Below, one piece after another: positions 1 through 64,000 of a stretch of DNA of 64,000 nucleotides. The DNA is from Veillonella infantium. Its GTDB lineage: Bacteria; Bacillota; Negativicutes; Veillonellales; Veillonellaceae. Below the pieces are notes generated by a model. The model was not told where the DNA came from. It searched no databases and saw only the letters and a list, made by a program, of their open reading frames with translations. Each line of letters begins with the position of its first letter. Position 1 is the first letter of the stretch. The stretch is from positions 62,001 through 126,000 of the forward strand of contig NZ_PPDD01000012.1 in assembly GCF_002959895.1 (NCBI RefSeq), written 5' to 3'. The position numbers were made by a program, and so were the translations under genes.

Positions 1-7
1 GAAAGAT

Positions 8-496
8 ATGAATATATTAATACGAAAAGCGACAACTGCTGATTTAGATTTAGTGACACGTATAGAAGCAACTTGCTTTCCTCCTGCTGAAGCGGCACCT
101 CGTGAGGCATTTAAGGAGCGCTTAGACCATTATGCAGGTCAGTTTTTAATTGCCTTTGACGGCGATACACCGATTGGTTTTATCGATGGATTTGTAACGG
201 ATGATGAAATCTTAACGGATGAGATGTTCGCTGATGCTTCTTTGCATAACCCTAACGGCGCATGGCAGATGATATTTGGTTTAAATACGATGCCAGAATA
301 CCGCAATCGTGGTGTAGGTGGTCAGTTAATTGAGGCATTTATCGACCTTGCGAGAGAGGAAAACCGTAAGGGTGTAATTCTAACCTGCAAGGAAGAAAAG
401 ATTCCCTATTACGCCAAGTTTGGTTTTCTAAATGAAGGCGAGTCTGAGTCTGATCATGGTGGTGCCAAATGGTATCAAATGCGGATTGTATTTTAG
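8..496 (+). CDS. GNAT family N-acetyltransferase
   Basis: This 162-residue protein has the GNAT fold, which transfers an acetyl group from acetyl-CoA to an amine; the substrate cannot be told from sequence. The acetyl-CoA site is seen as MPEYRNRGVGGQLIEAF (motif A, R/Q-x-x-G-x-G/A), preceded by beta-strand residues around WQMIFGLNT. The C-terminus has the usual GVILTCKEEKIPYYAKFGF block (motif B, Y-x-K-x-G-F). The length is that of a single-domain GNAT of the arylalkylamine type. The start lies 7 bases into the window behind GAAAGAT, so its promoter and any upstream partner are outside. A hairpin terminator follows. Confidence 0.9.
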   Translation: MNILIRKATTADLDLVTRIEATCFPPAEAAPREAFKERLDHYAGQFLIAFDGDTPIGFIDGFVTDDEILTDEMFADASLHNPNGAWQMIFGLNTMPEYRNRGVGGQLIEAFIDLAREENRKGVILTCKEEKIPYYAKFGFLNEGESESDHGGAKWYQMRIVF

Positions 497-570
497 GTGC
501 GTAGAAATGAGTAGGGATTAACTATTTATGGTTTTACAATAAAACTGAATATAATAGTTCCCATAAAAAG

Positions 571-612
571 AAGCTGAAATCTTTGCAGTGCATTGATTTC
601 AGCTTATTTTGT
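571..612 (+). terminator. Rho-independent terminator after the acetyltransferase
   Basis: AAGCTGAAATC (571-581) pairs with GATTTCAGCTT (595-605) across a 13-base loop and is followed by ATTTTG. The convergent metal-transport operon ends at 700, so it could serve both directions. Confidence 0.7.
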
Positions 613-699
613 TGGGAAAAATATTAAGTTTCTACAATTCATTTAATTAGACTATACGGATTTGCTTATCTTTATGTATTCCAAAATCCATATGGTTCA

Positions 700-1800
700 T
701 TAAATGATTTCTTTAACTTGTGCCACGCCTTTATCGGTCAGCATATAGTATCCATTTGTTACATACAACAAGCCTTGTTTCTTAAGGTGTAATGCGGCTT
801 GGTGTGTATAGTCTGGCTTCCAGTTCAAGTGTTCGTGAATGGTGCCGATACCGTTTTCGATGGCCGCCACAGGTGTATTCATATGGGTATAGATGTGGCA
901 GAGCATCATCGTTTCTCGATAGTGACGACGCAAGTGGCGTTGGCGAAGATAGGTTGCGATATAGCCCGTCTTTGGCGTACAAATCACGGCAATTAATAAA
1001 GCGACACCAATCGTCGTTGCGATAGCGCCTGCAATGGATACGTCTAGGGTGAAAGCGACTTCCGTACCGATGACGGCACAGATAATGCCGATGATGATAC
1101 TGCTAGTTAGCATGGCTTTCACAGAGTCCGTCCATAAATAAGCGATAACCGCAGGCCCAATCATGAGGCCAATAACGAGGATGGCGCCTACCGCTTGGAA
1201 GGAGGCCACAACGGTAAGGGATACCATGGTCATGAGCACGTAGTGGATGAGGGCGGGCATGAAGCCGAAAAGCCCTGCCAATAGTGGATCGAAGGTAGAG
1301 AGCTGCAATTCCTTGTAGAAGAGCATAACTAATACGAGGTTGATGACCGCTACCCCAAGGGAAATCCATAGTGATATAGGACCTAAGTCGATGCCGTTTA
1401 CAATCCATCTGTCGAATGGAGCGAACGCGATTTCCCCTAGAAGTGCCGTATCTACGTCAAGGTGTGCGTTGCCGCTATAGAGACTGACGAGGATGATGGC
1501 AATGGAAAAGAGGAGCGGAAAGATGATACCAATGGACGCGTCTTCGTTGACGAGGCCCGTGTTATGAACCATCTCTGTAAGCCATACCGTTCCTACGCCG
1601 ACTAAGGTTGCCCCTACTAGAAGCAAAGGTGAGTTTAAGTCTTCTGTTACAAAGAAAGCGAGCACGATGCCCAGGAATACTGTGTGCGTAATGGCGTCGG
1701 CCATCATAGACATGCGGCGCAACACGAGGAATACACCAGGGATAGCGCACGCGATGGATACTGCAATGGCGATGAGTAAAATCTCTGTATGTACTGTCAT
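700..1800 (-). CDS. Metal ABC transporter permease with C-terminal winged-helix-like extension
   Basis: This is the inner-membrane permease of a manganese/iron/zinc-type ABC importer (ABC-3 family, as TroD/MntD/SitD). About nine hydrophobic segments occupy residues 5-285. The protein is longer than most ABC-3 permeases (about 270-300). From about residue 298 it continues as a soluble domain (LCHIYTHMNTPVAAIENG ... HLKKQGLLYVTNGYYMLT) that looks like a DtxR-type winged helix. I chose ATG 1800 because it overlaps the stop of the preceding permease as ATGA (1797-1800), implying translational coupling; an in-frame upstream start at 1827 would overlap by 31 bases. It is the last gene of the operon. 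The metal is inferred, not shown. Confidence 0.88.
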   Translation of the reverse strand: MTVHTEILLIAIAVSIACAIPGVFLVLRRMSMMADAITHTVFLGIVLAFFVTEDLNSPLLLVGATLVGVGTVWLTEMVHNTGLVNEDASIGIIFPLLFSIAIILVSLYSGNAHLDVDTALLGEIAFAPFDRWIVNGIDLGPISLWISLGVAVINLVLVMLFYKELQLSTFDPLLAGLFGFMPALIHYVLMTMVSLTVVASFQAVGAILVIGLMIGPAVIAYLWTDSVKAMLTSSIIIGIICAVIGTEVAFTLDVSIAGAIATTIGVALLIAVICTPKTGYIATYLRQRHLRRHYRETMMLCHIYTHMNTPVAAIENGIGTIHEHLNWKPDYTHQAALHLKKQGLLYVTNGYYMLTDKGVAQVKEII

Positions 1801-2660
1801 GGGGCACCTCTTTTCCGGAATTGCCACAACATGCCTCTATTAGGTGCAAACATGAGGCTCAATAGTACGATAGCCGACAGAATGACGATGATCGCAGGTC
1901 CTGTAGGCAGTTTTTGCACTGTTGTGCTCCAAAGGGTACCGCCCATGGCAGACACCATGCCGAAACATCCTGCTAAGGTGCACATGGTACTTAGCTTGTT
2001 TGTCCACTGACGGGCCCCTACGGCTGGGGCAATGAGGAGAGAACTGATTAAGATAGCACCTACTGATTGAATGCCGATGATGATGGTCATGATCAATAGT
2101 GAACGATATAAAATGAGTGTAAAGGTGACGGGAATTTGCAATGTTTTCGCGTATTCTACATCGAAAGAGATGAGTTTTAGTTCTTTCCAAAATAAAGCTG
2201 TTAAAACGATAATGATGAGTGCTGCCGCCGATGTAATGTACACATCGCGGGCTAATATGGTGGCGGCCTGTCCAAATATAAATTTTGAAAGCCCCGCCTG
2301 ACCTGCATTGTTTAGACTTTGAAGGTAGGTGAGTAGAACCATACCAAGACCAAAGAAAGCAGATAGTATAGTAGCCAGAGCGCCATCGAATTTGATTTTG
2401 CTGTTTTCTACGGTGATGGTAATGAGCCACGCCGCAGTGATAGAGGACAGGGCGGCACCTATAATCAGTACTTCAATGTCTTTTATGCCGGTCAGCAAGA
2501 ACGCGATGACTATACCAGGTAGTGCCGCGTGGGAGAGGCCATCACCAATGAGGCTTTCCTTGCGCAGTACTGCAAAGGTGCCTGCAATACCACTGGCAAG
2601 GCCTAAGAGCGCTGTGCCGAGCAATACCATCTGCGTCGTGTAGGATTGGAGTATAGTCAT
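1797..2660 (-). CDS. Metal ABC transporter permease
   Basis: This 287-residue ABC-3 family permease (TroC/MntC/SitC type) is the second membrane subunit of the importer. The sequence is almost entirely hydrophobic helices, with the family pattern VLRKESLIGDGLSHAALPGIV near residues 32-52 and SVGAILISSLLIAPAVGA near 200-217. Both junctions are ATGA overlaps: its start with the stop of the ATPase gene, its stop with the start of the next permease. Two different permeases in one operon suggest a heterodimeric membrane channel, as in troABCD and sitABCD. Confidence 0.9.
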   Translation of the reverse strand: MTILQSYTTQMVLLGTALLGLASGIAGTFAVLRKESLIGDGLSHAALPGIVIAFLLTGIKDIEVLIIGAALSSITAAWLITITVENSKIKFDGALATILSAFFGLGMVLLTYLQSLNNAGQAGLSKFIFGQAATILARDVYITSAAALIIIVLTALFWKELKLISFDVEYAKTLQIPVTFTLILYRSLLIMTIIIGIQSVGAILISSLLIAPAVGARQWTNKLSTMCTLAGCFGMVSAMGGTLWSTTVQKLPTGPAIIVILSAIVLLSLMFAPNRGMLWQFRKRGAP

Positions 2661-3388
2661 ACAATCCTCCTCTTGCCGTAGGTGCGCTCGATGGCTTCGT
2701 CTGTAAAGGTCTCTGCCACAGGCCCGTAAGCAACAGTTTGCTTATTGACCATCGTTACCCAGTCGAAATACTGAGGCACCGTATTTAAATCGTGGTGAAC
2801 GACGATGACCGTTTTGCCCCGCGCTTTCATTTCTTGTAAAAGGGAGATAATAGCGTGCTCCGTCGTCTTATCGACGCCCTTGAAGGGCTCGTCCATGAGG
2901 TAAATATCTGCCTCTTGTACGAGGGCTCTCGCGAGGAATACACGTTGTTGTTGGCCCCCTGAAAGCTGACGGATTTGCCTATTTACATAGTCGCTCATGC
3001 CCATTTTTTCAATCATGGAGAGGGCGAGCTCCTTATCCTTTTTACTTGGTCGTTTGAACCAACCTAGATGACCATAGCGGCCCATCAGTACAACGTCTAA
3101 TACGGTAGTAGGAAAGTCCCAGTCTACGCTGCCGCTTTGAGGAACATAGGCAATTTTCTTGTAATCTGTTTTGTCCATCGCTAAGTGGTGGTCGATATAA
3201 AATTTAACACTACCTGAGATAACTGTTAATAGGCCTAACATGGCCTTTAATAATGTAGATTTACCGGCTCCATTAGGGCCGACGATGGCCGCTAAAGAGC
3301 CGATGGGTACCTTCATATCTACGTCCCATAATACGGGTTTTGTCGTATAGGCTACGGTCATATCTTCAACTTCAACGGCCCATTCCAT
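2657..3388 (-). CDS. Metal ABC transporter ATP-binding protein
   Basis: This 243-residue ATPase powers the adjacent metal permeases. Visible motifs are Walker A GPNGAGKST (about residues 38-46), the Q-loop in YVPQSGSVDWDFP, signature LSGGQQQR, Walker B DIYLMDEP and the H-loop VVHHD. The QSGSVDWDFP segment is typical of the manganese/iron (MntB/TroB) class. The start at 3388 lies 11 bases after the substrate-binding gene, with GGAGG just upstream. It sits between the binding protein and the permeases in a four-gene operon. Confidence 0.93.
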   Translation of the reverse strand: MEWAVEVEDMTVAYTTKPVLWDVDMKVPIGSLAAIVGPNGAGKSTLLKAMLGLLTVISGSVKFYIDHHLAMDKTDYKKIAYVPQSGSVDWDFPTTVLDVVLMGRYGHLGWFKRPSKKDKELALSMIEKMGMSDYVNRQIRQLSGGQQQRVFLARALVQEADIYLMDEPFKGVDKTTEHAIISLLQEMKARGKTVIVVHHDLNTVPQYFDWVTMVNKQTVAYGPVAETFTDEAIERTYGKRRIV

Positions 3389-3399
3389 GGAGACCTCCT

Positions 3400-4341
3400 T
3401 TATTTAAGTGCTTTAACAATTGTATCGATATTGGCTTTTACCATGCCGATATATGTGCCGCCTTCAGTGCCTTCAGAGCCGAGGGAGTCAGAGTATAATT
3501 CGCCACCAATGGCAACATTCCAGCCTTTAGCCTTAGCTGCTTCTTGAACGGCTTCAATTGTTTTGTGTGGTACGGAAGATTCTACGAAGATAGCTTTAAT
3601 TTTATGATCTACGATGTATTGCACAAGTTCATTTACATCTTGTGTGCCTGCCTCTGTAGCAGTACTTACACCTTGCAAACCTTTTACTTCAAAGCCATAA
3701 GCGCGAGCAAAATATTGGAATGCATCGTGAGCTGTTACAAGTACGCGGGATTCTTTTGGAATGGATTCTGCTTGTGCTTTGATATACGCATCAGTTTCAT
3801 CTAATTTTGTAAGATATGCATCATATCTTTTTTTGAAATCTTCTTTATGAGCTGGATCTGCTTTCGCAAGACCTTCATATACAGCTTTGGCAGCTAGTTT
3901 CCAGTTAGCTACATCGAACCAAATGTGAGGATCTTTTGTTTTTACCCCATCTTCTTCGTCAAAATCGAGTAGAGTGGCTGGATCAATAGCGTCAGATACG
4001 CGGATGGTAGCTTTATTTTGTTTTGTTAAATTGTCGAAAATAGAACCCATTTTACCTTCTAAGTGGATGCCGTTGTACACCACAACATCTGCCTTAGACA
4101 TAGTTGTTACATCGCCGGCGCTAGCTTGGTAGAGGTGTGGGTCTACACCTGGGCCCATAAGACCTTGTACAGATACATGGTCGCCGCCAATTTCTTTTAC
4201 TAAATCCGTTAACATTGTGGTTGTGGCAACGACGTTTAATTTTTTCTGACTATCTGGAGCGGTGTCTTTACCACAGCCTGCAAGGGCTAATAACATAAGT
4301 ACTAATGATAAGACAACTAATACGACTCGATTGAATTTCAT
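3400..4341 (-). CDS. Metal ABC transporter substrate-binding lipoprotein (TroA/MntA family)
   Basis: This 313-residue lipoprotein binds the metal outside the inner membrane and delivers it to the permease pair. The N-terminus is a lipoprotein signal with lipobox LALAGC (Cys at about residue 23). Family metal ligands are visible: GPGVDPHLYQ (first His), KDPHIWFD (second His), an acidic ligand in FVESSVPH and an Asp in LYSDSLG. The Glu/Asp-type third ligand and absence of a His-rich loop favour manganese or iron over zinc, and a separate znu locus exists at 48-51 kb. The promoter region (4342-4440) contains TAATGATAAT at 4409-4418, only a weak partial match to a Fur box. First gene of a four-gene operon. 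Confidence 0.9.
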   Translation of the reverse strand: MKFNRVVLVVLSLVLMLLALAGCGKDTAPDSQKKLNVVATTTMLTDLVKEIGGDHVSVQGLMGPGVDPHLYQASAGDVTTMSKADVVVYNGIHLEGKMGSIFDNLTKQNKATIRVSDAIDPATLLDFDEEDGVKTKDPHIWFDVANWKLAAKAVYEGLAKADPAHKEDFKKRYDAYLTKLDETDAYIKAQAESIPKESRVLVTAHDAFQYFARAYGFEVKGLQGVSTATEAGTQDVNELVQYIVDHKIKAIFVESSVPHKTIEAVQEAAKAKGWNVAIGGELYSDSLGSEGTEGGTYIGMVKANIDTIVKALK

Positions 4342-4504
4342 AATAAAACTCCTTTTTATAGTTAGTGAATTTAAAAACTTTAGTTATCTTGTTAATACAA
4401 AAATGATGTAATGATAATGTAGAAAAACCAATATAAATAATTAAGAATACATAATTAACAGATAAAATGCTTTGAAAAGGTGATTTACTACCCTGATTTA
4501 AACA

Positions 4505-4533
4505 GAAAACTAGCCGCTACTAACGTAGCGGCT
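4505..4533 (-). terminator. Terminator of the 31-codon mini-ORF
   Basis: AGCCGCTAC (4512-4520) and GTAGCGGCT (4525-4533) form a perfect 9-bp stem with a 4-base loop. On the minus strand AGTTTTCTGTTT follows it. It lies 39 bases past the stop of the small ORF at 4573-4668. Confidence 0.6.
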
Positions 4534-4572
4534 ATTGGCAGTTATACGTTCGTCTGCTAGGGTCATGATCCA

Positions 4573-4668
4573 TTAGTGGATGAGAGCTTGTAGATGGTTA
4601 GGCCCAACGAGGGCAACGATACCAAGTACCATCATGACCTTCATTTGAATACGCTTTCTACGTCTCAT
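4573..4668 (-). CDS. Small putative membrane peptide, 31 residues
   Basis: I do not recognise this gene. The minus strand carries a textbook ribosome site (AAAGGAGG, 5 bases before ATG at 4668) and an open frame reading MRRRKRIQMKVMMVLGIVAL then VGPNHLQALIH. The product is a very basic N-terminus followed by a hydrophobic stretch of about 12-14 residues, as in small single-pass peptides. A hairpin terminator lies 39 bases past the stop, so it has the parts of an independent transcription unit. It sits just upstream of the metal ABC operon on the same strand. It could also be a spurious frame inside a small RNA; conservation in related genomes would separate these. Confidence 0.5.
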   Translation of the reverse strand: MRRRKRIQMKVMMVLGIVALVGPNHLQALIH

Positions 4669-4853
4669 GATAAACCTCCTTTGTGTAGTTTTTGTCATAT
4701 CTACCTGATATGTTGTCAGTCCGAACAGTTATCTTGTATTCAATATATCATAAATGAGAAATTTTATCAATAAGAAAATGTTCTTTAAATATTCATCTTT
4801 ATTTAGTATGATATTATTCATAGACTCAAAATAATTATTTTAGGAGGCTTATT

Positions 4854-5231
4854 ATGAATAAATTATTCCGATTCACTGCGGCGGCTTTACTTGTTGCATC
4901 TTTTGGCGTATTAGGTAATTATACAGCTGATGCAGCTAAGTTCTTAGAATCTCCGCGCGAAGTGGAAATTGTAAAACCTGAGTTACCTGAGGTTCCTCAA
5001 ACAGCTACCGTAGCACCTAATATGCGCGTACGCTTTTTGATTGATAAAAAAGGGAATGTAAAAAACGTATTCGTAGAACGTTCCTCTGGTTATGCACCAG
5101 TTGATGAAGCAGTAAAAAAAGCTATTTTACAATGGAAATTTACACCTGCTATTGGTGTAGACCAAAAGGCTCATGAATCTATTATTGGAATGACAATTAC
5201 TCTACCTAAGAATGCTGTAACAGCTAAATAA
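4854..5231 (+). CDS. Small secreted TonB C-terminal domain protein
   Basis: This 125-residue protein has a signal peptide (hydrophobic residues 8-22, cleavage near ADAA) and then almost only a TonB-C domain: MRVRFLIDKKGNVKNVFVER, SSGYAPVDEAVKKAIL and WKFTPAI. Normal TonB has an N-terminal membrane anchor and a Pro-rich spacer before this domain, which touches TonB boxes of outer-membrane receptors. Here the anchor looks cleavable and the spacer is short (about residues 30-55). AGGAGG precedes the ATG. A paralogue follows 7 bases downstream, so the two are co-expressed. The role is inferred to be in the periplasm; true energy transduction is doubtful without an anchor. Confidence 0.82.
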   Translation: MNKLFRFTAAALLVASFGVLGNYTADAAKFLESPREVEIVKPELPEVPQTATVAPNMRVRFLIDKKGNVKNVFVERSSGYAPVDEAVKKAILQWKFTPAIGVDQKAHESIIGMTITLPKNAVTAK

Positions 5232-5238
5232 GGAGATA

Positions 5239-5589
5239 ATGATGAATAAAGTGTTGCGTTGTACTGTGTTAAGCGCATTGTTTGTAACTAGTATGGTAGC
5301 CTCTGTGTTGGCGGCTCCATTCCAATTGCCTGTAGCCATATCTACACCATCTGTAGATCAAATTAATATTGCTGGTTATGGCGATTCGATTCATAGTGCA
5401 GATGTGCGTTTTACCATTAATGAAGATGGTTCTGTAGGGGATATAGAGGTCGTAAAATCTAGTGGCGTTAGTGCTCTTGATGAAGCCCTTGTTGAAAAAA
5501 TTTCTACATGGCGTTTTACCCCTGCTACAGATTCCAATGGTAATCCAGTAGCATCTTCTAAAACTGAATATATTGATTTTAGAAATTAA
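5239..5589 (+). CDS. Small secreted TonB C-terminal domain protein (paralogue)
   Basis: This 116-residue protein resembles the preceding gene: a signal peptide ending near VLAAP, then a TonB-C domain with DVRFTINEDGSVGDIEVVKS, SSGVSALDEALVEKI and WRFTPATDSNG. AAGGAGAT precedes the ATG, 7 bases after the previous stop. The two proteins diverge outside the TonB-C signature, so the duplication is not recent. A terminator follows immediately. Like its neighbour it lacks the membrane anchor and spacer of a standard TonB. Confidence 0.82.
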   Translation: MMNKVLRCTVLSALFVTSMVASVLAAPFQLPVAISTPSVDQINIAGYGDSIHSADVRFTINEDGSVGDIEVVKSSGVSALDEALVEKISTWRFTPATDSNGNPVASSKTEYIDFRN

Positions 5590-5594
5590 TAGAA

Positions 5595-5625
5595 GGCACT
5601 CATTCATTGTATGGGTGCCTTTTTA
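5595..5625 (+). terminator. Terminator after the TonB-C pair
   Basis: GGCACTCAT (5595-5603) pairs with ATGGGTGCC (5611-5619), one G-T pair, followed by TTTTTAT. Confidence 0.85.
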
Positions 5626-5837
5626 TGTGCTGGTGAAAGTATTTTATGGCTCAATTATATCGGGTAAGTCGAGCTAAAAGTTGAATGGAGAAATATTAAA
5701 TATCATCGCTTATTTTGGAGTTATATATGTAGAATTTTTCAAATATATTTAAATGTGTATCCATAGCAACTGAAAATTACTTTCAAAATGATATAATAGA
5801 AACATAATCATCAATTAGCCCTTGGAGGTATACACAT

Positions 5838-7454
5838 ATGAATCCATTAAAACAAAAGCTAGACATTAACAATGAACGTTACAGAATTATTGTGTCCATT
5901 AAAGAAGATTATTTAGACGGCAAATTGTCCTTGGAAGAGGGCAATCGTATTTTAAAAGAAAAACTAGGCACTTGTACGCCTGATGAGTTTGCCTATGCTG
6001 AGCAAAGTTTAAAAGGTGTTTATAAGGATGAAGAAATCCTAGATAAGATGGATGACCTATTGAACTTGTTTGATGGCGTATTAGTTCGCGCAGAAAATGA
6101 GTATCCTGAAAATCATCCATTGTGGGTGTACTTAGAAGAAATCAATGCTGTTGAAAAGGTCGCTTTTGAAGCAGACGGACTATTAAAGCAAGAGAAGTTT
6201 ATCAAGAACCCTTGGCTTGGTATCTTTGATTCTTTAGCGCAATGGAGAACGCATTTGTCTCGTAAGCAAAATCAACTGTATCCAATGCTAGAGGATCATG
6301 GTTTTGATCGTCCAACACGTATTATGTGGACCTTTGATGACGGCGTACGCGATGCTATCTCTGCATCCTATGCTTTGCTACGGGAGGATAAATACGAAGA
6401 ATTCTTAGCGTCTGTACCAGAAACGTTAGAGAAGTTACGCGATTTGAACTCTAAAGAGTTGGAAGTACTATTGCCGACATCGTATAAATTGTTAAGCGAT
6501 GAAGAGTTTGTGCGCATGAGCAAAAATGACCATGAAATTGGTTACGCTATCATTAATCCGCCAGGTCTATATGTAGTGCCAGGCATCAATGATTCTGCAG
6601 CGCAACTAAATGCCAATAACTCCGGTCAAAACGGTGCTGTATCTAACGAGTTCCTAAACGATTTAGCAGGACTATTATCCAAATATGTGGGTCCTGTAGG
6701 CGGTGCAGCTGTAAATAAGGATGCTGTTCTAGATGTAGCCACTGGCAAATTAACATTGGAGCAGATCAATTTGTTATTCCGTCATCTTCCAGTAGATTTA
6801 TCCTATGTAGATGAAAATGAACTTGTTAAGTTCTACAGTGATACGCCACATCGCATTTTCCCTCGCAGTGCTAACGTTATTGGCCGTGAGGTGAAAAACT
6901 GTCATCCTGCGAAGTCTGTTCATGTAGTAGAAGAAATCGTAGAGAAATTCCGCTCTGGTGAACAAAGCCAAGCAGAATTTTGGATCAATAAACCAGGCTT
7001 GTTCATCTATGTTATCTATACGGCTGTGCGCGATGAAAATGGTAAATTCCGAGGCGTATTGGAAATGATGCAAGATTGTACGCATATCCGTGAGCTTGAA
7101 GGGTCCCGTACATTGTTGACTTGGGATAAAACTGATTTTGTAGGCGATAGTAGTAAAGAAAAATCTTTAGCTCAAGAGGCTGCAGAAGAGGTAGAGGAAG
7201 AACCATTAACAGCTGATGCAGATGGTCGATTCCATATCGATGCGAAGACTACGCTATCTAACTTAATCAAACAAAGTCCTGAAGTGGTAGATTATTTAAT
7301 TTCTTTGAACCCTAAGTTTGAGAAATTGAAAACTCCGATGGTAAAGGTTATGGCTAAGGTGGCAACCATCAAGATGATTGCGGAGCGCGGTGATTTTGAT
7401 ATAGATGATTTGATTGGTAAAATCGACGCATTTATTAACAAAAATAAGAAATAA
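5838..7454 (+). CDS. DUF438 / PAS / DUF1858 domain protein
   Basis: This 538-residue cytoplasmic protein has the DUF438 family architecture. The N-terminal helical DUF438 unit covers about residues 1-95, a helical region carrying AQWRTHLSRKQNQLYPMLED (about 135-155, the hemerythrin-like position in relatives) follows, a PAS-type sensor runs from about 312 to 425 (LPVDLSYVDENELVKFYSD ... IFPRSANVIGREVKNCHPAKS), and a DUF1858 module closes it (FHIDAKTTLSNLIKQSPEV, about 464-500). In the family the PAS unit is thought to bind a cofactor or small ligand in anaerobes; the signal is unknown. It is a single-gene unit with GGAGG before the ATG and a terminator after it. Confidence 0.85.
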   Translation: MNPLKQKLDINNERYRIIVSIKEDYLDGKLSLEEGNRILKEKLGTCTPDEFAYAEQSLKGVYKDEEILDKMDDLLNLFDGVLVRAENEYPENHPLWVYLEEINAVEKVAFEADGLLKQEKFIKNPWLGIFDSLAQWRTHLSRKQNQLYPMLEDHGFDRPTRIMWTFDDGVRDAISASYALLREDKYEEFLASVPETLEKLRDLNSKELEVLLPTSYKLLSDEEFVRMSKNDHEIGYAIINPPGLYVVPGINDSAAQLNANNSGQNGAVSNEFLNDLAGLLSKYVGPVGGAAVNKDAVLDVATGKLTLEQINLLFRHLPVDLSYVDENELVKFYSDTPHRIFPRSANVIGREVKNCHPAKSVHVVEEIVEKFRSGEQSQAEFWINKPGLFIYVIYTAVRDENGKFRGVLEMMQDCTHIRELEGSRTLLTWDKTDFVGDSSKEKSLAQEAAEEVEEEPLTADADGRFHIDAKTTLSNLIKQSPEVVDYLISLNPKFEKLKTPMVKVMAKVATIKMIAERGDFDIDDLIGKIDAFINKNKK

Positions 7455-7474
7455 TTAAACTTATACATATGAAA

Positions 7475-7510
7475 GAGGCGGGGTCGCATGACCTTGCCTC
7501 ATTTTATTTT
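7475..7510 (+). terminator. Terminator after the DUF438 gene
   Basis: GAGGCGGGGTC pairs with GACCTTGCCTC through G-T pairs, around a 4-base loop, and is followed by ATTTTATTTTG. Confidence 0.85.
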
Positions 7511-7679
7511 GTTATTAGTATTATGCAGTGACTATGAACATTGAATCATATGTTGTTTGCTTTGGTTGTAGCATTAAGCAATGATTGGTTATCAATTTTT
7601 GTTATCATAAATGTGTTGCACTAATTTGAAATAAACATACAATAATTTACTATTATTCATCTATTTTATGTATACAAAT

Positions 7680-7709
7680 TTGTTTGAAAAGGGTACAATA
7701 AAATATAAT
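7680..7709 (+). promoter_or_regulatory. Candidate sigma-A promoter of pckA
   Basis: TTGTTT (7680-7685), an 18-base spacer and TATAAT (7704-7709) lie about 90 bases before the chosen pckA start. The rest of 7511-7679 is AT-rich with no feature I can name. Confidence 0.5.
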
Positions 7710-7798
7710 GAAAGTATTTGCCGAGGCAGTATTTTCTTATCTTAAATTACTTTTACAAGAGAAATTACGTATATATTAAAGGTGAGGATCTGGATACT

Positions 7799-9427
7799 AT
7801 GTCGACAAGACGCGTTTGGAAGCAAAGTGAAATTAAAACAAACCCATTATTTTCTAAGATGCGCAGTACTATTGAAACTGCATTTTATGGAAACAATGTA
7901 ACGCCTATTACATCTGTGGCACAAGCGTATCAATTTGCCACTGAAGAACCTGGCGTTATCGTCCTCGATATGCCTGTATATAAGCCATGCGAGCAAGGTT
8001 TGCCAGCTGATGCAAAGGTACTTGTTACAAACGATGGTAAAACTACAGGTCGCTATGCAAAAGCTCGTCGCATTATTGGCGATGAAGGCATTGACGAAGT
8101 GGAACTCGCTAATATTGCACGTGATGCAGTCTATGATAGCCGCGGTAAAGAATGGATTTCTGCTGATACTATCGTAGGTCTTGATAAAAAATTTACTGCT
8201 CGTGCTCATTTGATGATTCCAAAAGATCACGCATCTATTTTGTATTCTTGGATCATGAACTTTAAGTTCTTTGATGCAGCTGTAAAAGAATTCTACAATG
8301 ATAGCGTAGAAATTCCAGAAGGCGACATTTATATCTATTCTGATCCTGACTATGTGGTACCAGGCCATCCAGGTGGGCTTGCTATTTTTGACCCAGCTCA
8401 TAACTGCGCTATGATTCTTGGTATGCGCTACTTCGGTGAACATAAAAAAGGTACCCTTACATTGGCGTGGTCCTTGGCGAACCGCTTCGACTATGTAGCA
8501 TGCCACGGTGGTATGAAACGTTACAATCTTGACAATGGTAAAAGCTATACAATCGGTGTATTTGGCTTGTCCGGTTCTGGTAAATCCACATTAACTCATG
8601 AAAAGCATGATGGTCGTTATGATATTTCTATCTTGCATGACGATGCGTATATCATCAATACTAATGACTTGAGTTCTATTGCTCTTGAACCTACATATTT
8701 CGACAAAATGCAAGATTACCCTGTGGAACATCCGGCTAATGAATTCTTGTTAACACTACAAAACGTAGGCGTAACTATGGATGAGGATGGCCGTAAGGTT
8801 GTGTTGGCTGAAGATGTGCGTAATAACAATGGTCGCGCTATTAAATCTCAATTCTGGACAGATAATCGTGTAAACTACGTAGATCAACCAGTTAATGCTA
8901 TTGTATGGCTTATGAAGGATAAAACATTACCACCAATCCTTAAAATTGATGACCCTGTTTTGGCATCTACAATGGGTGCAACACTAGCTACACGTCGCTC
9001 TACTGCTGAAAAGCTGGATGCTCACGTTGATCCAAATGCACTTGTTATCGAACCATATGCAAATCCATTCCGTACATATCCATTGGTTCGTGACTATGAA
9101 AGCTACAAAAAATTATTCTCTGAATGTGGTGTACAATGCTACATTATGAACACAGGCTTCTTCTTGGAAGACAAAATTCCTAAAGAGGTAACTCTTGATT
9201 TATTAGAACGTTTGGTAGAAGGTACATTGGACTTCAAACCATTCTATAAATATGAAAACCTCTCTTATGTTGAGGTTCCTGGTTTTGAACCACCATTCCA
9301 AGTGCGTGAATACCATCACCAATTACACAAAGCTTTCGAGTTCCGCTATGACTATGTAGAAAAACTTATTGGTCATAAAAACGAATTGCCCCGAGAAGTA
9401 TTGGATGTATTGAAAACTCTAATGTAG
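7799..9427 (+). CDS. pckA: Phosphoenolpyruvate carboxykinase (ATP)
   Basis: The enzyme interconverts oxaloacetate + ATP with PEP + CO2 + ADP, linking the C4 acids of lactate/malate metabolism with sugar synthesis. The 542-residue chain carries the PEPCK P-loop FGLSGSGKST (about residues 255-264), the kinase-2 metal motif LHDDAYIIN and an active-site arginine region TMGATLATRRST. I start it at ATG 7799, behind AGGTGAGG; the frame is open 27 codons further upstream, but those residues are not family-like and lack a ribosome site. The sequence belongs to a divergent branch of the ATP-type family. It has its own promoter and terminator, with a LysR gene downstream. Confidence 0.9.
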   Translation: MSTRRVWKQSEIKTNPLFSKMRSTIETAFYGNNVTPITSVAQAYQFATEEPGVIVLDMPVYKPCEQGLPADAKVLVTNDGKTTGRYAKARRIIGDEGIDEVELANIARDAVYDSRGKEWISADTIVGLDKKFTARAHLMIPKDHASILYSWIMNFKFFDAAVKEFYNDSVEIPEGDIYIYSDPDYVVPGHPGGLAIFDPAHNCAMILGMRYFGEHKKGTLTLAWSLANRFDYVACHGGMKRYNLDNGKSYTIGVFGLSGSGKSTLTHEKHDGRYDISILHDDAYIINTNDLSSIALEPTYFDKMQDYPVEHPANEFLLTLQNVGVTMDEDGRKVVLAEDVRNNNGRAIKSQFWTDNRVNYVDQPVNAIVWLMKDKTLPPILKIDDPVLASTMGATLATRRSTAEKLDAHVDPNALVIEPYANPFRTYPLVRDYESYKKLFSECGVQCYIMNTGFFLEDKIPKEVTLDLLERLVEGTLDFKPFYKYENLSYVEVPGFEPPFQVREYHHQLHKAFEFRYDYVEKLIGHKNELPREVLDVLKTLM

Positions 9428-9487
9428 TCTCAAAATTTATTAAATCCTCAATATAATATTGAGACTGTCTAACTGCTCAAATAAAAG

Positions 9488-9515
9488 GCCCTCCTTGTGG
9501 AGGGCTTTTTATTTT
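9488..9515 (+). terminator. Terminator after pckA
   Basis: GCCCTCC (9488-9494), TTGT loop, GGAGGGC (9499-9505), then TTTTTATTTT. Confidence 0.9.
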
Positions 9516-9568
9516 GTGGTAATATATACTTATGATAAATCAATAATGTTTTGTTATAAGGTGTTTAT

Positions 9569-10474
9569 ATGGATATAAAGGATATTAAATATATAAGTAC
9601 TATCGTCGAGATGGTATCATTTTCAAAGGCATCTAAAAAACTATATATTTCTCAGCCTGCATTGAGTCAAAGTATTCGTCGCATTGAGGCTGAATTAGGG
9701 GTGCCGTTATTTGCTCGAGATCGTACAAAGGTTATACCAACAGCTGCAGCGTTACAAATTGCTAAAGAGGGGATGCCTTTAGTTCGAAAGGTAGAGGCTT
9801 TAACGCAGTCTATCATTAATCAAGGGTCTGATGCGGCTTATCATGTGCGTATTGGCTTGTCTCAATTCTATGGTCATCATATGTTGGGCAAAACATTGAA
9901 GAGCTTTCAACAAATTGAACCGTCTTGGGAATTCCATGTGGTAGAGGGGGAGTCTCATTTTTTGGAACAACAAATTTGTGATGGTTTAGTAGACGTAGGG
10001 CTATTTCCAACGCCTATTTACTCTCAAGATCTTGAAAGTTATCCTGTATTAGATGAACAAATTTTATTGGCCATTAGTGTAGAGAATAAAAAGGCGATAG
10101 CCATTGCTGATTCGCTTATGACACTAGATGGTATACATGATATAGCACCATTTGGCGCGTTTCCGTTTATTCTGCTCCGAGAAGGTCTTAAGTTACGGAC
10201 GTTGGTGAACCGTTTGTGTCAGGCTGAATCCTTTGTACCTAAAGCAGTTATTGGCTCTGAAAATCTGGATACTTGTAGATCCTTGGTGGAGGATGACTAT
10301 GGTATTACATTCTTGCCAAGCACATTAAATAGGAAGGGCGATGATGATAAAGTTAAATTCTATCCTTTAGCATCAAAACTATGTTTCCGTCAATTAGTTC
10401 TTGTAGCGAGATCAGATAGAGCAAAGCGATTCCATTTGCCTGAAGTGGCTCAAATTATGCAACAATTCTTATAA
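9569..10474 (+). CDS. LysR family transcriptional regulator
   Basis: This 301-residue regulator has the LysR layout: an N-terminal winged helix-turn-helix (MVSFSKASKKLYISQPALSQ followed by SIRRIEAELGVPLFARDRTK, about residues 14-54), a linker helix and a periplasmic-binding-protein-like effector domain from about residue 90. The effector is unknown. It stands alone between two terminators, downstream of pckA and 387 bases upstream of the CO dehydrogenase gene in the same direction. LysR genes often control a neighbour, so either is a candidate target, but no palindromic T-N11-A site was clear enough to assign. Confidence 0.9.
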   Translation: MDIKDIKYISTIVEMVSFSKASKKLYISQPALSQSIRRIEAELGVPLFARDRTKVIPTAAALQIAKEGMPLVRKVEALTQSIINQGSDAAYHVRIGLSQFYGHHMLGKTLKSFQQIEPSWEFHVVEGESHFLEQQICDGLVDVGLFPTPIYSQDLESYPVLDEQILLAISVENKKAIAIADSLMTLDGIHDIAPFGAFPFILLREGLKLRTLVNRLCQAESFVPKAVIGSENLDTCRSLVEDDYGITFLPSTLNRKGDDDKVKFYPLASKLCFRQLVLVARSDRAKRFHLPEVAQIMQQFL

Positions 10475-10564
10475 ATTACACAGATGGAATGTTAGAGTGT
10501 TAAGTACTGTTTGCAAATAATAATTCATATAAAACAATATCAACTATAGTATTATATAGATAAA

Positions 10565-10609
10565 GAAGACTAATTCCTATAAAATTTAGGAATTAGCCTT
10601 CTTTGTTTT
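10565..10609 (+). terminator. Terminator after the LysR gene
   Basis: A stem of about 14 bp with one mismatch (GAAGACTAATTCCTA against TAGGAATTAGCCTTC) is followed by TTTGTTTT. Confidence 0.85.
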
Positions 10610-10700
10610 ATGAAGAAAATCTGAAAGTATCGAATTTGATAAATGTAGTTATTATAATGATTTATAAGTATAAATGGGTCAAAAATTTCTCAAAATTTAA

Positions 10701-10729
10701 TTGACAAATGTCCTTTCAGAAAATATACT
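10701..10729 (+). promoter_or_regulatory. Near-consensus promoter of the CO dehydrogenase gene
   Basis: TTGACA (10701-10706), exactly 17 bases, TATACT (10724-10729). It differs from the sigma-A consensus at one position and implies a 5-prime leader of about 125 bases before the ATG at 10862. Confidence 0.8.
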
Positions 10730-10734
10730 TATAG

Positions 10735-10861
10735 TAGTTTAAAACATATTTTGGAGATAGGATTTAAAACCCATCGTTGAGGTGGAATTAACTTGCATAA
10801 AAGTAGAATATGTTTTCTTATTAGTATTAGTTGGCCTACGTAGGCCCCTAGGAGGATTATT
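10735..10861 (+). promoter_or_regulatory. Structured 5-prime leader of the CO dehydrogenase mRNA
   Basis: The leader opens with AAAACATATT (10741-10750), complementary over 10 bases to AATATGTTTT (10807-10816), enclosing about 56 bases rich in GG/CC pairs. A perfect 14-base palindrome GGCCTACGTAGGCC (10834-10847) then abuts the AGGAGG ribosome site (10851-10856). The long closing stem with a structured interior is what a cis-regulatory RNA would look like. I could not match it to a riboswitch class that I can recall. Confidence 0.4.
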
Positions 10862-13030
10862 ATGAGTAAAGATGTGGAAAATAAAAATACCCATGATCAC
10901 AGCCATGGCGAACATCATCACCATCATGATCATGACCATCATCATGACCATGATCACTGCCATTGTGGCGGTCACCATCACGATCACGACCATGATCACC
11001 ATCATGACCATGACCATAGTCATGGCAAAGCGTTGCCTACGGATAAATGGGTGCCACACACTCATGAACCAGGGGTACCTCATGAACATGGCGTAAACGA
11101 CTACATGAAAGCCGTTGCAGAATATCGTAAAACTTGGCCTACAAAACAAGATGTTATCGAACAAACACCAGATCCAGCTGTACGCGAAATGATTCTTCGC
11201 ATGGAGCAAATTGGTTGCGATACAGTATTTGACCGTTTCGATAAACAACAACCACAATGTACTTTCGGTATTGCTGGCGTATGTTGCCGTATCTGCTTCA
11301 TGGGTCCATGTAAAATTACACCTAAGAGCCCTCGCGGTGTCTGCGGTGCTGATGCTGACCTTATCGTAGCTCGTAATATGACACGTGCTGCTGCAGGTGG
11401 CTTGACTCAACATGGTGCACATGCTCGTGAAATCTTGATTTCTTTGAAAGCTGCCGCTAATGACCAATTGGATATTCCAATTATGGGTGAAGAAAAAATT
11501 CGTACTGTATGTAAAGCTTTCAACATCCCTGAAGAAGGCCGTTCCTTAAAAGAAGTGGCTAATGACTTGGCAGATGTATTGCTCGAAGATTTGAGCCGTG
11601 CATTGCCTGGCGAATATAAAACAATTACAGCGTTAGCTCCAGCTGAACGTCGTGAAGTATGGAAAAACTTGGATATCTTGCCTATTTCTGCGTATAATGA
11701 AGCATTTGATGCATATCATCGTACTTGCGTAGGTACAGATGGCGATTGGGAAAGCAATATGAAACAATTCTTGCGTTGTGGCCTTGCTTTCACATTCACT
11801 GGCGTAGTAGCAGCGGACATCGCAACAGATGCCTTGTTCGGTCTTGGTGGTCGTCGTACATCCAAAGTTAACATCGGTGCCTTGAAAAAAGGTTATGTTA
11901 ACATCGCTGTTCATGGTCACTTGCCAACATTAGTATCCCAAATTTGTAAAATTGGTGCTTCTGAAGAGTACTTAGAAAAAGCAAAAGCTATCGGTGCTAA
12001 AGGTATCCAATTCTACGGTATCTGCTGCTCTGGTTTGTCCAGCATGTACCGCTACGAAAACGTTATTCCATTGTGTAATGCTATCGGTGCGGAACTTGTA
12101 CTTGGTACAGGCGCTCTTGATTGCTGGGTAGCTGACGTTCAAGACGTTTACCCTGCTATCATGGACGTAGCACGTTGCTTCAACACAAAAGTTATTACTA
12201 CATCTGATGCAGCTCGTTTACCAGGTGCAGAACACATCGGTTACGATCACCATCACACTAACTTGTCTGAAACAAAAGCATTGGCTCGCAAAATCTTGGA
12301 TCGCGCTCTTGAAGCTCATGAATTGCGTAAAGGTATGCCTGTATTCATTCCGCCATACGAAATCACTGCTGAAGTTGGTTTCTCTCCAGAATCCACTGTT
12401 AAACATTATGGTTCCTTCAAACCATTGGCAGAGGCTTTAAAATCTGGTAAAGTTCGTGGTATCGTAAACGTAGTAGGTTGTTCCAACCCTCGCGTTATCT
12501 ACGAAAAAGCAACTGTAGATATCGTTGATACACTTATCAAAAACGGCTGTATCATCTTAACAAATGGTTGTGCATCCTTCCCATTGATGAAACTTGGTTA
12601 CTGTAATACAGATGCTATTAAGAAATGTAGCCCTGCATTGCAAGAGTTCTTGGGCGATGATCAACCACCAGTATGGCATGTTGGCGAATGTGTAGATAAT
12701 GCTCGTTCTTCCGGTATCTTTGCTGGTATTGCCGGTGAATTAGGTCTTAACTTACCACAAATGCCATTTGCAATGTCTAGCCCTGAATGGTCTAACGAAA
12801 AAGGTATCGATGCATCCCTTGGCTTCCGCTTGATGGGTATCAACTCTTACCACTGCGTTGAGCCACCTACACAAGGCTCTGATGCTGTTACAAAATGGCT
12901 TAAAGAAGACACTAAGGATATCTTAGGTTCTGTTATGTATGTAAATACTGATCCTGCTAAAGTAGCTGAAAAAATCTTAGCTGATATCGATGCTAAACGC
13001 GCTGCTTTAGGTTGGGCTGAAGTAAAATAG
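10862..13030 (+). CDS. cooS: Anaerobic Ni-Fe-S carbon monoxide dehydrogenase, catalytic subunit, with His-rich N-terminus
   Basis: This 722-residue enzyme interconverts CO + H2O and CO2 + 2 electrons. Residues 11-54 hold 26 His interleaved with Asp, a probable nickel-binding extension not usual in CooS. After it come the shared iron-sulfur cysteines of the dimer (C133, C141, C142, C145, C150 in VCCRICFMGPCKI, then GVCGA). The Ni-Fe-S C-cluster ligands follow in order: His in VHGHLPTL, Cys in YGICCSG, ALDCWVAD, VVGCSNP, TNGCASF and HVGECVDN. All ligand positions are present, so it should be active. No acetyl-CoA synthase, cooC or hydrogenase genes are adjacent, so the electron partner is unknown; CO detoxification or CO2 reduction are both possible. 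Monocistronic. Confidence 0.93.
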   Translation: MSKDVENKNTHDHSHGEHHHHHDHDHHHDHDHCHCGGHHHDHDHDHHHDHDHSHGKALPTDKWVPHTHEPGVPHEHGVNDYMKAVAEYRKTWPTKQDVIEQTPDPAVREMILRMEQIGCDTVFDRFDKQQPQCTFGIAGVCCRICFMGPCKITPKSPRGVCGADADLIVARNMTRAAAGGLTQHGAHAREILISLKAAANDQLDIPIMGEEKIRTVCKAFNIPEEGRSLKEVANDLADVLLEDLSRALPGEYKTITALAPAERREVWKNLDILPISAYNEAFDAYHRTCVGTDGDWESNMKQFLRCGLAFTFTGVVAADIATDALFGLGGRRTSKVNIGALKKGYVNIAVHGHLPTLVSQICKIGASEEYLEKAKAIGAKGIQFYGICCSGLSSMYRYENVIPLCNAIGAELVLGTGALDCWVADVQDVYPAIMDVARCFNTKVITTSDAARLPGAEHIGYDHHHTNLSETKALARKILDRALEAHELRKGMPVFIPPYEITAEVGFSPESTVKHYGSFKPLAEALKSGKVRGIVNVVGCSNPRVIYEKATVDIVDTLIKNGCIILTNGCASFPLMKLGYCNTDAIKKCSPALQEFLGDDQPPVWHVGECVDNARSSGIFAGIAGELGLNLPQMPFAMSSPEWSNEKGIDASLGFRLMGINSYHCVEPPTQGSDAVTKWLKEDTKDILGSVMYVNTDPAKVAEKILADIDAKRAALGWAEVK

Positions 13031-13069
13031 TTTATCTTTTGATAGATAATAATTTGTAGTTAAGTATAA

Positions 13070-13130
13070 AAACACCCTCTATAGATCTTATAGTTATTAT
13101 GACTATTAGAATTAAGAGGGTGTTTTTTAT
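13070..13130 (+). terminator. Terminator after cooS
   Basis: AACACCCTCT (13071-13080) pairs with AGAGGGTGTT (13115-13124) across a long AT-rich loop, followed by TTTT. Confidence 0.8.
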
Positions 13131-13199
13131 TGTTTGTGGATAGATTTTTTACTAGTCTTGTATTAGCCGTAGTATAATGTACTAATTGTTTTAGACCTA

Positions 13200-13985
13200 C
13201 TAAAGTGTGATGGTTTCACCATCTTCAGGCACTGCTACATGGCTTTCAATGTTGTTGCCTTTGATAAATTTGCGCACATCCTCACGGCTTGTTGCTGTGT
13301 GATTAACTGTATCCATGTGAACCGCAATAATTTTTGCCTCTGGTTTGCGTACCACCATGCGGCCAATATCTTTTGTACCCATAATAATACTATCTTCAAA
13401 GCCTAAAACTTGAGCATATCCAGTGTTCATAATAATAACGTTAGGGTCGAAGCGAAGGAGGGCCTTCTCTACATCACTTGTCCAAACTGTATCGCCTACA
13501 AGGTACACAGTTGGTTCGTCTGCTGCTTCAAAAATAACGCCCATCGCATCGCCTGCTAATGGTGCGAGAACTGGATTTGCATACATTTCTACCGTGCCGT
13601 GGGAGCCACCTGTTTTTCTTAATGTGATACCATTAAACTCCAGACTTTCAAAAATGATGCGTACATCATTAAAGCCTTGTGAAGTAATAAGTTCTTTGTC
13701 CGCTGTATTTTGTACAAAAATAGGAAGTGATTTTGGAATAGCATTAATTGCCGTTTCATCCCAATGGTCAAGATGTGTGTGTGTAACTACCACTGCAGTT
13801 ACATTGCTTAATAGATTGTCCATTGATAGAGGTAAATCAACCATAGGCATTCTTTGTTGATAGTTAAATGTTCCTTCAAAACCAGGATAAGTATCTTTTG
13901 GTGCTAAAAATGGATCAATAAGGAATGTTGTATTTTTTATTGTTAATTTTCCTGTAGCATTTCGAATGTGAGTATATTGTGTCAT
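13200..13985 (-). CDS. Metallo-beta-lactamase fold hydrolase (UlaG-like)
   Basis: This 261-residue metal-dependent hydrolase belongs to the beta-lactamase superfamily-2 branch, which includes L-ascorbate-6-phosphate lactonase. The metal motif is THTHLDHWD (about residues 70-78), with further ligands in GGSHGT, LVGDTVWT and AVHMDTVNH near the C-terminus. There is no signal peptide, so it is cytoplasmic; the substrate is unknown. AAGGAGATAACT precedes the ATG. It is transcribed divergently from a TetR-type gene with two inverted repeats in the shared 160-base region, so repression by that protein is likely. Confidence 0.85.
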   Translation of the reverse strand: MTQYTHIRNATGKLTIKNTTFLIDPFLAPKDTYPGFEGTFNYQQRMPMVDLPLSMDNLLSNVTAVVVTHTHLDHWDETAINAIPKSLPIFVQNTADKELITSQGFNDVRIIFESLEFNGITLRKTGGSHGTVEMYANPVLAPLAGDAMGVIFEAADEPTVYLVGDTVWTSDVEKALLRFDPNVIIMNTGYAQVLGFEDSIIMGTKDIGRMVVRKPEAKIIAVHMDTVNHTATSREDVRKFIKGNNIESHVAVPEDGETITL

Positions 13986-14049
13986 AGTTATCTCCTTAAT
14001 TAAATTATTGTCGATTTAATTGAATAGATTATTATTTCTAATCTCTAGA

Positions 14050-14078
14050 ACTAGTGTACCTTGTTTTGTTATACTAGT
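14050..14078. promoter_or_regulatory. Candidate TetR-family operator 1
   Basis: ACTAGTGTA (14050-14058), 11 bases, TATACTAGT (14070-14078): arms match at 8 of 9 positions. It lies between the hydrolase and the TetR-type gene. Confidence 0.5.
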
Positions 14079-14108
14079 CTCAACAATAATTAACACTATG
14101 TTTATTAA

Positions 14109-14133
14109 TAGACACATTGTATAAAAGTGTCTA
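14109..14133. promoter_or_regulatory. Candidate TetR-family operator 2
   Basis: TAGACAC (14109-14115), 11 bases, GTGTCTA (14127-14133): perfect 7-base arms with the same spacing as the first repeat. It lies 13 bases before the regulator start, suggesting autoregulation. Confidence 0.5.
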
Positions 14134-14146
14134 TATTGGAGGTTAT

Positions 14147-14746
14147 ATGATAACTCGAAAAGAAATGACACGTATGTTGTTAAAAGAAGGCTTGCTTAGT
14201 TGTTTAGCAAACAATTCTTTTGAGACTGTAACAGTAACATCGTTGTGTAAAGCTTCGGGTATAACTCGTTCTACTTTTTATTTACACTATAGTAATATCA
14301 TGGAAATTGTTGATGATTTAGTGGATGATGCAATCGCTTATTCAAAGCCAGGAATGGTAGATAACAACAATTTACAAACCATAGCTAACACCTTATCAGC
14401 TGCTTCTAATTCTGTTTCGTTGAGAGAAGCATACGATTCTATTTTTGATAGATTGCCTTTATGTCAGCGTATTATACGACATAAAAAGTATTTACCTTTA
14501 TTTTTAGATGAACAAATTTCAGAATATGTATTACAACGCATTATAGAACGTGAAAAAGATCGGCAAGGGCTCGTTATGGCAGAATCTCTTGGCGTTTCGT
14601 TTGATGTGGGGGTATCCGTTTTTGTATTTTTAGTACACGGTCTATATGCTGTTAATAAACAATATAAGTGGTCTCAGAGCGATGAGTGGTTAGAAGCTCA
14701 GAAAATTATTTTTGAACTAGTTTATCGTGGATTACAAAGTAGATAG
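14147..14746 (+). CDS. TetR/AcrR family transcriptional regulator
   Basis: This 199-residue protein has an N-terminal TetR-type helix-turn-helix (about residues 10-50: LLSCLANNSFETVTVTSLCK then ASGITRSTFYLHYSN) and an all-helical ligand domain. The start is taken as ATG 14147, with GGAGG 5 bases before it; an upstream in-frame start at 14117 lies inside the putative operator. It is divergent from the UlaG-like hydrolase, the most likely target. The ligand is unknown. Confidence 0.87.
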   Translation: MITRKEMTRMLLKEGLLSCLANNSFETVTVTSLCKASGITRSTFYLHYSNIMEIVDDLVDDAIAYSKPGMVDNNNLQTIANTLSAASNSVSLREAYDSIFDRLPLCQRIIRHKKYLPLFLDEQISEYVLQRIIEREKDRQGLVMAESLGVSFDVGVSVFVFLVHGLYAVNKQYKWSQSDEWLEAQKIIFELVYRGLQSR

Positions 14747-14794
14747 AATTTATACACGTTTATATTTTGAGATTCATTAAAGTTTTATACAACG

Positions 14795-14825
14795 AAAAAA
14801 GGACTCCAACTGGAGTCCTTTTTTC
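14795..14825 (+). terminator. Terminator after the TetR gene
   Basis: GGACTCC, AACT loop, GGAGTCC, flanked by A-rich and T-rich runs on the two sides. Confidence 0.88.
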
Positions 14826-15068
14826 ATGTAAGGGGAGTGTTAGTATTAATATCAAATGAACCATGTATTTAAACAAGTAGTAGGTTTGGGGTTAGTAATA
14901 CTTGTCGGGAGATAAATACACGTATGGTAACCAGGGAATTGTTACCTCTATTTATCATTTGACATTGTCATTATAAGAACAAAAAATGAGTTGAAAATGA
15001 AATTTTTTAAGAAATTTCTTTTAATTTCTTGAAATTCTAAAAAAGATAATAATTAAGTTTAATTATTG

Positions 15069-15098
15069 TTGATAAATATGGGACAATTTTGGTATTAT
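15069..15098 (+). promoter_or_regulatory. Candidate promoter of the small secreted protein
   Basis: TTGATA (15069-15074), 18 bases, TATTAT (15093-15098). The downstream leader is about 85 bases. Confidence 0.4.
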
Positions 15099-15190
15099 AT
15101 ATAAAGGAGAAGTTGTATATTTTATAAAGGTTTAATGGCTATTAAAGTTTTATAAAGTATACAGCTCTTAGGCATGAGAGGAGCAGTCAT

Positions 15191-15553
15191 ATGAGGAAAA
15201 TATTAACCATATTGTCCCTTTTGTGGCTACTCAGTATAGGGGGGACCGCTAACGCAACGGACTGGTATTATGTTGGACCAGATGCGTCAGGAAACCAATT
15301 ATTTATTGACAATGACAGTGTTCAAAAAAGTGATTATGATGCGCTTTTGTGGCTGCGGGTCAATGAACTGGGTGGCGACGAATTGCGATATAAAGTGTAT
15401 ATAAGTAGATATAATCGTACCATGGAAACGTTAAAGGTAGATGCGTACATGGCAGACGGTACACCTTATGAAAATGTAGAGTATAATGAAAACCCAGAAC
15501 CTATTGAAGGCAATACAAATGGTCAAGCCATTTATAATTTATTGTGGCAATAA
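15191..15553 (+). CDS. Small secreted protein, surface-adhesin-E-like
   Basis: This 120-residue protein has a clear signal peptide (hydrophobic residues 5-18, cleavage near ANA/TDWY). The mature part starts WYYVGPDASGNQLFIDNDSV and continues with LLWLRVNE, the pattern W-x-x-x-G ... FIDxxSV ... VWLR seen in the surface-adhesin E family. Those proteins are about 100-residue beta-rich periplasmic or surface domains of poorly known function. The single gene is flanked by its own promoter candidate and terminator. The family call rests on pattern recall only. Confidence 0.65.
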   Translation: MRKILTILSLLWLLSIGGTANATDWYYVGPDASGNQLFIDNDSVQKSDYDALLWLRVNELGGDELRYKVYISRYNRTMETLKVDAYMADGTPYENVEYNENPEPIEGNTNGQAIYNLLWQ

Positions 15554-15554
15554 A

Positions 15555-15592
15555 AGAACCATCTAGCACAGCAAACTAGATGGTTCTTTTTT
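15555..15592 (+). terminator. Terminator after the small secreted protein
   Basis: AGAACCATCTAG (15555-15566) and CTAGATGGTTCT (15576-15587), a perfect 12-bp stem, then TTTTT. It may also stop bioB transcripts from the other side. Confidence 0.9.
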
Positions 15593-15671
15593 ATATGTGT
15601 AAAAAATTTATAAATCTTAGGAATATTTTTTATATACAACATTCTCAAACGAGAATGGTATATACGAAAAT

Positions 15672-16700
15672 TTAAACTTGGGCAGAATTGCGACTTAGCT
15701 CCAAGTCTTGAATCATTTGGAGATCGTCTTGTGGAGAGCGACCACCAGTTGTTAAGTATCCACCAACCATGATGCCGTTAAGACCACCTTTTAAAGCATA
15801 AGCTTGTAAGTCACGAAGATTTACTTCACGACCGCCAGCTGTACGAATCAATGCGTTTGGCAAGATGAAACGGAACACAGCGAAGGTACGTAAAATATCT
15901 AGAGGACGTAATGCTTTATTATTTTCAAATGGTGTACCTTTAACAGGATTTAAAATGTTGAGTGGTACAGAGTCAATATGCAAACGTTTAAGCTCGAATG
16001 CCATCTCTACGCGTTGTTCTAATGTTTCATTAAGACCGAAGATGCCGCCAGAGCAAACTCGAATACCTGCTTTTTGAGCATTATCGATAGTAGACATTTT
16101 ATCTTCGTAGGAATGGGTTGTACAAATATCTGGGAAGTGACTAGGCGCTGTTTCGATATTGGAGTGGTATCGAGTTACACCCACTTCTTTTAATTTGAGA
16201 GCTTGTTCGTAAGTTAACAAACCAAGAGAACAGCAAATTTCGAGACCTACTTCATTTTTAATACGGTCTAATACGCGAATGATTTGGTTAAATTCATTTG
16301 GGTTATTAGTATTACGACCACTCGTTACGATAGAAAAACGAATAGCGCCTGCTTCTTTAGCTTTGCGCGCCGCATCGAGGATGCTTTCATCATCCATGAA
16401 CGGATATTCTTGAACACCTGTTTCGTGATGGGCAGATTGGGCACAGAATTTACAGTTTTCAGGACATTTGCCAGAACGTGCATTTACAATGGCGCATACA
16501 TCCACGGAGTTGTCATTGAAATGCTGGCGAATTTTATCGGCCATAGCAAGTAAAATCATAGTGTCATCATCTGAAGTATGAATCAGCTCGATTGCTTCTT
16601 TCTTAGTGATTTCGCCGCCGTTCATAATGCGGTTGGCAATAGTAAGGATTTTTTCGTATGTACCCACTTGGGTTGATTGTTGATCTGTAGGCAAAGCCAT
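15672..16700 (-). CDS. bioB: Biotin synthase
   Basis: This radical-SAM enzyme inserts sulfur into dethiobiotin to make biotin. The 342-residue chain shows the SAM cluster motif GKCPENCKFCAQSAHH (CxxxCxxC), then YHSNIETAPS and GGIFGLNETLEQRV, and an NPVKGTPFE segment, all family hallmarks; the arginine that helps hold the [2Fe-2S] cluster lies in IRTAGGREVNL. ATG 16700 follows GGAGG by 5 bases. The bioD and bioA partners are 28 kb away at 44-46 kb, and both loci carry similar BirA-type operators. Confidence 0.95.
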   Translation of the reverse strand: MALPTDQQSTQVGTYEKILTIANRIMNGGEITKKEAIELIHTSDDDTMILLAMADKIRQHFNDNSVDVCAIVNARSGKCPENCKFCAQSAHHETGVQEYPFMDDESILDAARKAKEAGAIRFSIVTSGRNTNNPNEFNQIIRVLDRIKNEVGLEICCSLGLLTYEQALKLKEVGVTRYHSNIETAPSHFPDICTTHSYEDKMSTIDNAQKAGIRVCSGGIFGLNETLEQRVEMAFELKRLHIDSVPLNILNPVKGTPFENNKALRPLDILRTFAVFRFILPNALIRTAGGREVNLRDLQAYALKGGLNGIMVGGYLTTGGRSPQDDLQMIQDLELSRNSAQV

Positions 16701-16715
16701 AATAGCCTCCAAGAA

Positions 16716-16749
16716 TTGTTAACTTAATAAAAACATAAAATATTGACAA
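16716..16749. promoter_or_regulatory. Second candidate BirA half-site pair in the bioB leader
   Basis: TTGTTAAC (16716-16723) faces ATTGACAA (16742-16749) across 18 bases. It is weaker than the site at 16776-16806 and lies near the bioB transcription start. Confidence 0.35.
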
Positions 16750-16753
16750 TTTG

Positions 16754-16782
16754 ATTGTAAACGTTCGTGTATAAATTGTCAA
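16754..16782 (-). promoter_or_regulatory. bioB: bioB promoter
   Basis: On the minus strand TTGACA (16782-16777), 17 bases, TACAAT (16759-16754). Transcription should start near 16747. Confidence 0.75.
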
Positions 16783-16806
16783 CTTAATGTATTTTTAAGT
16801 TAACAA
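16776..16806. promoter_or_regulatory. BirA-type biotin operator upstream of bioB
   Basis: TTGTCAAC (16776-16783), 15 bases, GTTAACAA (16799-16806). This fits the Gram-positive BirA box TTGTTAAC-N15-GTTAACAA with one change, and the arms extend to 11 bases with one mismatch. It overlaps the -35 box of the bioB promoter, so a biotin-loaded repressor would block polymerase. The remainder of 16807-17012 shows no other feature. Confidence 0.75.
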
Positions 16807-17012
16807 AAATGTCGCAGTAGGTTTTAGACCATTTTAAATACAGGTAAGGCCTATAGTTTGAATCTAATGGGAGATACTATATTTTAGTATCTATTTAGAT
16901 AGATTGATTGATAGTTATTTTTAAGTAATCTTTACGGTTTTGTAGTATAATAAAATATTGTAATTACTATATATAACTATAATAAAAGTACTAATACAAG
17001 GAGTGGATATAG

Positions 17013-18284
17013 ATGCAGCCATTTCGATTTATACACTGTGGTGACCTGCATTTAGGGGCACCCTTTCAATACGCTACAGGTATTAGCCGCGCCGTTGATC
17101 GTGCCGTGAGCGAAGCTACCTATGTAGCCTTTGATACAATTATTGACACTGCTATTGATGAGCATGTTCATGCTGTTGTCATCGCTGGTGATATTTATAA
17201 TAGCGAAGATCATAATCTAGAAGCACAGGTGCGCTTTGTGCGCGCCATGTATCGTTTGGCGGAACATCGCATTGCAGTATATATGGTGCAAGGTAATCAT
17301 GACCCTGCTGAAAGCTGGAAGGCGCAACTGCAAATGCCAGATAATGTGCATGTATTCTCTAGTGAACAAGTACAACGTTTTCCATTAATTGTTAACAATA
17401 TAGAAATTGGTGGCGTTTACGGCATTAGCTGTGGCCATGGTAATGAAAGCGACAATTATGCGCGCCAATACCGTGCCTTTGAACGTGATGAGTTTTCTTT
17501 GGCTGTCATGCACGGCACAGTCGGTTCTAGTGCAGGCTCTGAAAACCATAATGTGACCGGCCCGTGCAGTTTAACTGATCTTGCAGAAGCGGCTATGGAT
17601 TATTGGGCGTTAGGACATATTCACAAATCTCAAGTTCTTAGCGAGGAACCTCTTGTTGTTTATTCCGGTAATCCCCAAGGTTTACACCGCAAAGAAATAG
17701 GCCCTAAGGGGTGCTATCTCGTCTCTGTATCCCATAATGGTCATTGCGAACCTCGATTTATTGAGACCAGTGCTATCCGTTTTGAAGAAATCAAAATTGA
17801 TATTGCAGGCATGAAAACTGAAGCAGAATTCTTAGAAATTTTACGCCATAAAAAAGAAAACTTGCGTAAACAGTATAAGAAAAATATTTTGCTTTCCATT
17901 GTTCTCGTAGGCACAGGTCCATTGCATCGTTTATGTACACAAGAAGGTGTGCGCAAATTATGGTTGCAAGAGTCTCAAAGTGAAGAGAAAAGCAAGTCTA
18001 TATTTGTTATGCCTTATCGCATGATGTGTAATACGCGACCTAGCATTAATTTGGCTGAACGTAGATTGTTATCCGATGTAGTAGGGGATTATTTACGCGC
18101 CTATGATGGTATGGTTGATGGCAATGCGGTACAGACGGTACGTCAAATTTTGGCAGAACGACCTGAGTTTAAACGCTTAGGTGTATATGCCGATTTGTTG
18201 AGTGATGAATTATTGCTTCGCGCCTTGAAGCGCTGTGAAATTGAAGGTGTTACTGTATTGATGGGGGCTAACGATGAACATTAA
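17013..18284 (+). CDS. SbcD/YhaO-like DNA repair metallophosphoesterase
   Basis: This 423-residue nuclease subunit pairs with the following SMC-like ATPase. Calcineurin-type phosphoesterase motifs are in order: GDLHLG (about 11-16), AGDIYNSED, QGNHDP, VMHGTVGSS and LGHIHKSQ. The C-terminal part (from about 265) is the charged region typical of YhaO. AGGAG precedes ATG 17013. It overlaps the ATPase gene by 11 bases, which implies coupled translation. The pair is a Mre11/Rad50-like complex acting on DNA ends by family knowledge; YhaO/YhaN of Bacillus subtilis is the closest layout I can recall. Confidence 0.88.
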   Translation: MQPFRFIHCGDLHLGAPFQYATGISRAVDRAVSEATYVAFDTIIDTAIDEHVHAVVIAGDIYNSEDHNLEAQVRFVRAMYRLAEHRIAVYMVQGNHDPAESWKAQLQMPDNVHVFSSEQVQRFPLIVNNIEIGGVYGISCGHGNESDNYARQYRAFERDEFSLAVMHGTVGSSAGSENHNVTGPCSLTDLAEAAMDYWALGHIHKSQVLSEEPLVVYSGNPQGLHRKEIGPKGCYLVSVSHNGHCEPRFIETSAIRFEEIKIDIAGMKTEAEFLEILRHKKENLRKQYKKNILLSIVLVGTGPLHRLCTQEGVRKLWLQESQSEEKSKSIFVMPYRMMCNTRPSINLAERRLLSDVVGDYLRAYDGMVDGNAVQTVRQILAERPEFKRLGVYADLLSDELLLRALKRCEIEGVTVLMGANDEH

Positions 18285-21156
18285 ACGCATACGATTTGAT
18301 GAATTTGGCCCGTATCGCAACTGGTCTTTCACTACGGGAAATCATGGTGTTCAGCTCATGTATGGACCTAATGAAAGTGGCAAAACCTCTTTGCTTGAAG
18401 GGATGCGCACACTTCTATTTGGTGGTACTCATAAGGCTTATGGTCCTATGACGGGTGCCCTCGATGTAGAGCGTAATGGTGAAAGCTACTACATTGGTCG
18501 TAAGGGTAAACAACTAGACTTTTACAGTCCAGGAAATCCAGCCATTCATGAGGAGCCAGCTCAACACTGGTGGCATGGTATCGACAAAAAGACATATAAC
18601 CGCATTTTTGCATTGACCCTTGATGATTTACAAGGCCTCGATGTTCTACAAGAGGTAGAGGTTAGGTCTCGTTTCTTCGGCGCTGAAGGGGGCGAGCATT
18701 TAGGCTCTGTCGTAAAAGATGTGGAAAAAGGCGCTACTGATCTATTAGTAGCTTCCTCGAATGGTAAACGCCGCATCAATGTATTGATGGATGAGCTTAA
18801 AGAAAATCGTCAAAAGTTAAGCCATTTAGCCGAACATGAAACGCAATATGTAGAATTGCAAAAAGCCTTTCACAGTACGGAACAGACTGAAGCAGAATTA
18901 CAAGGTCAGTTGCAAGAGTGGAAGGAATACCGCGATGGTATAGACGTCGTATTGCGCGCATGGGATACGTATCGCCGTAGCGAAGAAGCGCGTATGCATA
19001 TGCAACAGTACAATAGTGAGCTTGCCTTGAGTCGTGATGAGTTCCTTCGTATCGATGAGGAAATCAAACGAGCTCGAGATAATATGCAGTTGTGGCAGGA
19101 AAAGGAAGCGGCCTTGATGCCAGCTAACTTTAGCCCAGATAGTCCATTTGGTACGTATGGTCAAGATATTGAAGACCTTATTCAACAAGGCGCCAAGTGG
19201 GAACAATTGCGCCGGGAGTGTGAAGAAGGGGATGCGTATATCTTTAAGGTACGAGAACAATTAGAGTTTTCTCGTTCTATGCATTCTGCGTGGCGTGATG
19301 ATGAGCCGATGGCTGATGATGTGAATTGGTTTGAAGGAGAGCGCTTAGCAAGTCGCTTGCGCACTGCTAAAGATCAATTATTACATTGGCAAGATCGCAA
19401 GCCTGCTGAGGCTTCTGATGATTTGCCAGTAGCCAATCTCGACGGAGCATCGTTACCAAATTACAGCGAAGAGGATTTGGCGAAAAAAGAGCATCTCGAA
19501 CGTGAACTAGAGCTTATCTTGATGGATATTGATCGAGTTACAGAGAAACGGGATAGCTATGGTCCTGATGCACAACCGACCAATTTGCCAAAGTGGTTAC
19601 AACGCATTAGTGGCGTAGCTGCAGTGATTGGCGTTTTGCTCGTATTAGCAGGCTTATTAGTATTAGAGTCTGTACTCTATACGATTGGCGGCTTTATACT
19701 ATTAATCCTATCTATGGCATTGTTCTGGTATGCTACATGGAGACGTCATAACGGCAATTCTGATGTGTCTAAACTGAATTATGAGTTACAAATCTTGTCA
19801 TCTCGTAAATCTGATGTAGAGCATCAGCTAGAGGCAATCATTAAAGCCGCAACACCTGTAGCGAGCCCAATTCCATCCATAGAGGGTGCAGCACATCTTG
19901 ATCGTTGGGTCCAAGAAGGTCATACGTTGCAAGCTATTTATGATGAAGCCCTTGCAGCTTGGCAGAATTGGTTGCCTCAAGGTGCGGCGAAGAGCCTTAA
20001 CGAAGATGATTTCTTTGGTCTCAAACAAGAGTATGATCAATATCATGAACAATTACGCACCATTGAAGGCTATGAAAAGCGATTAGCTGAGCATAAAGAA
20101 GGGTTGCGCGTTATTGAAGACCAAGCGATGACATTGTGGTATAACCTTGGTGTGGAGGCGCCTGTATCTCCTACAGAGTTAAAACGTATTTATAACCAAT
20201 ACAAAAACTTCCAACAAAATAAAATTGTATGGGAACAAAAGGAAGCACAACGTAAAAGCTTCCGCAATGAGTACGATAATTGGCACCGCAAAGAAAAAGA
20301 ATTACTACTTCGTCAACAAGAGCTCTTGCACAAGGCGGGTATGGAAAGCTCCAACGAGTATCGTCAACATCTTATTGATGAAGACCAATACAAGCAATGG
20401 CAAACCATTTACAAACAAAGTCAGGTTCAGTTAGATTTATTAGCTCCTGATGCGGAGAATAGAGATTTATTCTATCGCCGCTTGCGTGAAGGCAATAAGG
20501 ATAATTGGCTTGATGAATTAGCTCATTCTGAACGAGAAATAGCATCCATTGAAGATAAGTTGGCAATCTTATATGAGCGCCGTGGTCAAATTGTGGAGTC
20601 TATGCGTGCCCTAGGTTCTGACCAAGAGCAACACCAAATGCTTCAAGAACGTGAAGCATTACAAAATGAACTAGAAGCTGCTCTTGAGGATTGGGCTACA
20701 CAAGTGTTGATGAGTCACTGCATGGATAAGGCTCAACAATCGTACGAGCAAGAAAAACAGCCTCATATGCTAGAACTTGCATCTTCTTATATAGAACGGT
20801 TAACTGGTGGTATGTATACCTTTGATGTTCTTGGTATCAACGAAGGCGTAGCCTTGGTTAATGGCAATGGAGAGCGATTAGAGCTTAAGTACTGGTCTAG
20901 CGGCTTGGCTGACCAAGTATACTTGGCATTGCGATTAGCACTAGCGAAGGTATTTTCTTACCAAGTTGAATCCTTGCCAATCATATTAGATGATATTCTT
21001 GTGCGCTTTGATGAAAACCGTCAACGTAGCGCGTTAGAATTATTAGCTGAAATCGGAAAGAACCAACAAATCTGGCTATTCACGTGCCAACGTTCTGTAT
21101 TTGATATGGCTCAATCTATTACAGGCATTGATTGCCATAGATTGAGTCGTAATTAA
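18274..21156 (+). CDS. YhaN-like SMC/Rad50-type ATPase with central membrane segments
   Basis: This 960-residue ATPase is the partner of the upstream nuclease. Walker A is YGPNESGKTSLLEG (about 30-43), followed by long coiled coils (about 170-420 and 560-800). The ABC-type signature is SSGLADQVYLALRLALAK and Walker B is LPIILDDILVRFDENRQR near the C-terminus. Unlike Rad50 it has no zinc-hook CxxC in the middle. Instead two hydrophobic helices (VAAVIGVLLVLAGLLVLES and YTIGGFILLILSMALFWYA, about 448-490) should anchor it in the membrane, as in YhaN. The nuclease complex may therefore act at the membrane. Confidence 0.87.
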   Translation: MNIKRIRFDEFGPYRNWSFTTGNHGVQLMYGPNESGKTSLLEGMRTLLFGGTHKAYGPMTGALDVERNGESYYIGRKGKQLDFYSPGNPAIHEEPAQHWWHGIDKKTYNRIFALTLDDLQGLDVLQEVEVRSRFFGAEGGEHLGSVVKDVEKGATDLLVASSNGKRRINVLMDELKENRQKLSHLAEHETQYVELQKAFHSTEQTEAELQGQLQEWKEYRDGIDVVLRAWDTYRRSEEARMHMQQYNSELALSRDEFLRIDEEIKRARDNMQLWQEKEAALMPANFSPDSPFGTYGQDIEDLIQQGAKWEQLRRECEEGDAYIFKVREQLEFSRSMHSAWRDDEPMADDVNWFEGERLASRLRTAKDQLLHWQDRKPAEASDDLPVANLDGASLPNYSEEDLAKKEHLERELELILMDIDRVTEKRDSYGPDAQPTNLPKWLQRISGVAAVIGVLLVLAGLLVLESVLYTIGGFILLILSMALFWYATWRRHNGNSDVSKLNYELQILSSRKSDVEHQLEAIIKAATPVASPIPSIEGAAHLDRWVQEGHTLQAIYDEALAAWQNWLPQGAAKSLNEDDFFGLKQEYDQYHEQLRTIEGYEKRLAEHKEGLRVIEDQAMTLWYNLGVEAPVSPTELKRIYNQYKNFQQNKIVWEQKEAQRKSFRNEYDNWHRKEKELLLRQQELLHKAGMESSNEYRQHLIDEDQYKQWQTIYKQSQVQLDLLAPDAENRDLFYRRLREGNKDNWLDELAHSEREIASIEDKLAILYERRGQIVESMRALGSDQEQHQMLQEREALQNELEAALEDWATQVLMSHCMDKAQQSYEQEKQPHMLELASSYIERLTGGMYTFDVLGINEGVALVNGNGERLELKYWSSGLADQVYLALRLALAKVFSYQVESLPIILDDILVRFDENRQRSALELLAEIGKNQQIWLFTCQRSVFDMAQSITGIDCHRLSRN

Positions 21157-21194
21157 ATATTGATTGCCACTGATTAAGTCATAACTAAATTGAA

Positions 21195-21225
21195 CCCCTG
21201 TGAAGGTGTTTAGCTTTCACAGGGA
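21195..21225 (+). terminator. Stem-loop after the YhaN-like gene
   Basis: CCCTGTGAA (21196-21204) pairs with TTCACAGGG (21216-21224). No run of T follows, so termination is uncertain. Confidence 0.4.
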
Positions 21226-21319
21226 ATATTCATAGTGATGATATATGTGATGTAACTAAAGTAACTGTTTTAGTTATCATAGTGTGTTAGTATAAATTAG
21301 AAAGAAAGGGGTTGAGTAC

Positions 21320-22363
21320 TTGAATACAGCATATTTAGATATGATCCAAGGTAAGAACCCTGGTGTAACACCTGTGTGGTATATGCGCCAAGCTGGGCGT
21401 AGCCAAGCGGAATACCGCAAAATCAAAGAAAAATATACGCTCTTTGAAATTACAAAAGAGCCTGAGTTGTGTGCTCGTGTTACAGAGCTACCTGTAAAAG
21501 AATACGGCGTAGATGCAGCTATCCTTTATAAGGACATTATGAGCCCTATGGTAGGCATGAATGTAAACGTAGAGCTCAAGGCTGGTGTAGGCCCTGTGTT
21601 TAATACACCAATTCGCTCCATGGCTGATGTAGATAAATTAGCTACCTTTGATCCTACAAAGGTAGATTATATTGGAAAAACGATTACTCTATTAACATCT
21701 GGTATGCTCGATGTACCGCTCATTGGGTTCTGTGGCGCACCATTTACGATTGCGTCTTACCTCATCGAAGGGGGACCAACAAAGAATTATAATAAGACCC
21801 GTGGCATGCTCATCGGTGCACCAGATGTGTGGAATGCATTGATGACAAAGTTAGCAGATATGTCCATTGAATATTTGTCTATGCAAGCTGAAGCCGGTGC
21901 GAACGCACTACAAATCTTCGACTCTTGGGTTGGTGCAGTGAATGCGGACCAATATAAACAAGGTATTTATCCTCATATGGAACGCATTATTAAGACTGTA
22001 AAGGAGAGATACCCTCACTTGCCTATGGCCATGAATGGTGTTGGTACGGATCATCTCGTATCTATTTGGTCTCATTTGCCATTGAATGTAATCGCTCTTG
22101 ATTGGCGTAGCTCCATCGTTATGGCTAATGAACGAGGCGTAACACAAACGGTACAAGGTAATCTCGATCCAGCCTACTTATTCGCTGATGAAAAAACATT
22201 AGCTCACGAAGTGGATCGCATCTTACTTGATGGTGTTCGTTATGGCCGTCATATCTTTAACTTAGGTCATGGCGTATTCCCCGAGGCAGATCCTAAAAAG
22301 CTTCATTGGCTTACAGACTATGTACATGAACGCAGTCGTGAATTATGGGCACAAGAGGGGTAA
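21320..22363 (+). CDS. hemE: Uroporphyrinogen decarboxylase
   Basis: The enzyme decarboxylates uroporphyrinogen III to coproporphyrinogen III. The 347-residue chain contains the N-terminal signature VWYMRQAGRSQAEYR, the catalytic Asp in ILYKDIMSP, FCGAPFTIASYLIEGG, and a C-terminal FNLGHGVFPEADPK. The start codon is TTG at 21320, behind AAAGGGG; no ATG lies nearby in frame. It is the first gene of hemE-hemH-hemY, with HemH starting 4 bases after its stop. No promoter was obvious besides the AT-rich 21240-21300 region. Confidence 0.95.
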   Translation: MNTAYLDMIQGKNPGVTPVWYMRQAGRSQAEYRKIKEKYTLFEITKEPELCARVTELPVKEYGVDAAILYKDIMSPMVGMNVNVELKAGVGPVFNTPIRSMADVDKLATFDPTKVDYIGKTITLLTSGMLDVPLIGFCGAPFTIASYLIEGGPTKNYNKTRGMLIGAPDVWNALMTKLADMSIEYLSMQAEAGANALQIFDSWVGAVNADQYKQGIYPHMERIIKTVKERYPHLPMAMNGVGTDHLVSIWSHLPLNVIALDWRSSIVMANERGVTQTVQGNLDPAYLFADEKTLAHEVDRILLDGVRYGRHIFNLGHGVFPEADPKKLHWLTDYVHERSRELWAQEG

Positions 22364-22367
22364 GCTA

Positions 22368-23267
22368 GTGAACATCGAGAAAAAAGGATTATTATTCTTA
22401 TCCTATGGTAGCCCTTCAAGTAAGGATGATTTAGTGCCATACATGACGAGTATTCGTCATGGTCGCGTACCGACCGATGCTGAAGTTGCAAATCTTACCC
22501 ATCGTTATGATGTCATTGGTCAGTGGTCCAACGTAGAATTACAAACGATGGCAGAATGTCAATATAATAGACTGCTTATTTTGTTGCCATCCATACCATC
22601 GGCTATTGGATATCTTCATATGAAGCCGTCCATTGCTGATGCGGTAGATGCATTAGTCAAACAAGGTGTAGAGCATATTATCGCTATTGTAACGGCTCCA
22701 TTCTTTACGTCTCTTGGTACTGGCGCTTATGAGAAACAAGTACAGGCTGCAATTGGTGACCTTCAAGGTGTAACCTTTGATGTTATTCGTGCTTGGTGGG
22801 ATCAACCTTCCTTTATCGAGTATTGGGTAAAAGCAGTTTCAGACTGCATCAATGACACTAAAGATGTATTTGTCATTTTTAGTGCTCATAGCATACCTCT
22901 TATTAATAGTCATAATGCAGACTCTTATGCTTTGGCCTTAGAGGAAAGTGCAAAAGAAATCGCTCAACGTTGCGATTTAGAACAGTGGTCTGTAGCTTGG
23001 CAGAGCGCAGCCCCTCATGGGCAATGGTTAGGGCCAACCGTAGCGGAAGCAATCAATCAAGCTTTGCGTAGTGGTGCGATACATATAGCCTTTGTACCAT
23101 TTGGCTTTGTAAGCAATCATGTAGAGGTGTTGTACGATAATGATGTAGAGTGCAAAGAACTCGTTGATGCTGGCGGCGCTGTATATATGCGTGCAGAAAT
23201 GCCGAATTGTGATGAAACATTCTTGCAAGCGATGGCGAGTGCAATAATAGAAAGGATTCATTCGTGA
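22368..23267 (+). CDS. hemH: Ferrochelatase (coproporphyrin ferrochelatase type)
   Basis: The enzyme inserts Fe(II) into the porphyrin. I chose GTG 22368, 4 bases after the hemE stop with GAGGGG before it, giving 299 residues; an in-frame start at 22269 would lie inside hemE. Family marks are FLSYGSP at the N-terminus, the active-site FSAHSIP, WQSAAPHGQWLGPTV and the C-terminal VPFGFVSNHVEVLYDNDVE with its catalytic Glu. With hemQ downstream, the substrate is most likely coproporphyrin III rather than protoporphyrin. It overlaps hemY by 4 bases (GTGA). Confidence 0.92.
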   Translation: MNIEKKGLLFLSYGSPSSKDDLVPYMTSIRHGRVPTDAEVANLTHRYDVIGQWSNVELQTMAECQYNRLLILLPSIPSAIGYLHMKPSIADAVDALVKQGVEHIIAIVTAPFFTSLGTGAYEKQVQAAIGDLQGVTFDVIRAWWDQPSFIEYWVKAVSDCINDTKDVFVIFSAHSIPLINSHNADSYALALEESAKEIAQRCDLEQWSVAWQSAAPHGQWLGPTVAEAINQALRSGAIHIAFVPFGFVSNHVEVLYDNDVECKELVDAGGAVYMRAEMPNCDETFLQAMASAIIERIHS

Positions 23268-24973
23268 ATGTAACAATAGTGGGCGGTGGCCTAACAGGAT
23301 TGACAGCGGCTTATTATTTAGGCCGTGCAAAGCCGGACTGGACCATTACTCTTTATGAACAAGCACCACGATTTGGTGGGAAAATACAAACACAACGCGT
23401 CGATGACTTCGTAGTAGAGCTGGGACCTGATTCTTACTTAGGCCGTAAAACGGAAATGACGGATCTCGTCTATGATCTCGGCTTAGGGGACACCCTTGTA
23501 TCGAATGAAACAGGGCAAGCCTTTGTGTATGACAAAGGTTCTATTCATCCTATTCCAGGGGGCTCTATCATGGGCATCCCTACGGAAATGATGCCTTTTG
23601 TGAAAGCAACGCTTATTTCTTGGCCTGGCAAATTGCGAGCTGGTTTAGATTACTTTAAAAAGCCGTATCAGCTCGATAAAAATGGTGACGTATCCATTGG
23701 TCATTTCTTTCAATACCATTTAGGTCAAGAAATGATGGATAAACTCATCGAGCCTTTATTGGCAGGTATCTATGGCGGCGACATTTATAAAATTAGCTTG
23801 TTATCTACATTCCCTCATTTTATTCAAGTAGAACAAAAATATGGGAATATGGTAAAAGGCATGATGGCTGCTAAGATGGGCCACTCTAAAGCGGGGGTTA
23901 CTAAAGCGGCTAAAGGCGCCGTAGCTGAAGGCGACGTACCGCGTGCTGGTAAAGGGACTATGACAGACCGTCAATTCGAAAGTCATGAAGCTAAGTCTAC
24001 TAAAGCACAAGCAGATATGGCGAGCCGAAAGGGGACAGCAGCTCAATCTGGTATGTTCCGCCAGTTAACAGGTGGTCTTGAAAGCGTGATTACCGCTATT
24101 GTTGATGCTATGCCTAGTAATGTGCACTTGCATACAGGGACACTAGTTTCTAATATTCGCTATGTTGAAGGTATGTATGCTATCGATGTGGTGAAGTCTG
24201 GAAACGATGCTTGTGGCTGTGAAGCTAATGCTAGTGCTAATGCTAATTTTAATTCTAATTTCAAATCCAATTCCAATTCCATTAAAACTGATTCTATTAA
24301 CGCTGATAATAGGGTTGAAACTAGCAATTCTACTACAGATTTAGCTACAGATTCAGCTACAGAGGTACTTCTTGATAAAGCTCCTGCTATGGCGGATCAT
24401 GTGATTATATCTACACCGCCGGCGACGTATAATCAATGGTTTAAAGATGATGACGGCTTTGATTTCCTGCGCTCCATGGAACAGTCTAGTTGTGCTATTG
24501 CCATTATGGCCTTTGACAAAAGTACATTTGATGGTGAATTAAAAGGTTCGGGCCTCTTGATTACACGCAACACAGATACGCCTCTTACGGCGTGTACTAT
24601 TCTTAATCAAAAATGGCCTCAAACAACGCCTGATGATAAAATTGTATTGCGCGTCTTTATCGGTAAACCAGGCAATGATGTGGTAGAACAATATAGTGAT
24701 GAAGAACTTTCAGAATTAGCAGTAAAAGAAATTCAACGCATTATGAGTTTCTCCACGCAACCAGAATGGGTGCGTATCAATCGTCTTATTCACTGTATGC
24801 CGCAATATAATGTGGGCCATCGCGCAGGGATCACAGCAGTGCGTGAACATGTGGCAAAACACTATCCAAATTTACATCTCATTGGTACACCATTTGATGG
24901 CATCGGTATTCCTGATGGTGTGAAGCAAGCGAAAGAATTAGTACAGTCTATTGTGGATAGTAATGAAAATTAA
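23264..24973 (+). CDS. hemY: Coproporphyrinogen/protoporphyrinogen oxidase (HemY type) with low-complexity insertions
   Basis: This FAD enzyme oxidises coproporphyrinogen III to coproporphyrin III. It starts at GTG 23264, overlapping the hemH stop. The N-terminal FAD motif is VTIVGGGLTGLTAAYYLGR, with VVELGPDSYLGRKTEM after it and LIGTPFDGIGIPDGVKQAKE at the C-terminus. At 569 residues it is about 100 longer than usual. The excess is a Lys/Ala-rich insertion around residues 205-260 (KMGHSKAGVTKAAKGAVAEG onward) and an Asn/Ser/Thr-rich one around 318-365 (ANASANANFNSNFKSNSNS). The frame is open across both, so they should be translated. The function is likely kept because the FAD motifs at both ends are intact. 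Confidence 0.88.
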   Translation: MNVTIVGGGLTGLTAAYYLGRAKPDWTITLYEQAPRFGGKIQTQRVDDFVVELGPDSYLGRKTEMTDLVYDLGLGDTLVSNETGQAFVYDKGSIHPIPGGSIMGIPTEMMPFVKATLISWPGKLRAGLDYFKKPYQLDKNGDVSIGHFFQYHLGQEMMDKLIEPLLAGIYGGDIYKISLLSTFPHFIQVEQKYGNMVKGMMAAKMGHSKAGVTKAAKGAVAEGDVPRAGKGTMTDRQFESHEAKSTKAQADMASRKGTAAQSGMFRQLTGGLESVITAIVDAMPSNVHLHTGTLVSNIRYVEGMYAIDVVKSGNDACGCEANASANANFNSNFKSNSNSIKTDSINADNRVETSNSTTDLATDSATEVLLDKAPAMADHVIISTPPATYNQWFKDDDGFDFLRSMEQSSCAIAIMAFDKSTFDGELKGSGLLITRNTDTPLTACTILNQKWPQTTPDDKIVLRVFIGKPGNDVVEQYSDEELSELAVKEIQRIMSFSTQPEWVRINRLIHCMPQYNVGHRAGITAVREHVAKHYPNLHLIGTPFDGIGIPDGVKQAKELVQSIVDSNEN

Positions 24974-24996
24974 TATTAATAAATAATTATAAGAAA

Positions 24997-25032
24997 AGGC
25001 TCCATATGCTATAATAGTATATGGAGTCTTTT
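24997..25032 (+). terminator. Terminator after hemY
   Basis: GGCTCCATATGCTA pairs with TAGTATATGGAGTC around a short loop, followed by TTTTC. Confidence 0.75.
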
Positions 25033-25093
25033 CGATTCTTAAAGTAAAAGATATATCATTTTAATATAATCACTATAGATAGGAGTGATCACA

Positions 25094-25825
25094 ATGGGAA
25101 AAGCAATCCCTACAGTAGAAGGTTGGCATAGCCAACACATGGTATTCGCTATGGATTTCAGTGCATGGAACTGCTTTACAGATGAAGAAAAAGCAGAAGC
25201 ACGCAACGAATTAAAAGCATTTTTAGCAGATCTTGAAGCTAAACATCAAGCTAAAGAAGGTAGCTATGCATTCTATGATTGCAATGGCGCAAAAGGGGAT
25301 TTGATTCTATGGATCCTTGGTCCATCCCTTGAATACTTGGCACAAGTAGAACGCAAATTCCGTCGTCTTGCGATTGCAAGCGTATTAGTTCAAACATATT
25401 CTTATACATCTGTAACAGAAGTAAGTGCTTACGTTAAAGCTAAACTCGATACAGAAGAAGTTAACCAAAAATTATATCCTCATGTACCTCGTGACAAATA
25501 CATCTGCTTCTATAACATGAGTAAAAAACGTGAAGGTGATGACAACTGGTTCATGCTACCACCACAAGAACGAGGCATGTTGATGAAATCTCACGGTGAA
25601 CTTGGTAAAACATACTTAGACGTTTTATCCGAATTTACAACAGGCGGCTGTGGCCTAGACGACTGGGAATGGGGCATTACAATCTTCAGTAATGATGACA
25701 TCCAATTCAAAAAAATCGTATACGACATGCGCTTTGAAGTAGCTAGTGCAAAATACGGCATCTTCAGCGACTTCTACGTTGGTACCATCATCGACGATGC
25801 ACTACTAGAAGAAATCTTTGGATAA
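25094..25825 (+). CDS. hemQ: Coproheme decarboxylase (HemQ/ChdC, chlorite dismutase-like)
   Basis: The enzyme decarboxylates coproheme twice to give haem b, normally using peroxide. The 243-residue chain shows the HemQ pattern: CFYNMSKKREGDDNWFMLPP (catalytic Tyr before the MSK motif), LMKSHGELGKTY (proximal His), GLDDWEWGITIFS, IVYDMRFEVASAKYG and FYVGTI. I start at ATG 25094, with AGGAG 8 bases upstream; a GTG nine bases earlier is less well placed. It follows the hemE-H-Y operon but sits behind a terminator, so it has its own transcription. Its presence defines the coproporphyrin-dependent route. Confidence 0.9.
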   Translation: MGKAIPTVEGWHSQHMVFAMDFSAWNCFTDEEKAEARNELKAFLADLEAKHQAKEGSYAFYDCNGAKGDLILWILGPSLEYLAQVERKFRRLAIASVLVQTYSYTSVTEVSAYVKAKLDTEEVNQKLYPHVPRDKYICFYNMSKKREGDDNWFMLPPQERGMLMKSHGELGKTYLDVLSEFTTGGCGLDDWEWGITIFSNDDIQFKKIVYDMRFEVASAKYGIFSDFYVGTIIDDALLEEIFG

Positions 25826-25829
25826 TAAA

Positions 25830-25856
25830 AGGGACTGCCAAGCAGTCCCTTTTTCC
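25830..25856 (+). terminator. Terminator after hemQ
   Basis: GGGACTGC (25831-25838) and GCAGTCCC (25842-25849), 3-base loop, then TTTTT. Confidence 0.92.
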
Positions 25857-25885
25857 TTCCCACTAACATGAAGGCTATAATTGTA

Positions 25886-26066
25886 AACAGAAACTATAAT
25901 TCACATTACGCTAAAATGCTGGTTCATATCTATTTTTTAATAAAAGAACTCCCTCATAAAATCCGACTTGCGGGTTCAAGGCCTATGGCCGCAGAACTAA
26001 TTCGCATGGAGGATTGTTGAGGGAGTCTTTTATTACCTTATTTTGTTGTGAATTATAGTTTCTGTT
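25886..26066. repeat. Nested palindromic element between hemQ and narK
   Basis: The outer ends are a perfect 20-base inverted repeat: AACAGAAACTATAATTCACA at 25886-25905 and its complement at 26047-26066. Inside is a second stem, TAAAAGAACTCCCTCA (25941-25956) against TGAGGGAGTCTTTTA (26018-26032), with one bulged base. The apex has further short pairings (AATCC/GGATT, GTTC/GAAC, GGCC/GGCC). On the minus strand the apex contains CTCCATGCGAATTAG (26011-25997), similar to the apical core of the elements at 43.3-43.9 kb. It lies between convergent genes and may terminate both. Confidence 0.75.
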
Positions 26067-26071
26067 ACACC

Positions 26072-27409
26072 TTATGCATTCATATTTGCACTTTTACGTA
26101 CATAGAACCAGAAGCACACAGCTACAGTTACAAGGTTGAAGGCTAACAATACAGCAAAGGCTGGATGAATATTACCGAATGTGGAATATACAAAGCCAAA
26201 GATTTTAGGTGTAATGAAGGCACCGTATGCAGCTACAGCAGCAACGAAGCCAGTAATTAAAGAGGATAACAACGGATTGCCAAATACGTGTGGAATCATA
26301 CGGAATGTTGCACCTGTTGCGAAACCACAGCATACGAATGTCAACACGGACATAGCAAAGAAGAATGGGAAGTTGTGCATATCTACACCAACTGCGATCA
26401 ATGCAGTGGTAGCACATAAGCCAATGAGGCTAACAAAAGTAACTTTTGTACCGCTGTTAATTTTGTCGGATAACCAACCACCTACAGGACGAAGAGCACC
26501 TGCTACAAGGGGACCTACGAATGCGATGGATGCAAATGGTACTTCAGGGAATTCTTTACCTACTAATAAGCCAAGTGCTGCAGCATAACCGGAGAAAGCA
26601 CCGAAGGAACATGTATATAACAATGTAAGTGCCCAAGTGTGTTTGTTACCAAAGATTTGTACAAGGTTTTTAGGATTTGGTTTTTCTAGAGGTAGGTTAT
26701 CCATGAAGCGAGTCATCAATGCAAGGATAACAACGAGTGGTACGACCCACATGAAAGCTGCATTGGCAAGATATACGGCGTTGCCTTTAATAATAGCAGG
26801 TGTTACACCAAATACGCTACCTAGTGCGGCAGAGCCCATAGCGAATGGAGCTAAGAAGTAGATTACGGAGATACCAAGGTTACCAACGCCGCCGTTGATA
26901 CCAAGGGCTGTACCTTTTTCAGATTTAGGGAAGAAGTTGCCAATGTACGCCATGGAGGACGAGAAGTTGGCGCCCGCTAAACCGATAAGGGCTGTTAAGA
27001 TCATGAATGTCGTATAAGAAGTTGTTGTATCTTGAACGGCAAAGCCAAGCCATACAACAGGAACTAATAAAATAAGTGTGGAAATAAATGTCCAGTTTTT
27101 ACCACCGATTAATGCTGGCATGTAGGTATATACAAAACGTAATGTAGCACCAACAAGACCTGGTAATGCGGCTAATGTAAATAATTGATCTGTTGTAAAG
27201 TTAAAGCCAGCGCCATTTAGTTGTGCTGCAATGGTTGCCCATAAATACCATACACAGAATGAAAGGGTTAATGCAATTGTGGATATAACCAAGTTTTGTT
27301 TAGCAATTTTTTTACCAAACTTTTCCCAAAATTCTGGATTTTCTGGTTGCCAATTAGCCACAATTTCGCTACGGCTTGCCCCTACTTGAGGCATTTTTAG
27401 TTCGCTCAT
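26072..27409 (-). CDS. narK: NarK family nitrate/nitrite transporter (MFS)
   Basis: This 445-residue inner-membrane carrier imports nitrate and/or exports nitrite for the adjacent nitrate reductase. It has about 12 hydrophobic helices, the nitrate-signature stretch GLAGANFSSSMAYIGNFFPKSEKGTALGINGGVGN (given here only as the family G-x-x-x-G-x-G-N type region, about residues 142-176), the paired arginine region GLVGATLRFVYTYM (about 88-101) and a second one in GALRPVGGWLSDK (about 303-315). The start at 27409 is preceded by AAGGAGAAG. It is divergent from the Crp/Fnr gene that leads narGHJI, so control is likely shared. Confidence 0.92.
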   Translation of the reverse strand: MSELKMPQVGASRSEIVANWQPENPEFWEKFGKKIAKQNLVISTIALTLSFCVWYLWATIAAQLNGAGFNFTTDQLFTLAALPGLVGATLRFVYTYMPALIGGKNWTFISTLILLVPVVWLGFAVQDTTTSYTTFMILTALIGLAGANFSSSMAYIGNFFPKSEKGTALGINGGVGNLGISVIYFLAPFAMGSAALGSVFGVTPAIIKGNAVYLANAAFMWVVPLVVILALMTRFMDNLPLEKPNPKNLVQIFGNKHTWALTLLYTCSFGAFSGYAAALGLLVGKEFPEVPFASIAFVGPLVAGALRPVGGWLSDKINSGTKVTFVSLIGLCATTALIAVGVDMHNFPFFFAMSVLTFVCCGFATGATFRMIPHVFGNPLLSSLITGFVAAVAAYGAFITPKIFGFVYSTFGNIHPAFAVLLAFNLVTVAVCFWFYVRKSANMNA

Positions 27410-27764
27410 TTTGAACTTCTCCTTACTAAAAAACTATACATGCAATGAAGACATGGAAGATACAATTATCAGTCAATGTATATGAATATTGCAATTTATA
27501 GAATTTCTATAGAAAATATTCGAATTACTTAGAGAACTGAGTTATAATTATTGTATCAACAAAATTTGCAATGTCTTATATCACAAATATATTATATATT
27601 GTAATTTTTTTTGTGAATGTGACATAAAACACACATATTCTGAAATTAATAAGTTATAATAATCTTATATATACAAAAAAGTATATAATACATGTGCTTT
27701 TACTATAAATAGATTAGTATAACTAATGGATTTTATTTTAAAAGTACAATGGAGTGGTGAAGGT
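27410..27764. promoter_or_regulatory. Shared control region of narK and the Crp/Fnr gene
   Basis: This 355-base AT-rich divergent region should hold both promoters. The only symmetric site I note is ATGTG (27617-27621), 10 bases, CACAT (27632-27636). No TTGAT-N4-ATCAA FNR box is present. Promoter positions are too ambiguous in this AT-rich DNA to assign. Confidence 0.4.
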
Positions 27765-28451
27765 ATGGATAAAAATTTAATTAACCAATTACTTGCTTTG
27801 CCGGGCGAGGAACTCCATCTTAAAAAAGGTGATTTTCTCTTCCACGAGGGGGACAAGGCAGAACACTTTTACGTAGTGTTAAAAGGTAGAATGAGCATTA
27901 AGAAATTCGAATCTAGTGGGCACATTTTTGCGTTGCGTCTAGTAGGTCCGAATAATGTAATTGGTGAGGTTCCGTTGTATGAGGAGAACACAAGAACTTA
28001 TGTGTTCAACGCCATCGCTCGGGAGGATTGCTCTGTTTATTCCATTCGCTATGATGTGTTAGAGCCAGCTATTGCAAAAGATCATTCATTGGCTATTGCG
28101 ATGATGCAAATCTACACATTACATATGCGTCGTCAACAGGCAAAATACCGAGACTTGCTACTATATGGCAAGAAGGGAGCATTTTATTCTACCTTGTTGC
28201 GCTTAGCCAATAGTTATGGTGTAGAGCGCGAGGATGGTATCTTTATCGATATCGCCCTAACAAATCAAGAGTTGGCTGAATTTGCTGCCACATCAAGAGA
28301 AAGTTTAAATCGCATGCTAAGTGAGTTGCGTAAGTTGGGCTATGTAGCCTATGACAAACACCATCTAGTAATCTGTGATTTTGATGCTTTAATCGGATTG
28401 CTTGATTTAGAGGTTGATAATATAGACCCTAATATTAGTAATATCGAATAA
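27765..28451 (+). CDS. Crp/Fnr family transcriptional regulator
   Basis: This 228-residue regulator has an N-terminal cyclic-nucleotide-binding-type beta-roll (LKKGDFLFHEGDKAEHFYVV ... LKGRMSIKKF; NVIGEVPLYEENTRT), a long dimer helix and a C-terminal winged helix-turn-helix (LTNQELAEFAATSRESLNRM then LSELRKLGYV). I see only two cysteines (about residues 92 and 204), not the four needed for an FNR iron-sulfur cluster, so it does not sense oxygen that way. The start is taken as ATG 27765; an upstream in-frame ATG (27726) adds 13 residues. Its place before narGHJI and opposite narK suggests control of nitrate respiration. Confidence 0.88.
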   Translation: MDKNLINQLLALPGEELHLKKGDFLFHEGDKAEHFYVVLKGRMSIKKFESSGHIFALRLVGPNNVIGEVPLYEENTRTYVFNAIAREDCSVYSIRYDVLEPAIAKDHSLAIAMMQIYTLHMRRQQAKYRDLLLYGKKGAFYSTLLRLANSYGVEREDGIFIDIALTNQELAEFAATSRESLNRMLSELRKLGYVAYDKHHLVICDFDALIGLLDLEVDNIDPNISNIE

Positions 28452-28461
28452 CAGTATTTTC

Positions 28462-28499
28462 TCCTTTGTGTTAGCTCAGCTAGCACAAAGGATTTTTTT
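28462..28499 (+). terminator. Strong terminator or attenuator between the Crp/Fnr gene and narG
   Basis: TCCTTTGTGTTAGC pairs with GCTAGCACAAAGGA, then seven T. It lies 24 bases before narG, and I see no separate promoter in the remaining gap. Confidence 0.85.
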
Positions 28500-28522
28500 G
28501 TAGTTTTGAAGGAGGACACGAG

Positions 28523-31500
28523 ATGAGCTTGTTGTCTCAAAAGTTTAAGTTTCTTCGCAAGAAGAACGTATCTCCAAGCGGCCATCAAATAACTGAAGAT
28601 GGCGGTCGCGAGTGGGAAAATTTTTATCGTGACCGTTGGTCTTACGATAAAGTTGTCCGCACAACGCATGGCGTAAACTGTACTGGTTCTTGTAGCTGGA
28701 ATATCTACGTTAAGAATGGTGTTGTAGCGTGGGAAAATCAGGCTACTGATTACCCTGAAACACCAGATGATATGCCGGATTACGAACCACGTGGGTGCCC
28801 TCGTGGTGCAACATTCTCTTGGTATCTCTATAGCCCATTGCGCGTAAAATATCCATATGTGCGCGGCGAATTGGCTGAGCTTTGGAGAGAAGCTAAAAAG
28901 CATGCTAAGAACCCAATCGAAGCTTGGAAATCTATCGTAGAAGATCCTGAAAAAGCGAAAAAATACAAATCTGCCCGTGGTATGGGTGGCTTTGTGCGCT
29001 CCACATGGGATGAAGCGACAGAAATTACTGCTGCATCCTTATTATATACTGCAAAAACATACGGCCCTGACCGCAACGCAGGCTTCTCTGTAATTCCAGC
29101 GATGTCCATGTTATCCTATGCAGCAGGTGCTCGTTTCCTTAACTTAATGGGTGGTTCACCATTGTCCTTCTATGACTGGTATGCCGATTTACCACCTTCT
29201 AGCCCTCAAGTTTGGGGTGAACAAACTGATACACCTGAATCTGGTGACTGGTACAATGCTGGTTACATCATGACTTGGGGTTCTAACGTACCATTGACTC
29301 GTACGCCAGACGCTCACTTCTTAACAGAGGTTCGTTACAAAGGTACTAAAGTAGTATCCGTATCCCCTGACTATGCGGAATCTACAACTTCTTCCGATGC
29401 TTGGCTCAATGTAAAAGCCGGTACTGATGCGGCTCTTGCTATGGCAATGGGCCACGTAATCTTAAAAGAATACTACATCGATAAAGAGACTCCATACTTC
29501 AAAGAGTATGCTAAAGAGTTCACAGATATGCCATTCCTTGTACGCGTTGAAGAAATCAACGGCACTGTACAACCAGGCCGCTTCTTAAATGCTAAGGATT
29601 TGGGTCGCCAAGAGGAAGGCGCTAACTTCCAAATGGTATTAATCGATGATACAACTAATGAAATCGTTATCCCTAATGGTACAATGGGCGAACGTCACAC
29701 AAATCCACAAAAATGGAACTTACGCCTTGAAAACCGCGATACAGGGGCTAAAATCGATCCTCGCTTATCCGTGTTTGATCAACGTGAAGATGTGACTGTT
29801 GTTAAGTTGCCATACTTTGGCGATGAAGAACATGAAGGCGTTATTGAACGTGCTATTCCTACAATTACAGTACAAACTGTAGATGGTCCTGTAAAAGTAA
29901 CTACTGTATATGACCTTATTCTTGCTAACTATGGTATCGACCGTGGTATCGGTGGTGAAGTGGCAACATCTTATACAGATGACACTCCTTACACACCTAC
30001 ATGGCAAGAAAAAATTACTGGCGTAAAAGCAGATATCGCTATTGCTACAGCTCGTGAGTTTGCTGATAATGCAGAAAAAACTAAAGGTCGTTCCATGATT
30101 ATCATGGGCGGTGGTATCAACCACTGGTACCATGCTGACGTGATTTACCGTACAATTTTGAACCTTATCATGTTCTGTGGTACAGAAGGTGTTAATGGTG
30201 GTGGCTGGGCTCACTACGTAGGTCAAGAAAAACTTCGTCCTGTTGAAGGTTGGGGCGGTATCATGACAGCTAACGACTGGAGTAAAGCTCCTCGTTTGCA
30301 AAACGGTACATCTTGGTTCTACTTTGCTACAGAACAATATCGTTCTGATTGCATCGACTTGGCAGACCGCGTATCTAAATTAGCTAAGCCTCGTTATCGT
30401 CACCCTGGCGATTACAACGTATTAGCGGCTCGTTTAGGTTGGTTACCATCGTATCCTACTTTCAATAAAGGCAGCCAAGAATTGATTAATGATGCTCGTG
30501 CAGCTGGTGCTGGTACAGAAGCAGAAATTAACCAATATGTGGCGCAAGCGTTGAAAAATAAAGATTTACAATTCTGCGTAGAAGATCCAGCGGCTAAAGA
30601 AAACCATCCACGTAACTTATTCGTATGGCGTGCGAACCTCATCGGTTCCTCTTCTAAAGGTCATGAATACTTCTTGAAACATTTATTAGGTACTAAAAAT
30701 GCGGTATTAGAAGATGACGATGCACCTACACGTCCAGAAGAAATCAAATGGCGTGAAGCTGATGGGGCAGGTAAACTTGACCTCTTAATCGACATCGACT
30801 TCCGTATGGCTTCTACAGGCTTGTACTCTGATATCGTATTCCCTGCAGCTACATGGTATGAAAAAGAAGACTTGTCTTCTACAGATATGCATCCATATGT
30901 ACACGTATTCCAAGCTGCTGTTGATTGCGCATGGGAAACTAAATCTGACTGGGATACATTCCGTACCCTTGCAGAAACAGTATCTCGCGTAGCAAAAGAG
31001 TCTGGCTTCACAGAATACGAAGACATCGTAGCATTGCCTCTTGGTCATGACAGCCCAGGTGAAGTGGCTCAACCAGAAGGTAAGGTTCTTGACTGGAGCA
31101 AAGGCGAATGTGAACCAATTCCTGGTAAAACAATGCCTAACCTCGTTCATGTAAAACGTGACTATAGCCAAATCTTTGAAAAATTCATTGCTTTGGGACC
31201 TAACATCGAAAATAAAATGGGGGCTCATGGCTTAGCTTGGGATGTATCTGATGAATATCAAACATTGTATGCACAAAATGGTACAATTGATAATCCGGAA
31301 TTCATTTCTCATGGCCGTCCAAGCATTTACGAATGTAAAGAAGCTTGTAATGCTGTATTGACATTGTCTTCTTGTACAAATGGTAAATTGGCTGTTCGTT
31401 CTTGGAAGGCAATGGAAGAAAAAACAGGTCTTTCTGATCTTGAAAAGAATGCAAAAGGTCGTGAACAAGAAAAAATTACCTTTGATGACATGGTTCGCCA

Positions 31501-32200
31501 ACCACGCTTCATTATTAGCTCTGTAACAAGTACTGGTAAAAACGATAAAAACCGTCGTTATTCCCCATTCACAACATCTACAGAAGATAAAGTACCATTC
31601 CGTACCGTAACAGGTCGTCAATCCTTCTATTGCGATCATGAAATGATGCGCGATTACGGTGAAGCTATGGCGTTGTACAAACCTGTATTGTCCTACAAAC
31701 CAGTACAAGGTGACTACAAACAAGAAGGTATTCCAGAAATTACATTGAAATACTTAACACCACATAATAAGTGGTCTACTCATAGTATGTACTTCGATAG
31801 CCAACAAATGTTGACATTGTTCCGTGGTGGTCAAACTATTTGGCTCAACGAAGATGATGCAGCAGAAATTGGCGTTAAAGATAATGACTGGGTAGAAGCT
31901 TTCAATAAAAATGGTGTAGTTGCAGCTCGTGCAGTTGTATCTCCACGTATTCCTCGTGGCATTTCCTATATGCATCACTCTCAAGATCGTCACATCAACG
32001 TTCCTGGTACGCAAGTTAAGAAAGACCGTCGCGGTGGTACACACAACGCACCAACTCATATTCACATGAAACCGACACACATGATTGGCGGTTATGGTCA
32101 ATTGAGCTATGGCTTTAACTACTATGGCCCAACTGGTAACCAACGTGATATGACAATTGTGGCTCGTAAGTTGAAGGAGGTGGATTGGCTTGAAGATTAA
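28523..32200 (+). CDS. narG: Respiratory nitrate reductase, alpha subunit
   Basis: This molybdopterin catalytic subunit reduces nitrate to nitrite on the cytoplasmic face. The 1225-residue chain parallels Escherichia coli NarG throughout. The FS0 cluster ligands are His/Cys in THGVNCTGSC plus a later Cys in EPRGCPRGA. The Mo-binding region is QVWGEQTDTPESGDWYN, followed by WGSNVPLTRTPDAHF. The C-terminal pterin region has PTHMIGGYGQLSYGFNYYGP. No Tat signal is present, in line with a cytoplasm-facing NarG. GAAGGAGG precedes the ATG. The stop overlaps the narH start by 11 bases. The molybdenum cofactor genes are not in the window. Confidence 0.97.
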   Translation: MSLLSQKFKFLRKKNVSPSGHQITEDGGREWENFYRDRWSYDKVVRTTHGVNCTGSCSWNIYVKNGVVAWENQATDYPETPDDMPDYEPRGCPRGATFSWYLYSPLRVKYPYVRGELAELWREAKKHAKNPIEAWKSIVEDPEKAKKYKSARGMGGFVRSTWDEATEITAASLLYTAKTYGPDRNAGFSVIPAMSMLSYAAGARFLNLMGGSPLSFYDWYADLPPSSPQVWGEQTDTPESGDWYNAGYIMTWGSNVPLTRTPDAHFLTEVRYKGTKVVSVSPDYAESTTSSDAWLNVKAGTDAALAMAMGHVILKEYYIDKETPYFKEYAKEFTDMPFLVRVEEINGTVQPGRFLNAKDLGRQEEGANFQMVLIDDTTNEIVIPNGTMGERHTNPQKWNLRLENRDTGAKIDPRLSVFDQREDVTVVKLPYFGDEEHEGVIERAIPTITVQTVDGPVKVTTVYDLILANYGIDRGIGGEVATSYTDDTPYTPTWQEKITGVKADIAIATAREFADNAEKTKGRSMIIMGGGINHWYHADVIYRTILNLIMFCGTEGVNGGGWAHYVGQEKLRPVEGWGGIMTANDWSKAPRLQNGTSWFYFATEQYRSDCIDLADRVSKLAKPRYRHPGDYNVLAARLGWLPSYPTFNKGSQELINDARAAGAGTEAEINQYVAQALKNKDLQFCVEDPAAKENHPRNLFVWRANLIGSSSKGHEYFLKHLLGTKNAVLEDDDAPTRPEEIKWREADGAGKLDLLIDIDFRMASTGLYSDIVFPAATWYEKEDLSSTDMHPYVHVFQAAVDCAWETKSDWDTFRTLAETVSRVAKESGFTEYEDIVALPLGHDSPGEVAQPEGKVLDWSKGECEPIPGKTMPNLVHVKRDYSQIFEKFIALGPNIENKMGAHGLAWDVSDEYQTLYAQNGTIDNPEFISHGRPSIYECKEACNAVLTLSSCTNGKLAVRSWKAMEEKTGLSDLEKNAKGREQEKITFDDMVRQPRFIISSVTSTGKNDKNRRYSPFTTSTEDKVPFRTVTGRQSFYCDHEMMRDYGEAMALYKPVLSYKPVQGDYKQEGIPEITLKYLTPHNKWSTHSMYFDSQQMLTLFRGGQTIWLNEDDAAEIGVKDNDWVEAFNKNGVVAARAVVSPRIPRGISYMHHSQDRHINVPGTQVKKDRRGGTHNAPTHIHMKPTHMIGGYGQLSYGFNYYGPTGNQRDMTIVARKLKEVDWLED

Positions 32201-33617
32201 AGCTCAAGTATCCATGGTCCTAAATTTGGATAAGTGTTTAGGCTGTCATACATGCTCTATCACTTGTAAAAATACATGGACGAACCGCGAAGGCGCGGAA
32301 TATATGTACTTTAATAACGTGGAAACTCGCCCAGGTGTAGGCTATCCACGTAATTGGGAAGACCAAGAAAAATGGAAGGGCGGCTGGACGCTTGATAACT
32401 CTGGTAAATTAGCTCTTTCTACAGGTTCTAAAACAAATCGTTTGATGAAATTATTCTTCCATCCTGAACAACCAGAGTTGAAGGATTATTTCGAACCTTG
32501 GACTTACGACTATGAAACATTGATTCATGGTGGTCGTAAAAATAACCAACCAGTTGCTCGTCCTCGCTCTCTTGTAACGAAACAAAAAATGGAAGTTACT
32601 TGGGGCCCTAACTGGGATGACGATTTGGCTGGTGGTCAACATGCTCGATCTGATGTGAATTTAACTAAGATGGGTCAAGATATCGTATTTGATTACGAAG
32701 AAGTATTCATGCGCTATTTGCCACGTCTTTGCAACCACTGCTTGAACCCTGCGTGCGTAGCTGCATGTCCATCCGGCGCAATTTATAAACGCGACGAAGA
32801 TGGTGTAGTTCTCGTATCTCAAGATGTATGCCGCGGTTGGAGACATTGTGTTCCATCTTGTCCATACAAAAAAATCTTCTATAACTGGGAAACTAATAAA
32901 GCTGAAAAATGCGTATTCTGTTACCCGCGTTTAGAAAATGGTTTGCCTCAAATCTGTGCTGAAACTTGTGTAGGTCGTATGCGCTATGTTGGCGTTGTAT
33001 TCTACGACATGGACAAAGTAGAAGCTATGGCGGCTACAAAAAATGAACAAGATATTTACGAAAATACATTAGATTTGATTTTGGATCCTCATGATCCAGA
33101 GGTTATCAAAGCGGCTCGTGCAGAAGGCATCTCCGAAGCATGGATTAAAGCAGCTCAAAAATCTCCTGTATACAAACTTGTAAAAGAATGGGGCGTGGCA
33201 TTGCCATTGCATCCTGAGTATCGCACATTGCCAATGGTTTGGTATGTACCACCACTCAGCCCAATCTTGCAACGTGTAACATCTGATGTATACTTGCCAG
33301 ATGCACATGAAATGCGCGTACCTGTACAATACCTTGCTAACTTGTTTACAGCAGGTAATACAGAAATTTTAGCTCGTACATTGCAACGTGTTCTCGACAT
33401 GCGTGAATACATGCGCCGTCGTGAAACCGGTGACGGTCCTATTGAACATAAAGTTGATTTAACAGAGGATCAAATGTACGGTATGTACAAATTGTTGGCA
33501 TTGTCCAAATACAATGATCGCTTTGTTATTCCATCTGATGTAAAAGTATCTCGCGAAGGTCGCCTTGAAATGCAACATAATCGCGGCTTTGCTTGCCCTA
33601 CAGGGGGATGTCAATAA
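32190..33617 (+). CDS. narH: Respiratory nitrate reductase, beta subunit
   Basis: This iron-sulfur subunit passes electrons from NarI haems to NarG. The 475-residue chain carries four cysteine groups: DKCLGCHTCSITCKN, PRLCNHCLNPACVAACP, DVCRGWRHCVPSCPYKK and EKCVFCYPRLENG with CAETCVG. The Trp in CRGWRHC marks the [3Fe-4S] group, as in E. coli NarH. The start codon overlaps narG by 11 bases, and the stop shares one base with the narJ start. Confidence 0.96.
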   Translation: MKIKAQVSMVLNLDKCLGCHTCSITCKNTWTNREGAEYMYFNNVETRPGVGYPRNWEDQEKWKGGWTLDNSGKLALSTGSKTNRLMKLFFHPEQPELKDYFEPWTYDYETLIHGGRKNNQPVARPRSLVTKQKMEVTWGPNWDDDLAGGQHARSDVNLTKMGQDIVFDYEEVFMRYLPRLCNHCLNPACVAACPSGAIYKRDEDGVVLVSQDVCRGWRHCVPSCPYKKIFYNWETNKAEKCVFCYPRLENGLPQICAETCVGRMRYVGVVFYDMDKVEAMAATKNEQDIYENTLDLILDPHDPEVIKAARAEGISEAWIKAAQKSPVYKLVKEWGVALPLHPEYRTLPMVWYVPPLSPILQRVTSDVYLPDAHEMRVPVQYLANLFTAGNTEILARTLQRVLDMREYMRRRETGDGPIEHKVDLTEDQMYGMYKLLALSKYNDRFVIPSDVKVSREGRLEMQHNRGFACPTGGCQ

Positions 33618-34141
33618 TGAAGGATGCTCAGAAAATCGCTCTTATTGCGTCATTTCTTCTACGCTATCCTGATGAACAATGGTATAACGAATTACCTGAA
33701 TGGAGAGAGGACGCCCAATCTGTTGGGCATCCTCAACTTCGCCAAGGTTTATTAGAATTCTTCGACTATGTAGAGGAATCCGATAAAAAAGAATTTGAAG
33801 ACCAATATGTTCGTACCTTTGATTTTAGTCAAAATACAACAATGTATTTGTCGACTTATGAATTACAAGGTACTGGGGAACAAGCAGAAGAACTCGTTAA
33901 ATTTAAAGCTTTCTTCCTAGAAAACGACTATGATTTGCCAAAAGAAATGCCAGACTATATTCCAGCACTTCTTGAATTATGTGCCGTTATCGATGATGAA
34001 AAAGCAAAAGAAATTTACGACTATTGTAAGCCAAAATTGGAATACATTAGAGAACGCTTCATTGAGGCTAAATTGCCTTATGCATTCTTGTTTGATATTA
34101 TCTTGTCTGTTGCAAATGGATTGGAGGACGGTGCACGATGA
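33617..34141 (+). CDS. narJ: Nitrate reductase molybdenum cofactor assembly chaperone
   Basis: This 174-residue TorD/NarJ family chaperone helps load the cofactor into NarG and is not part of the final enzyme. Typical features are LIASFLLRYPDEQWYNELPE at the start, YVRTFDFSQNTTMYLSTYEL in the middle, and DYIPALLEL. ATG 33617 overlaps the narH stop as TAATG, with an AGGGGG ribosome site inside narH. Other in-frame ATGs a few codons upstream are less well spaced. It overlaps narI by 4 bases (ATGA). Confidence 0.92.
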   Translation: MKDAQKIALIASFLLRYPDEQWYNELPEWREDAQSVGHPQLRQGLLEFFDYVEESDKKEFEDQYVRTFDFSQNTTMYLSTYELQGTGEQAEELVKFKAFFLENDYDLPKEMPDYIPALLELCAVIDDEKAKEIYDYCKPKLEYIRERFIEAKLPYAFLFDIILSVANGLEDGAR

Positions 34142-34809
34142 ATCTATTCCTTTGGGGCGCTTTGCCTTACATCGCTTTCACCTTCTTAATCGTAGGTACT
34201 TTGGTTCGTTTCTTCTACTTTGAAAGAAACTGGACTACAAAATCGAGTGAATTTTTAGAGAAAAAACAATTGCGCATTGCCAATCCATTGTTCCACTTTG
34301 GCTTGCTTTGCGTTATCGGTGGTCACGTAGTAGGTGTGTTAATCCCTAAAACTTGGACTGCTGCAATCGGTATTAATGACCATTTGTACCATGAAGGTGC
34401 TTTATACATGGGTGCTGTAGCTGGTATTATCTTTATCGTAGGCTTCTTGCTTTTGATGAAACGTCGCTTTACTGTGCCTGCTATGAAAGTTAATACATCT
34501 GGTCTTGATAAATGGTTATATTTGTTCTTAACATTAGCCATTTTCAGCGGTATGGCTGGTACATTGCTTAATGCATCTGGTTTCTTTGATTACCGCGTAT
34601 CTATCGGTCCTTGGTTCCGTAGCTTACTATCCTTTATGCCTGATCCATCCTTGATGGAAGGCGTACCATTCATGTTTAAATTCCATATGTTAGCGTGGAT
34701 GGTGGTAGCTATTATCTTCCCATTCAGCCGTTTGGTACACTGCTTGAGTGTTCCACTCAACTACTTAACACGTCCGTTCATTGTATATCGTAAACGTGAC
34801 GAAAAATAA
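34138..34809 (+). CDS. narI: Respiratory nitrate reductase, gamma subunit (cytochrome b)
   Basis: This membrane subunit oxidises quinol and anchors the complex. It is 223 residues long, about the length of E. coli NarI (225), with five hydrophobic helices. The two haem-b axial pairs are seen as histidines in LFHFGLLCVIGGHVVG (helix 2) and in KFHMLAWMVV with FSRLVHCLS (helix 5). The start overlaps narJ. It closes the narGHJI operon; a strong terminator follows 50 bases later. Confidence 0.95.
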   Translation: MNLFLWGALPYIAFTFLIVGTLVRFFYFERNWTTKSSEFLEKKQLRIANPLFHFGLLCVIGGHVVGVLIPKTWTAAIGINDHLYHEGALYMGAVAGIIFIVGFLLLMKRRFTVPAMKVNTSGLDKWLYLFLTLAIFSGMAGTLLNASGFFDYRVSIGPWFRSLLSFMPDPSLMEGVPFMFKFHMLAWMVVAIIFPFSRLVHCLSVPLNYLTRPFIVYRKRDEK

Positions 34810-35151
34810 TTAGGATGATGATTGATTTGTATGCCCTTCATGATATGACAAATTAATCTTAGCCCCTTGTAATAGTGAAAGCTGATGCTCACTACTACAA
34901 GGGGCTTTTATTTATTAATTTTTGTTAGAGTAGTTTAGATAACATAACATAACACTATTTCTGATTTAATTACCTAGCTTTTACCGAAACACTTTTGAGT
35001 TGTTTATATAGTTAAAGTGAAAGACTAAATTAGAATTATTCTTATAATGAATGCTACCTATCTAATATAAGTAATCTGCAAATTTCGATTTAAATGATAA
35101 AATATGTTAAGTAAAATTGATATTTCAGGAATTATGTTAGAGAGGTTTATG
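34810..35151. other. Gene-free stretch after narI
   Basis: It contains the nar operon terminator (34861-34913) and then AT-rich DNA that must carry the promoter of the following membrane protein. I see no other gene or repeat. Confidence 0.6.
34861..34913 (+). terminator. Terminator of the nar operon
   Basis: AGCCCCTTGTAATAGTGA (34861-34878) pairs with TCACTACTACAAGGGGCT (34889-34906) with one mismatch, then TTTTATTTATT. Confidence 0.93.
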
Positions 35152-35754
35152 ATGAATCAAGTGGAAACGAAACAGTATAAGAGTATTTACCATATCTTTA
35201 TATGGATTGCAGTATTCTCCTTAATTATGATCGGTTTGCTAGAGTGGGGCTATATCGTAGGTGGTCGTGCCTTCGGGAACTATAAAGTCTATACAGGCCT
35301 TGTACCTTGGTGTACGTGGATTGTGATGACTTATTTGGCAACTCGTCCTAAATGGTTTACAAGTCGTTATAATTTATGTGAAATGTTCAAGGTTCACCGT
35401 GCATTAGGTATTGCATCTGTAGCTGTTATTGCATTCCATTTGTATCTCTATTTCGGTAAAGCTGCTAAATCCGTTCTCGGTTGGTGGGGTGGCTATGTAG
35501 CCCTTACTTCCTTCGGTATTGGTACTATTTCTGGCCTTGCGTTCTTGACGCCAAAACTTAGAAAAGTTACACCATCTGGTCGTAATGTTGGTATTTGGCT
35601 TCATCGTTTAAATCTCGTAGCATTAGTTGCTGCGGATATCCATATTCATGGTTTTAATCGTATTTCCAAAATGGTACCATTCCTTCAAGTGTTTGATATC
35701 ATTACATATGGTCTTGTGATTTATTGTATCTACTTGATGTTTAAAAAGAAATAA
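35152..35754 (+). CDS. Ferric-reductase-like transmembrane haem protein
   Basis: This 200-residue inner-membrane protein has about six helices of the ferric-reductase-like transmembrane (FRD/YedZ) type. Haem-ligand candidates are the His pairs in FKVHRALGIASVAVIAFHLY and WLHRLNLVALVAADIHIHGF. No FAD or NAD(P)H domain is attached, so electrons probably come from quinol or a partner. I take the second of two adjacent ATGs (35152), behind AGAGG; 35149 is equally possible. A closely related protein lies at 37426-38031 beyond the OmpM porin. The role in iron reduction is inferred from family and from the Fur box next door. Confidence 0.8.
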   Translation: MNQVETKQYKSIYHIFIWIAVFSLIMIGLLEWGYIVGGRAFGNYKVYTGLVPWCTWIVMTYLATRPKWFTSRYNLCEMFKVHRALGIASVAVIAFHLYLYFGKAAKSVLGWWGGYVALTSFGIGTISGLAFLTPKLRKVTPSGRNVGIWLHRLNLVALVAADIHIHGFNRISKMVPFLQVFDIITYGLVIYCIYLMFKKK

Positions 35755-35767
35755 TAAGATACATACA

Positions 35768-35800
35768 AATCCCTTCTGTATTATACAGAAGGGATTTTTT
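35768..35800 (+). terminator. Terminator after the first ferric-reductase-like gene
   Basis: AATCCCTTCTGTAT pairs perfectly with ATACAGAAGGGATT, then TTTTT. It separates this gene from the Fur-boxed porin unit. Confidence 0.9.
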
Positions 35801-35931
35801 CGTTATATTTTTATTTTCTAAGAAATAAAATATTCTATATTATCAGTTTAATGCATAATTGATTATGAGATTGATATACATTCTCCCTTTACTCACATAA
35901 TGAAAATTGCTATTATTTGTATGTTAAATAT

Positions 35932-35950
35932 GATAATGATAATTATAGTC
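35932..35950. promoter_or_regulatory. Fur box upstream of the OmpM-type porin
   Basis: GATAATGATAATTATAGTC matches the 19-base Fur consensus GATAATGATAATCATTATC at 16 positions, including the first 12. It lies 59 bases before the porin start. Confidence 0.75.
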
Positions 35951-36008
35951 ATATAATTCATTATTTATTCATTTTTTATTAATCATTATTTATTGTGTGA
36001 GGTTTATT

Positions 36009-37280
36009 ATGATTAAACGTAAAATGACTAGTGCTTTTGCAGTGGCAGCCATGATGGGTGTGGCTACAGCGTTTGCTGTTAATCCATTTTCCGATGTTCC
36101 GTCCGATAGTTGGGCATACCAAGCAGTAGATCAATTGGCTACAGCTGGTATTATCAATGGTTATCCTGATGGTACTTTTAAAGGTCAAAATAACATTACT
36201 CGTTACGAAATGGCTCAAATGATTGCGAAAGGCATGGCTAATCAAGATCGTGCTAATGCAGAACAACAAGCTATGTTGAACCGCTTGGCTGACGAGTTCT
36301 CCAATGAATTGAATACACTCGGTGTGCGTGTAGCTAAATTGGAAGACCGCGTAGGCAATGTTAAAGTAACTGGTGATGCTCGTATCAACTACATCGGTAA
36401 AGATGGTATCGATGGTTATGATTACGAAGATAAAATTACAGCCCGTGTACGTTTAGGCTTAGATGCAAAGGTTAATAAAAATACATCTGTGAAAGCGCGT
36501 ATTACAACAGGCTCTATTGAGTTAGGTGATAGCTCTAAAGAGGCTCAAGCTAATTGGGATTTAGCATATGTAGAGCATAAATTCGGTAAAAATGTTGTCG
36601 TTGATGCTGGTCGTTATACCCAAAAATTTGGTGGTGGCTTGATTTATAGCTCTAACTTTGATGGTGTAGGCGCTACAGCGAAGCTAGGTGATAAAGTTAC
36701 ATTAAATGGTGCATATGGTTATATGACAGCAGGCCGTTTTGCTAAGACTAGCAGAGAAGATAATGGTGATGTAGGTCTTATTAATGCCCATGTAGCTGTT
36801 AATGATCACTTTAGCTTTGGCGGTATGTTTGCTCATGTAGGTACAACAAATGTACGTATGGGTAATGGCAAGAAAAATAACGAATTCGATAATGTATATG
36901 GCTTTAATGCTAAATATAATGTTGGTAAATTCGGTATTGATGGCGAGTGGGTAAAAGCATCTGGCTTGAGTGATTCCGATATTTGGAACGTAGGCGTTAA
37001 ATGGGGCGATTATAAAATTAACAAGAAGAATTCTTGGGATATCCGCTTAGATTACTACGATCAAGCTAAAAATGCCCCAGTATTTAAAACGCAAAAATAT
37101 GAATCTAATGACTTATTAAAGAAAACACGGTATGAAGGTTATAAAGCATGGCAATTAGGTGCATCTTACGCACCAGAGAAAAATATTGGTATTAATGCCT
37201 ACTATGGCTTCCATGCGAAAACACAAGATGGTAACCGTGTAAATGATTACTACCGTGCAGACCTCAACTTCAAATTCTAG
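36009..37280 (+). CDS. ompM: SLH-domain outer-membrane porin (OmpM type)
   Basis: This 423-residue outer-membrane protein belongs to the family that tethers the Negativicutes outer membrane to peptidoglycan. In order: a signal peptide cleaved near AFAV, one SLH domain (NPFSDVPSDSWAYQAVDQLA ... GIINGYPDGTFKGQNNITRYE, about 24-75), a coiled-coil linker (about 80-115) and a beta-barrel of alternating polar/aromatic strands ending in YYRADLNFKF with a C-terminal Phe (assembly signal). GTGAGG precedes ATG 36009. A Fur box upstream suggests iron repression. At this size the barrel is likely smaller than the main OmpM porin, so it may be an iron-regulated paralogue. Confidence 0.9.
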   Translation: MIKRKMTSAFAVAAMMGVATAFAVNPFSDVPSDSWAYQAVDQLATAGIINGYPDGTFKGQNNITRYEMAQMIAKGMANQDRANAEQQAMLNRLADEFSNELNTLGVRVAKLEDRVGNVKVTGDARINYIGKDGIDGYDYEDKITARVRLGLDAKVNKNTSVKARITTGSIELGDSSKEAQANWDLAYVEHKFGKNVVVDAGRYTQKFGGGLIYSSNFDGVGATAKLGDKVTLNGAYGYMTAGRFAKTSREDNGDVGLINAHVAVNDHFSFGGMFAHVGTTNVRMGNGKKNNEFDNVYGFNAKYNVGKFGIDGEWVKASGLSDSDIWNVGVKWGDYKINKKNSWDIRLDYYDQAKNAPVFKTQKYESNDLLKKTRYEGYKAWQLGASYAPEKNIGINAYYGFHAKTQDGNRVNDYYRADLNFKF

Positions 37281-37425
37281 TTCTAATTTTAGGATGGATC
37301 TGGATTTAATAACTAATTAGTTTTAAGTTCTAAGTAGAATGCTATGTGAATTGAAATTGTTAGCATGCTACATTAGGCCAACTAGATATATACTGGTAGT
37401 TTGTATAAGAAATAGTGAGGTTTAT

Positions 37426-38031
37426 ATGGCAGAAGTAGTAAAAAAACAGTTTAAGAGTAAATACCATATTTTAATATGGATTGCGGTTTTATCCCTAATA
37501 TTTATGGGAATGGTAGAATATGGTTATGTAACAAGCGGTAGATCATTTGGTAACTGGAAGGTTCACTTAGGTCTTATTCCTTATGTTGCATGGCTTGTAT
37601 TAACATATATTGCAACAAGACCAAAATGGTTTATCAAACGATATAATCCAAAAGAAATGTTTGAAGTTCATCGCATCGTAGGTATCGTTAGTGTTGTTCT
37701 TGTATGTGCACATTGGTATGTATACTTCTTGAAAGCATTGAAGTCCTTCTTAGGATTCTGGGGCGGTTATATCTCCCTTGGAGCCATGTTTATTGCTCTT
37801 ATCTTTGCCGTATTGTACTTAACGCCTTGGGTAGGCAATATGGCAAAATCTGTATCTTGTAAAAAAGCAATCTGGATTCATCGTTTGAACCTTATTGCTA
37901 TCATTGCAGCAAATATTCATGTTCATGGTTTTGGACGTTTGTCTAAAATGGTACCATTCTTGCCTGTATTTGATGTAGTGACGTATGCACTTGTTATTTA
38001 CTACATCTATTGGATGTTTAAACAAAAATAA
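37426..38031 (+). CDS. Ferric-reductase-like transmembrane haem protein (paralogue)
   Basis: This 201-residue paralogue of the gene at 35152 shares FGNWKVHLGLIPYVAWLVLT, ATRPKWF, a FEVHRIVG/CAHWYVYFLK His pair, WIHRLNLIAIIAANIHVHGF and SKMVPFLPVFDVVTY. ATG 37426 follows GTGAGG; the frame upstream is open but lacks a ribosome site. No terminator lies between it and the OmpM porin 145 bases before, so it may be read from the Fur-regulated promoter. It has the same six-helix, flavin-less design. A terminator follows. Confidence 0.8.
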   Translation: MAEVVKKQFKSKYHILIWIAVLSLIFMGMVEYGYVTSGRSFGNWKVHLGLIPYVAWLVLTYIATRPKWFIKRYNPKEMFEVHRIVGIVSVVLVCAHWYVYFLKALKSFLGFWGGYISLGAMFIALIFAVLYLTPWVGNMAKSVSCKKAIWIHRLNLIAIIAANIHVHGFGRLSKMVPFLPVFDVVTYALVIYYIYWMFKQK

Positions 38032-38085
38032 ATGATGTATACGTACTTTTATTCTTATAAAAGTCGTATAATCATAGAACTAAAA

Positions 38086-38131
38086 AGAGACCATCTCTAC
38101 CCTTTATATGTGGAAGAGATGGTCTTTTTTT
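38086..38131 (+). terminator. Terminator after the second ferric-reductase-like gene
   Basis: AGACCATCTCT (38088-38098) and AGAGATGGTCT (38115-38125), then TTTTTT. Confidence 0.92.
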
Positions 38132-38209
38132 GTAGTTTACGATACAATATTATTGTGAGTATATTCTATTATTTTGTGTAAGTATATACTAATAAGAAAG
38201 AAGGTCACT

Positions 38210-39415
38210 ATGGATTCTTCTTGGAAACGAATTATCTATTTAATCTGTATTATACAGATCGGTGGGGGAATAACAATTATAGGGGTACTATCATTCCTAC
38301 CCTTATTTCTTATAGAATTAGGTCTACATAATCCAGGTGAAGCTGCTATGTGGGCAGGTATTGTATCCGGTGTAACGCCGTGTATGGTAGCGCTTAGTGC
38401 ACCGTATTGGTCGCGCAAGGCAAACCAGCTTGGGCCACGTAAGGTAATGATGTTTATCTTATTCACTTTAATGGTTACGGTGGGGGCCTGTGCTTTCACA
38501 CAAACCCCGTCTCAGCTGTTGGTTCTAAGAATTTTGCAAGGTGTAGTTGGTGGCTACGTACCGATAGGACTGGCTATTATTGTGCTCATAACACCTGAGG
38601 AAAAGGTTCCATGGGCGATGGGGCTGTATCAGGCCTCTATGGTAATGGGACTCGTCTTTGGTCCTCTTATGGGGGGATTAGTGGCCGATTTATTAGGCTA
38701 TAGAGCACCATTTTTTGTATTTTCTGGATTGACTGGAATTTGCTTATTAGGTATTTATTTCTTAATGCCTAATTTACAGTTTAAGCATAAGGTAGATGCT
38801 CAAGAATCACAGATTTCTTTGATTAAATCATTTTTAATGATACCCCGAGTTCGTCTATTAGTGGCGATGCAGTTTTTATGTAACTTTGGTATTACTGGTA
38901 TTGGTCCCATCTTACCGCTTTATATCAAACACTATATGGCCGTGAATGATGAATTTGTTGCTACCATTGTAGGGATTATTATCTTTGGGGCTGGTTTGTT
39001 TAGCGCCTTAGCATCCATTTCAATCGGTAAGGTAACACAACGATTGACCATGCCTCGTATTATCTTTACTGCTACATGGGCGGTGGGCTCCTTATTTATT
39101 TTGCAATACTTGATGCCTAGTATATGGGGACTTGGCGTATTCCGTGCTATAGCCGGATTCTTTATGGGCTTTATTACGCCAATTGCAAATACGCTGATAT
39201 CCAAGGCCGTCCCTGTTGAGCGACGCGGCATTGTCTTTGGTGCCGTATCTAGCGTAGCCATGATGGGTAATGTTTTAGGCCCTGTTATTAGTGGTATTAT
39301 TGCGCGTGCCTTTGGATATGGTGCTGTGTTTTGGTCTACGGCGACAATATTCTTTGTGGCGTCCTGGTTTGTATATCGTAATTTAGTTATGTCTCGTGAA
39401 AGCAGTTCATCATAG
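38210..39415 (+). CDS. MFS transporter, drug-efflux type
   Basis: This 401-residue 12-helix carrier has the drug:proton antiporter layout (MdtG/TetA class). The loop 2-3 motif reads APYWSRKANQLGPRKVMM; the motif-C-like helix-5 region is ASMVMGLVFGPLMGGLVADL, and the second half has IISGIIARAFGYGAVFW. Start ATG 38210 is preceded by GAAGG; 12 further upstream codons are open but less likely. The substrate is unknown. It stands between a terminator and a hexanucleotide repeat; no hairpin terminator is visible after its stop. Confidence 0.88.
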   Translation: MDSSWKRIIYLICIIQIGGGITIIGVLSFLPLFLIELGLHNPGEAAMWAGIVSGVTPCMVALSAPYWSRKANQLGPRKVMMFILFTLMVTVGACAFTQTPSQLLVLRILQGVVGGYVPIGLAIIVLITPEEKVPWAMGLYQASMVMGLVFGPLMGGLVADLLGYRAPFFVFSGLTGICLLGIYFLMPNLQFKHKVDAQESQISLIKSFLMIPRVRLLVAMQFLCNFGITGIGPILPLYIKHYMAVNDEFVATIVGIIIFGAGLFSALASISIGKVTQRLTMPRIIFTATWAVGSLFILQYLMPSIWGLGVFRAIAGFFMGFITPIANTLISKAVPVERRGIVFGAVSSVAMMGNVLGPVISGIIARAFGYGAVFWSTATIFFVASWFVYRNLVMSRESSSS

Positions 39416-39443
39416 TGAATCTACTTTCAATGAAATATAATAA

Positions 39444-39521
39444 TTGTAGTTGTAGTTGTAGTTGTAGTTGTAGTTGTAGTTGTAGTTGTAGTTGTAGTTG
39501 TAGTTGTAGTTGTAGTTGTAG
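39444..39521 (+). repeat. Hexanucleotide tandem repeat, 13 x TTGTAG
   Basis: Thirteen perfect copies of TTGTAG (78 bases) lie 28 bases after the MFS stop and 114 bases before the LysR start. A possible -10 box, TATTAT (39529-39534), begins 8 bases after the array. Perfect identity of all copies implies recent slippage, so copy number probably varies between strains. Confidence 0.97.
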
Positions 39522-39635
39522 AGAAAAATATTATGTGAGTAGCAAATACCAATGAGAGGGGTCGGTGTATGTTGTGTAGTGGGCTAGTAGATAGAGTAAG
39601 GCTACTAATTATAAGAGAGATGAGAGTGTATCGTT

Positions 39636-40520
39636 ATGTTGTTGAAACAATTAGAGTATTTTGTGTGTGTAGTTGATAATAATAGTTTTACTCAAGCTGC
39701 GACAGAGCAGTATGTGTCTCAATCTGCTATTTCACAACAAATTAAAGCCCTTGAAATAAGTTTAGGCGTGGAGCTGATGGTACGAGAAAAACGAAGCTTT
39801 CACCTAACACCAGCAGGGCAATATTTATATCGATCTGGTAAAAAATTACTAGAACGCTTTCACGATATTAAGGTAGAAACAACCCGGATTGGTACAGATG
39901 CACGTGTTAGCTTACGAATTGGCTATTTAAATCGCTATAGTGGGATGGCTATGCAGCAAACGGTCATTCGTATGGCTAAACGCTATAAAAACCTAGATAT
40001 CCGCATGTATAGTGGCAGCCATGAGGAACTATATGGCATGTTAGATGATCGTCGCGTAGATGTAATATTTAATGATCAGTGGCAGATTTTATCTGATGAT
40101 TATGAAAGTCATTTGATTGATAAGGCGACCACTGTAATTGAAGTGCCACAAGGTTATACAAAGGAAGGTAGCGTCGAAATTAAAACTATTGATGATTTAC
40201 CACTTATCTTAGTATGTCGCGGTAAGTATACGCTAGCTGAGGAAGAACATTATCGTAAGGCCATTGGTTATGCTGGTGCCTTTGCATATGCTCGTACATT
40301 AGAGGAGGCTCGCTATTTAGTAGCAGGTCAACAAGGACTATTGCTGCTTGATCGTTTTAAATATTTAACCGACTCCATGCCAGGTATTGAGCGCAAGGTA
40401 TTGACTAACCATGGTAAATCGATGGAGCGCAATTACTACTTTGTATCGCAACAAAATCAAAGTAACACCTATGTAGAAGCCTTTAGAGAAATGTTTAAAC
40501 AAGTTTTAGCAGAGTTTTAA
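39636..40520 (+). CDS. LysR family transcriptional regulator
   Basis: This 294-residue LysR regulator has an N-terminal helix-turn-helix (FTQAATEQYVSQSAISQQIK, about 19-38) followed by ALEISLGVELMVREKRSFHLT, and a C-terminal effector domain from about residue 90 with YSGSHEELYGMLDDRRVDVI. The effector is unknown. It sits downstream of the 13-copy TTGTAG array, faces the LysE-type exporter convergently and follows the MFS gene. LysR/LysE pairs often work together, but here they are convergent, so the link is only suggestive. Confidence 0.9.
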   Translation: MLLKQLEYFVCVVDNNSFTQAATEQYVSQSAISQQIKALEISLGVELMVREKRSFHLTPAGQYLYRSGKKLLERFHDIKVETTRIGTDARVSLRIGYLNRYSGMAMQQTVIRMAKRYKNLDIRMYSGSHEELYGMLDDRRVDVIFNDQWQILSDDYESHLIDKATTVIEVPQGYTKEGSVEIKTIDDLPLILVCRGKYTLAEEEHYRKAIGYAGAFAYARTLEEARYLVAGQQGLLLLDRFKYLTDSMPGIERKVLTNHGKSMERNYYFVSQQNQSNTYVEAFREMFKQVLAEF

Positions 40521-40586
40521 TGTATCAAAGACGGATTATGTAAAATAAATTTAATCGTCATATAACAAATAAACAATTACAATATA

Positions 40587-40614
40587 AAAGCCGTTAGCAT
40601 ATGCTAACGGCTTT
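40587..40614. terminator. Bidirectional terminator between LysR and LysE-type genes
   Basis: AAAGCCGTTAGCAT and its exact complement ATGCTAACGGCTTT form a perfect 28-base palindrome between the two convergent genes, with T-rich flanks. Confidence 0.85.
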
Positions 40615-40649
40615 ATTGTTTGAATATTGCTTTATTGAGGATCGTTTAA

Positions 40650-41264
40650 TTAAACATATTCCAAGAGCATTGTAACACCATCGATGAATAATTTTATACC
40701 ATAAATGACGAGTACTGCACCACAGAAGCGATTGATCCAAGCCATATGGGTAATTTTGATTTTTTTAGCTAATAAATGCATGGTGGCAGCCAAGGCTCCA
40801 AACCACATTGGGGTCATAGCTAGGAAGCCTCCAAAGAAATAATAAATACCTTCTTCAGGTATATTAGCTTGAAAGGCGCCGAGCATCATAGTTGCATCAA
40901 GAACGGCTTGAGGATTCCCCCAGGATACAGCGATAGCGGATAGGATAATTTTACGAATTGGAATATTCGTATTTACATTGCGTATATCTGGTTCAGTTCT
41001 GAATATATTAAAGCCCATGTATACAATCAGTAGGCCCCCAAAAAGGAGTACGATAAGCTTTGTAAGAGGCCACATTTCAAGAATGGCGCCGATACCAAAG
41101 AAGGCTGCCGTACTGAGGCTCATATCAAATAGTGCCAATATGATAAGGGTCAATATGATACGACGTATAGGCTGTACCAATGCTGTGTTGATGATGAAGA
41201 GGTTTTGCATGCCAACAGGGGCAAATGTTGCGAGACCGACAAGAAGTCCTTGTAAGAAGTACAT
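40650..41264 (-). CDS. LysE/ArgO family amino-acid exporter
   Basis: This 204-residue inner-membrane protein has about six helices. The family N-terminus is LLVGLATFAPVGMQNLFIIN (small residues and Pro-x-Gly-x-x-N/Q), followed by DMSLSTAAFFGIGAIL, and a third marker AVSWGNPQAVLDATMMLG. Relatives export lysine, arginine or other amino acids. ATG 41264 follows AGGAGGG; the open frame upstream of it is not family-like. The substrate is unknown. Confidence 0.87.
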   Translation of the reverse strand: MYFLQGLLVGLATFAPVGMQNLFIINTALVQPIRRIILTLIILALFDMSLSTAAFFGIGAILEMWPLTKLIVLLFGGLLIVYMGFNIFRTEPDIRNVNTNIPIRKIILSAIAVSWGNPQAVLDATMMLGAFQANIPEEGIYYFFGGFLAMTPMWFGALAATMHLLAKKIKITHMAWINRFCGAVLVIYGIKLFIDGVTMLLEYV

Positions 41265-41320
41265 GTTAACCCTCCTAACTATGGTATGATAAAGTACTAA
41301 TAAGGTGAATAGTAGCACGA

Positions 41321-41344
41321 AACCCCTCCATTGCTGGAGGGGTT
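41321..41344 (-). terminator. Stem-loop after the YeiH-family gene
   Basis: AACCCCTCC and GGAGGGGTT with a 6-base loop. On the minus strand it is followed by TCG and few T, so it is a modest terminator. Confidence 0.55.
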
Positions 41345-41399
41345 ATTACTATTCTAACTATATACAATTATATCATATTAAAATAGGCGTGTATATTTT

Positions 41400-42440
41400 T
41401 TACCATAAACCAATCATATGTTGTGTTACAAGGCTGACAGCCGTAATGGCAATCCAGCAGCAAGCACCTAATGCAAGAGCAGAGCCACCAGATTTAATCA
41501 ATTTTACGATGTTTGTGTTAAGACCGATAGCAACCATAGCCATGGTGATAAAGTATTTGGAAATAGTTTTGAACACGCTTAAGAATTGAATATCTATATT
41601 TGCATAGGATAATGCAGTAGTAATTAAAGAACAAATTACAAAGTATAGAACAAACTTAGGGAAAATTTTAGCGATACTAACACTACCACCATCAGTTTGA
41701 GCAGCATTTTGTTTTGCTTTATATACTTGGTAACTAGCAAGGCCTAAACAAATTGGAATAATTGCAAGGGTACGTGTTAATTTAACGATTGTTGCATATT
41801 CTAGAACTTGTGTACCAGTGCCTTTCATGCTATCCCATACGGCAGCAGTAGCTGTTACAGAGGATGTATCGTTTACTGCAGTACCGGCAAATAGACCGAA
41901 TCCCATATTGGAAAGGCTAATAGCGTCGCCAAATGGCGGGAATACAAAAGCTGCTACTACATTGAAGAAGAATACAACGGAGATTGCTTGGGCAATATCT
42001 TGATCCTCTGCCTTGATGACTGGTGCAGCTGCAGCGATAGCAGAACCACCACAAATGGATGAACCTACGCCGATAAGTACGGCTGTATTAGAGTCCATAT
42101 GAGTAAGGCGATAAATAATATAGGACACGATTAAAGATGTAGCGATGGTTGAAATAATGACAGGTAATGAAATCCAACCTACATGTAATATTTGTGTAAT
42201 ATTTAAGCCAAAGCCCAATAAAATAACAGCCCATTGTAAAATCTTCTTGGATGTAAATCCAATGCCGGCACCAGTTTTTTCGCGCTTCCAAGATGTGAAT
42301 ACAGAGCCAATAATTATACCTAGGATAATAGCAAAGATTGGACTACCGATTAGATGAAATTCAAGACCTAATAGCCAACAAGGAATAGCGAGGACCGCAC
42401 AGAGCAAAATGCCTGGCAGTGTTTTTTGATTAATACCCAT
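41400..42440 (-). CDS. YeiH family putative sulfate/anion exporter
   Basis: This 346-residue membrane protein of the conserved YeiH family (UPF0324) has about ten helices. Typical stretches are GIIIGSVFTSWKREKTGAG, LQWAVILLGFGLNITQIL, VGSSICGGSAIAAAAPVIKA and GTAVNDTSSVTATA. The family is annotated as a putative sulfate exporter, though the substrate has rarely been tested. ATG 42440 follows AAGGAGG. It is a single-gene unit. Confidence 0.85.
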   Translation of the reverse strand: MGINQKTLPGILLCAVLAIPCWLLGLEFHLIGSPIFAIILGIIIGSVFTSWKREKTGAGIGFTSKKILQWAVILLGFGLNITQILHVGWISLPVIISTIATSLIVSYIIYRLTHMDSNTAVLIGVGSSICGGSAIAAAAPVIKAEDQDIAQAISVVFFFNVVAAFVFPPFGDAISLSNMGFGLFAGTAVNDTSSVTATAAVWDSMKGTGTQVLEYATIVKLTRTLAIIPICLGLASYQVYKAKQNAAQTDGGSVSIAKIFPKFVLYFVICSLITTALSYANIDIQFLSVFKTISKYFITMAMVAIGLNTNIVKLIKSGGSALALGACCWIAITAVSLVTQHMIGLW

Positions 42441-42692
42441 TATAAAAACCTCCTTACTGTACATACAGTTCACGTCATATTTGGTATCATGTGGCGTTTT
42501 TTTCTATGGTTTTAATAGTACCACATTGGGGGAATTAAAATCTACTAGTAATGTAAGAAAAATACGGTATATTTATTTTTGTGAATGTATAAGGTTGAAA
42601 AGTATAATAAATGAATATTAATTATAAATATAGAATTAATATGAGAATTATCGGATTCTTGTGAAAGTTATGGACCATAACTAATATTTATG
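42441..42692. other. Gene-free stretch between the YeiH gene and carbonic anhydrase
   Basis: AT-rich divergent region. Apart from the FNR-shaped palindrome and promoter at 42693-42737, I see nothing definable. Confidence 0.5.
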
Positions 42693-42708
42693 AGTGATAA
42701 AAATCACT
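42693..42708. promoter_or_regulatory. FNR/CRP-shaped operator before carbonic anhydrase
   Basis: AGTGATAAAAATCACT is a perfect palindrome with the TGAT-N4-ATCA core and spacing of FNR boxes. Its centre (42700.5) is about 43 bases before the expected transcription start, the class II activator position. Confidence 0.6.
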
Positions 42709-42737
42709 TGTTTTGTAGTGAATATATTGTATATAAT
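42708..42737 (+). promoter_or_regulatory. Carbonic anhydrase promoter
   Basis: TTGTTT (42708-42713), 18 bases, TATAAT (42732-42737). The weak -35 abuts the FNR-shaped operator, as expected for an activator-dependent promoter. Confidence 0.6.
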
Positions 42738-42781
42738 GAATAGCATCTATTTTAAAGATAGAAATGTAAAAGAGGTACCTT

Positions 42782-43327
42782 ATGATTGATATTAAACAAA
42801 TAATTGAAACCAATAAAGAGTATGTGAAAAACCACCCAGAATTACCAAAAGCAGGATTAACAAGCCATCCTACTAAAAAACTAGGTATTGTCACATGTAT
42901 GGATACGCGTTTAGTCTGCATGCTAGAAGATGCATTAGGTTTTAACCGTGGTGAAATCATCGTTATAAAAACAGCTGGTAATAGTGTAACGCAACCTATC
43001 GATAATATTGTACAAAGCTTGCTAGTTGCTACGTATGGTATGGAAATTGAAGATGTATTAGTCATCGGCCATGAGAACTGCGGCATGATTGATTTCTCTG
43101 CTACAACTTTTATGGAGTCCATGAAAGAAAAAGGTATCAGTGAAGATGCGATTCGCATGATCGAACCAGGACTTATTGATTGGATGGATCGTTTCCACAT
43201 ATCCGAAGACAATGTAATCTATACCGTTAACTTCTTGCGTAACCACCCACTATTCCCAAAAGGAATGGGATTCTATGGAGGGATGATGGATCCTGATACA
43301 GGCGAATTCCGTTATATTGAGATTTAG
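42782..43327 (+). CDS. Beta-class carbonic anhydrase
   Basis: This 181-residue zinc enzyme interconverts CO2 and bicarbonate. Zinc ligands and the catalytic dyad are visible: C39-M-D41-T-R43, then H97-E-N-C100. TAGNSVTQP follows the first motif. The size is that of the small bacterial beta-class. AGAGGTACC lies before the ATG. Bicarbonate supply would suit PEP-carboxykinase-linked C4 metabolism, but that is inference. The promoter carries an FNR-shaped palindrome. Confidence 0.9.
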   Translation: MIDIKQIIETNKEYVKNHPELPKAGLTSHPTKKLGIVTCMDTRLVCMLEDALGFNRGEIIVIKTAGNSVTQPIDNIVQSLLVATYGMEIEDVLVIGHENCGMIDFSATTFMESMKEKGISEDAIRMIEPGLIDWMDRFHISEDNVIYTVNFLRNHPLFPKGMGFYGGMMDPDTGEFRYIEI

Positions 43328-43334
43328 TAGTGGC

Positions 43335-43473
43335 CTCGATGGGGCCCCTTTACATAACTACATTTAGGTAAAAAAGAGTGATGACTAACCTCTACGCTCC
43401 AAAGCGAGCTAAGTCGCTAATCGGTTAGTCATCACTCTTTTTATAACTGTATTTATGAACTAGTCCCATCGAG
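43335..43473. repeat. Nested palindromic element, copy 1
   Basis: The ends are CTCGATGGG (43335-43343) and CCCATCGAG (43465-43473), a perfect 9-base inverted repeat. Inside, a perfect 20-bp stem AAAAAGAGTGATGACTAACC (43371-43390) pairs with 43423-43442, ending in five T on both strands. The apex holds the 24-base core at 43395-43418, which contains CTCCAAAGCGAGCTAAGTCG. A GGGGCCCC box is at 43341-43348. It follows carbonic anhydrase and may terminate it. Confidence 0.85.
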
Positions 43474-43631
43474 TCTATTCATATATCAATAAAACGAAAT
43501 TCACTGTATCAAATAAGTAAGAGGGAGAAGTTCTCGTCCTTTTTCCTACTGTACCTATGAATTAGTCCCATCAAATCTGAATGCCATTAACGAGTTAGCG
43601 TAATTTCGCTGTATCGAGAGAGGGGAAATTA

Positions 43632-43735
43632 ATGGGGCCCCTCTACATAGCTACATTTAGATAAAAAAGAGTGATGACTAATCTCTACGCTCCAAAGCGA
43701 GCTAAGTCGCTAATCGGTTAGTCATCACTCTTTTT
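43632..43735. repeat. Nested palindromic element, copy 2
   Basis: This segment is 104 bases long, with 100 identical to 43339-43442 of copy 1. It includes the GGGGCCCC box (43634-43641), the 20-bp stem with one C-to-T change that keeps a G-T pair (43664-43683 with 43716-43735) and the identical 24-base core (43688-43711). Its right outer arm is degenerate. Confidence 0.85.
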
Positions 43736-43786
43736 CTCTTTTCTCCATATATAGCCAACCTACTATTCTCGCATTTATGGTTGTAG

Positions 43787-43936
43787 ATAGGACTATATGG
43801 GACTGTTACATAAGTACAGCCATAAAAATCACAGAACCTAGTAAAGAGCGACTTAGCTCGCTTTGGAGCGATGAGCTAGGTTCTGTGATTTTTAACAAGG
43901 CTTGCACTAATGTATGGGGGCCCCATATAGTCCTAT
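43787..43936. repeat. Nested palindromic element, copy 3 (inverted, different stems)
   Basis: The outer ends form a perfect 15-base inverted repeat (ATAGGACTATATGGG at 43787-43801, complement at 43922-43936). The inner 18-bp stem AAAAATCACAGAACCTAG (43824-43841) pairs with 43876-43893 and is unrelated in sequence to the stems of copies 1 and 2. The apex core (43847-43870) is the exact reverse complement of their 24-base core. A GGGGCCCC box is at 43917-43924. Confidence 0.85.
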
Positions 43937-44003
43937 TACGGTAAACCTTAAGCGGAATAATAGGTTGACTATATATTCCGTTTAGCTGTATATTGTAATT
44001 AGA

Positions 44004-44035
44004 TTGTAAACTTACTCACATAAATTAGTTAACCT
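44004..44035. promoter_or_regulatory. BirA-type biotin operator upstream of bioD
   Basis: TTGTAAAC (44004-44011), 16 bases, GTTAACCT (44028-44035). It resembles the bioB operator at 16776-16806 and lies 34 bases before the bioD start. Confidence 0.6.
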
Positions 44036-44069
44036 ATGCGGCGTTAAGTATCGCTGAGAGGAGACATGT

Positions 44070-44822
44070 ATGAAGCAGTTAGGTATTTCTATAATTGGTA
44101 CAGATACAGATGTAGGCAAGACATTTGTGACAGGGCTGTTAGGGGCCATGGCTGTAGATGATGGTTTTGCGGTTGGTATGGTTAAACCAGTGTCCTCTAG
44201 TGCGGTACCTTTTCCTGAATGTGTAACGATGGATGAGGATAATTATAATGTGGATCTTGAAAGCAAGGATGCTACACATTTGATGCGTTCCGCGGGCATT
44301 CCTGAGTCGCGCCGTCACGAGGTTAATCCATATGCTATTGCTGGAGATTTTTCTCCTCGTCTAGCAGCAGAATTAGCTGGTATAGAAATCGATTATGATG
44401 GTGTAGTAGCTCATACATTAGATGTTGTTAATCGCTATGATCTAACCTTTGTAGAAGGTGCTGGTGGTATTACAACACCTCTTTACGGTGATAAAACATT
44501 CACGGATTTAATGAAAGATATTAAATTACCAGCCATCGTTGTAGCTGATGGACGGTTGGGCTCCATTAACCGCGCTATTTTAACTTGTGAATACGCGAAG
44601 ATGCATGGTATTGAAGTGAAAGCTATCATTGTTAATGATACGACTGCAGTGGATCCGTTCTTGTTGAAAACAAATGTGGAAGACATGGAACGATATACAG
44701 GTATTCCTGTAGTGGCTGTAGTACCGCCATACCAAGGCCCAGATATCCAAAAGGTTCAGCTAGGTTGGGCTCGGTCCTTTGTGGATTCTAAGAAGGTATG
44801 GAATACAGTACTAGGCATATAG
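44070..44822 (+). CDS. bioD: Dethiobiotin synthetase
   Basis: The enzyme closes the ureido ring of dethiobiotin using ATP and CO2. The 250-residue chain has the P-loop IIGTDTDVGKTFVTGLL (about 8-24), the MVKPVSS switch, VEGAGGITTPLYGDKTF and ADGRLGSINRAILTCEYAK. GAGAGGAGA precedes the ATG. It forms an operon with bioA (119 bases apart). The promoter region carries a BirA-like palindrome. Confidence 0.94.
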   Translation: MKQLGISIIGTDTDVGKTFVTGLLGAMAVDDGFAVGMVKPVSSSAVPFPECVTMDEDNYNVDLESKDATHLMRSAGIPESRRHEVNPYAIAGDFSPRLAAELAGIEIDYDGVVAHTLDVVNRYDLTFVEGAGGITTPLYGDKTFTDLMKDIKLPAIVVADGRLGSINRAILTCEYAKMHGIEVKAIIVNDTTAVDPFLLKTNVEDMERYTGIPVVAVVPPYQGPDIQKVQLGWARSFVDSKKVWNTVLGI

Positions 44823-44941
44823 TAGTTAGATATTGTAATTTAATCTGGCCTAATCATTTATATTAATAGATTGTTATGGTAGTAGAGCATTATAGGGATA
44901 GGGAATTATAGTTTGTAAAATTGTACGTATGAGGTGACGAA

Positions 44942-46330
44942 ATGGCAGAGAAACAGCTTTCACAAGCAGCACAATGGGATCATGAGTTTGTATGGCATCC
45001 ATTTACACAAATGCAAGATTGGTTGGCACAAGAACCAGTCGTAATCGAACGTGGTGAGGGGGTATACCTCATCGATGAGAACGGTAAAAAGTATTATGAC
45101 GGCGTGTCCTCCTTATGGGTTAACATTCATGGTCATAACCATCCTGTATTAAACCAAGCATTGAAGGAACAAGTGGATAAAATTGCTCATAGCACATTGC
45201 TCGGTCTTGTAAGCCCGCCATCTGCACAATTGTGTAAAGAATTAGTAGAGCTCGCTCCAGAAGGTTTAAATAAAGTATTTTTGTCTGATGATGGTAGTAC
45301 AGCTATTGAAGTTGCTATTAAGATGGCCTACCAATACCGCCAACTAGTGGGACAAACGAAAAAAACTAAATTTATCGCCCTTAATGCAGGCTACCATGGG
45401 GATACATTAGGTACTGTATCTGTAGGTGGTATTCAATTATTCCACCAAGTATTCCATAATCTATTATTTAAACCTTTGACATTGCCAAGCCCTGGCGTAT
45501 ATCGTGACGTAGCAGATCGAGAAAAGGCCTTTGAAGAGTCTTTGGCTGAACTAGAACGCATCCTCAATGAAGAGGGTGATGAAATCACAGCTCTCGTTAT
45601 GGAACCACTAGTACAAGCTGCAGCAGGCATGCTCGTCATGCCTCATGGATACTTGAAACGCGTTCGTGAATTAACTGCAAAACACGATGTATTCCTCATT
45701 GTTGATGAAGTTGCTACAGGATTTGGTCGTACTGGTAAATTCTTTGCCTGCGAACATGAAGGGGTGGCCCCAGATTTTATGACCTTGTCTAAAGGAATTA
45801 CTGGCGGCTACATGCCTCTTGCTGCAACATTGACTACACAACGTATATTTGATGCATTCCTTGGCACCTTTGAAGAAAAGAAAACATTCTATCATGGTCA
45901 CTCCTACACAGGTAACGCCTTAGCTTGTGCGGTTGCATTGGCTTCGTTGAAAGTTTTCCGCGAAGAGAAGGTCATCGAAGGATTGCCTAAAAAAATCGAG
46001 GCTTTCACCAATGCATTAAAACCTATTGAAAAATTAAAACATGTGAAAGAGGTTCGTCAACGAGGCCTCATCGTAGGTATTGAACTTGAAAAAGACGTGG
46101 CCACTCATGAAGCATATCGTCCAAATGATGCGGTAGGGGCTAAGGTGGCTATTCTTGCCCGTGAACAAGGCCTTATTTGCCGTCCTATCGGCGATGTAGT
46201 AATTCTCATGCCTCCATTGGCGTCTACTGTGGAACAATTAGAGGATATGGTTCGCATCGTTGGTGAAAGTATCCAACGAGCTACCGAAGAAGAGGGGATT
46301 CTCGAAGATTTACGGCCAATTATTCTATAA
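44942..46330 (+). CDS. bioA: Adenosylmethionine-8-amino-7-oxononanoate aminotransferase
   Basis: This PLP enzyme uses SAM to aminate 8-amino-7-oxononanoate to diaminopelargonate, the substrate of BioD. The 462-residue class III aminotransferase shows WHPFTQMQDWL at the N-terminus, GVSSLWVNIHGHNHP, the PLP-contact LIVDEVATGFGRTGKFF and the PLP lysine in LSKGITGGYMPLA. GAGGTGACG precedes the ATG. The upstream genes making the pimelate chain (bioF and others) are not in the window. Confidence 0.95.
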   Translation: MAEKQLSQAAQWDHEFVWHPFTQMQDWLAQEPVVIERGEGVYLIDENGKKYYDGVSSLWVNIHGHNHPVLNQALKEQVDKIAHSTLLGLVSPPSAQLCKELVELAPEGLNKVFLSDDGSTAIEVAIKMAYQYRQLVGQTKKTKFIALNAGYHGDTLGTVSVGGIQLFHQVFHNLLFKPLTLPSPGVYRDVADREKAFEESLAELERILNEEGDEITALVMEPLVQAAAGMLVMPHGYLKRVRELTAKHDVFLIVDEVATGFGRTGKFFACEHEGVAPDFMTLSKGITGGYMPLAATLTTQRIFDAFLGTFEEKKTFYHGHSYTGNALACAVALASLKVFREEKVIEGLPKKIEAFTNALKPIEKLKHVKEVRQRGLIVGIELEKDVATHEAYRPNDAVGAKVAILAREQGLICRPIGDVVILMPPLASTVEQLEDMVRIVGESIQRATEEEGILEDLRPIIL

Positions 46331-46372
46331 CGATTTATGCCTAAGTATTTTATAAAGAGTTAGGCTAAAAGG

Positions 46373-46435
46373 AAAAGCTATATATGTCATGATGCTACGT
46401 GAGTAGAGTCGTCGACATATATAGCTTTTTATATT
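46373..46435 (+). terminator. Terminator after bioA with a 25-base loop
   Basis: AAAAGCTATATATGTC (46373-46388) pairs perfectly with 46414-46429, then TTTTT. The loop (46389-46413) contains GAG-N3-AGTCG, loosely like the core of the 43-kb elements. Confidence 0.8.
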
Positions 46436-46547
46436 TATTTATTATGATGTTTTAGTTATGTCTTTAAACTATAGACTATACATTGTGAAAATTCGATGAT
46501 ATTTCTGCATATCTATGATACTATATATGTATAAAGGAGGTCATCGT

Positions 46548-47888
46548 ATGGACATTTATGTAATTATGCAAGTTATTATTTTATTTGGTGCCATCTTCCT
46601 TGGTGTTCGCCTCGGTGGTATGGGCATCGGTTACGCTGGCGGCCTTGGGGTAGTATTGTTAAGCCTTGGTATGGGTATGTTCCCTGGACAGATTCCTTGG
46701 GATGTAATTCTCATCATCATGTCTGCTATCGCTGCCATCTGTGCCTTACAGTTAGCCGGCGGTCTTGATTATTTGGTGCGTATTGCGGAAAATATTTTAC
46801 GTAAAAACCCTAAACACATCAACTATTTAGCACCAACAGTAACGTATTTCTTAACTCTATTGGCTGGTACTGGTCATACAGCATTCTCTATGATTCCGGT
46901 AATCGTAGAGGTGGCAAAAAGTGAAAACATCAAGCCATCTGTACCTTTATCTATCGCCGTTGTAGCGAGCCAAATCGCTATTACAGCGAGCCCAGTATCT
47001 GCAGCAGTTGTTGCTATGAGTGGTTTTCTTGAACCATTTGGCGTAAACTATCCAACATTGCTCGCTATTTGTATTTCTACAACATTTGTAGCAGTTATGA
47101 TTACTGCCTTTGTTATGTCTACATTTGCGAATAATGATTTGTCTTCTGATCCAGTATACCAAGAACGTTTGGCAGCAGGTCACGTGGCACCACCTCGTGA
47201 AAAAAATGCCGATTTCCATTTGAAACCAGGCGCAAAAACTTCTGTATTGATTTTCTTAATTGGTATTATTTGTATTGTATTCTATGCAACTGCAATCTCC
47301 AAAAACATTGGTCTTGTTAAACCAGTTATCTTTGGTCGAAATGACGCTATCATCGGCTTCATGATGATTATTGCAGCAGCAATCACTTACTTCTGTAAGA
47401 TTGATACAGCACAACTTGTTAATACTAGCACATTCAAATCCGGTTTATCCGCATGTGTCTGCGTACTAGGTGTAGCATGGTTGGGCGATACTTTCGTAAA
47501 AGGTCATATTCCTGAAATCAAAGCGCTTGCTTCTAGCATGGTAACGGCATATCCGTTCTTGTTAGCCGTAGCATTCTTCTTTGCAAGTACATTGTTGTAC
47601 AGCCAAGCGGCAACTACACAGGCATTGGTACCTGCTGTAATTTTAGCTCTTGGTATTACTCCAGAGAACCCAGGATCCGTATATATTATTATCGCATCCT
47701 TCGCAGCTGTATCTGCACTCTTCGTATTGCCTACATACCCAACACTTTTGGGGGCTGTACAAATGGATGACACCGGATCTACACGAATCGGTAAACTCGT
47801 ATTTAACCATCCGTTCTTCATCCCTGGTGTGCTTGCCATCGCTATCGCAGTAGCACTTGGCTTCGTTGTGGCTCCATTGATGCTATAG
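46548..47888 (+). CDS. dcuA: Anaerobic C4-dicarboxylate transporter DcuA
   Basis: This 446-residue inner-membrane protein exchanges or takes up fumarate, malate, aspartate and succinate under anaerobic conditions. It follows E. coli DcuA rather than DcuB: GARLGGIGIG-like GVRLGGMGIGYAGGLGV at the N-terminus, then AGTGHTAFSMIPVIVEVAK, SQIAITASPVSAAVV, STFKSGLSACVCVLGVAWLG and the C-terminal FVLPTYPTLLGAVQMDDTG. ATG 46548 has AAAGGAGG 7 bases upstream. It is a single gene with its own terminator and fits succinate/aspartate-linked Veillonella metabolism. Confidence 0.93.
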   Translation: MDIYVIMQVIILFGAIFLGVRLGGMGIGYAGGLGVVLLSLGMGMFPGQIPWDVILIIMSAIAAICALQLAGGLDYLVRIAENILRKNPKHINYLAPTVTYFLTLLAGTGHTAFSMIPVIVEVAKSENIKPSVPLSIAVVASQIAITASPVSAAVVAMSGFLEPFGVNYPTLLAICISTTFVAVMITAFVMSTFANNDLSSDPVYQERLAAGHVAPPREKNADFHLKPGAKTSVLIFLIGIICIVFYATAISKNIGLVKPVIFGRNDAIIGFMMIIAAAITYFCKIDTAQLVNTSTFKSGLSACVCVLGVAWLGDTFVKGHIPEIKALASSMVTAYPFLLAVAFFFASTLLYSQAATTQALVPAVILALGITPENPGSVYIIIASFAAVSALFVLPTYPTLLGAVQMDDTGSTRIGKLVFNHPFFIPGVLAIAIAVALGFVVAPLML

Positions 47889-47932
47889 TTGGTAAAAGCT
47901 AAATAAGGCTAATTCAAATATATTCAAATAAG

Positions 47933-47970
47933 AAAAGGACGTAACTTTCAAAAGTTACGTCCTTTTTGTT
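47933..47970. terminator. Terminator between dcuA and zur
   Basis: AAAAGGACGTAACTTT pairs with AAAGTTACGTCCTTTT; A and T runs on both sides suit the two convergent genes. Confidence 0.92.
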
Positions 47971-47992
47971 TGATTTATTTAGAGAGTTTTTA

Positions 47993-48400
47993 TTAACCTT
48001 TATTCTTACAATCCTTACATGTTCCTGAAATTTCCAAATGATGCTCCGTCACCGTAAAGCCTGCATCAATTAATTCCTGTGGCATTTCTACTACAGGGCA
48101 GGTGTGCAGAGGTATCATGGCTCCACATTTTGTACACACTGCATAGTGGCGGTGTGTATGTGGTGTAATTTCATAATATGCCATATCGCTACCCATGAGT
48201 GTTGTACGGGTAACGATTTCCTTTGTTTCTAACAGCTCAAGAGTGCGGTAAATAGTAGACATCCATGTAGTGCTGCCGGTGCCTAATCTCTCTGCAATTT
48301 CGATGGCGGTAATGGGTTTATCTGTAGTTGTTAATACGGACCAAATGGCTTCGCGCTGTTTGGTCTTTTTTATGCCTTCAGGCCAAGTTGTTGTTTTCAT
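47993..48400 (-). CDS. zur: Fur family regulator, probably Zur
   Basis: This 135-residue Fur-family repressor has an N-terminal winged helix (KKTKQREAIWSVLTTTDKPI, then STIYRTLELLETKEIV) and a C-terminal metal domain with HTHRHYAVCTKCGAMIP and a terminal SGTCKDCKN; the two CxxC pairs form the structural zinc site. ATG 48400 is taken because the 14 residues before it lack family likeness. The link to Zur comes from its place next to zinc-type ABC genes; PerR or Fur cannot be excluded by sequence alone. Confidence 0.85.
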   Translation of the reverse strand: MKTTTWPEGIKKTKQREAIWSVLTTTDKPITAIEIAERLGTGSTTWMSTIYRTLELLETKEIVTRTTLMGSDMAYYEITPHTHRHYAVCTKCGAMIPLHTCPVVEMPQELIDAGFTVTEHHLEISGTCKDCKNKG

Positions 48401-48503
48401 AACTCTCTTTCGATTCTGTGTTAATACTAATATGCTATACACTTATATAGGTAACTAATAGTGCTAATTGAATATCTAGATACATATTGATTATTATTGG
48501 GGT

Positions 48504-49314
48504 TTATCTACTAAATTGCATACGACGTAGGATTGTACGGATGTTTTTAATGATTAATACTACTAGGAGAATTGCCACCGATGTAAGAGACACAAAACCA
48601 CCTGGTGCTACATTGAGATAGTAGGATCCAAATAGGCCAATAACCATGGCTAGTAAACTAAATCCAATAGAACAGAGTAATGTTGTTCTAAATCCTTTTT
48701 CCAACTGCAATGCCGATGCTACCGGTAAGGCAATCATAGCACTTAATACGAGGACACCGACAATCTTAATAGAAATAGATACGGCAGCAGCCATTAAGAT
48801 AGCAAAAATATAGTTAATAAAGTCTACTTTAACGCCTGCTACGCGGGCCGCCTCTTCATCATAAGCGATGTAAAGGAGTGAATTGTACAAGAAATACAAT
48901 GTAAGAACAGATAAAACTGTTAGCACTGCAATACTAATCATATCCGTAGCGTTCACAGTTAAGATACTGCCAAAGAAGAATACATTGGCATTAGCTTTTA
49001 ATTTACCTGAACTAATAAGAGTAATAGCTGTACCGATGCTAAGAGATAAAATAATAGTAAGAATCAAATCGAGATGGTGAGAGAAGTATTTCCGCAAGAA
49101 CTCTATAAGTGCACCGCAGATAGCGGTAAAGATGAATGCTCCTAAGATAGGATTCGTATTTGTTAATAAGCCTAATGTAATACCTGCTAGTGAGGCATGG
49201 CTCATGGTATCGCCAATCATACTAGAACGGCGTAGTACCATAAAGATACCGATACAGGGGCATAAGAGGGAAATGCAGATGGCTACGAAGAAGGCGTTTT
49301 GCATAAAATCATAA

Positions 49315-49322
<8 letters not shown>
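48504..49322 (-). CDS. znuB: Zinc ABC transporter permease
   Basis: This 272-residue ABC-3 family permease has about eight helices. Family stretches are VLRRSSMIGDTMSHASLAGI near residues 30-49 and IVGVLVLSAMIALPVASALQ near 190-210. The start ATG 49322 overlaps the end of the ATPase gene by 8 bases. It forms the membrane channel with ZnuC and receives zinc from ZnuA, which is encoded divergently. Zinc is inferred from the ZnuA sequence and the Zur gene downstream. Confidence 0.88.
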
Positions 49323-50130
<808 letters not shown>

Positions 50131-50150
50131 ATAAAAAACCACTTTTCTAA

Positions 50151-50178
50151 TTGACAAAATCTTGAGTAAGTTTATACT
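50151..50178 (+). promoter_or_regulatory. znuA promoter
   Basis: TTGACA (50151-50156), 16 bases, TATACT (50173-50178). Confidence 0.7.
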
Positions 50179-50195
50179 ATAACTATATTACAAAT

Positions 50196-50213
50196 GCAAC
50201 TGAGTCGCAACTG
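50196..50213. promoter_or_regulatory. Direct repeat in the znuA leader, possible Zur site
   Basis: GCAACTG occurs at 50196-50202 and 50207-50213, 11 bases apart (one helical turn), just after the expected znuA start. It does not match the known Bacillus Zur box. Confidence 0.35.
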
Positions 50214-50278
50214 CAATAAAAGAATAAACAGTATTCTATGAAGGCATAGCGTTCAGGATTAACAAAAGGAGGACTACG

Positions 50279-51184
50279 ATGGTCAAGAAACTGGTTTTGT
50301 TAGTTGTAGGCATCATGATGGCCGCTCTATTTGCAGGCTGTGGTAATGATGCACCGAAGGAACAAGCAAGTAAGAAGATCCAAGTGGTAACAAGTTTTAA
50401 TGCAATGGCTGAATTTGCAAAGGCTATTGGCGGTGACAAGGTAGAGGTGTCTACTATTATTCCAGATGGCGTAGAGCCACATGATTTCGAGTTGAAACCA
50501 GAAAATATGAAACAATTGGCAACAGCTCAAGTATTTGTTTATAACGGTTTTGGCATGGAGCCTTGGGCACAACAAGCGATTGATGCAGCTAAAAATAGTA
50601 AACTCATCACTGTTGTTGCTACAGATGGTATAGAACCTATTAAAAATACTGATCCTGAAGAAATTAAGGAACATGGCGCAGAAGATCCTCACGCATGGTT
50701 ATCTTTGAAAAATGCTAAAATTGAAGTGAAAAACATTAAAGATGCTCTTGTAAAAGCTGACCCAGCTAACAAGGACTACTACGAAAAGAACTACACTGAA
50801 TACGTAGCAAAATTAGATGCTATGATTAAAAAATATGAAGAGCAATTCGCTAAAGCTCCTCATAAAAACTTCGTTACAGGCCATGCCGCATTTGCGTACC
50901 TATGCCGTGACTTTGGTTTAGAGCAAAATAGCGTAGAAGATGTATTTGCTGAAGGCGAACCAAACGCAGCACAATTGGCAGAGCTCATTAAGTATTGTAA
51001 AGAAAACAATATCACTACTATCTTTGCAGAAGAAATGGCTAGCCCAGAAGTTTCTAAAACATTGGCAAATGAAGTTGGTGCTAAGGTAGAAACTATTTAC
51101 ACAATCGAAAGCAATGAAGATAACAAGACATACTTAGAACGTATGGATGAAAACCTTACAAAAATTGCAGCATCTTTGATGTAA
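50279..51184 (+). CDS. znuA: Zinc ABC transporter substrate-binding lipoprotein
   Basis: This 301-residue metal-binding lipoprotein has lipobox LFAGC (Cys at about residue 20). Ligand positions of the zinc class are GVEPHDFELKPENM (first His), EDPHAWLSLKN (second His) and VTGHAAFAYLCRDFG (third His), with a C-terminal acidic ligand region FAEEMASPEV. Three histidines favour zinc over manganese. The His-rich loop of some ZnuA proteins is absent. GGAGGAC precedes the ATG. It is divergent from znuC-znuB-zur across a 148-base control region. Confidence 0.9.
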   Translation: MVKKLVLLVVGIMMAALFAGCGNDAPKEQASKKIQVVTSFNAMAEFAKAIGGDKVEVSTIIPDGVEPHDFELKPENMKQLATAQVFVYNGFGMEPWAQQAIDAAKNSKLITVVATDGIEPIKNTDPEEIKEHGAEDPHAWLSLKNAKIEVKNIKDALVKADPANKDYYEKNYTEYVAKLDAMIKKYEEQFAKAPHKNFVTGHAAFAYLCRDFGLEQNSVEDVFAEGEPNAAQLAELIKYCKENNITTIFAEEMASPEVSKTLANEVGAKVETIYTIESNEDNKTYLERMDENLTKIAASLM

Positions 51185-51192
51185 GATGAACG

Positions 51193-51275
51193 AAAAGCAG
51201 CCCTAAATTAACTGCATCCCCTTTACTGGACAACCAGTAAAGGGGGTACAAATCAAAGGGCTGCTTTTTATTTTG
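51193..51275 (+). terminator. Two-storey terminator after znuA
   Basis: The outer stem AAAAGCAGCCCT (51193-51204) pairs with 51257-51268 and is followed by TATTTT. An inner 12-bp hairpin CCCCTTTACTGG (51218-51229) pairs with 51234-51245. Unpaired 10-13-base linkers separate the two. Confidence 0.85.
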
Positions 51276-51355
51276 TATGCCATGTTAGTTTCAACTAAAG
51301 TTTTATGAATATAGTATAATATATATTACGAGATAAAATAAAAAGGAGGTCCAAT

Positions 51356-51961
51356 ATGGTTATCACTAATAAATTAGGCATTACTGATTCTCCAACTTTG
51401 GCTAGAGAAGAAGAACGAATAAGTAAAAAATCTGCGACTAGATTATTTGAGCAGAACCTACTTAATAACATGTCTAGTGGTACTTGGACTACATTACAAG
51501 ACATCCATAAGGTATTATTTCAAGATATATATGATTTTGCTGGTGAGCTACGTACTGTAAATATTTCTAAAGGGAACTTTCGTTTTGTTCCTGTTATGTA
51601 TCTATCTGAAGCGATTAAAACTATTGAAAGCATGCCACAAAATTCATTTGATGAAATTGTAGAGAAGTATGTAGAAATGAATGTAGCTCATCCTTTTAGA
51701 GAGGGTAATGGACGTAGTATGCGTTTGTGGCTTGATCATATGCTTTGTGTTGAACTACAAAAAACTATTGATTGGAGTCAAATTGATAAGGAAAAATATT
51801 TATCTGCTATGGAGCGCAGCCCTGTAAATGATTTAGAAATTAAAGCTGTATTAGCAGCGGCGCTTACTGACGATATCAATAATCGGGAACTATTTATGAA
51901 GGGGCTTGATCATAGTTATTACTTTGAGGGGTATCAATTATTTAAGAGTGAGGATTTATAA
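51356..51961 (+). CDS. Fic family protein, class III (C-terminal inhibitory motif)
   Basis: This 201-residue Fic-domain protein should transfer AMP (or another nucleotide part) to a hydroxyl of a target protein. The active motif HPFREGNGRSMR spans residues 112-123, with the flap region around ISKGNFRFVPVMYL (about 69-82). The C-terminal SYYFEG (187-192) fits the (S/T)xxxE(G/N) inhibitory motif, in the place it has in class III Fic proteins such as Neisseria NmFic. It would thus be self-inhibited, with release by monomerisation or autoAMPylation. AAAGGAGG precedes the ATG. No separate antitoxin is seen. Confidence 0.9.
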   Translation: MVITNKLGITDSPTLAREEERISKKSATRLFEQNLLNNMSSGTWTTLQDIHKVLFQDIYDFAGELRTVNISKGNFRFVPVMYLSEAIKTIESMPQNSFDEIVEKYVEMNVAHPFREGNGRSMRLWLDHMLCVELQKTIDWSQIDKEKYLSAMERSPVNDLEIKAVLAAALTDDINNRELFMKGLDHSYYFEGYQLFKSEDL

Positions 51962-51972
51962 GGTATAGTATT

Positions 51973-52542
51973 ATGAAGGGTTTGTTTGGTGCTTATATAG
52001 AAAAATGGATGCATTTAGTGACCATTAAAAACATGTTATTACTAGCTATTGGATCTCTAATTATAACTGATTTGGGTTTATACATATTGATGTTGCTTTT
52101 CCCAAAGAGTCCATTTTTTAAAACTCTTATTTGGGAGGTTATCAGTCCTGTAGAACTTGAGGTAGTTTCTATTATTGGCTATGTACTTGGAATTGCAGTC
52201 TTTATTCTTGTAACCTCTTGTATTTTATATGGTGTTTTTAAGGTGTTTAAGGGGCAAGTTACCTATAAGCAACTAGTGGCGGACTTGCTTTTAAGTAGCT
52301 GTATTGCCAGCTGGATTCATTTGATATTTGCACTTGTTGCTGCGCCTACTTATCTCTTGTTAGACTTACGTATTCGAGGTGGTACGGGCGGATTAAGTAC
52401 GATGGAGCTCTTTAATGTCTTTGTTATGGCCCAGCTTATGTCTAAGCAATTTGGAGTAAGTCCTTGGATCACGGGGATTTCCTTTTATATAGTATCCTTC
52501 ATCTTTGGTGCTGGCGGTATTATGTTATTCATGACAACTTAA
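51973..52542 (+). CDS. Integral membrane protein of unknown function
   Basis: I do not recognise this 189-residue protein. It has four or five hydrophobic helices (about 20-42, 64-90, 100-128 and 160-188) with short loops, and no signal peptide or known motif. It starts 11 bases after the Fic gene, so the two are probably co-transcribed. It opens a cluster of similar-sized membrane proteins reaching to 55.3 kb, and its layout resembles the Yip1-like proteins that follow, though sequence likeness is faint. Confidence 0.7.
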   Translation: MKGLFGAYIEKWMHLVTIKNMLLLAIGSLIITDLGLYILMLLFPKSPFFKTLIWEVISPVELEVVSIIGYVLGIAVFILVTSCILYGVFKVFKGQVTYKQLVADLLLSSCIASWIHLIFALVAAPTYLLLDLRIRGGTGGLSTMELFNVFVMAQLMSKQFGVSPWITGISFYIVSFIFGAGGIMLFMTT

Positions 52543-52558
52543 ATACATATGTAATTGA

Positions 52559-52600
52559 AAGGTTGGTAGATTCTGTTAAGGCAGCTGCCAACCTTTTTTG
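52559..52600 (+). terminator. Terminator after the first membrane protein
   Basis: GGTTGG (52561-52566) pairs with CCAACC (52588-52593), then TTTTTTG. Confidence 0.7.
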
Positions 52601-52710
52601 TTTGTTAAACCTGGTTGCAAATTGATTTAAAATAAATTTATATTTATTTTAAATATATATTGTGATAAAATGATAGAAATATGTGCTTTAGATGTTTTGG
52701 AGGGGAACAT

Positions 52711-53382
52711 ATGGAAAGAAAATGGTATTTTGATCTTTGGGCTCTTATTAGAGAGCCTTTTAAATGTGGTATTCCGGAGATTGTTGAATTTGGTACAATT
52801 CAACGCGGTTTTGCATGTGCCATGGGGATGCTTGCTATTAGTCTGCTTGTGAGTTGGATTATACAAGCTGGAATGGCTTATTCCTTAGGGGCTTCAGCTC
52901 CACAGCTAGGAGCTGCGTTGGGGGCTCTTGCTGGGGCCGGATTTTTTGTATTAGTATTATATGCATTATTAACATTTGCTATATTAGCTATTTACTCAGT
53001 TATTTTTAGTCTAATAGCTAATAAATTTGGGGCTCATACCAATTATGAGTCTATATTAAAGATTTGTTGGTACCAAAGTGCATATTCTATGGTTATATCC
53101 CTTGTTCTATCTATTGTTGAAGCAATTTTGGTCCTTATTGTTTATGGCTTTAATTTAGATGTTTATGCGCCTGATATTATCTTATATATTATTGGGTTCT
53201 CTTATTGGATACTCCAAGTAGTAGCCTATATTTGGTGTTTCTGGGTGAGTTTGACACTTATGGCACGTCAAATAGAAAAAGGACGTCTTTCGACTTTTGG
53301 TATCGGCCTTTTAGCGAGTCTTGTACCAATAGTCTTCATTGGTATATTAGTGGGCCTAGTTATGCTTGCTGTTCGTATGTAA
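52711..53382 (+). CDS. Yip1-like integral membrane protein
   Basis: This 223-residue protein begins with the soluble segment LIREPFKCGIPEIVEFGTIQ (about 10-29) and then has about five helices. The layout is that of bacterial Yip1-domain proteins. The opening is clearly paralogous to the protein at 54692 (L-V/I-R-x-P-x-K-x-G-I-x-E-I-x-x-F-G-T). ATG 52711 follows GGAGG; an in-frame upstream start overlaps that site. Its function is unknown. It is flanked by terminators, so transcribed alone. Confidence 0.75.
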   Translation: MERKWYFDLWALIREPFKCGIPEIVEFGTIQRGFACAMGMLAISLLVSWIIQAGMAYSLGASAPQLGAALGALAGAGFFVLVLYALLTFAILAIYSVIFSLIANKFGAHTNYESILKICWYQSAYSMVISLVLSIVEAILVLIVYGFNLDVYAPDIILYIIGFSYWILQVVAYIWCFWVSLTLMARQIEKGRLSTFGIGLLASLVPIVFIGILVGLVMLAVRM

Positions 53383-53404
53383 TGAAATAGTTATGAAAAT
53401 AATG

Positions 53405-53434
53405 AAAGCAAGGTATGTATATACCTTGCTTTTG
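53405..53434 (+). terminator. Terminator after the Yip1-like gene
   Basis: AAAGCAAGGTAT pairs with ATACCTTGCTTT with a short loop, then TTG. Confidence 0.75.
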
Positions 53435-53563
53435 TGCTATAATAATGAACAGAGTATGAATTAAAAATAAAATTATTGTTAGAAATTCGTAATCTTGTGT
53501 TGTGTGCTGCATCATTCTATATAGAATGGTGCTATTCTTGTTGAGTAAAAGGTGGTGAGAGGT

Positions 53564-54247
53564 ATGATGGCAGGTTTAGTAGAGTTCGTATATCGCTTAT
53601 TAAACCCCATTGAAGAAAAAAATCCACGAATGTACCACTATGATGTTACCTATGGACAGCTTACTTGGATGCTCGTATTGACGCTCATATGCTATCAATT
53701 TACCATCGTCGGTGAAAGTGTATATCTAGATGCTATACGTGCTTTGATACGCAATTCATCACTATTAGTAAAGTGGCAAATGTTTTCGCTTCCCGTAGGT
53801 CAACATGAAATACAAGTTTTTTTTGAATACTTAAGTAAACCGCGTGAGTTTTGGAATATCGGTCGGTTCGGGTGGGTAATTTTAAAAGCGGTCCTCGTGT
53901 CTGGCATTGTTATAGGCTATGCGATACTACAAAAACGTAAGTTCTATATCCGCGGCGTAGTCACTGGGGTTTTACATATGATGGCCTTTGCTCAACTCGT
54001 AGTAGCTATGATCACTCTTACGGCAGGTATTATGTTGATTCTTACGACCATACCAATTCTGCTACAAGCCATTATTGGCTTTTGTATGATTGTATTATGC
54101 ATTCTTAGTACTGTATTGTTACTACAGACCATGGGGCGTATTGCAGGGGCTTGTATTGATGGTAGTGCTTATGAAGGTCTAAGCATTATGTTGCTTGCCA
54201 TTCTAGTGGCTTTGTTGTGTGAAGTGCTATATACATTAACTCGATAA
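53564..54247 (+). CDS. Integral membrane protein, Yip1-like layout
   Basis: This 227-residue protein has an N-terminal soluble part (VYRLLNPIEEKNPRMYHYDV, about 7-26) and about five helices. Internal GTG starts and the ATG pair at 53564/53567 are alternatives; I prefer 53564 behind GAGAGG. I do not recognise a family motif. The next gene starts 15 bases after it with its own AAGGAG site, so they form a unit. Confidence 0.7.
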   Translation: MMAGLVEFVYRLLNPIEEKNPRMYHYDVTYGQLTWMLVLTLICYQFTIVGESVYLDAIRALIRNSSLLVKWQMFSLPVGQHEIQVFFEYLSKPREFWNIGRFGWVILKAVLVSGIVIGYAILQKRKFYIRGVVTGVLHMMAFAQLVVAMITLTAGIMLILTTIPILLQAIIGFCMIVLCILSTVLLLQTMGRIAGACIDGSAYEGLSIMLLAILVALLCEVLYTLTR

Positions 54248-54262
54248 CAGATAAGGAGCATT

Positions 54263-54542
54263 ATGACTTGGTATAAGGATATATTGCATTTATTCACGAA
54301 ATTAAGTGAACAATCCTTTCAAAATATTATTCTATGTATCTATGCCAAAATATGTAGGCGATATGGCCTATCTTGTTACCATGTTTAGTCAGTATTACGC
54401 TGTCTTTATTGGGGCTCAACTCATGCGCCGCTATGTTAATCTAGGAATTGTTAAAACCTATATTGTTATGTTTGTTGTAGCATTGCTATCAGTGTCGGTA
54501 TTGCCTCAATGGATTCGCTTTGTACATACATTAGTTAAATAA
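54263..54542 (+). pseudogene. Frameshifted small Yip1-like membrane protein gene
   Basis: ATG 54263 with AAGGAG before it opens MTWYKDILHLFTKLSEQSFQ and then NI, but this frame stops after 41 codons at 54388. The reading that continues sensibly (ILFYVSMPKYVGDMAYLVTM ... IRFVHTLVK, stop at 54542) is in another frame, joined near 54325-54335. The joined product of about 92 residues is like the N-terminal opening of Yip1-type proteins plus two helices. The second frame alone has only a GTG (54306) with no ribosome site. One base was probably lost or gained, or this is a sequencing error. Confidence 0.55.
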
Positions 54543-54564
54543 TATAAGACATAAAATCGAGTAT

Positions 54565-54595
54565 AACCGCAAGATGAAAGTCTTGTGGTTTTTTT
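54565..54595 (+). terminator. Terminator after the frameshifted gene
   Basis: AACCGCAAGA (54565-54574) pairs with TCTTGTGGTT (54581-54590), then TTTTT. Confidence 0.8.
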
Positions 54596-54691
54596 ATCGT
54601 TTAATTTATATTAAAATTAATTATATATAATTTAAATCTTGGAATTTATGATATAATTAAACTTATAGTATAGTTGAGAGCGGAGTTAGTT

Positions 54692-55300
54692 ATGGATACG
54701 ACATTTTTACAAGAAATATCCCTGCTGGTGCGTTCACCGAAGAAGGGAATAGATGAAATCTTCTGGTTTGGTACCTTAGAAAAGGGTATTAAAGCTGGCC
54801 TTGCCGGTTGGTGTGCCACTCATATTTTAGGCTTTGCTTTAGGTATTGTTCTGTTACCTTTGGCCATGACCTTTGGTGGTTTTTTATTTGGCTTTATTCC
54901 TGCTGTATATGGCATATTTTCTATATTGAGAGAGATATTAGGTCTTGGTATATATTGGTTTGTAGGTAGCTTTATATTGTGGAAATTACTGAGCGTTCTT
55001 TTAGAGCGTGAGTTTGATTTCAAGCATGTATTAATGGGCACTGCTTATGTGGAAGGCTATACAGGCGCACTGGGATTAGCATTAATTTTGGTATCTATTA
55101 TTTGCATTTATATTACGCCATTTTTGATGATTCTATTAGTTCCTTTAGCACTAGCCTATGTTTGTGCCGTTATCTATGTGGCGGTCATGCTTTTATCTCG
55201 TATTATGAACATAGAGCCTCTTACAGTAGGGGCTGTTTATGTGGTATTATTTATTATAAATCTTTTATATAACTGGATTATGCGCATACTATTTGCGTAA
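54692..55300 (+). CDS. Yip1-like integral membrane protein (paralogue)
   Basis: This 202-residue protein opens with LLVRSPKKGIDEIFWFGTLE, closely matching the start of the protein at 52711, followed by about five helices. ATG 54692 follows GCGGAG; an upstream TTG is in frame. The function is unknown. It ends the membrane-protein cluster and shares its terminator with the convergent FliB-like gene. Confidence 0.75.
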   Translation: MDTTFLQEISLLVRSPKKGIDEIFWFGTLEKGIKAGLAGWCATHILGFALGIVLLPLAMTFGGFLFGFIPAVYGIFSILREILGLGIYWFVGSFILWKLLSVLLEREFDFKHVLMGTAYVEGYTGALGLALILVSIICIYITPFLMILLVPLALAYVCAVIYVAVMLLSRIMNIEPLTVGAVYVVLFIINLLYNWIMRILFA

Positions 55301-55307
55301 CTATATA

Positions 55308-55340
55308 AAAACCTCCTAGTTTATACTAGGAGGTTTTTTG
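55308..55340 (+). terminator. Terminator overlapping the convergent gene end
   Basis: AAACCTCCTAGT pairs perfectly with ACTAGGAGGTTT, then TTTT. The minus-strand stop codon of the FliB-like gene (55326-55328) lies inside this hairpin. Confidence 0.85.
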
Positions 55341-56234
55341 TTGTTCGTAATGTTGTAATAGCAGTTCTACATTGTCTTCGTCGTATTCGATTTGTTGGGA
55401 CCATCTTGCCACTTGTTTAAGTGGAGAGCCTTCGAGGGCACTTGTCATAAGTATGTATTCCACACCATCCTTAGCATAGGAAAGGATGGCTTCTAAAGAA
55501 TAATCTGACAGCATATCAATTTGACGATATAAGATGTATTGGAATACCTTGTTGAATAGCCCCATATCGTGGGTGGCAACATAGGTTTGAACAGAGGTAG
55601 TGAGTTTATCTATATCATGAGATAATGCACTGATTTGTGCAGTCCATTCTTCATCGATAGGCTCTGTTGTACCATATAGATCTAATAGTCTTGTATAATA
55701 CTGTGCATTAGGGGATGGAATATATTGAAATAGTGCTGGATCTATATCAAAGGCTAATAGTTCAAATATATTCTGAATAGTTAAACGTTCATCAGGACTA
55801 AATTCGCCGTTATCGTCTTCAATAGTAAAGATTACTTGATTAGACTGCATGTCTTCTGCCAGTAGTTCAACCGATGCTTCACAGGATAAACCAACCCCAC
55901 ATAGCTCGAGGTCCTCAATATATTTATAAAATCGCGGATGCATGTGACATGTATCGCATAGGCCTTCTTCGCCTAGTTCAAGCACCACCTTACAGAGGCC
56001 ATTTTCATTGAGTAACGGACACATAGGTTGTTCTTTAGAAAACACGAAATGGCTACCTTCGCCATCGACAGTAATGGCTTGTCGTAAGCTTTCACCAAGA
56101 GGTCCTGTCATGGCATGATAGCGTTCAGCAGTGGTCTCGTCAATATCGATGGTCCACAGTTGGCAGCATGTATTTTCACATCGATCTGCTTTGCATTGAA
56201 ATGTGTGATATATAGTAGGATATATTGAAATCAT
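55326..56234 (-). CDS. FliB-like (flagellin lysine N-methylase family) Cys-rich protein
   Basis: This 302-residue protein has the N-terminal cysteine pattern of the FliB family: FQCKADRCENTCCQLWTIDI (about 12-31), MCPLLNENGLCKVV (about 71-84), GLCDTCHMHPRFY (about 91-103) and a later CGVGLSCEAS. In that family the cysteines hold an iron-sulfur cluster and the protein methylates lysines. It is shorter than the flagellar enzyme (about 400). No flagellar genes are seen and Veillonella is non-motile, so its target must be something else. It is a single gene, convergent with the Yip1-like cluster. Confidence 0.78.
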   Translation of the reverse strand: MISIYPTIYHTFQCKADRCENTCCQLWTIDIDETTAERYHAMTGPLGESLRQAITVDGEGSHFVFSKEQPMCPLLNENGLCKVVLELGEEGLCDTCHMHPRFYKYIEDLELCGVGLSCEASVELLAEDMQSNQVIFTIEDDNGEFSPDERLTIQNIFELLAFDIDPALFQYIPSPNAQYYTRLLDLYGTTEPIDEEWTAQISALSHDIDKLTTSVQTYVATHDMGLFNKVFQYILYRQIDMLSDYSLEAILSYAKDGVEYILMTSALEGSPLKQVARWSQQIEYDEDNVELLLQHYEQQKTS

Positions 56235-56390
56235 AATGGTCTCACTTGTAGTAAAAAATATTCTACGTGCATTGTATCATAGGGCAGTGGTCTATGCATT
56301 AATATTATAAATAAAGATTAATAAATCGTATCGGTTTAGTGTATAATTGTATATATACACTATGGTCCTGTTTGAGAGATGGAGGAGCCT

Positions 56391-56954
56391 ATGAAATCCT
56401 TATTTATAAAAGGTAGCCTTGTATTAGCCTTGGCAGCAGTGTTTGGTATGCCAAATGCAAGTGCGGCGCCTTTAGTAGCAGTAGAACCAACTATTGCAGT
56501 TGTTGATGGAAACCATGCAGCGATTGTAGGTGCAAATGGTTTATTGAATGCGTTTATTCAAAATCATCCAAATGCAGCTATCACTGAAATCGCTTTTGAT
56601 GCGGATGGTGGTCAAATTAGATATGATGTAGAAGGTGTTGATGAAAGTGGCAAATATGAGCTCACTTATATCTATGCAACAAATCAAATCTTTGAAAAAC
56701 GTGAAGGTGACTTCCATAAATCCTTAAAGAAAAAATCCTTTGATCCTCGTGAAATCTTACCGCCAGCAGCGGTAGTTAACTTTGCTTATGCTCAAACACA
56801 AGGCAAAGCGACAAGCCTTAATGAGTGGTCTGTACACTATGATAAAGGTAAAATAGTATACAAAGTTAGCTTCGGTACAGAAGGTGATAAAGAGGTCAAT
56901 GTTCGCATTGATGCTATGAATGGTACGTTGTTGTCTGTTAAATTTGACGACTAA
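56391..56954 (+). CDS. Secreted protein with two PepSY-like repeats
   Basis: This 187-residue protein has a signal peptide (cleavage near ASAAP) and two PepSY-type units: GLLNAFIQNHPNAAITEIAF ... YDVEGVDESGKYELTY (about 47-100), and VVNFAYAQTQGKATSLNEW ... YKVSFGTEGDKEVNVRID (about 125-180). PepSY domains are small periplasmic or surface modules often linked to inhibition or metal handling. ATG 56391 follows GGAGGAG; the in-frame ATG at 56379 lies upstream of that site. The repeats resemble those of the phase-variable gene at 57469. A terminator follows. Confidence 0.8.
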   Translation: MKSLFIKGSLVLALAAVFGMPNASAAPLVAVEPTIAVVDGNHAAIVGANGLLNAFIQNHPNAAITEIAFDADGGQIRYDVEGVDESGKYELTYIYATNQIFEKREGDFHKSLKKKSFDPREILPPAAVVNFAYAQTQGKATSLNEWSVHYDKGKIVYKVSFGTEGDKEVNVRIDAMNGTLLSVKFDD

Positions 56955-57468
56955 ACATTACTGTGACTAGTAAATATAACTTAATAGTAGAAGGTTTATT
57001 ATTTTAAATATAAGAATAAACTCCTTAAAATTATCTTTTTTTGTAGAAAAGGATAGTTTTAAGGAGTTTTTTTGTGAACATTTGCTCATGAAAGGGGATG
57101 TTTACATTATGAGAATTACAATGAGTGTCTTCTGTTCCTTTATTTATGGGAAAAATGGCTTTTTGAAGTTAGTTCATGGAATACTTAGTTGTAAATCGAA
57201 TACTATAGAATTTCATTGAAATTACATATAAATTCATTTTATTCTCACCCCAAAATAAGCTAGACCGGTGAATTCTACATTTTTATTTCATAGATTATCG
57301 ATAATATGTGTCCAGTCAAAAGACAGAACTCAAATATATCGGGAGTTTCCAGACTATATATCTACAGTCCACACTAGATATATGTTTTGGAACTATAACG
57401 ATGACACCGAGTTGGTTAAAATATATATGCGTAAGATTGCATATATATAAATTATCAAGGAGGATATT
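56955..57468. other. Gene-free stretch of 514 bases
   Basis: It contains the terminator at 57018-57074 and then about 390 bases of AT-rich DNA leading to the poly-A PepSY gene. Short open frames in it have no ribosome site or family likeness. Confidence 0.6.
57018..57074 (+). terminator. Terminator after the first PepSY gene
   Basis: AAACTCCTTAAAATTATC pairs with GGATAGTTTTAAGGAGTTT with one mismatch, then TTTTT. Confidence 0.85.
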
Positions 57469-58595
57469 ATGAAAAAATCTATTTTGAAAAGCAGTATTGC
57501 TTTAGCAGTAGCTGGCGTATTTGGTGCTACTGTAGCAGTAACAGCAGCTGAACAAGCCACACCAGTTCCTGTAACTCAAGAGGTAGCAGCTACTGCAGCT
57601 CCTGTAGCACAACCTGCTACTCATCAAGTAGTTCCTACTATTCAAGTGACTCCAGCAGCTAAAACAGAAGTAGCTCCAGCAACTAAAACAGAAGTAGCTC
57701 CTACAACAGCTAAAGTAGTACCTACAGCAGCTAAAGTTGAAGTGACTCCAGCTACACCAGCAGCTAAAGATACTACACCAGTTCCAACAGCAACTCAAGA
57801 TGTAAAAGCTCCAGTTGCTCAAGCCACTGTAGTTCCAGCAGCAGCTAATCCAGCAGCAGCAACTCCTACAATTGAAACTGCAGCGGTAGCAAAAGCTCCT
57901 AGCGAAGCTAAAGTAGTACGTGCAGCAGATAAAAAAGTAGAAGCTAATAAAGACGAAAAAAATACTAAAAAAGCGCAAGCACACAAAGCGCCTAAAGTAA
58001 AAGCTGACAAAGCAGTTAAAGCTGATAAAGCTGTAAAAGAAACTAAAGAAGTAAAAGCAGATAAAAAAGCTGACAAAAAAGAAACTACTAAAGAGGAAAA
58101 AAAAACTCTAAAAGTGGAAAATCACAACCTAGCACAACAAGTAAGCAAGCAGGCGTAGTCGATCAAAATAGTATTTTCGTAATTGGTGCGAACTATTTAA
58201 TCGATCAATTTGAAAATAAATATGGCGACTCTAAGATTACTAAAGTATCCTTCAAAGCTGCCGATAAAACTGCTATTTATGAAGTAGATGGTTTCAATGC
58301 TAGTGGTGCCCATTCCATGACTTTAGATGTGGCAGCTGGTAATGTAACTGAAGGTACTCCTAAAGCATATGATGCATCCATGGAAGCTAGTGCTATTGAT
58401 GCTGGTACTGTGTTACCTCCACATGTGGCGATCAATGCAGCCTTCGCACAAACTGGCAATGTAGCAACTGGTATTAACTCTTGGTCTGTAGTGAACCAAA
58501 ATGGTAAACCTATATATACTGTAGAGTTCCATGATGCACAAAACAAACCTGTATCCATCGTATTGGATGCTAAAACAGGTATGGCCGTAAAATAA
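57469..58595 (+). pseudogene. Secreted Ala/Lys/Pro-rich PepSY protein, switched off at a poly-A tract
   Basis: The frame starts at ATG 57469 (AAGGAGG upstream) and encodes a signal peptide (cleavage near VTAAE), an Ala/Thr/Pro/Val-rich region (about 25-150) and a Lys-rich region (about 150-215). At 58097-58105 lies a run of nine A, after which this frame runs 16 codons to a stop at 58158. With one more A the frame continues without a stop through GVVDQNSIFVIGANYLID, SKITKVSFKAADKTAIYEVD and INSWSVVNQNGKPIYTVEFH to a stop at 58595. That is a PepSY pair like the one at 56391. This is either a phase-variable gene in the OFF state, a fixed mutation or a sequencing error. Confidence 0.8.
58097..58105 (+). 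repeat. Poly-A tract of nine, candidate phase-variation switch
   Basis: Nine A within a Lys-rich coding region. Ten A would join the two frames; eight gives a stop two codons later. Confidence 0.85.
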
Positions 58596-58905
58596 GCTAA
58601 TCCTAAGCCTATCCTACTGTAAAGCAACCCTTTTAATACACGAACACTAAACACACAAAACTATACACACATACTTACACACACACAATACACTTACACA
58701 CACAATAAACAATTACACACACGCAGCCCTCTGGATTGGATAGACAAACATTGACTCTCTCCTATGCCGTCTGTCGTTCAGAGGGCCCCTTATGCATTGT
58801 GGTTCCCTCCCAATCATAAGATTATATACTTGGTATATAATACTCTCTCTCACAATAAGAACGTAACTGCTTTACAGTACGCTAGGTATAGGAGAGCAGG
58901 AAAGC

Positions 58906-58945
58906 CCGTAATACATGTAGACCGCTGCATGTATTACGGGCTTTT
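58906..58945 (+). terminator. Terminator hairpin downstream of the PepSY gene
   Basis: AAAGCCCGTAATACATG pairs perfectly with CATGTATTACGGGCTTT, then TTC. Confidence 0.85.
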
Positions 58946-59003
58946 TCTATGTCCATTCAATATAAATGATGTACCATATAAGGAAAATACGTAGTAAAAA
59001 TTA

Positions 59004-59037
59004 GAAAAGCACAGATACAATGTATATCTGCGCTTTT
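59004..59037 (-). terminator. Terminator of alr
   Basis: AAAAGCACAGATACA and TATATCTGCGCTTTT form a stem with a few mismatches. On the minus strand it is followed by CTAATTTTTAC. Confidence 0.65.
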
Positions 59038-59078
59038 GGTATATGGAGCATTTACTATTAGAAACAATAGTTAGCTTT

Positions 59079-60191
59079 TTATATGTATTGTCGAGGTACG
59101 CGTTCTGAGAATCCACAGAAGATTTCATAAGGAATTGTAGAGGCAAGGGCGGCAATCTCGAGTGCAGAGATGCTTTCATGACCTTGAGAACCTAGGAGCA
59201 CAACCTTGTCACCTGGTTGTACAGTAATCGTATCTGGAACGGCCACCATGAATTGGTCCATACAGATGCGGCCCACTACAGGACAACGTGTGCCATGAAT
59301 GAGAACTGTACCGCGGTTGGATAAACTACGAGGGTATCCATCTGCATAGCCTACAGGTATGGTAGCAATCGTCATTGGTTCAGGTGTTACATAGGTAGAA
59401 CCATAACCGATACCTTCACCTGCTTCTAGACGCTGTACATGTACTACTTCGCTATGGAAGGAGAGGACCGGTTTTAACCCTAATCGATTTGGCACATCAA
59501 GAGATGGCATAATGCCGTATTGAATAATGCCAGGACGAGCATCGGTAAATAAGCTGTCTTTTACGGATAATAAGCCAGCACTATTGGCAAGAGAGAAGCG
59601 ATAGTCCGCATCAGGTCTAAATGCACGGATTTCATCGACCATTTTATGGAATTTTTGCGCCTGTCCATGAGCGTGGCTTTGATCCGCCGCATCGGCGTTA
59701 CTCATATGAGAGAAGAAACCGTCTACCTCAAGATTTTCGTAGGACTCAACGCGTTTGATAAACTCAATAGCATCTTCAGGCTTGATACCAATACGATGCA
59801 TGCCTGTATCAACGGCGACTGCAACGCGGATAATCATATCGTGATTTTCTGCTACCTTATCGAGGGCGTCTAAATCAGTAGATTCGCATACAGCTGGGAT
59901 GGAATTAGTATCTGCTACGAGCTCAAAGGACTGAGGTCTTGTGAGGCCAAGTAGATAAATTGGTACCATAATCCCGGCGTTGCGAAGTGGAACTGACTCT
60001 TCAGGAATGGCAACGGCTAAGGATTCATAACCTTCTTCAACGGCAATACGGCCCATCATAACACTGCCGTGGCCATAGCCATTGGCCTTGATAACAGCCG
60101 TAGATGTGCTCCATTCCGGTAAACTATCTTTAATTTTGCGCAAGTTCTCACGAACGAGACTTGTATTTATGGTCAAATAGGTGGGTCTCAT
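59079..60191 (-). CDS. alr: Alanine racemase
   Basis: This PLP enzyme makes D-alanine for peptidoglycan. The 370-residue chain has the PLP lysine motif AVIKANGYGHG (about 35-45) and the catalytic Tyr in GIGYGSTYVTPEPMTIATIP, followed by VGYADGYPRSLSNRG and CMDQFMV. ATG 60191 has GAGGA before it; a TTG four codons upstream is in frame. It is a single-gene unit, with a terminator at 59004-59037. Confidence 0.95.
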   Translation of the reverse strand: MRPTYLTINTSLVRENLRKIKDSLPEWSTSTAVIKANGYGHGSVMMGRIAVEEGYESLAVAIPEESVPLRNAGIMVPIYLLGLTRPQSFELVADTNSIPAVCESTDLDALDKVAENHDMIIRVAVAVDTGMHRIGIKPEDAIEFIKRVESYENLEVDGFFSHMSNADAADQSHAHGQAQKFHKMVDEIRAFRPDADYRFSLANSAGLLSVKDSLFTDARPGIIQYGIMPSLDVPNRLGLKPVLSFHSEVVHVQRLEAGEGIGYGSTYVTPEPMTIATIPVGYADGYPRSLSNRGTVLIHGTRCPVVGRICMDQFMVAVPDTITVQPGDKVVLLGSQGHESISALEIAALASTIPYEIFCGFSERVPRQYI

Positions 60192-60487
60192 GGTATTCCT
60201 CAATTCTATATAACATTACTTTTATTTTATAACTTTTGGGGAATTACACAATACTTTTGTGAAAGTTTTATACAGAAATTCTGTTTTTATGATTTTATAC
60301 ATATATTATATACAATAAACGTGAAAGTATACTAATTAATATAGTTCTCAGTGATATTAATAGTATAAATTTATATAAATAATAGTATAATTTATGTAGA
60401 AGTATTTTTCTTTATAGGTGTATGTAACCCCTAGATTTGGGCGTTACGTATACTCTATAGAATTTAATAACTATGTAGGAGGTTCTC
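60192..60487. other. Divergent control region of alr and the 2-hydroxyacid dehydrogenase gene
   Basis: AT-rich, with a TATAAT at 60386-60391 as a possible -10 for the rightward gene and the leader hairpin at 60420-60451. Nothing else is definable. Confidence 0.45.
60420..60451 (+). promoter_or_regulatory. Leader hairpin before the 2-hydroxyacid dehydrogenase gene
   Basis: GTATGTAACCCC pairs with GGGCGTTACGTAT (one bulge, two G-T pairs) around a 7-base loop, 28 bases before the ribosome site. No T run follows, so it is not a terminator. Confidence 0.45.
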
Positions 60488-61441
60488 ATGAGCGAACGTG
60501 TAGTAGTGGTAAATGCAAGTAAAATGAATTACGACCAAGCATTAGATTTCTCTGTATTATCTAGTGATGTACAGGTTTATGATAATAGTACAAATGCAGA
60601 GCTTATTGAACGCATTCAAGGAGCTCGCGTTGTAGTTACAAAAGAATTACCAGTAGGGGCTGATTTGCTTTCACAACTCCCAGATACTGTAAAACTCATC
60701 GTAGAAGCGGGGACAGGTTATAATAATATCGACCTCAACGCGGCTAAGGAAAGAGGCATTACGGTGTGTAATATTCCAGCGTACAGTACAGAACGTGTAG
60801 CACATACGGTAATCATGATGATCCTCAATTTTGCGTCTACTATGCAGAAACAAATTGGCATGCTTGCTAAAGGTGATCGCAGTAATTTCACAAAGCATTT
60901 ACAAGTAAGCCACACAGAAGTGAATGGTAAAACATTAGGTGTTGTTGGTGCTGGTCACATTGGTATGGAAGTGATCAAAGTAGCAAAAGCGCTCGGTATG
61001 AATATCTTGATCCATACACGCACGCCAAAGGCTGATGGTGACGGTATTCGTTATGTAAGTCTTGATGAATTGCTTGAAAATAGTGATTATATTACATTGC
61101 ATTGCCCATTGAATGACAAAACTAAGCACATGATTAATAAAGAAACTATCGGTAAAATGAAATCTAGTGCAGTTATCATCAATACAGGTCGTGGTCCACT
61201 TATTAACGAAGCTGAGCTTTGTGAAGCATTAGCAGCTAAACGCATTGCAGGTGCAGGTCTTGATGTACAAGAGGTAGAACCTCCAGCAGAGGATAGCCCT
61301 CTATATACATTAGATAATGTTATCATTACACCTCATATGGGCTGGAAAGGCCTAGAAACACGTCAACGCTTGGTAGGTATCATTCGTGATAATGTACAAG
61401 CCTTCTTCAAAGGTGAACCTATTAACGTAGTATCTAAATAA
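60488..61441 (+). CDS. D-isomer 2-hydroxyacid dehydrogenase
   Basis: This NAD-dependent enzyme interconverts a 2-keto acid and a D-2-hydroxy acid. The 317-residue chain has the Rossmann motif GVVGAGHIGMEVIKVA (about 152-167), the substrate Arg in INTGRGPLINEAEL, the catalytic Glu in DVQEVEPPAED and the catalytic His in ITPHMGWKG. VEAGTGYNNIDL near residue 78 is also typical. Glycerate/hydroxypyruvate and D-lactate activities cannot be told apart here. AGGAGG precedes the ATG. Confidence 0.9.
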   Translation: MSERVVVVNASKMNYDQALDFSVLSSDVQVYDNSTNAELIERIQGARVVVTKELPVGADLLSQLPDTVKLIVEAGTGYNNIDLNAAKERGITVCNIPAYSTERVAHTVIMMILNFASTMQKQIGMLAKGDRSNFTKHLQVSHTEVNGKTLGVVGAGHIGMEVIKVAKALGMNILIHTRTPKADGDGIRYVSLDELLENSDYITLHCPLNDKTKHMINKETIGKMKSSAVIINTGRGPLINEAELCEALAAKRIAGAGLDVQEVEPPAEDSPLYTLDNVIITPHMGWKGLETRQRLVGIIRDNVQAFFKGEPINVVSK

Positions 61442-61449
61442 ATACAATA

Positions 61450-61487
61450 AGAGCCGTCCCCGGTTGTGTGGGGGCGGCTCTATTGTT
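61450..61487 (+). terminator. Terminator after the 2-hydroxyacid dehydrogenase gene
   Basis: AGAGCCGTCCCC pairs with GGGGCGGCTCT, then ATTGTTT. Confidence 0.85.
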
Positions 61488-61560
61488 TAGGGCTATCATA
61501 GATCAAGTCTTGGTATATATGTATATATATATCAAGGGAGGTAGTTATCCTCAAACTTGA

Positions 61561-62337
61561 TTATGATTGATGTTGTGTTTTGATGGGACTCCACCAATGG
61601 CGTCGATAGGCCTTGATTCCTTCCACCACGGTTTTTGTCGCTTTAGCTGCAATATCTTTTGTGGCAGCTGGTATGCCCTCTAGGCGATAGGTAATACCTA
61701 ACTCCTTATATTTAGCAGTACCCATAACGTGATATGGTAAGCAATCAACGGCTTGTAAGTTTTTCAGGGATCCTAGGAAAAAGCCTAGACGATAGTGATG
61801 ATCTGCATTATCTGTAATCGTAGGAACTACAACGTGACGAACCCAAATGGGAACTTCTACGTCTGCTGTCATTCGTGCAAAGCCGAGAATAGGCTCTAAC
61901 GATTTGCCAGTTAACCACAGATGTTTATCAGGATCGATTTCTTTAAGGTCTAGGATGACGAGACTAGTGACACTGAGTAGCTTACGGTAGGCCACCTCTT
62001 GGTGGGGATCAAAACAAATTCCACTTGTATCTAAACAGGTATGGACGTTTCTTTCACGGAAATATGTGAAAAGCTCAGTAACAAAGTCAATTTGCATAAG
62101 AGCTTCCCCACCTGTGACGGTGATACCACCATTAGTATAAAATTGGCGGTTACGTTCGTACTGGTCCCACAACTCCTCAACAGTCATAAATTTAACATCA
62201 TCGCTACTTTCATTCCATGTGTCGGGATTGTGGCAATAAGCACAACGCATGGGGCATCCTTGGAGAAAAACCACCATGCGCATGCCTGGACCATCAACCG
62301 TACCCATCGTTTCAACCGAATGAATACGTCCTGTCAT
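61561..62337 (-). CDS. pflA: Pyruvate formate-lyase activating enzyme
   Basis: This radical-SAM enzyme places the glycyl radical on PFL. The 258-residue chain has the motif GCPMRCAYCHNPDTW (CxxxCxxC, about 29-43), GGITVTGGEALMQIDF and LDTSGICFD, and VDCLPYHVMGTAKYKELG near the C-terminus. The start lies 12 bases after the stop of the glycyl-radical-domain gene, behind GAGG. It is the last gene of pflB-grcA-like-pflA, all on the minus strand. Confidence 0.95.
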   Translation of the reverse strand: MTGRIHSVETMGTVDGPGMRMVVFLQGCPMRCAYCHNPDTWNESSDDVKFMTVEELWDQYERNRQFYTNGGITVTGGEALMQIDFVTELFTYFRERNVHTCLDTSGICFDPHQEVAYRKLLSVTSLVILDLKEIDPDKHLWLTGKSLEPILGFARMTADVEVPIWVRHVVVPTITDNADHHYRLGFFLGSLKNLQAVDCLPYHVMGTAKYKELGITYRLEGIPAATKDIAAKATKTVVEGIKAYRRHWWSPIKTQHQS

Positions 62338-62349
62338 AGTAAACCTCGA

Positions 62350-62589
62350 TTAGATTTGTTGATGGAATGTACGGGAAATAACTTCGTCCTGTTGTTGTTT
62401 TGTCAATTTGCTGAAGTGCACTGCGTAACCAGATACACGAACAGTTAATTGAGGGTACAACTCAGGATGTTTTTGAGCGTCTAACAATGTTTCACGAGTG
62501 AACACGTTAACGTTCAAATGATGACCGCCTTTTTGGGAGTAGCCATCCAATAACTCTACCAAGTTATCAACTTGTTGTTGGTTGCTCAT
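62350..62589 (-). CDS. Free-standing glycyl-radical domain of pyruvate formate-lyase (GrcA-like)
   Basis: The 79-residue protein corresponds to the last part of ordinary PflB. It reads [40 protein letters not shown] and [20 protein letters not shown]; the radical Gly is in RVSGYAVHF. In E. coli these residues end the single PFL chain (...LTIRVSGYAVRFNSLTKEQQ...). Here they are a separate gene with its own AAAGGAGG site 8 bases before ATG 62589, lying between the catalytic chain and pflA. It differs from accessory GrcA in that the neighbouring PFL chain lacks this domain, so this protein must supply the radical. Confidence 0.88.
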
Positions 62590-62664
62590 GGGTATTGCCT
62601 CCTTTCAACCAAGACTAACACTCGTATCGGTGCCGGTGAAAGCAACTCGATACTATGGAAGATA

Positions 62665-64000
62665 TTATTTATCTTCCTTTATAGTAACATTCGGTTCGCT
62701 GCATGCGAAGTTTGTATTGGAGTTAGGCAATTGAGATGGATCTAACTCAATATCAAAATCGCTGAGGGACACAAATGTTTCACCAGATTTACCTAATGCG
62801 TCAGGAATGATAGAGAAGGTATTGGAAATACCATCGGAGCTATCACGCCATGGCATTTTTGCTACGGATGCCAACGAAGAAATCGCACCGTGAGTATCAC
62901 GACCATGCATTGGATTAGCACCAGGAGCGAAAGCTTCACCAGCTTTACGGCCATCTGGCGTAGAACCTGTTGCAGTACCATATACTACGTTGGAAGTAAT
63001 TGTTAACAAGCTCATAGTTGGAACGGATTGACGGTATGTAGGATGTTTACGAATTTTATTCATAAATGTGGAAACAACTTTTGCTGCTAAGCTATCTACA
63101 CGATCGTCATCGTTACCATATTTAGGGAAGTCACCTTCGATTTCGAAATCAACAGCGATGCCGTTTTCGTCGCGAATAGGTTTTACCTTAGCATATTTAA
63201 TAGCAGACAAGGAGTCAGCTACTACGGATAAACCAGCAATACCAGTTGCAAACCAACGAGTTACCTTGCGGTCATGCAATGCCATTTCTAGTTTTTCATA
63301 TGCGTATTTGTCGTGCATGTAGTGAATGATGTTCAATGCGTTTACATATACGCCTGCTAACCATTCCATCATGTCGTCGAATTTTCCCCATACTTCGTCG
63401 AATTCTAAGTATTCAGAAGTAATAGGGCGGTATTTAGGACCAATTTGTTTCTTCAATTTTTCGTCAACGCCGCCATTGATTGCATAAAGCAAGCATTTTG
63501 CCAAGTTGGAACGAGCGCCGAAGAATTGCATTTCTTTACCAATACGCATTGGAGATACACAGCATGCGATAGCGTAGTCATCACCAGAGTTAGGACGCAT
63601 CAAGTCGTCATTTTCGTATTGGATGGAAGATGTTTCAATGGATAGTTTTGCACAGAAGCGGCGGAAGCCGATCGGCATGCGAGGAGACCACAATACAGTG
63701 AGGTTTGGTTCTGGAGCAGGACCAAGGTTAGTCAATGTATGTAGATAACGGAAGGACATTTTTGAAACCAATGTACGGCCGTCAGTACCCATACCACCGA
63801 TGGATTCAGTTGTCCACACAGGGTCGCCTGTGAACAAGTTATTGTATTCGTGGATACGTGCGAAACGAACCATGCGCAATTTCATGATGAAATGATCTAC
63901 GAATTCTTGGATTTGTTCTTCTGTGTATGTACCATTGCGAAGGTCACGTTCTGCGTAGATGTCTAGGAATGTAGAGTTACGGCCAATGGACATAGCAGCA
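62665..64000 (-). CDS. pflB: Pyruvate formate-lyase, catalytic chain without its glycyl-radical domain (5-prime end outside window)
   Basis: PFL splits pyruvate and CoA into acetyl-CoA and formate. The visible part starts mid-protein ([20 protein letters not shown], as in E. coli PflB) and has the active-site Cys pair in [13 protein letters not shown], then [20 protein letters not shown] and [17 protein letters not shown]. It follows PflB up to [20 protein letters not shown] and then diverges into a private tail ([20 protein letters not shown] ... TIKEDK) and a stop at 62665. The missing C-terminal radical domain is encoded by the next gene after 75 bases. More N-terminal sequence lies beyond 64000. 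Confidence 0.92.

What the first reader, a model, noticed from the sequence alone, without database searches (positions are those of the whole stretch)
43335..43936. Family of nested palindromic elements with an identical 24-base apical core
Three modules in 600 bases share an architecture: outer inverted repeat (9 or 15 bp), GGGGCCCC box, inner 18-20-bp stem flanked by A/T runs, and a 24-base apical core that is identical in all three. Copies 1 and 2 are near-identical, but copy 3 is inverted and has unrelated stem sequences, so the core is kept while stems change. That suggests the core is recognised by something (a protein, RNA or transposase) and that stems are kept only for pairing.
Basis: seen in the sequence. 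Interest (0 to 1): 0.72.

Follow-up and report, generated by a model that had tools for sequence, protein, structure and literature searches.

The report
Nested DNA hairpins sharing one tip
The three hairpins belong to a family in the mouth bacterium Veillonella in which one short tip sequence is shared while the long arms differ from site to site and can even contain backward copies of the end of the neighbouring gene, which suggests that these hairpins are repeatedly rebuilt by a fold-back copying process around a recognised tip.

Summary
The local-duplication refuter fails: the core occurs elsewhere in this genome and in 10 of 14 Veillonella genomes. A covariance model finds the family in 14 of 300 Negativicutes genomes: 13 of 14 Veillonella plus one of a neighbouring genus.
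The constant part is only CTCCA and A(A/T)GTCG, flanking an apical hairpin that itself changes. Inner stems differ between loci yet pair almost perfectly (covariation 0.84, shuffled 0.22). Further inverted repeats lie outside: 38 of 60 elements, 2 of 81 ordinary terminators. Some outer arms run into the upstream gene's last codons; of 624 gene ends, the four best inverted copies are all at family loci. Extra right arms lie downstream (17, against 4 left arms). Elements cluster around oriC, with copies beside dnaA.
Most likely: locus-specific palindromes remade by fold-back copying with the core as turn-round; recognition of the core is inferred, no event was observed. Main rival: a protein-bound 3'-end RNA structure. 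Y1/RAYT transposases do not track the family.

The parts
43294..43366 (+). module 1, left half outside the inner stem: includes the last codons of the carbonic anhydrase gene, outer 9-bp arm CTCGATGGG (43335-43343) and GGGGCCCC box (43341-43348)
   Evidence: pairs with 43444-43511, local alignment score 29.5; mismatched flanks of other elements: mean 12.5, 99th percentile 22.5 with longer flanks; folds as one hairpin, z -10.5
43371..43390 (+). module 1, inner stem left arm
   Evidence: 100% complementary to 43423-43442
43395..43418 (+). module 1, 24-base core: CTCCA / apical hairpin AGC-GA-GCT / AAGTCG with flanks
43423..43442 (+). module 1, inner stem right arm ending in T-run
43444..43511 (+). 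module 1, right half outside the inner stem, ending in an inverted copy of the carbonic anhydrase 3' end
   Evidence: score 18
43531..43617 (+). orphan right half (part of inner-stem right arm, joint, outer right arm, inverted gene-end copy) without its left half
   Evidence: 40-nt direct repeat with module 1, 80% (D2); a very similar sequence is the right half of a complete element in L042 and L046
43634..43735 (+). module 2: GGGGCCCC box, inner stem 43664-43681/43718-43735, core 43688-43711; outer right arm missing
43747..43976 (-). module 3, whole nested palindrome, inverted relative to modules 1-2
   Evidence: flank pairing score 35.5; RNA fold -114 kcal/mol, z -15.1
43787..43801 (.). module 3, outer 15-bp arm (partner 43922-43936)
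   Evidence: I10
43823..43894 (-). module 3, inner stem (43823-43841/43876-43894) and core 43847-43870
25942..26031 (-). another family member in the window, downstream of an MFS transporter gene (26072-27409 -); longer apical hairpin between CTCCA and AAGTCG
   Evidence: R2 match 27.9 bits, E 0.0019; found independently; outer arms 26047-26066/25886-25905 read by eye in the sequence printed; gene: PF07690
46373..46429 (+). tentative divergent member: 16-bp stem, loop with hairpin CTAC-GTGA-GTAG followed by AGTCG, no CTCCA
   Evidence: hairpin scan; not reported by R2 at E 10 (default filters), so only a lead
42782..43327 (+). upstream gene, carbonic anhydrase; its 3' end is part of the module 1 palindrome
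   Evidence: PF00484 E 5.8e-15

Best explanation
The modules belong to a family of nested palindromes in Veillonella and at least one neighbouring genus. Each locus has its own arms, while one small two-strand signal, CTCCA...A(A/T)GTCG, sits at the tip. SHOWN: the conserved signal with a variable apical region; a locus-specific, nearly perfect inner stem of about 18-21 bp; in most elements outer inverted repeats, at several loci reaching into the upstream coding sequence; orphan right halves lying downstream; clustering around oriC. INFERRED: the palindromes are made and remade by fold-back (snap-back) copying. A DNA strand turns round at the core, copies its own upstream sequence (stem, joint, sometimes the end of the gene) for tens to over a hundred bases, and rejoins at the core. 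Older right halves are thereby pushed downstream, and the left half usually pairs with the nearest right half. The core persists because it is the turn-round and is recognised as a folded strand by an unidentified factor. At many loci the inner stem also looks like an intrinsic terminator.
For: Inner stems: covariation 0.837 vs 0.215 shuffled, 0 of 500 shuffles, slid controls at most 0.152; 0.897 vs 0.196 on 98 distinct rows (alignment fitted to the model). Outer repeats: 38 of 60 elements score above 11 (flanks of different elements: mean 7.0, 99th percentile 11) vs 2 of 81 ordinary terminators (4 of 243 null pairs). Gene-end copies: among 624 gene ends in 800 kb of one genome the four best inverted copies (18-20; next 15; mean 8.7) are all at family loci. 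At etfA, 12 of 13 genomes score 15-20; of the 10 whose alignment spans the leucine codon, 8 carry the gene's own TTG or CTG in the inverted copy, and G007 also keeps an older right half with the other codon. Polarity: 17 extra right-arm copies, all downstream, 3 or 4 of them in complete second modules; 4 extra left-arm copies, 3 of them in complete modules. Same locus, swapped arms: etfA and arsC-like loci. Template switching as a maker and keeper of perfect hairpins is published (PMC8794818; abstract and passages seen).
Against: Several facts fit an RNA role better: an upstream gene ends into the element on the same strand in 42 of 60; sense-only 29 vs antisense-only 5; T-run longer than A-run 22 vs 8. 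In 22 of the 38 elements with an outer repeat, it begins 13-31 nt from the inner stem on both sides (counted); simple decay of a copied palindrome would not leave such similar unpaired joints, so selection on shape is also needed. 22 of 60 elements have no outer repeat above 11. Two of the 10 etfA copies that span the codon do not match it (G002, G003), and the 8 matches could be one shared change. Gene-end copies are weak or absent at many family loci: arsC-like 8-11 (9 of 14 genomes tested), gamma 8-10, post-gyrA 8-13, L008/L038/L043/L047 8-11, three of seven carbonic anhydrase loci 9-11. Some copies are broken or hybrid (L010, L044, L050). Two covariation measures do not beat shuffles (further pair types 169 of 500; pairs with double change 268 of 500 and types 366 of 500). 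The apical hairpin is only 73-75% paired. No copying event was observed; at etfA two arm types alternate, which suits exchange between strains as well.
Confidence: 0.38

Rival explanations
1. Structured RNA element: a 3'-end or terminator hairpin whose internal loop CTCCA/AAGTCG is bound by a protein or small molecule. All stems are kept by ordinary compensatory selection, and the element controls termination, processing or stability of the upstream mRNA.
For: Sense orientation 42 of 60, sense-only 29 vs 5; T-run longer than A-run 22 vs 8, T-run of at least 4 in 28 of 60 (mechanical ORFs of 80 aa or more). Conserved internal loop beside a covarying helix. Very stable RNA fold.
Against: The outer right arm lies beyond the T-run, so it would be missing from terminated transcripts. 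Copies beside dnaA lie upstream of dnaA without T-runs. G.U pairs are not commoner than A.C mismatches (14 vs 42 overall), but ordinary terminators here are similar (12 vs 9), so that test is inconclusive. It does not by itself explain orphan right halves or inverted gene ends.
Confidence: 0.32
2. Miniature mobile element (MITE or REP-like) that inserts at gene ends and whose transposase is unknown or elsewhere.
For: Dispersed copies, inverted pairs, presence/absence differences at the same locus (e.g. metF locus in G000).
Against: Copies share no arms or ends, only the tip, whereas transposons share their ends. No precise empty site was noticed at the three loci compared; target duplications were not searched. 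0 exact matches to the core pattern in viral contigs. Y1_Tnp does not track the family.
Confidence: 0.12
3. Chromosome-architecture or replication site: hairpin or cruciform sites around the origin used by a nucleoid, segregation or replication factor.
For: 13 of 13 listed sites within 375 kb of oriC in G012 (P 1.2e-6 if uniform); four other complete genomes P 2e-3 to 1e-5. Two or more copies within 2 kb upstream of dnaA in 7 of the 8 genomes where dnaA was located, one copy in the eighth. 9 vs 1 in equal 400-kb samples of origin and terminus halves.
Against: Loci are partly shared by descent, so the genomes are not independent; the 35% window was chosen after seeing positions. Orientation follows replication only weakly (51 of 76). 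ParB is present in 20 of 20 genomes searched and a pair of parS-like sites lies near it, so the usual system is not replaced. Copies far from the origin exist (905 kb in G012; 582 kb in G009).
Confidence: 0.12
4. Assembly artefact or chance palindromes.
For: None found.
Against: Same loci in complete single-contig genomes and many drafts.
Confidence: 0.01

Closest known systems
Template-switch-generated hairpins (PMC8794818; abstract and passages seen)
   Same: One event makes a perfect reverse-complement stem; later events restore pairing and replace arms in blocks
   Different: A general mutation process; the passages seen mention no conserved sequence at the tip. Here one signal recurs at the tip at unrelated loci, with polar orphan right halves and copied gene ends
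REP / GTAG and CGTC palindromic repeats (PMC3733652; abstract and passages seen)
   Same: Short extragenic palindromes, often in inverted pairs
   Different: REPs share their stem sequence and an end tag, GTAG ones being linked to RAYT genes; here stems are unique per locus, only the tip is shared, no Y1 transposase tracks it; 'Veillonella' occurs 0 times in that paper's main text
Intrinsic (Rho-independent) terminators
   Same: Inner stem often flanked by A-run and T-run downstream of a gene
   Different: Large conserved tip, outer repeats (38 of 60 vs 2 of 81), copies near dnaA without T-run
Integron attC sites (recalled, no call)
   Same: Recognised as folded single strands; structure conserved more than sequence
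   Different: attC keeps its outer box sequences and varies the tip; here the signal is near the tip and the outer arms vary
Palindromic elements of organelle genomes, e.g. Volvox (PMC2670323; search listing with start of abstract only)
   Same: Many palindromes in intergenic DNA
   Different: Called selfish repeats there; whether any share a tip with unique arms was not checked

Membership tests
REP/RAYT system | Y1 (RAYT-type) transposase present with the repeats | tested here: not met
   PF01797: 0 hits in G007, G001, G014, which have 14, 9, 11 elements; 14 hits in G006, which has 0
REP/RAYT system | stem sequence shared between copies | tested here: not met
   52 stem clusters below 70% left-arm identity among 105 distinct elements
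MITE | shared terminal inverted repeats | tested here: not met
   outer arms are locus-specific; one subgroup shares only GATGGGGCCC/GTCCCATC at the inner end of the outer arms
MITE | target-site duplication | not tested
   no systematic search made
Intrinsic terminator | hairpin followed by T-run at gene end | tested here: inconclusive
   T-run of at least 4 in 28 of 60; upstream gene end in 42 of 60; runs of 1-3 at the dnaA copies listed
Known RNA family (Rfam 15) | match at gathering score | tested here: not met
   0 matches in the window
Structured element (any) | covarying helices | tested here: met
   inner stem; the apical helix is weaker (73-75% of cells paired)
Chromosomal parS/ParB site | 16-bp TGTTTCACGTGAAACA-type palindrome | tested here: not met
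   core and stems differ; ParB and a parS-like pair occur separately; parS consensus recalled
Integron attC | conserved outer R boxes and integrase | tested here: inconclusive
   invariant columns of A1 lie only in the core; integrase not searched
Template-switch hairpins | reverse-complement copy of adjacent sequence created in one event | tested here: inconclusive
   best inverted gene-end copies are at family loci, polarity; no event dated on a tree

The most novel reading that the evidence does not exclude
A dedicated fold-back writing system: a host factor recognises the folded core and makes strand synthesis turn round there, so that neighbouring sequence, including the last codons of a gene, is written back as an inverted copy. 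This could be DNA snap-back synthesis, or self-primed copying of the terminated mRNA by a reverse transcriptase (neither enzyme was searched for). Serial events leave a polar record of past left halves, concentrated around the replication origin.
Probability: 0.15. Interest if true: 0.92.

Novelty: categorically new. Interest (0 to 1): 0.74.

Why it matters
Perfect long stems that change wholesale between close species are an old puzzle of hairpin evolution. Here the tip is constant, the arms are particular to each locus, and past arms remain as orphan halves, so the making of hairpins can be read as a series of events in a genus with complete genomes. If the core proves to be a recognised turn-round signal, it would be a new way in which bacteria rewrite DNA beside genes, and its crowding at oriC would link it to replication. 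If it proves to be an RNA signal, it is a genus-wide 3'-end motif that we did not find in Rfam (window only) or in the titles and abstract starts listed by our literature searches.

Tried and rejected
RAYT/Y1 transposase: rejected by distribution. Phage origin: the core pattern has 0 exact matches in viral contigs. Substitute for ParABS: rejected, ParB in 20 of 20 genomes. Rfam: no match in the window. A fixed 20-24-base core: rejected, since the middle varies. G.U versus A.C asymmetry as a test of RNA versus DNA: 14 vs 42, but many A.C cases sit at one fixed place about 8 nt from CTCC, and ordinary terminators give 12 vs 9, so uninformative. Strict origin-only location: rejected by copies at 905 kb and 582 kb. 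Model R2 with default filters did not list the 905-kb copy at E 10 and scored it 33.1 bits with filters off, so counts from the model are lower bounds. The library lacks most subscription papers.

Dropped or selected rows: from 105 distinct elements, similar left arms were collapsed to 60; several of the 60 are different arm types of one orthologous locus, so they are not independent. Two of the 60 are doubtful (L191 - 479, L021 - 1735) and were kept. In one search, 76 positions from the listings were typed in; one search counts 86 matches in those five genomes, but its listing was cut, so the weakest are missing. The 35% window was chosen after seeing the positions. In one search the largest null score (112) exceeds every observed one; I did not look up that pair, which may join two copies of one locus. 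In one search the arsC-like gene (117 aa) fell below the ORF cut-off of 120 aa, and the post-gyrA family gene does not appear among the 30 best.

Full report
THE OBSERVATION. The three modules are as described, except that module 2 lacks an outer right arm. The 24-base core is identical in all three, and the inner stems are 20, 18 and 19 bp. The stretches around modules 1 and 3 fold as single nested hairpins of 218 and 230 nt, far below shuffles (z -10.5 as DNA; -15.1 as RNA). Between modules 1 and 2 lies an orphan right half (43531-43617), very similar to part of a complete element in other genomes (L042, L046).

NOT A LOCAL DUPLICATION. The core with up to 3 mismatches occurs 8 times in the window's genome, control 0. 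A degenerate core has 0 to 12 matches at up to 3 mismatches in the 14 Veillonella genomes held, control 0 to 2, some of the 3-mismatch ones lying in genes. At 2 mismatches it is present in 10 of the 14 and in none of 14 genomes of three other genera of the family. An exact-pattern scan of the species-genome collection gave 20 stretches: 18 in Veillonella and two isolated ones that I take for chance; viral contigs gave none.

WHAT IS CONSTANT AND WHAT VARIES. An alignment of 21 inner hairpins gave a 16-bp stem in which every pair has changes on both sides (93.5% of cells paired; covariation of the whole structure 0.837 against 0.215 in shuffles and at most 0.152 when slid). Two further measures, which only count pairs or pair types, do not separate from shuffles or hardly do (further types 169 of 500, 366 of 500; pairs with double change 2 of 500 and 268 of 500). 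A covariance model built on the alignment found more distant members. These show that the core is really CTCCA plus A(A/T)GTCG around a variable apical part, often a hairpin: AGC-GA-GCT, TAGT-GA-ACTA, TAGT-AA-ACTA, TGAC-GA-GTCA, TACG-ACG-CGTA, or long inserts such as AAGC-(23 nt)-GCT. As a fixed four-pair helix the apical part is 73-75% paired. In G001 two members have CTTC with AAGGCG in place of CTCC with AAGTCG, but three members elsewhere have CTTC with AAGTCG (L010, L021, L171), so a pairing between these positions is not established.

DISTRIBUTION. Model R2 matches 17 of 28 family genomes: 13 of 14 Veillonella, the one genome of genus g2 (11 hits), and three of seven genomes of genus g4 with 1, 2 and 2 hits (the single one weak, E 0.04); 0 of 6 in g3. 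In 300 Negativicutes genomes, with stricter filters, 14 match: 13 Veillonella and G014. Within the five complete genomes the listed sites lie around dnaA: 13 of 13, 10 of 11, 9 of 11, 13 of 14 and 10 of 12 within the 35% of the chromosome centred on oriC, a window chosen after seeing the positions (dnaA). Two or more copies lie within 2 kb upstream of dnaA in 7 of the 8 genomes where dnaA was located, and one in the eighth; the gene on the other side reads as rpmH by eye in G000 and G012, and the copies read there have no T-run. An independent motif-plus-stem scan of equal 400-kb samples of G012 found 9 near the origin and 1 near the terminus; three control motifs gave 0 to 2 in either half. 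Hairpins in general are less skewed (long-loop 21 vs 19, short-loop 33 vs 23).

A LARGER NESTED PALINDROME. Beyond the inner stem and an unpaired joint there is often another inverted repeat. Among 60 collapsed elements, 38 have an outer repeat scoring above 11; flanks taken from different elements have mean 7.0, 99th percentile 11 and maximum 14. Ordinary terminators of G012 do so in 2 of 81. Several arms run on into coding sequence: the ends of etfA, leuD, carbonic anhydrase (this window) and others are repeated inverted downstream. Scanning 624 gene ends in 800 kb of G012, the four highest scores for an inverted copy of the gene end (20, 19, 18, 18; the next is 15; mean 8.7) are all at family loci. 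Other family loci show no clear copy: arsC-like 8-11, gamma 8-10, post-gyrA 8-13, part of the carbonic anhydrase and L008-type loci 8-11. At etfA 12 of 13 genomes score 15-20. Of the 10 alignments that span the leucine codon, 8 carry the codon of the gene itself (3 TTG, 5 CTG) and 2 do not (G002, G003); by parsimony the 8 may reflect a single joint change. In G007 an older right half keeps the CTG form while the gene now has TTG.

POLARITY. At the etfA locus the hairpin next to the gene is followed in several genomes by right halves of other arm types, which begin at or within the core and end in an inverted gene-end copy (read). Over all elements, 17 additional right-arm copies were found within 900 nt, all downstream; 3 or 4 belong to complete second modules and the others lack a matching left arm. 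Only 4 additional left-arm copies were found, 3 of them in complete second modules.

HOW IT MOST LIKELY WORKS. Copying that turns round at the core explains the centring of the core, the near-perfect inner stem, the wholesale change of arms at one locus, the inverted gene ends and the orphan right halves. Template switching is a published source of perfect hairpins (PMC8794818). What is special here is a shared signal at the turn-round. I infer, without direct evidence, that this signal is recognised when folded. The similar joint lengths (22 of 38 outer repeats begin 13-31 nt from the inner stem on both sides) and the sense orientation (42 of 60; sense-only 29 vs antisense-only 5) show that selection, perhaps at the RNA level, also acts, so the rival RNA reading stays serious. 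The G.U/A.C test does not decide. Exchange of alleles between strains must also be involved where arm types alternate.

KNOWN KINDS. It is not a REP/RAYT system by the two features tested. It does not share ends as MITEs do. It is more than an intrinsic terminator. ParABS is present separately. GTAG/CGTC repeats (PMC3733652) were described without mention of Veillonella in the main text. I therefore rate it as a new kind, with the reservation that the literature held is incomplete and its function is not established.

LIMITS. Orthologous loci are not independent, so the probabilities apply per genome, not jointly, and rest on a cut list. Model counts are lower bounds. The 60 elements were found with a CTCC/GTCG motif plus stem, so they cannot test that motif itself. 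The outer-repeat test was thought of after seeing the flanks, but its controls (and the gene-end scan) were run on other sequence.

Noticed in passing
G012 around 883292, 888548, 1073663 (L221, L231): A second set of similar hairpins in the terminus half: stems with GGTTCCTA/TAGGAACC and varying loops with TGACC or GGTCA.
   Followed up: no
L042:1850-4260 (G008): About 2.4 kb with two ORFs (251 and 455 aa, no Pfam match over the curated cut-off) lies between modules 2 and 3 at the carbonic anhydrase-bioD locus; in G000, G007, G010 and G012 the modules lie within about 650 nt.
   Followed up: partly
e.g. L018, L104, L110, L208, L007: A C.A mismatch (C in the 5' arm, A in the 3' arm) recurs about 8 nt from CTCC in otherwise well-paired stems of different sequence.
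   Followed up: partly
upstream of orphan right halves: Purine-rich tracts (such as AGAGAGAAGGGAAA at etfA) precede many orphan right halves.
   Followed up: no
L017 (G011): The outer arms reach the start codons of two divergent ORFs, which both begin Met-Lys-His-Tyr.
   Followed up: no
L112, L124 (G003): One Veillonella genome has, at the etfA and arsC-like loci, hairpins with another recurring tip (ACGCTTAACG...CTACG-AATTC) in place of CTCCA/AAGTCG.
   Followed up: no
G012 2133260-2133375 (L249): Two TGTTTCACGTGAAACA sites (parS-like, consensus recalled) about 1.3 kb from parB.
   Followed up: no
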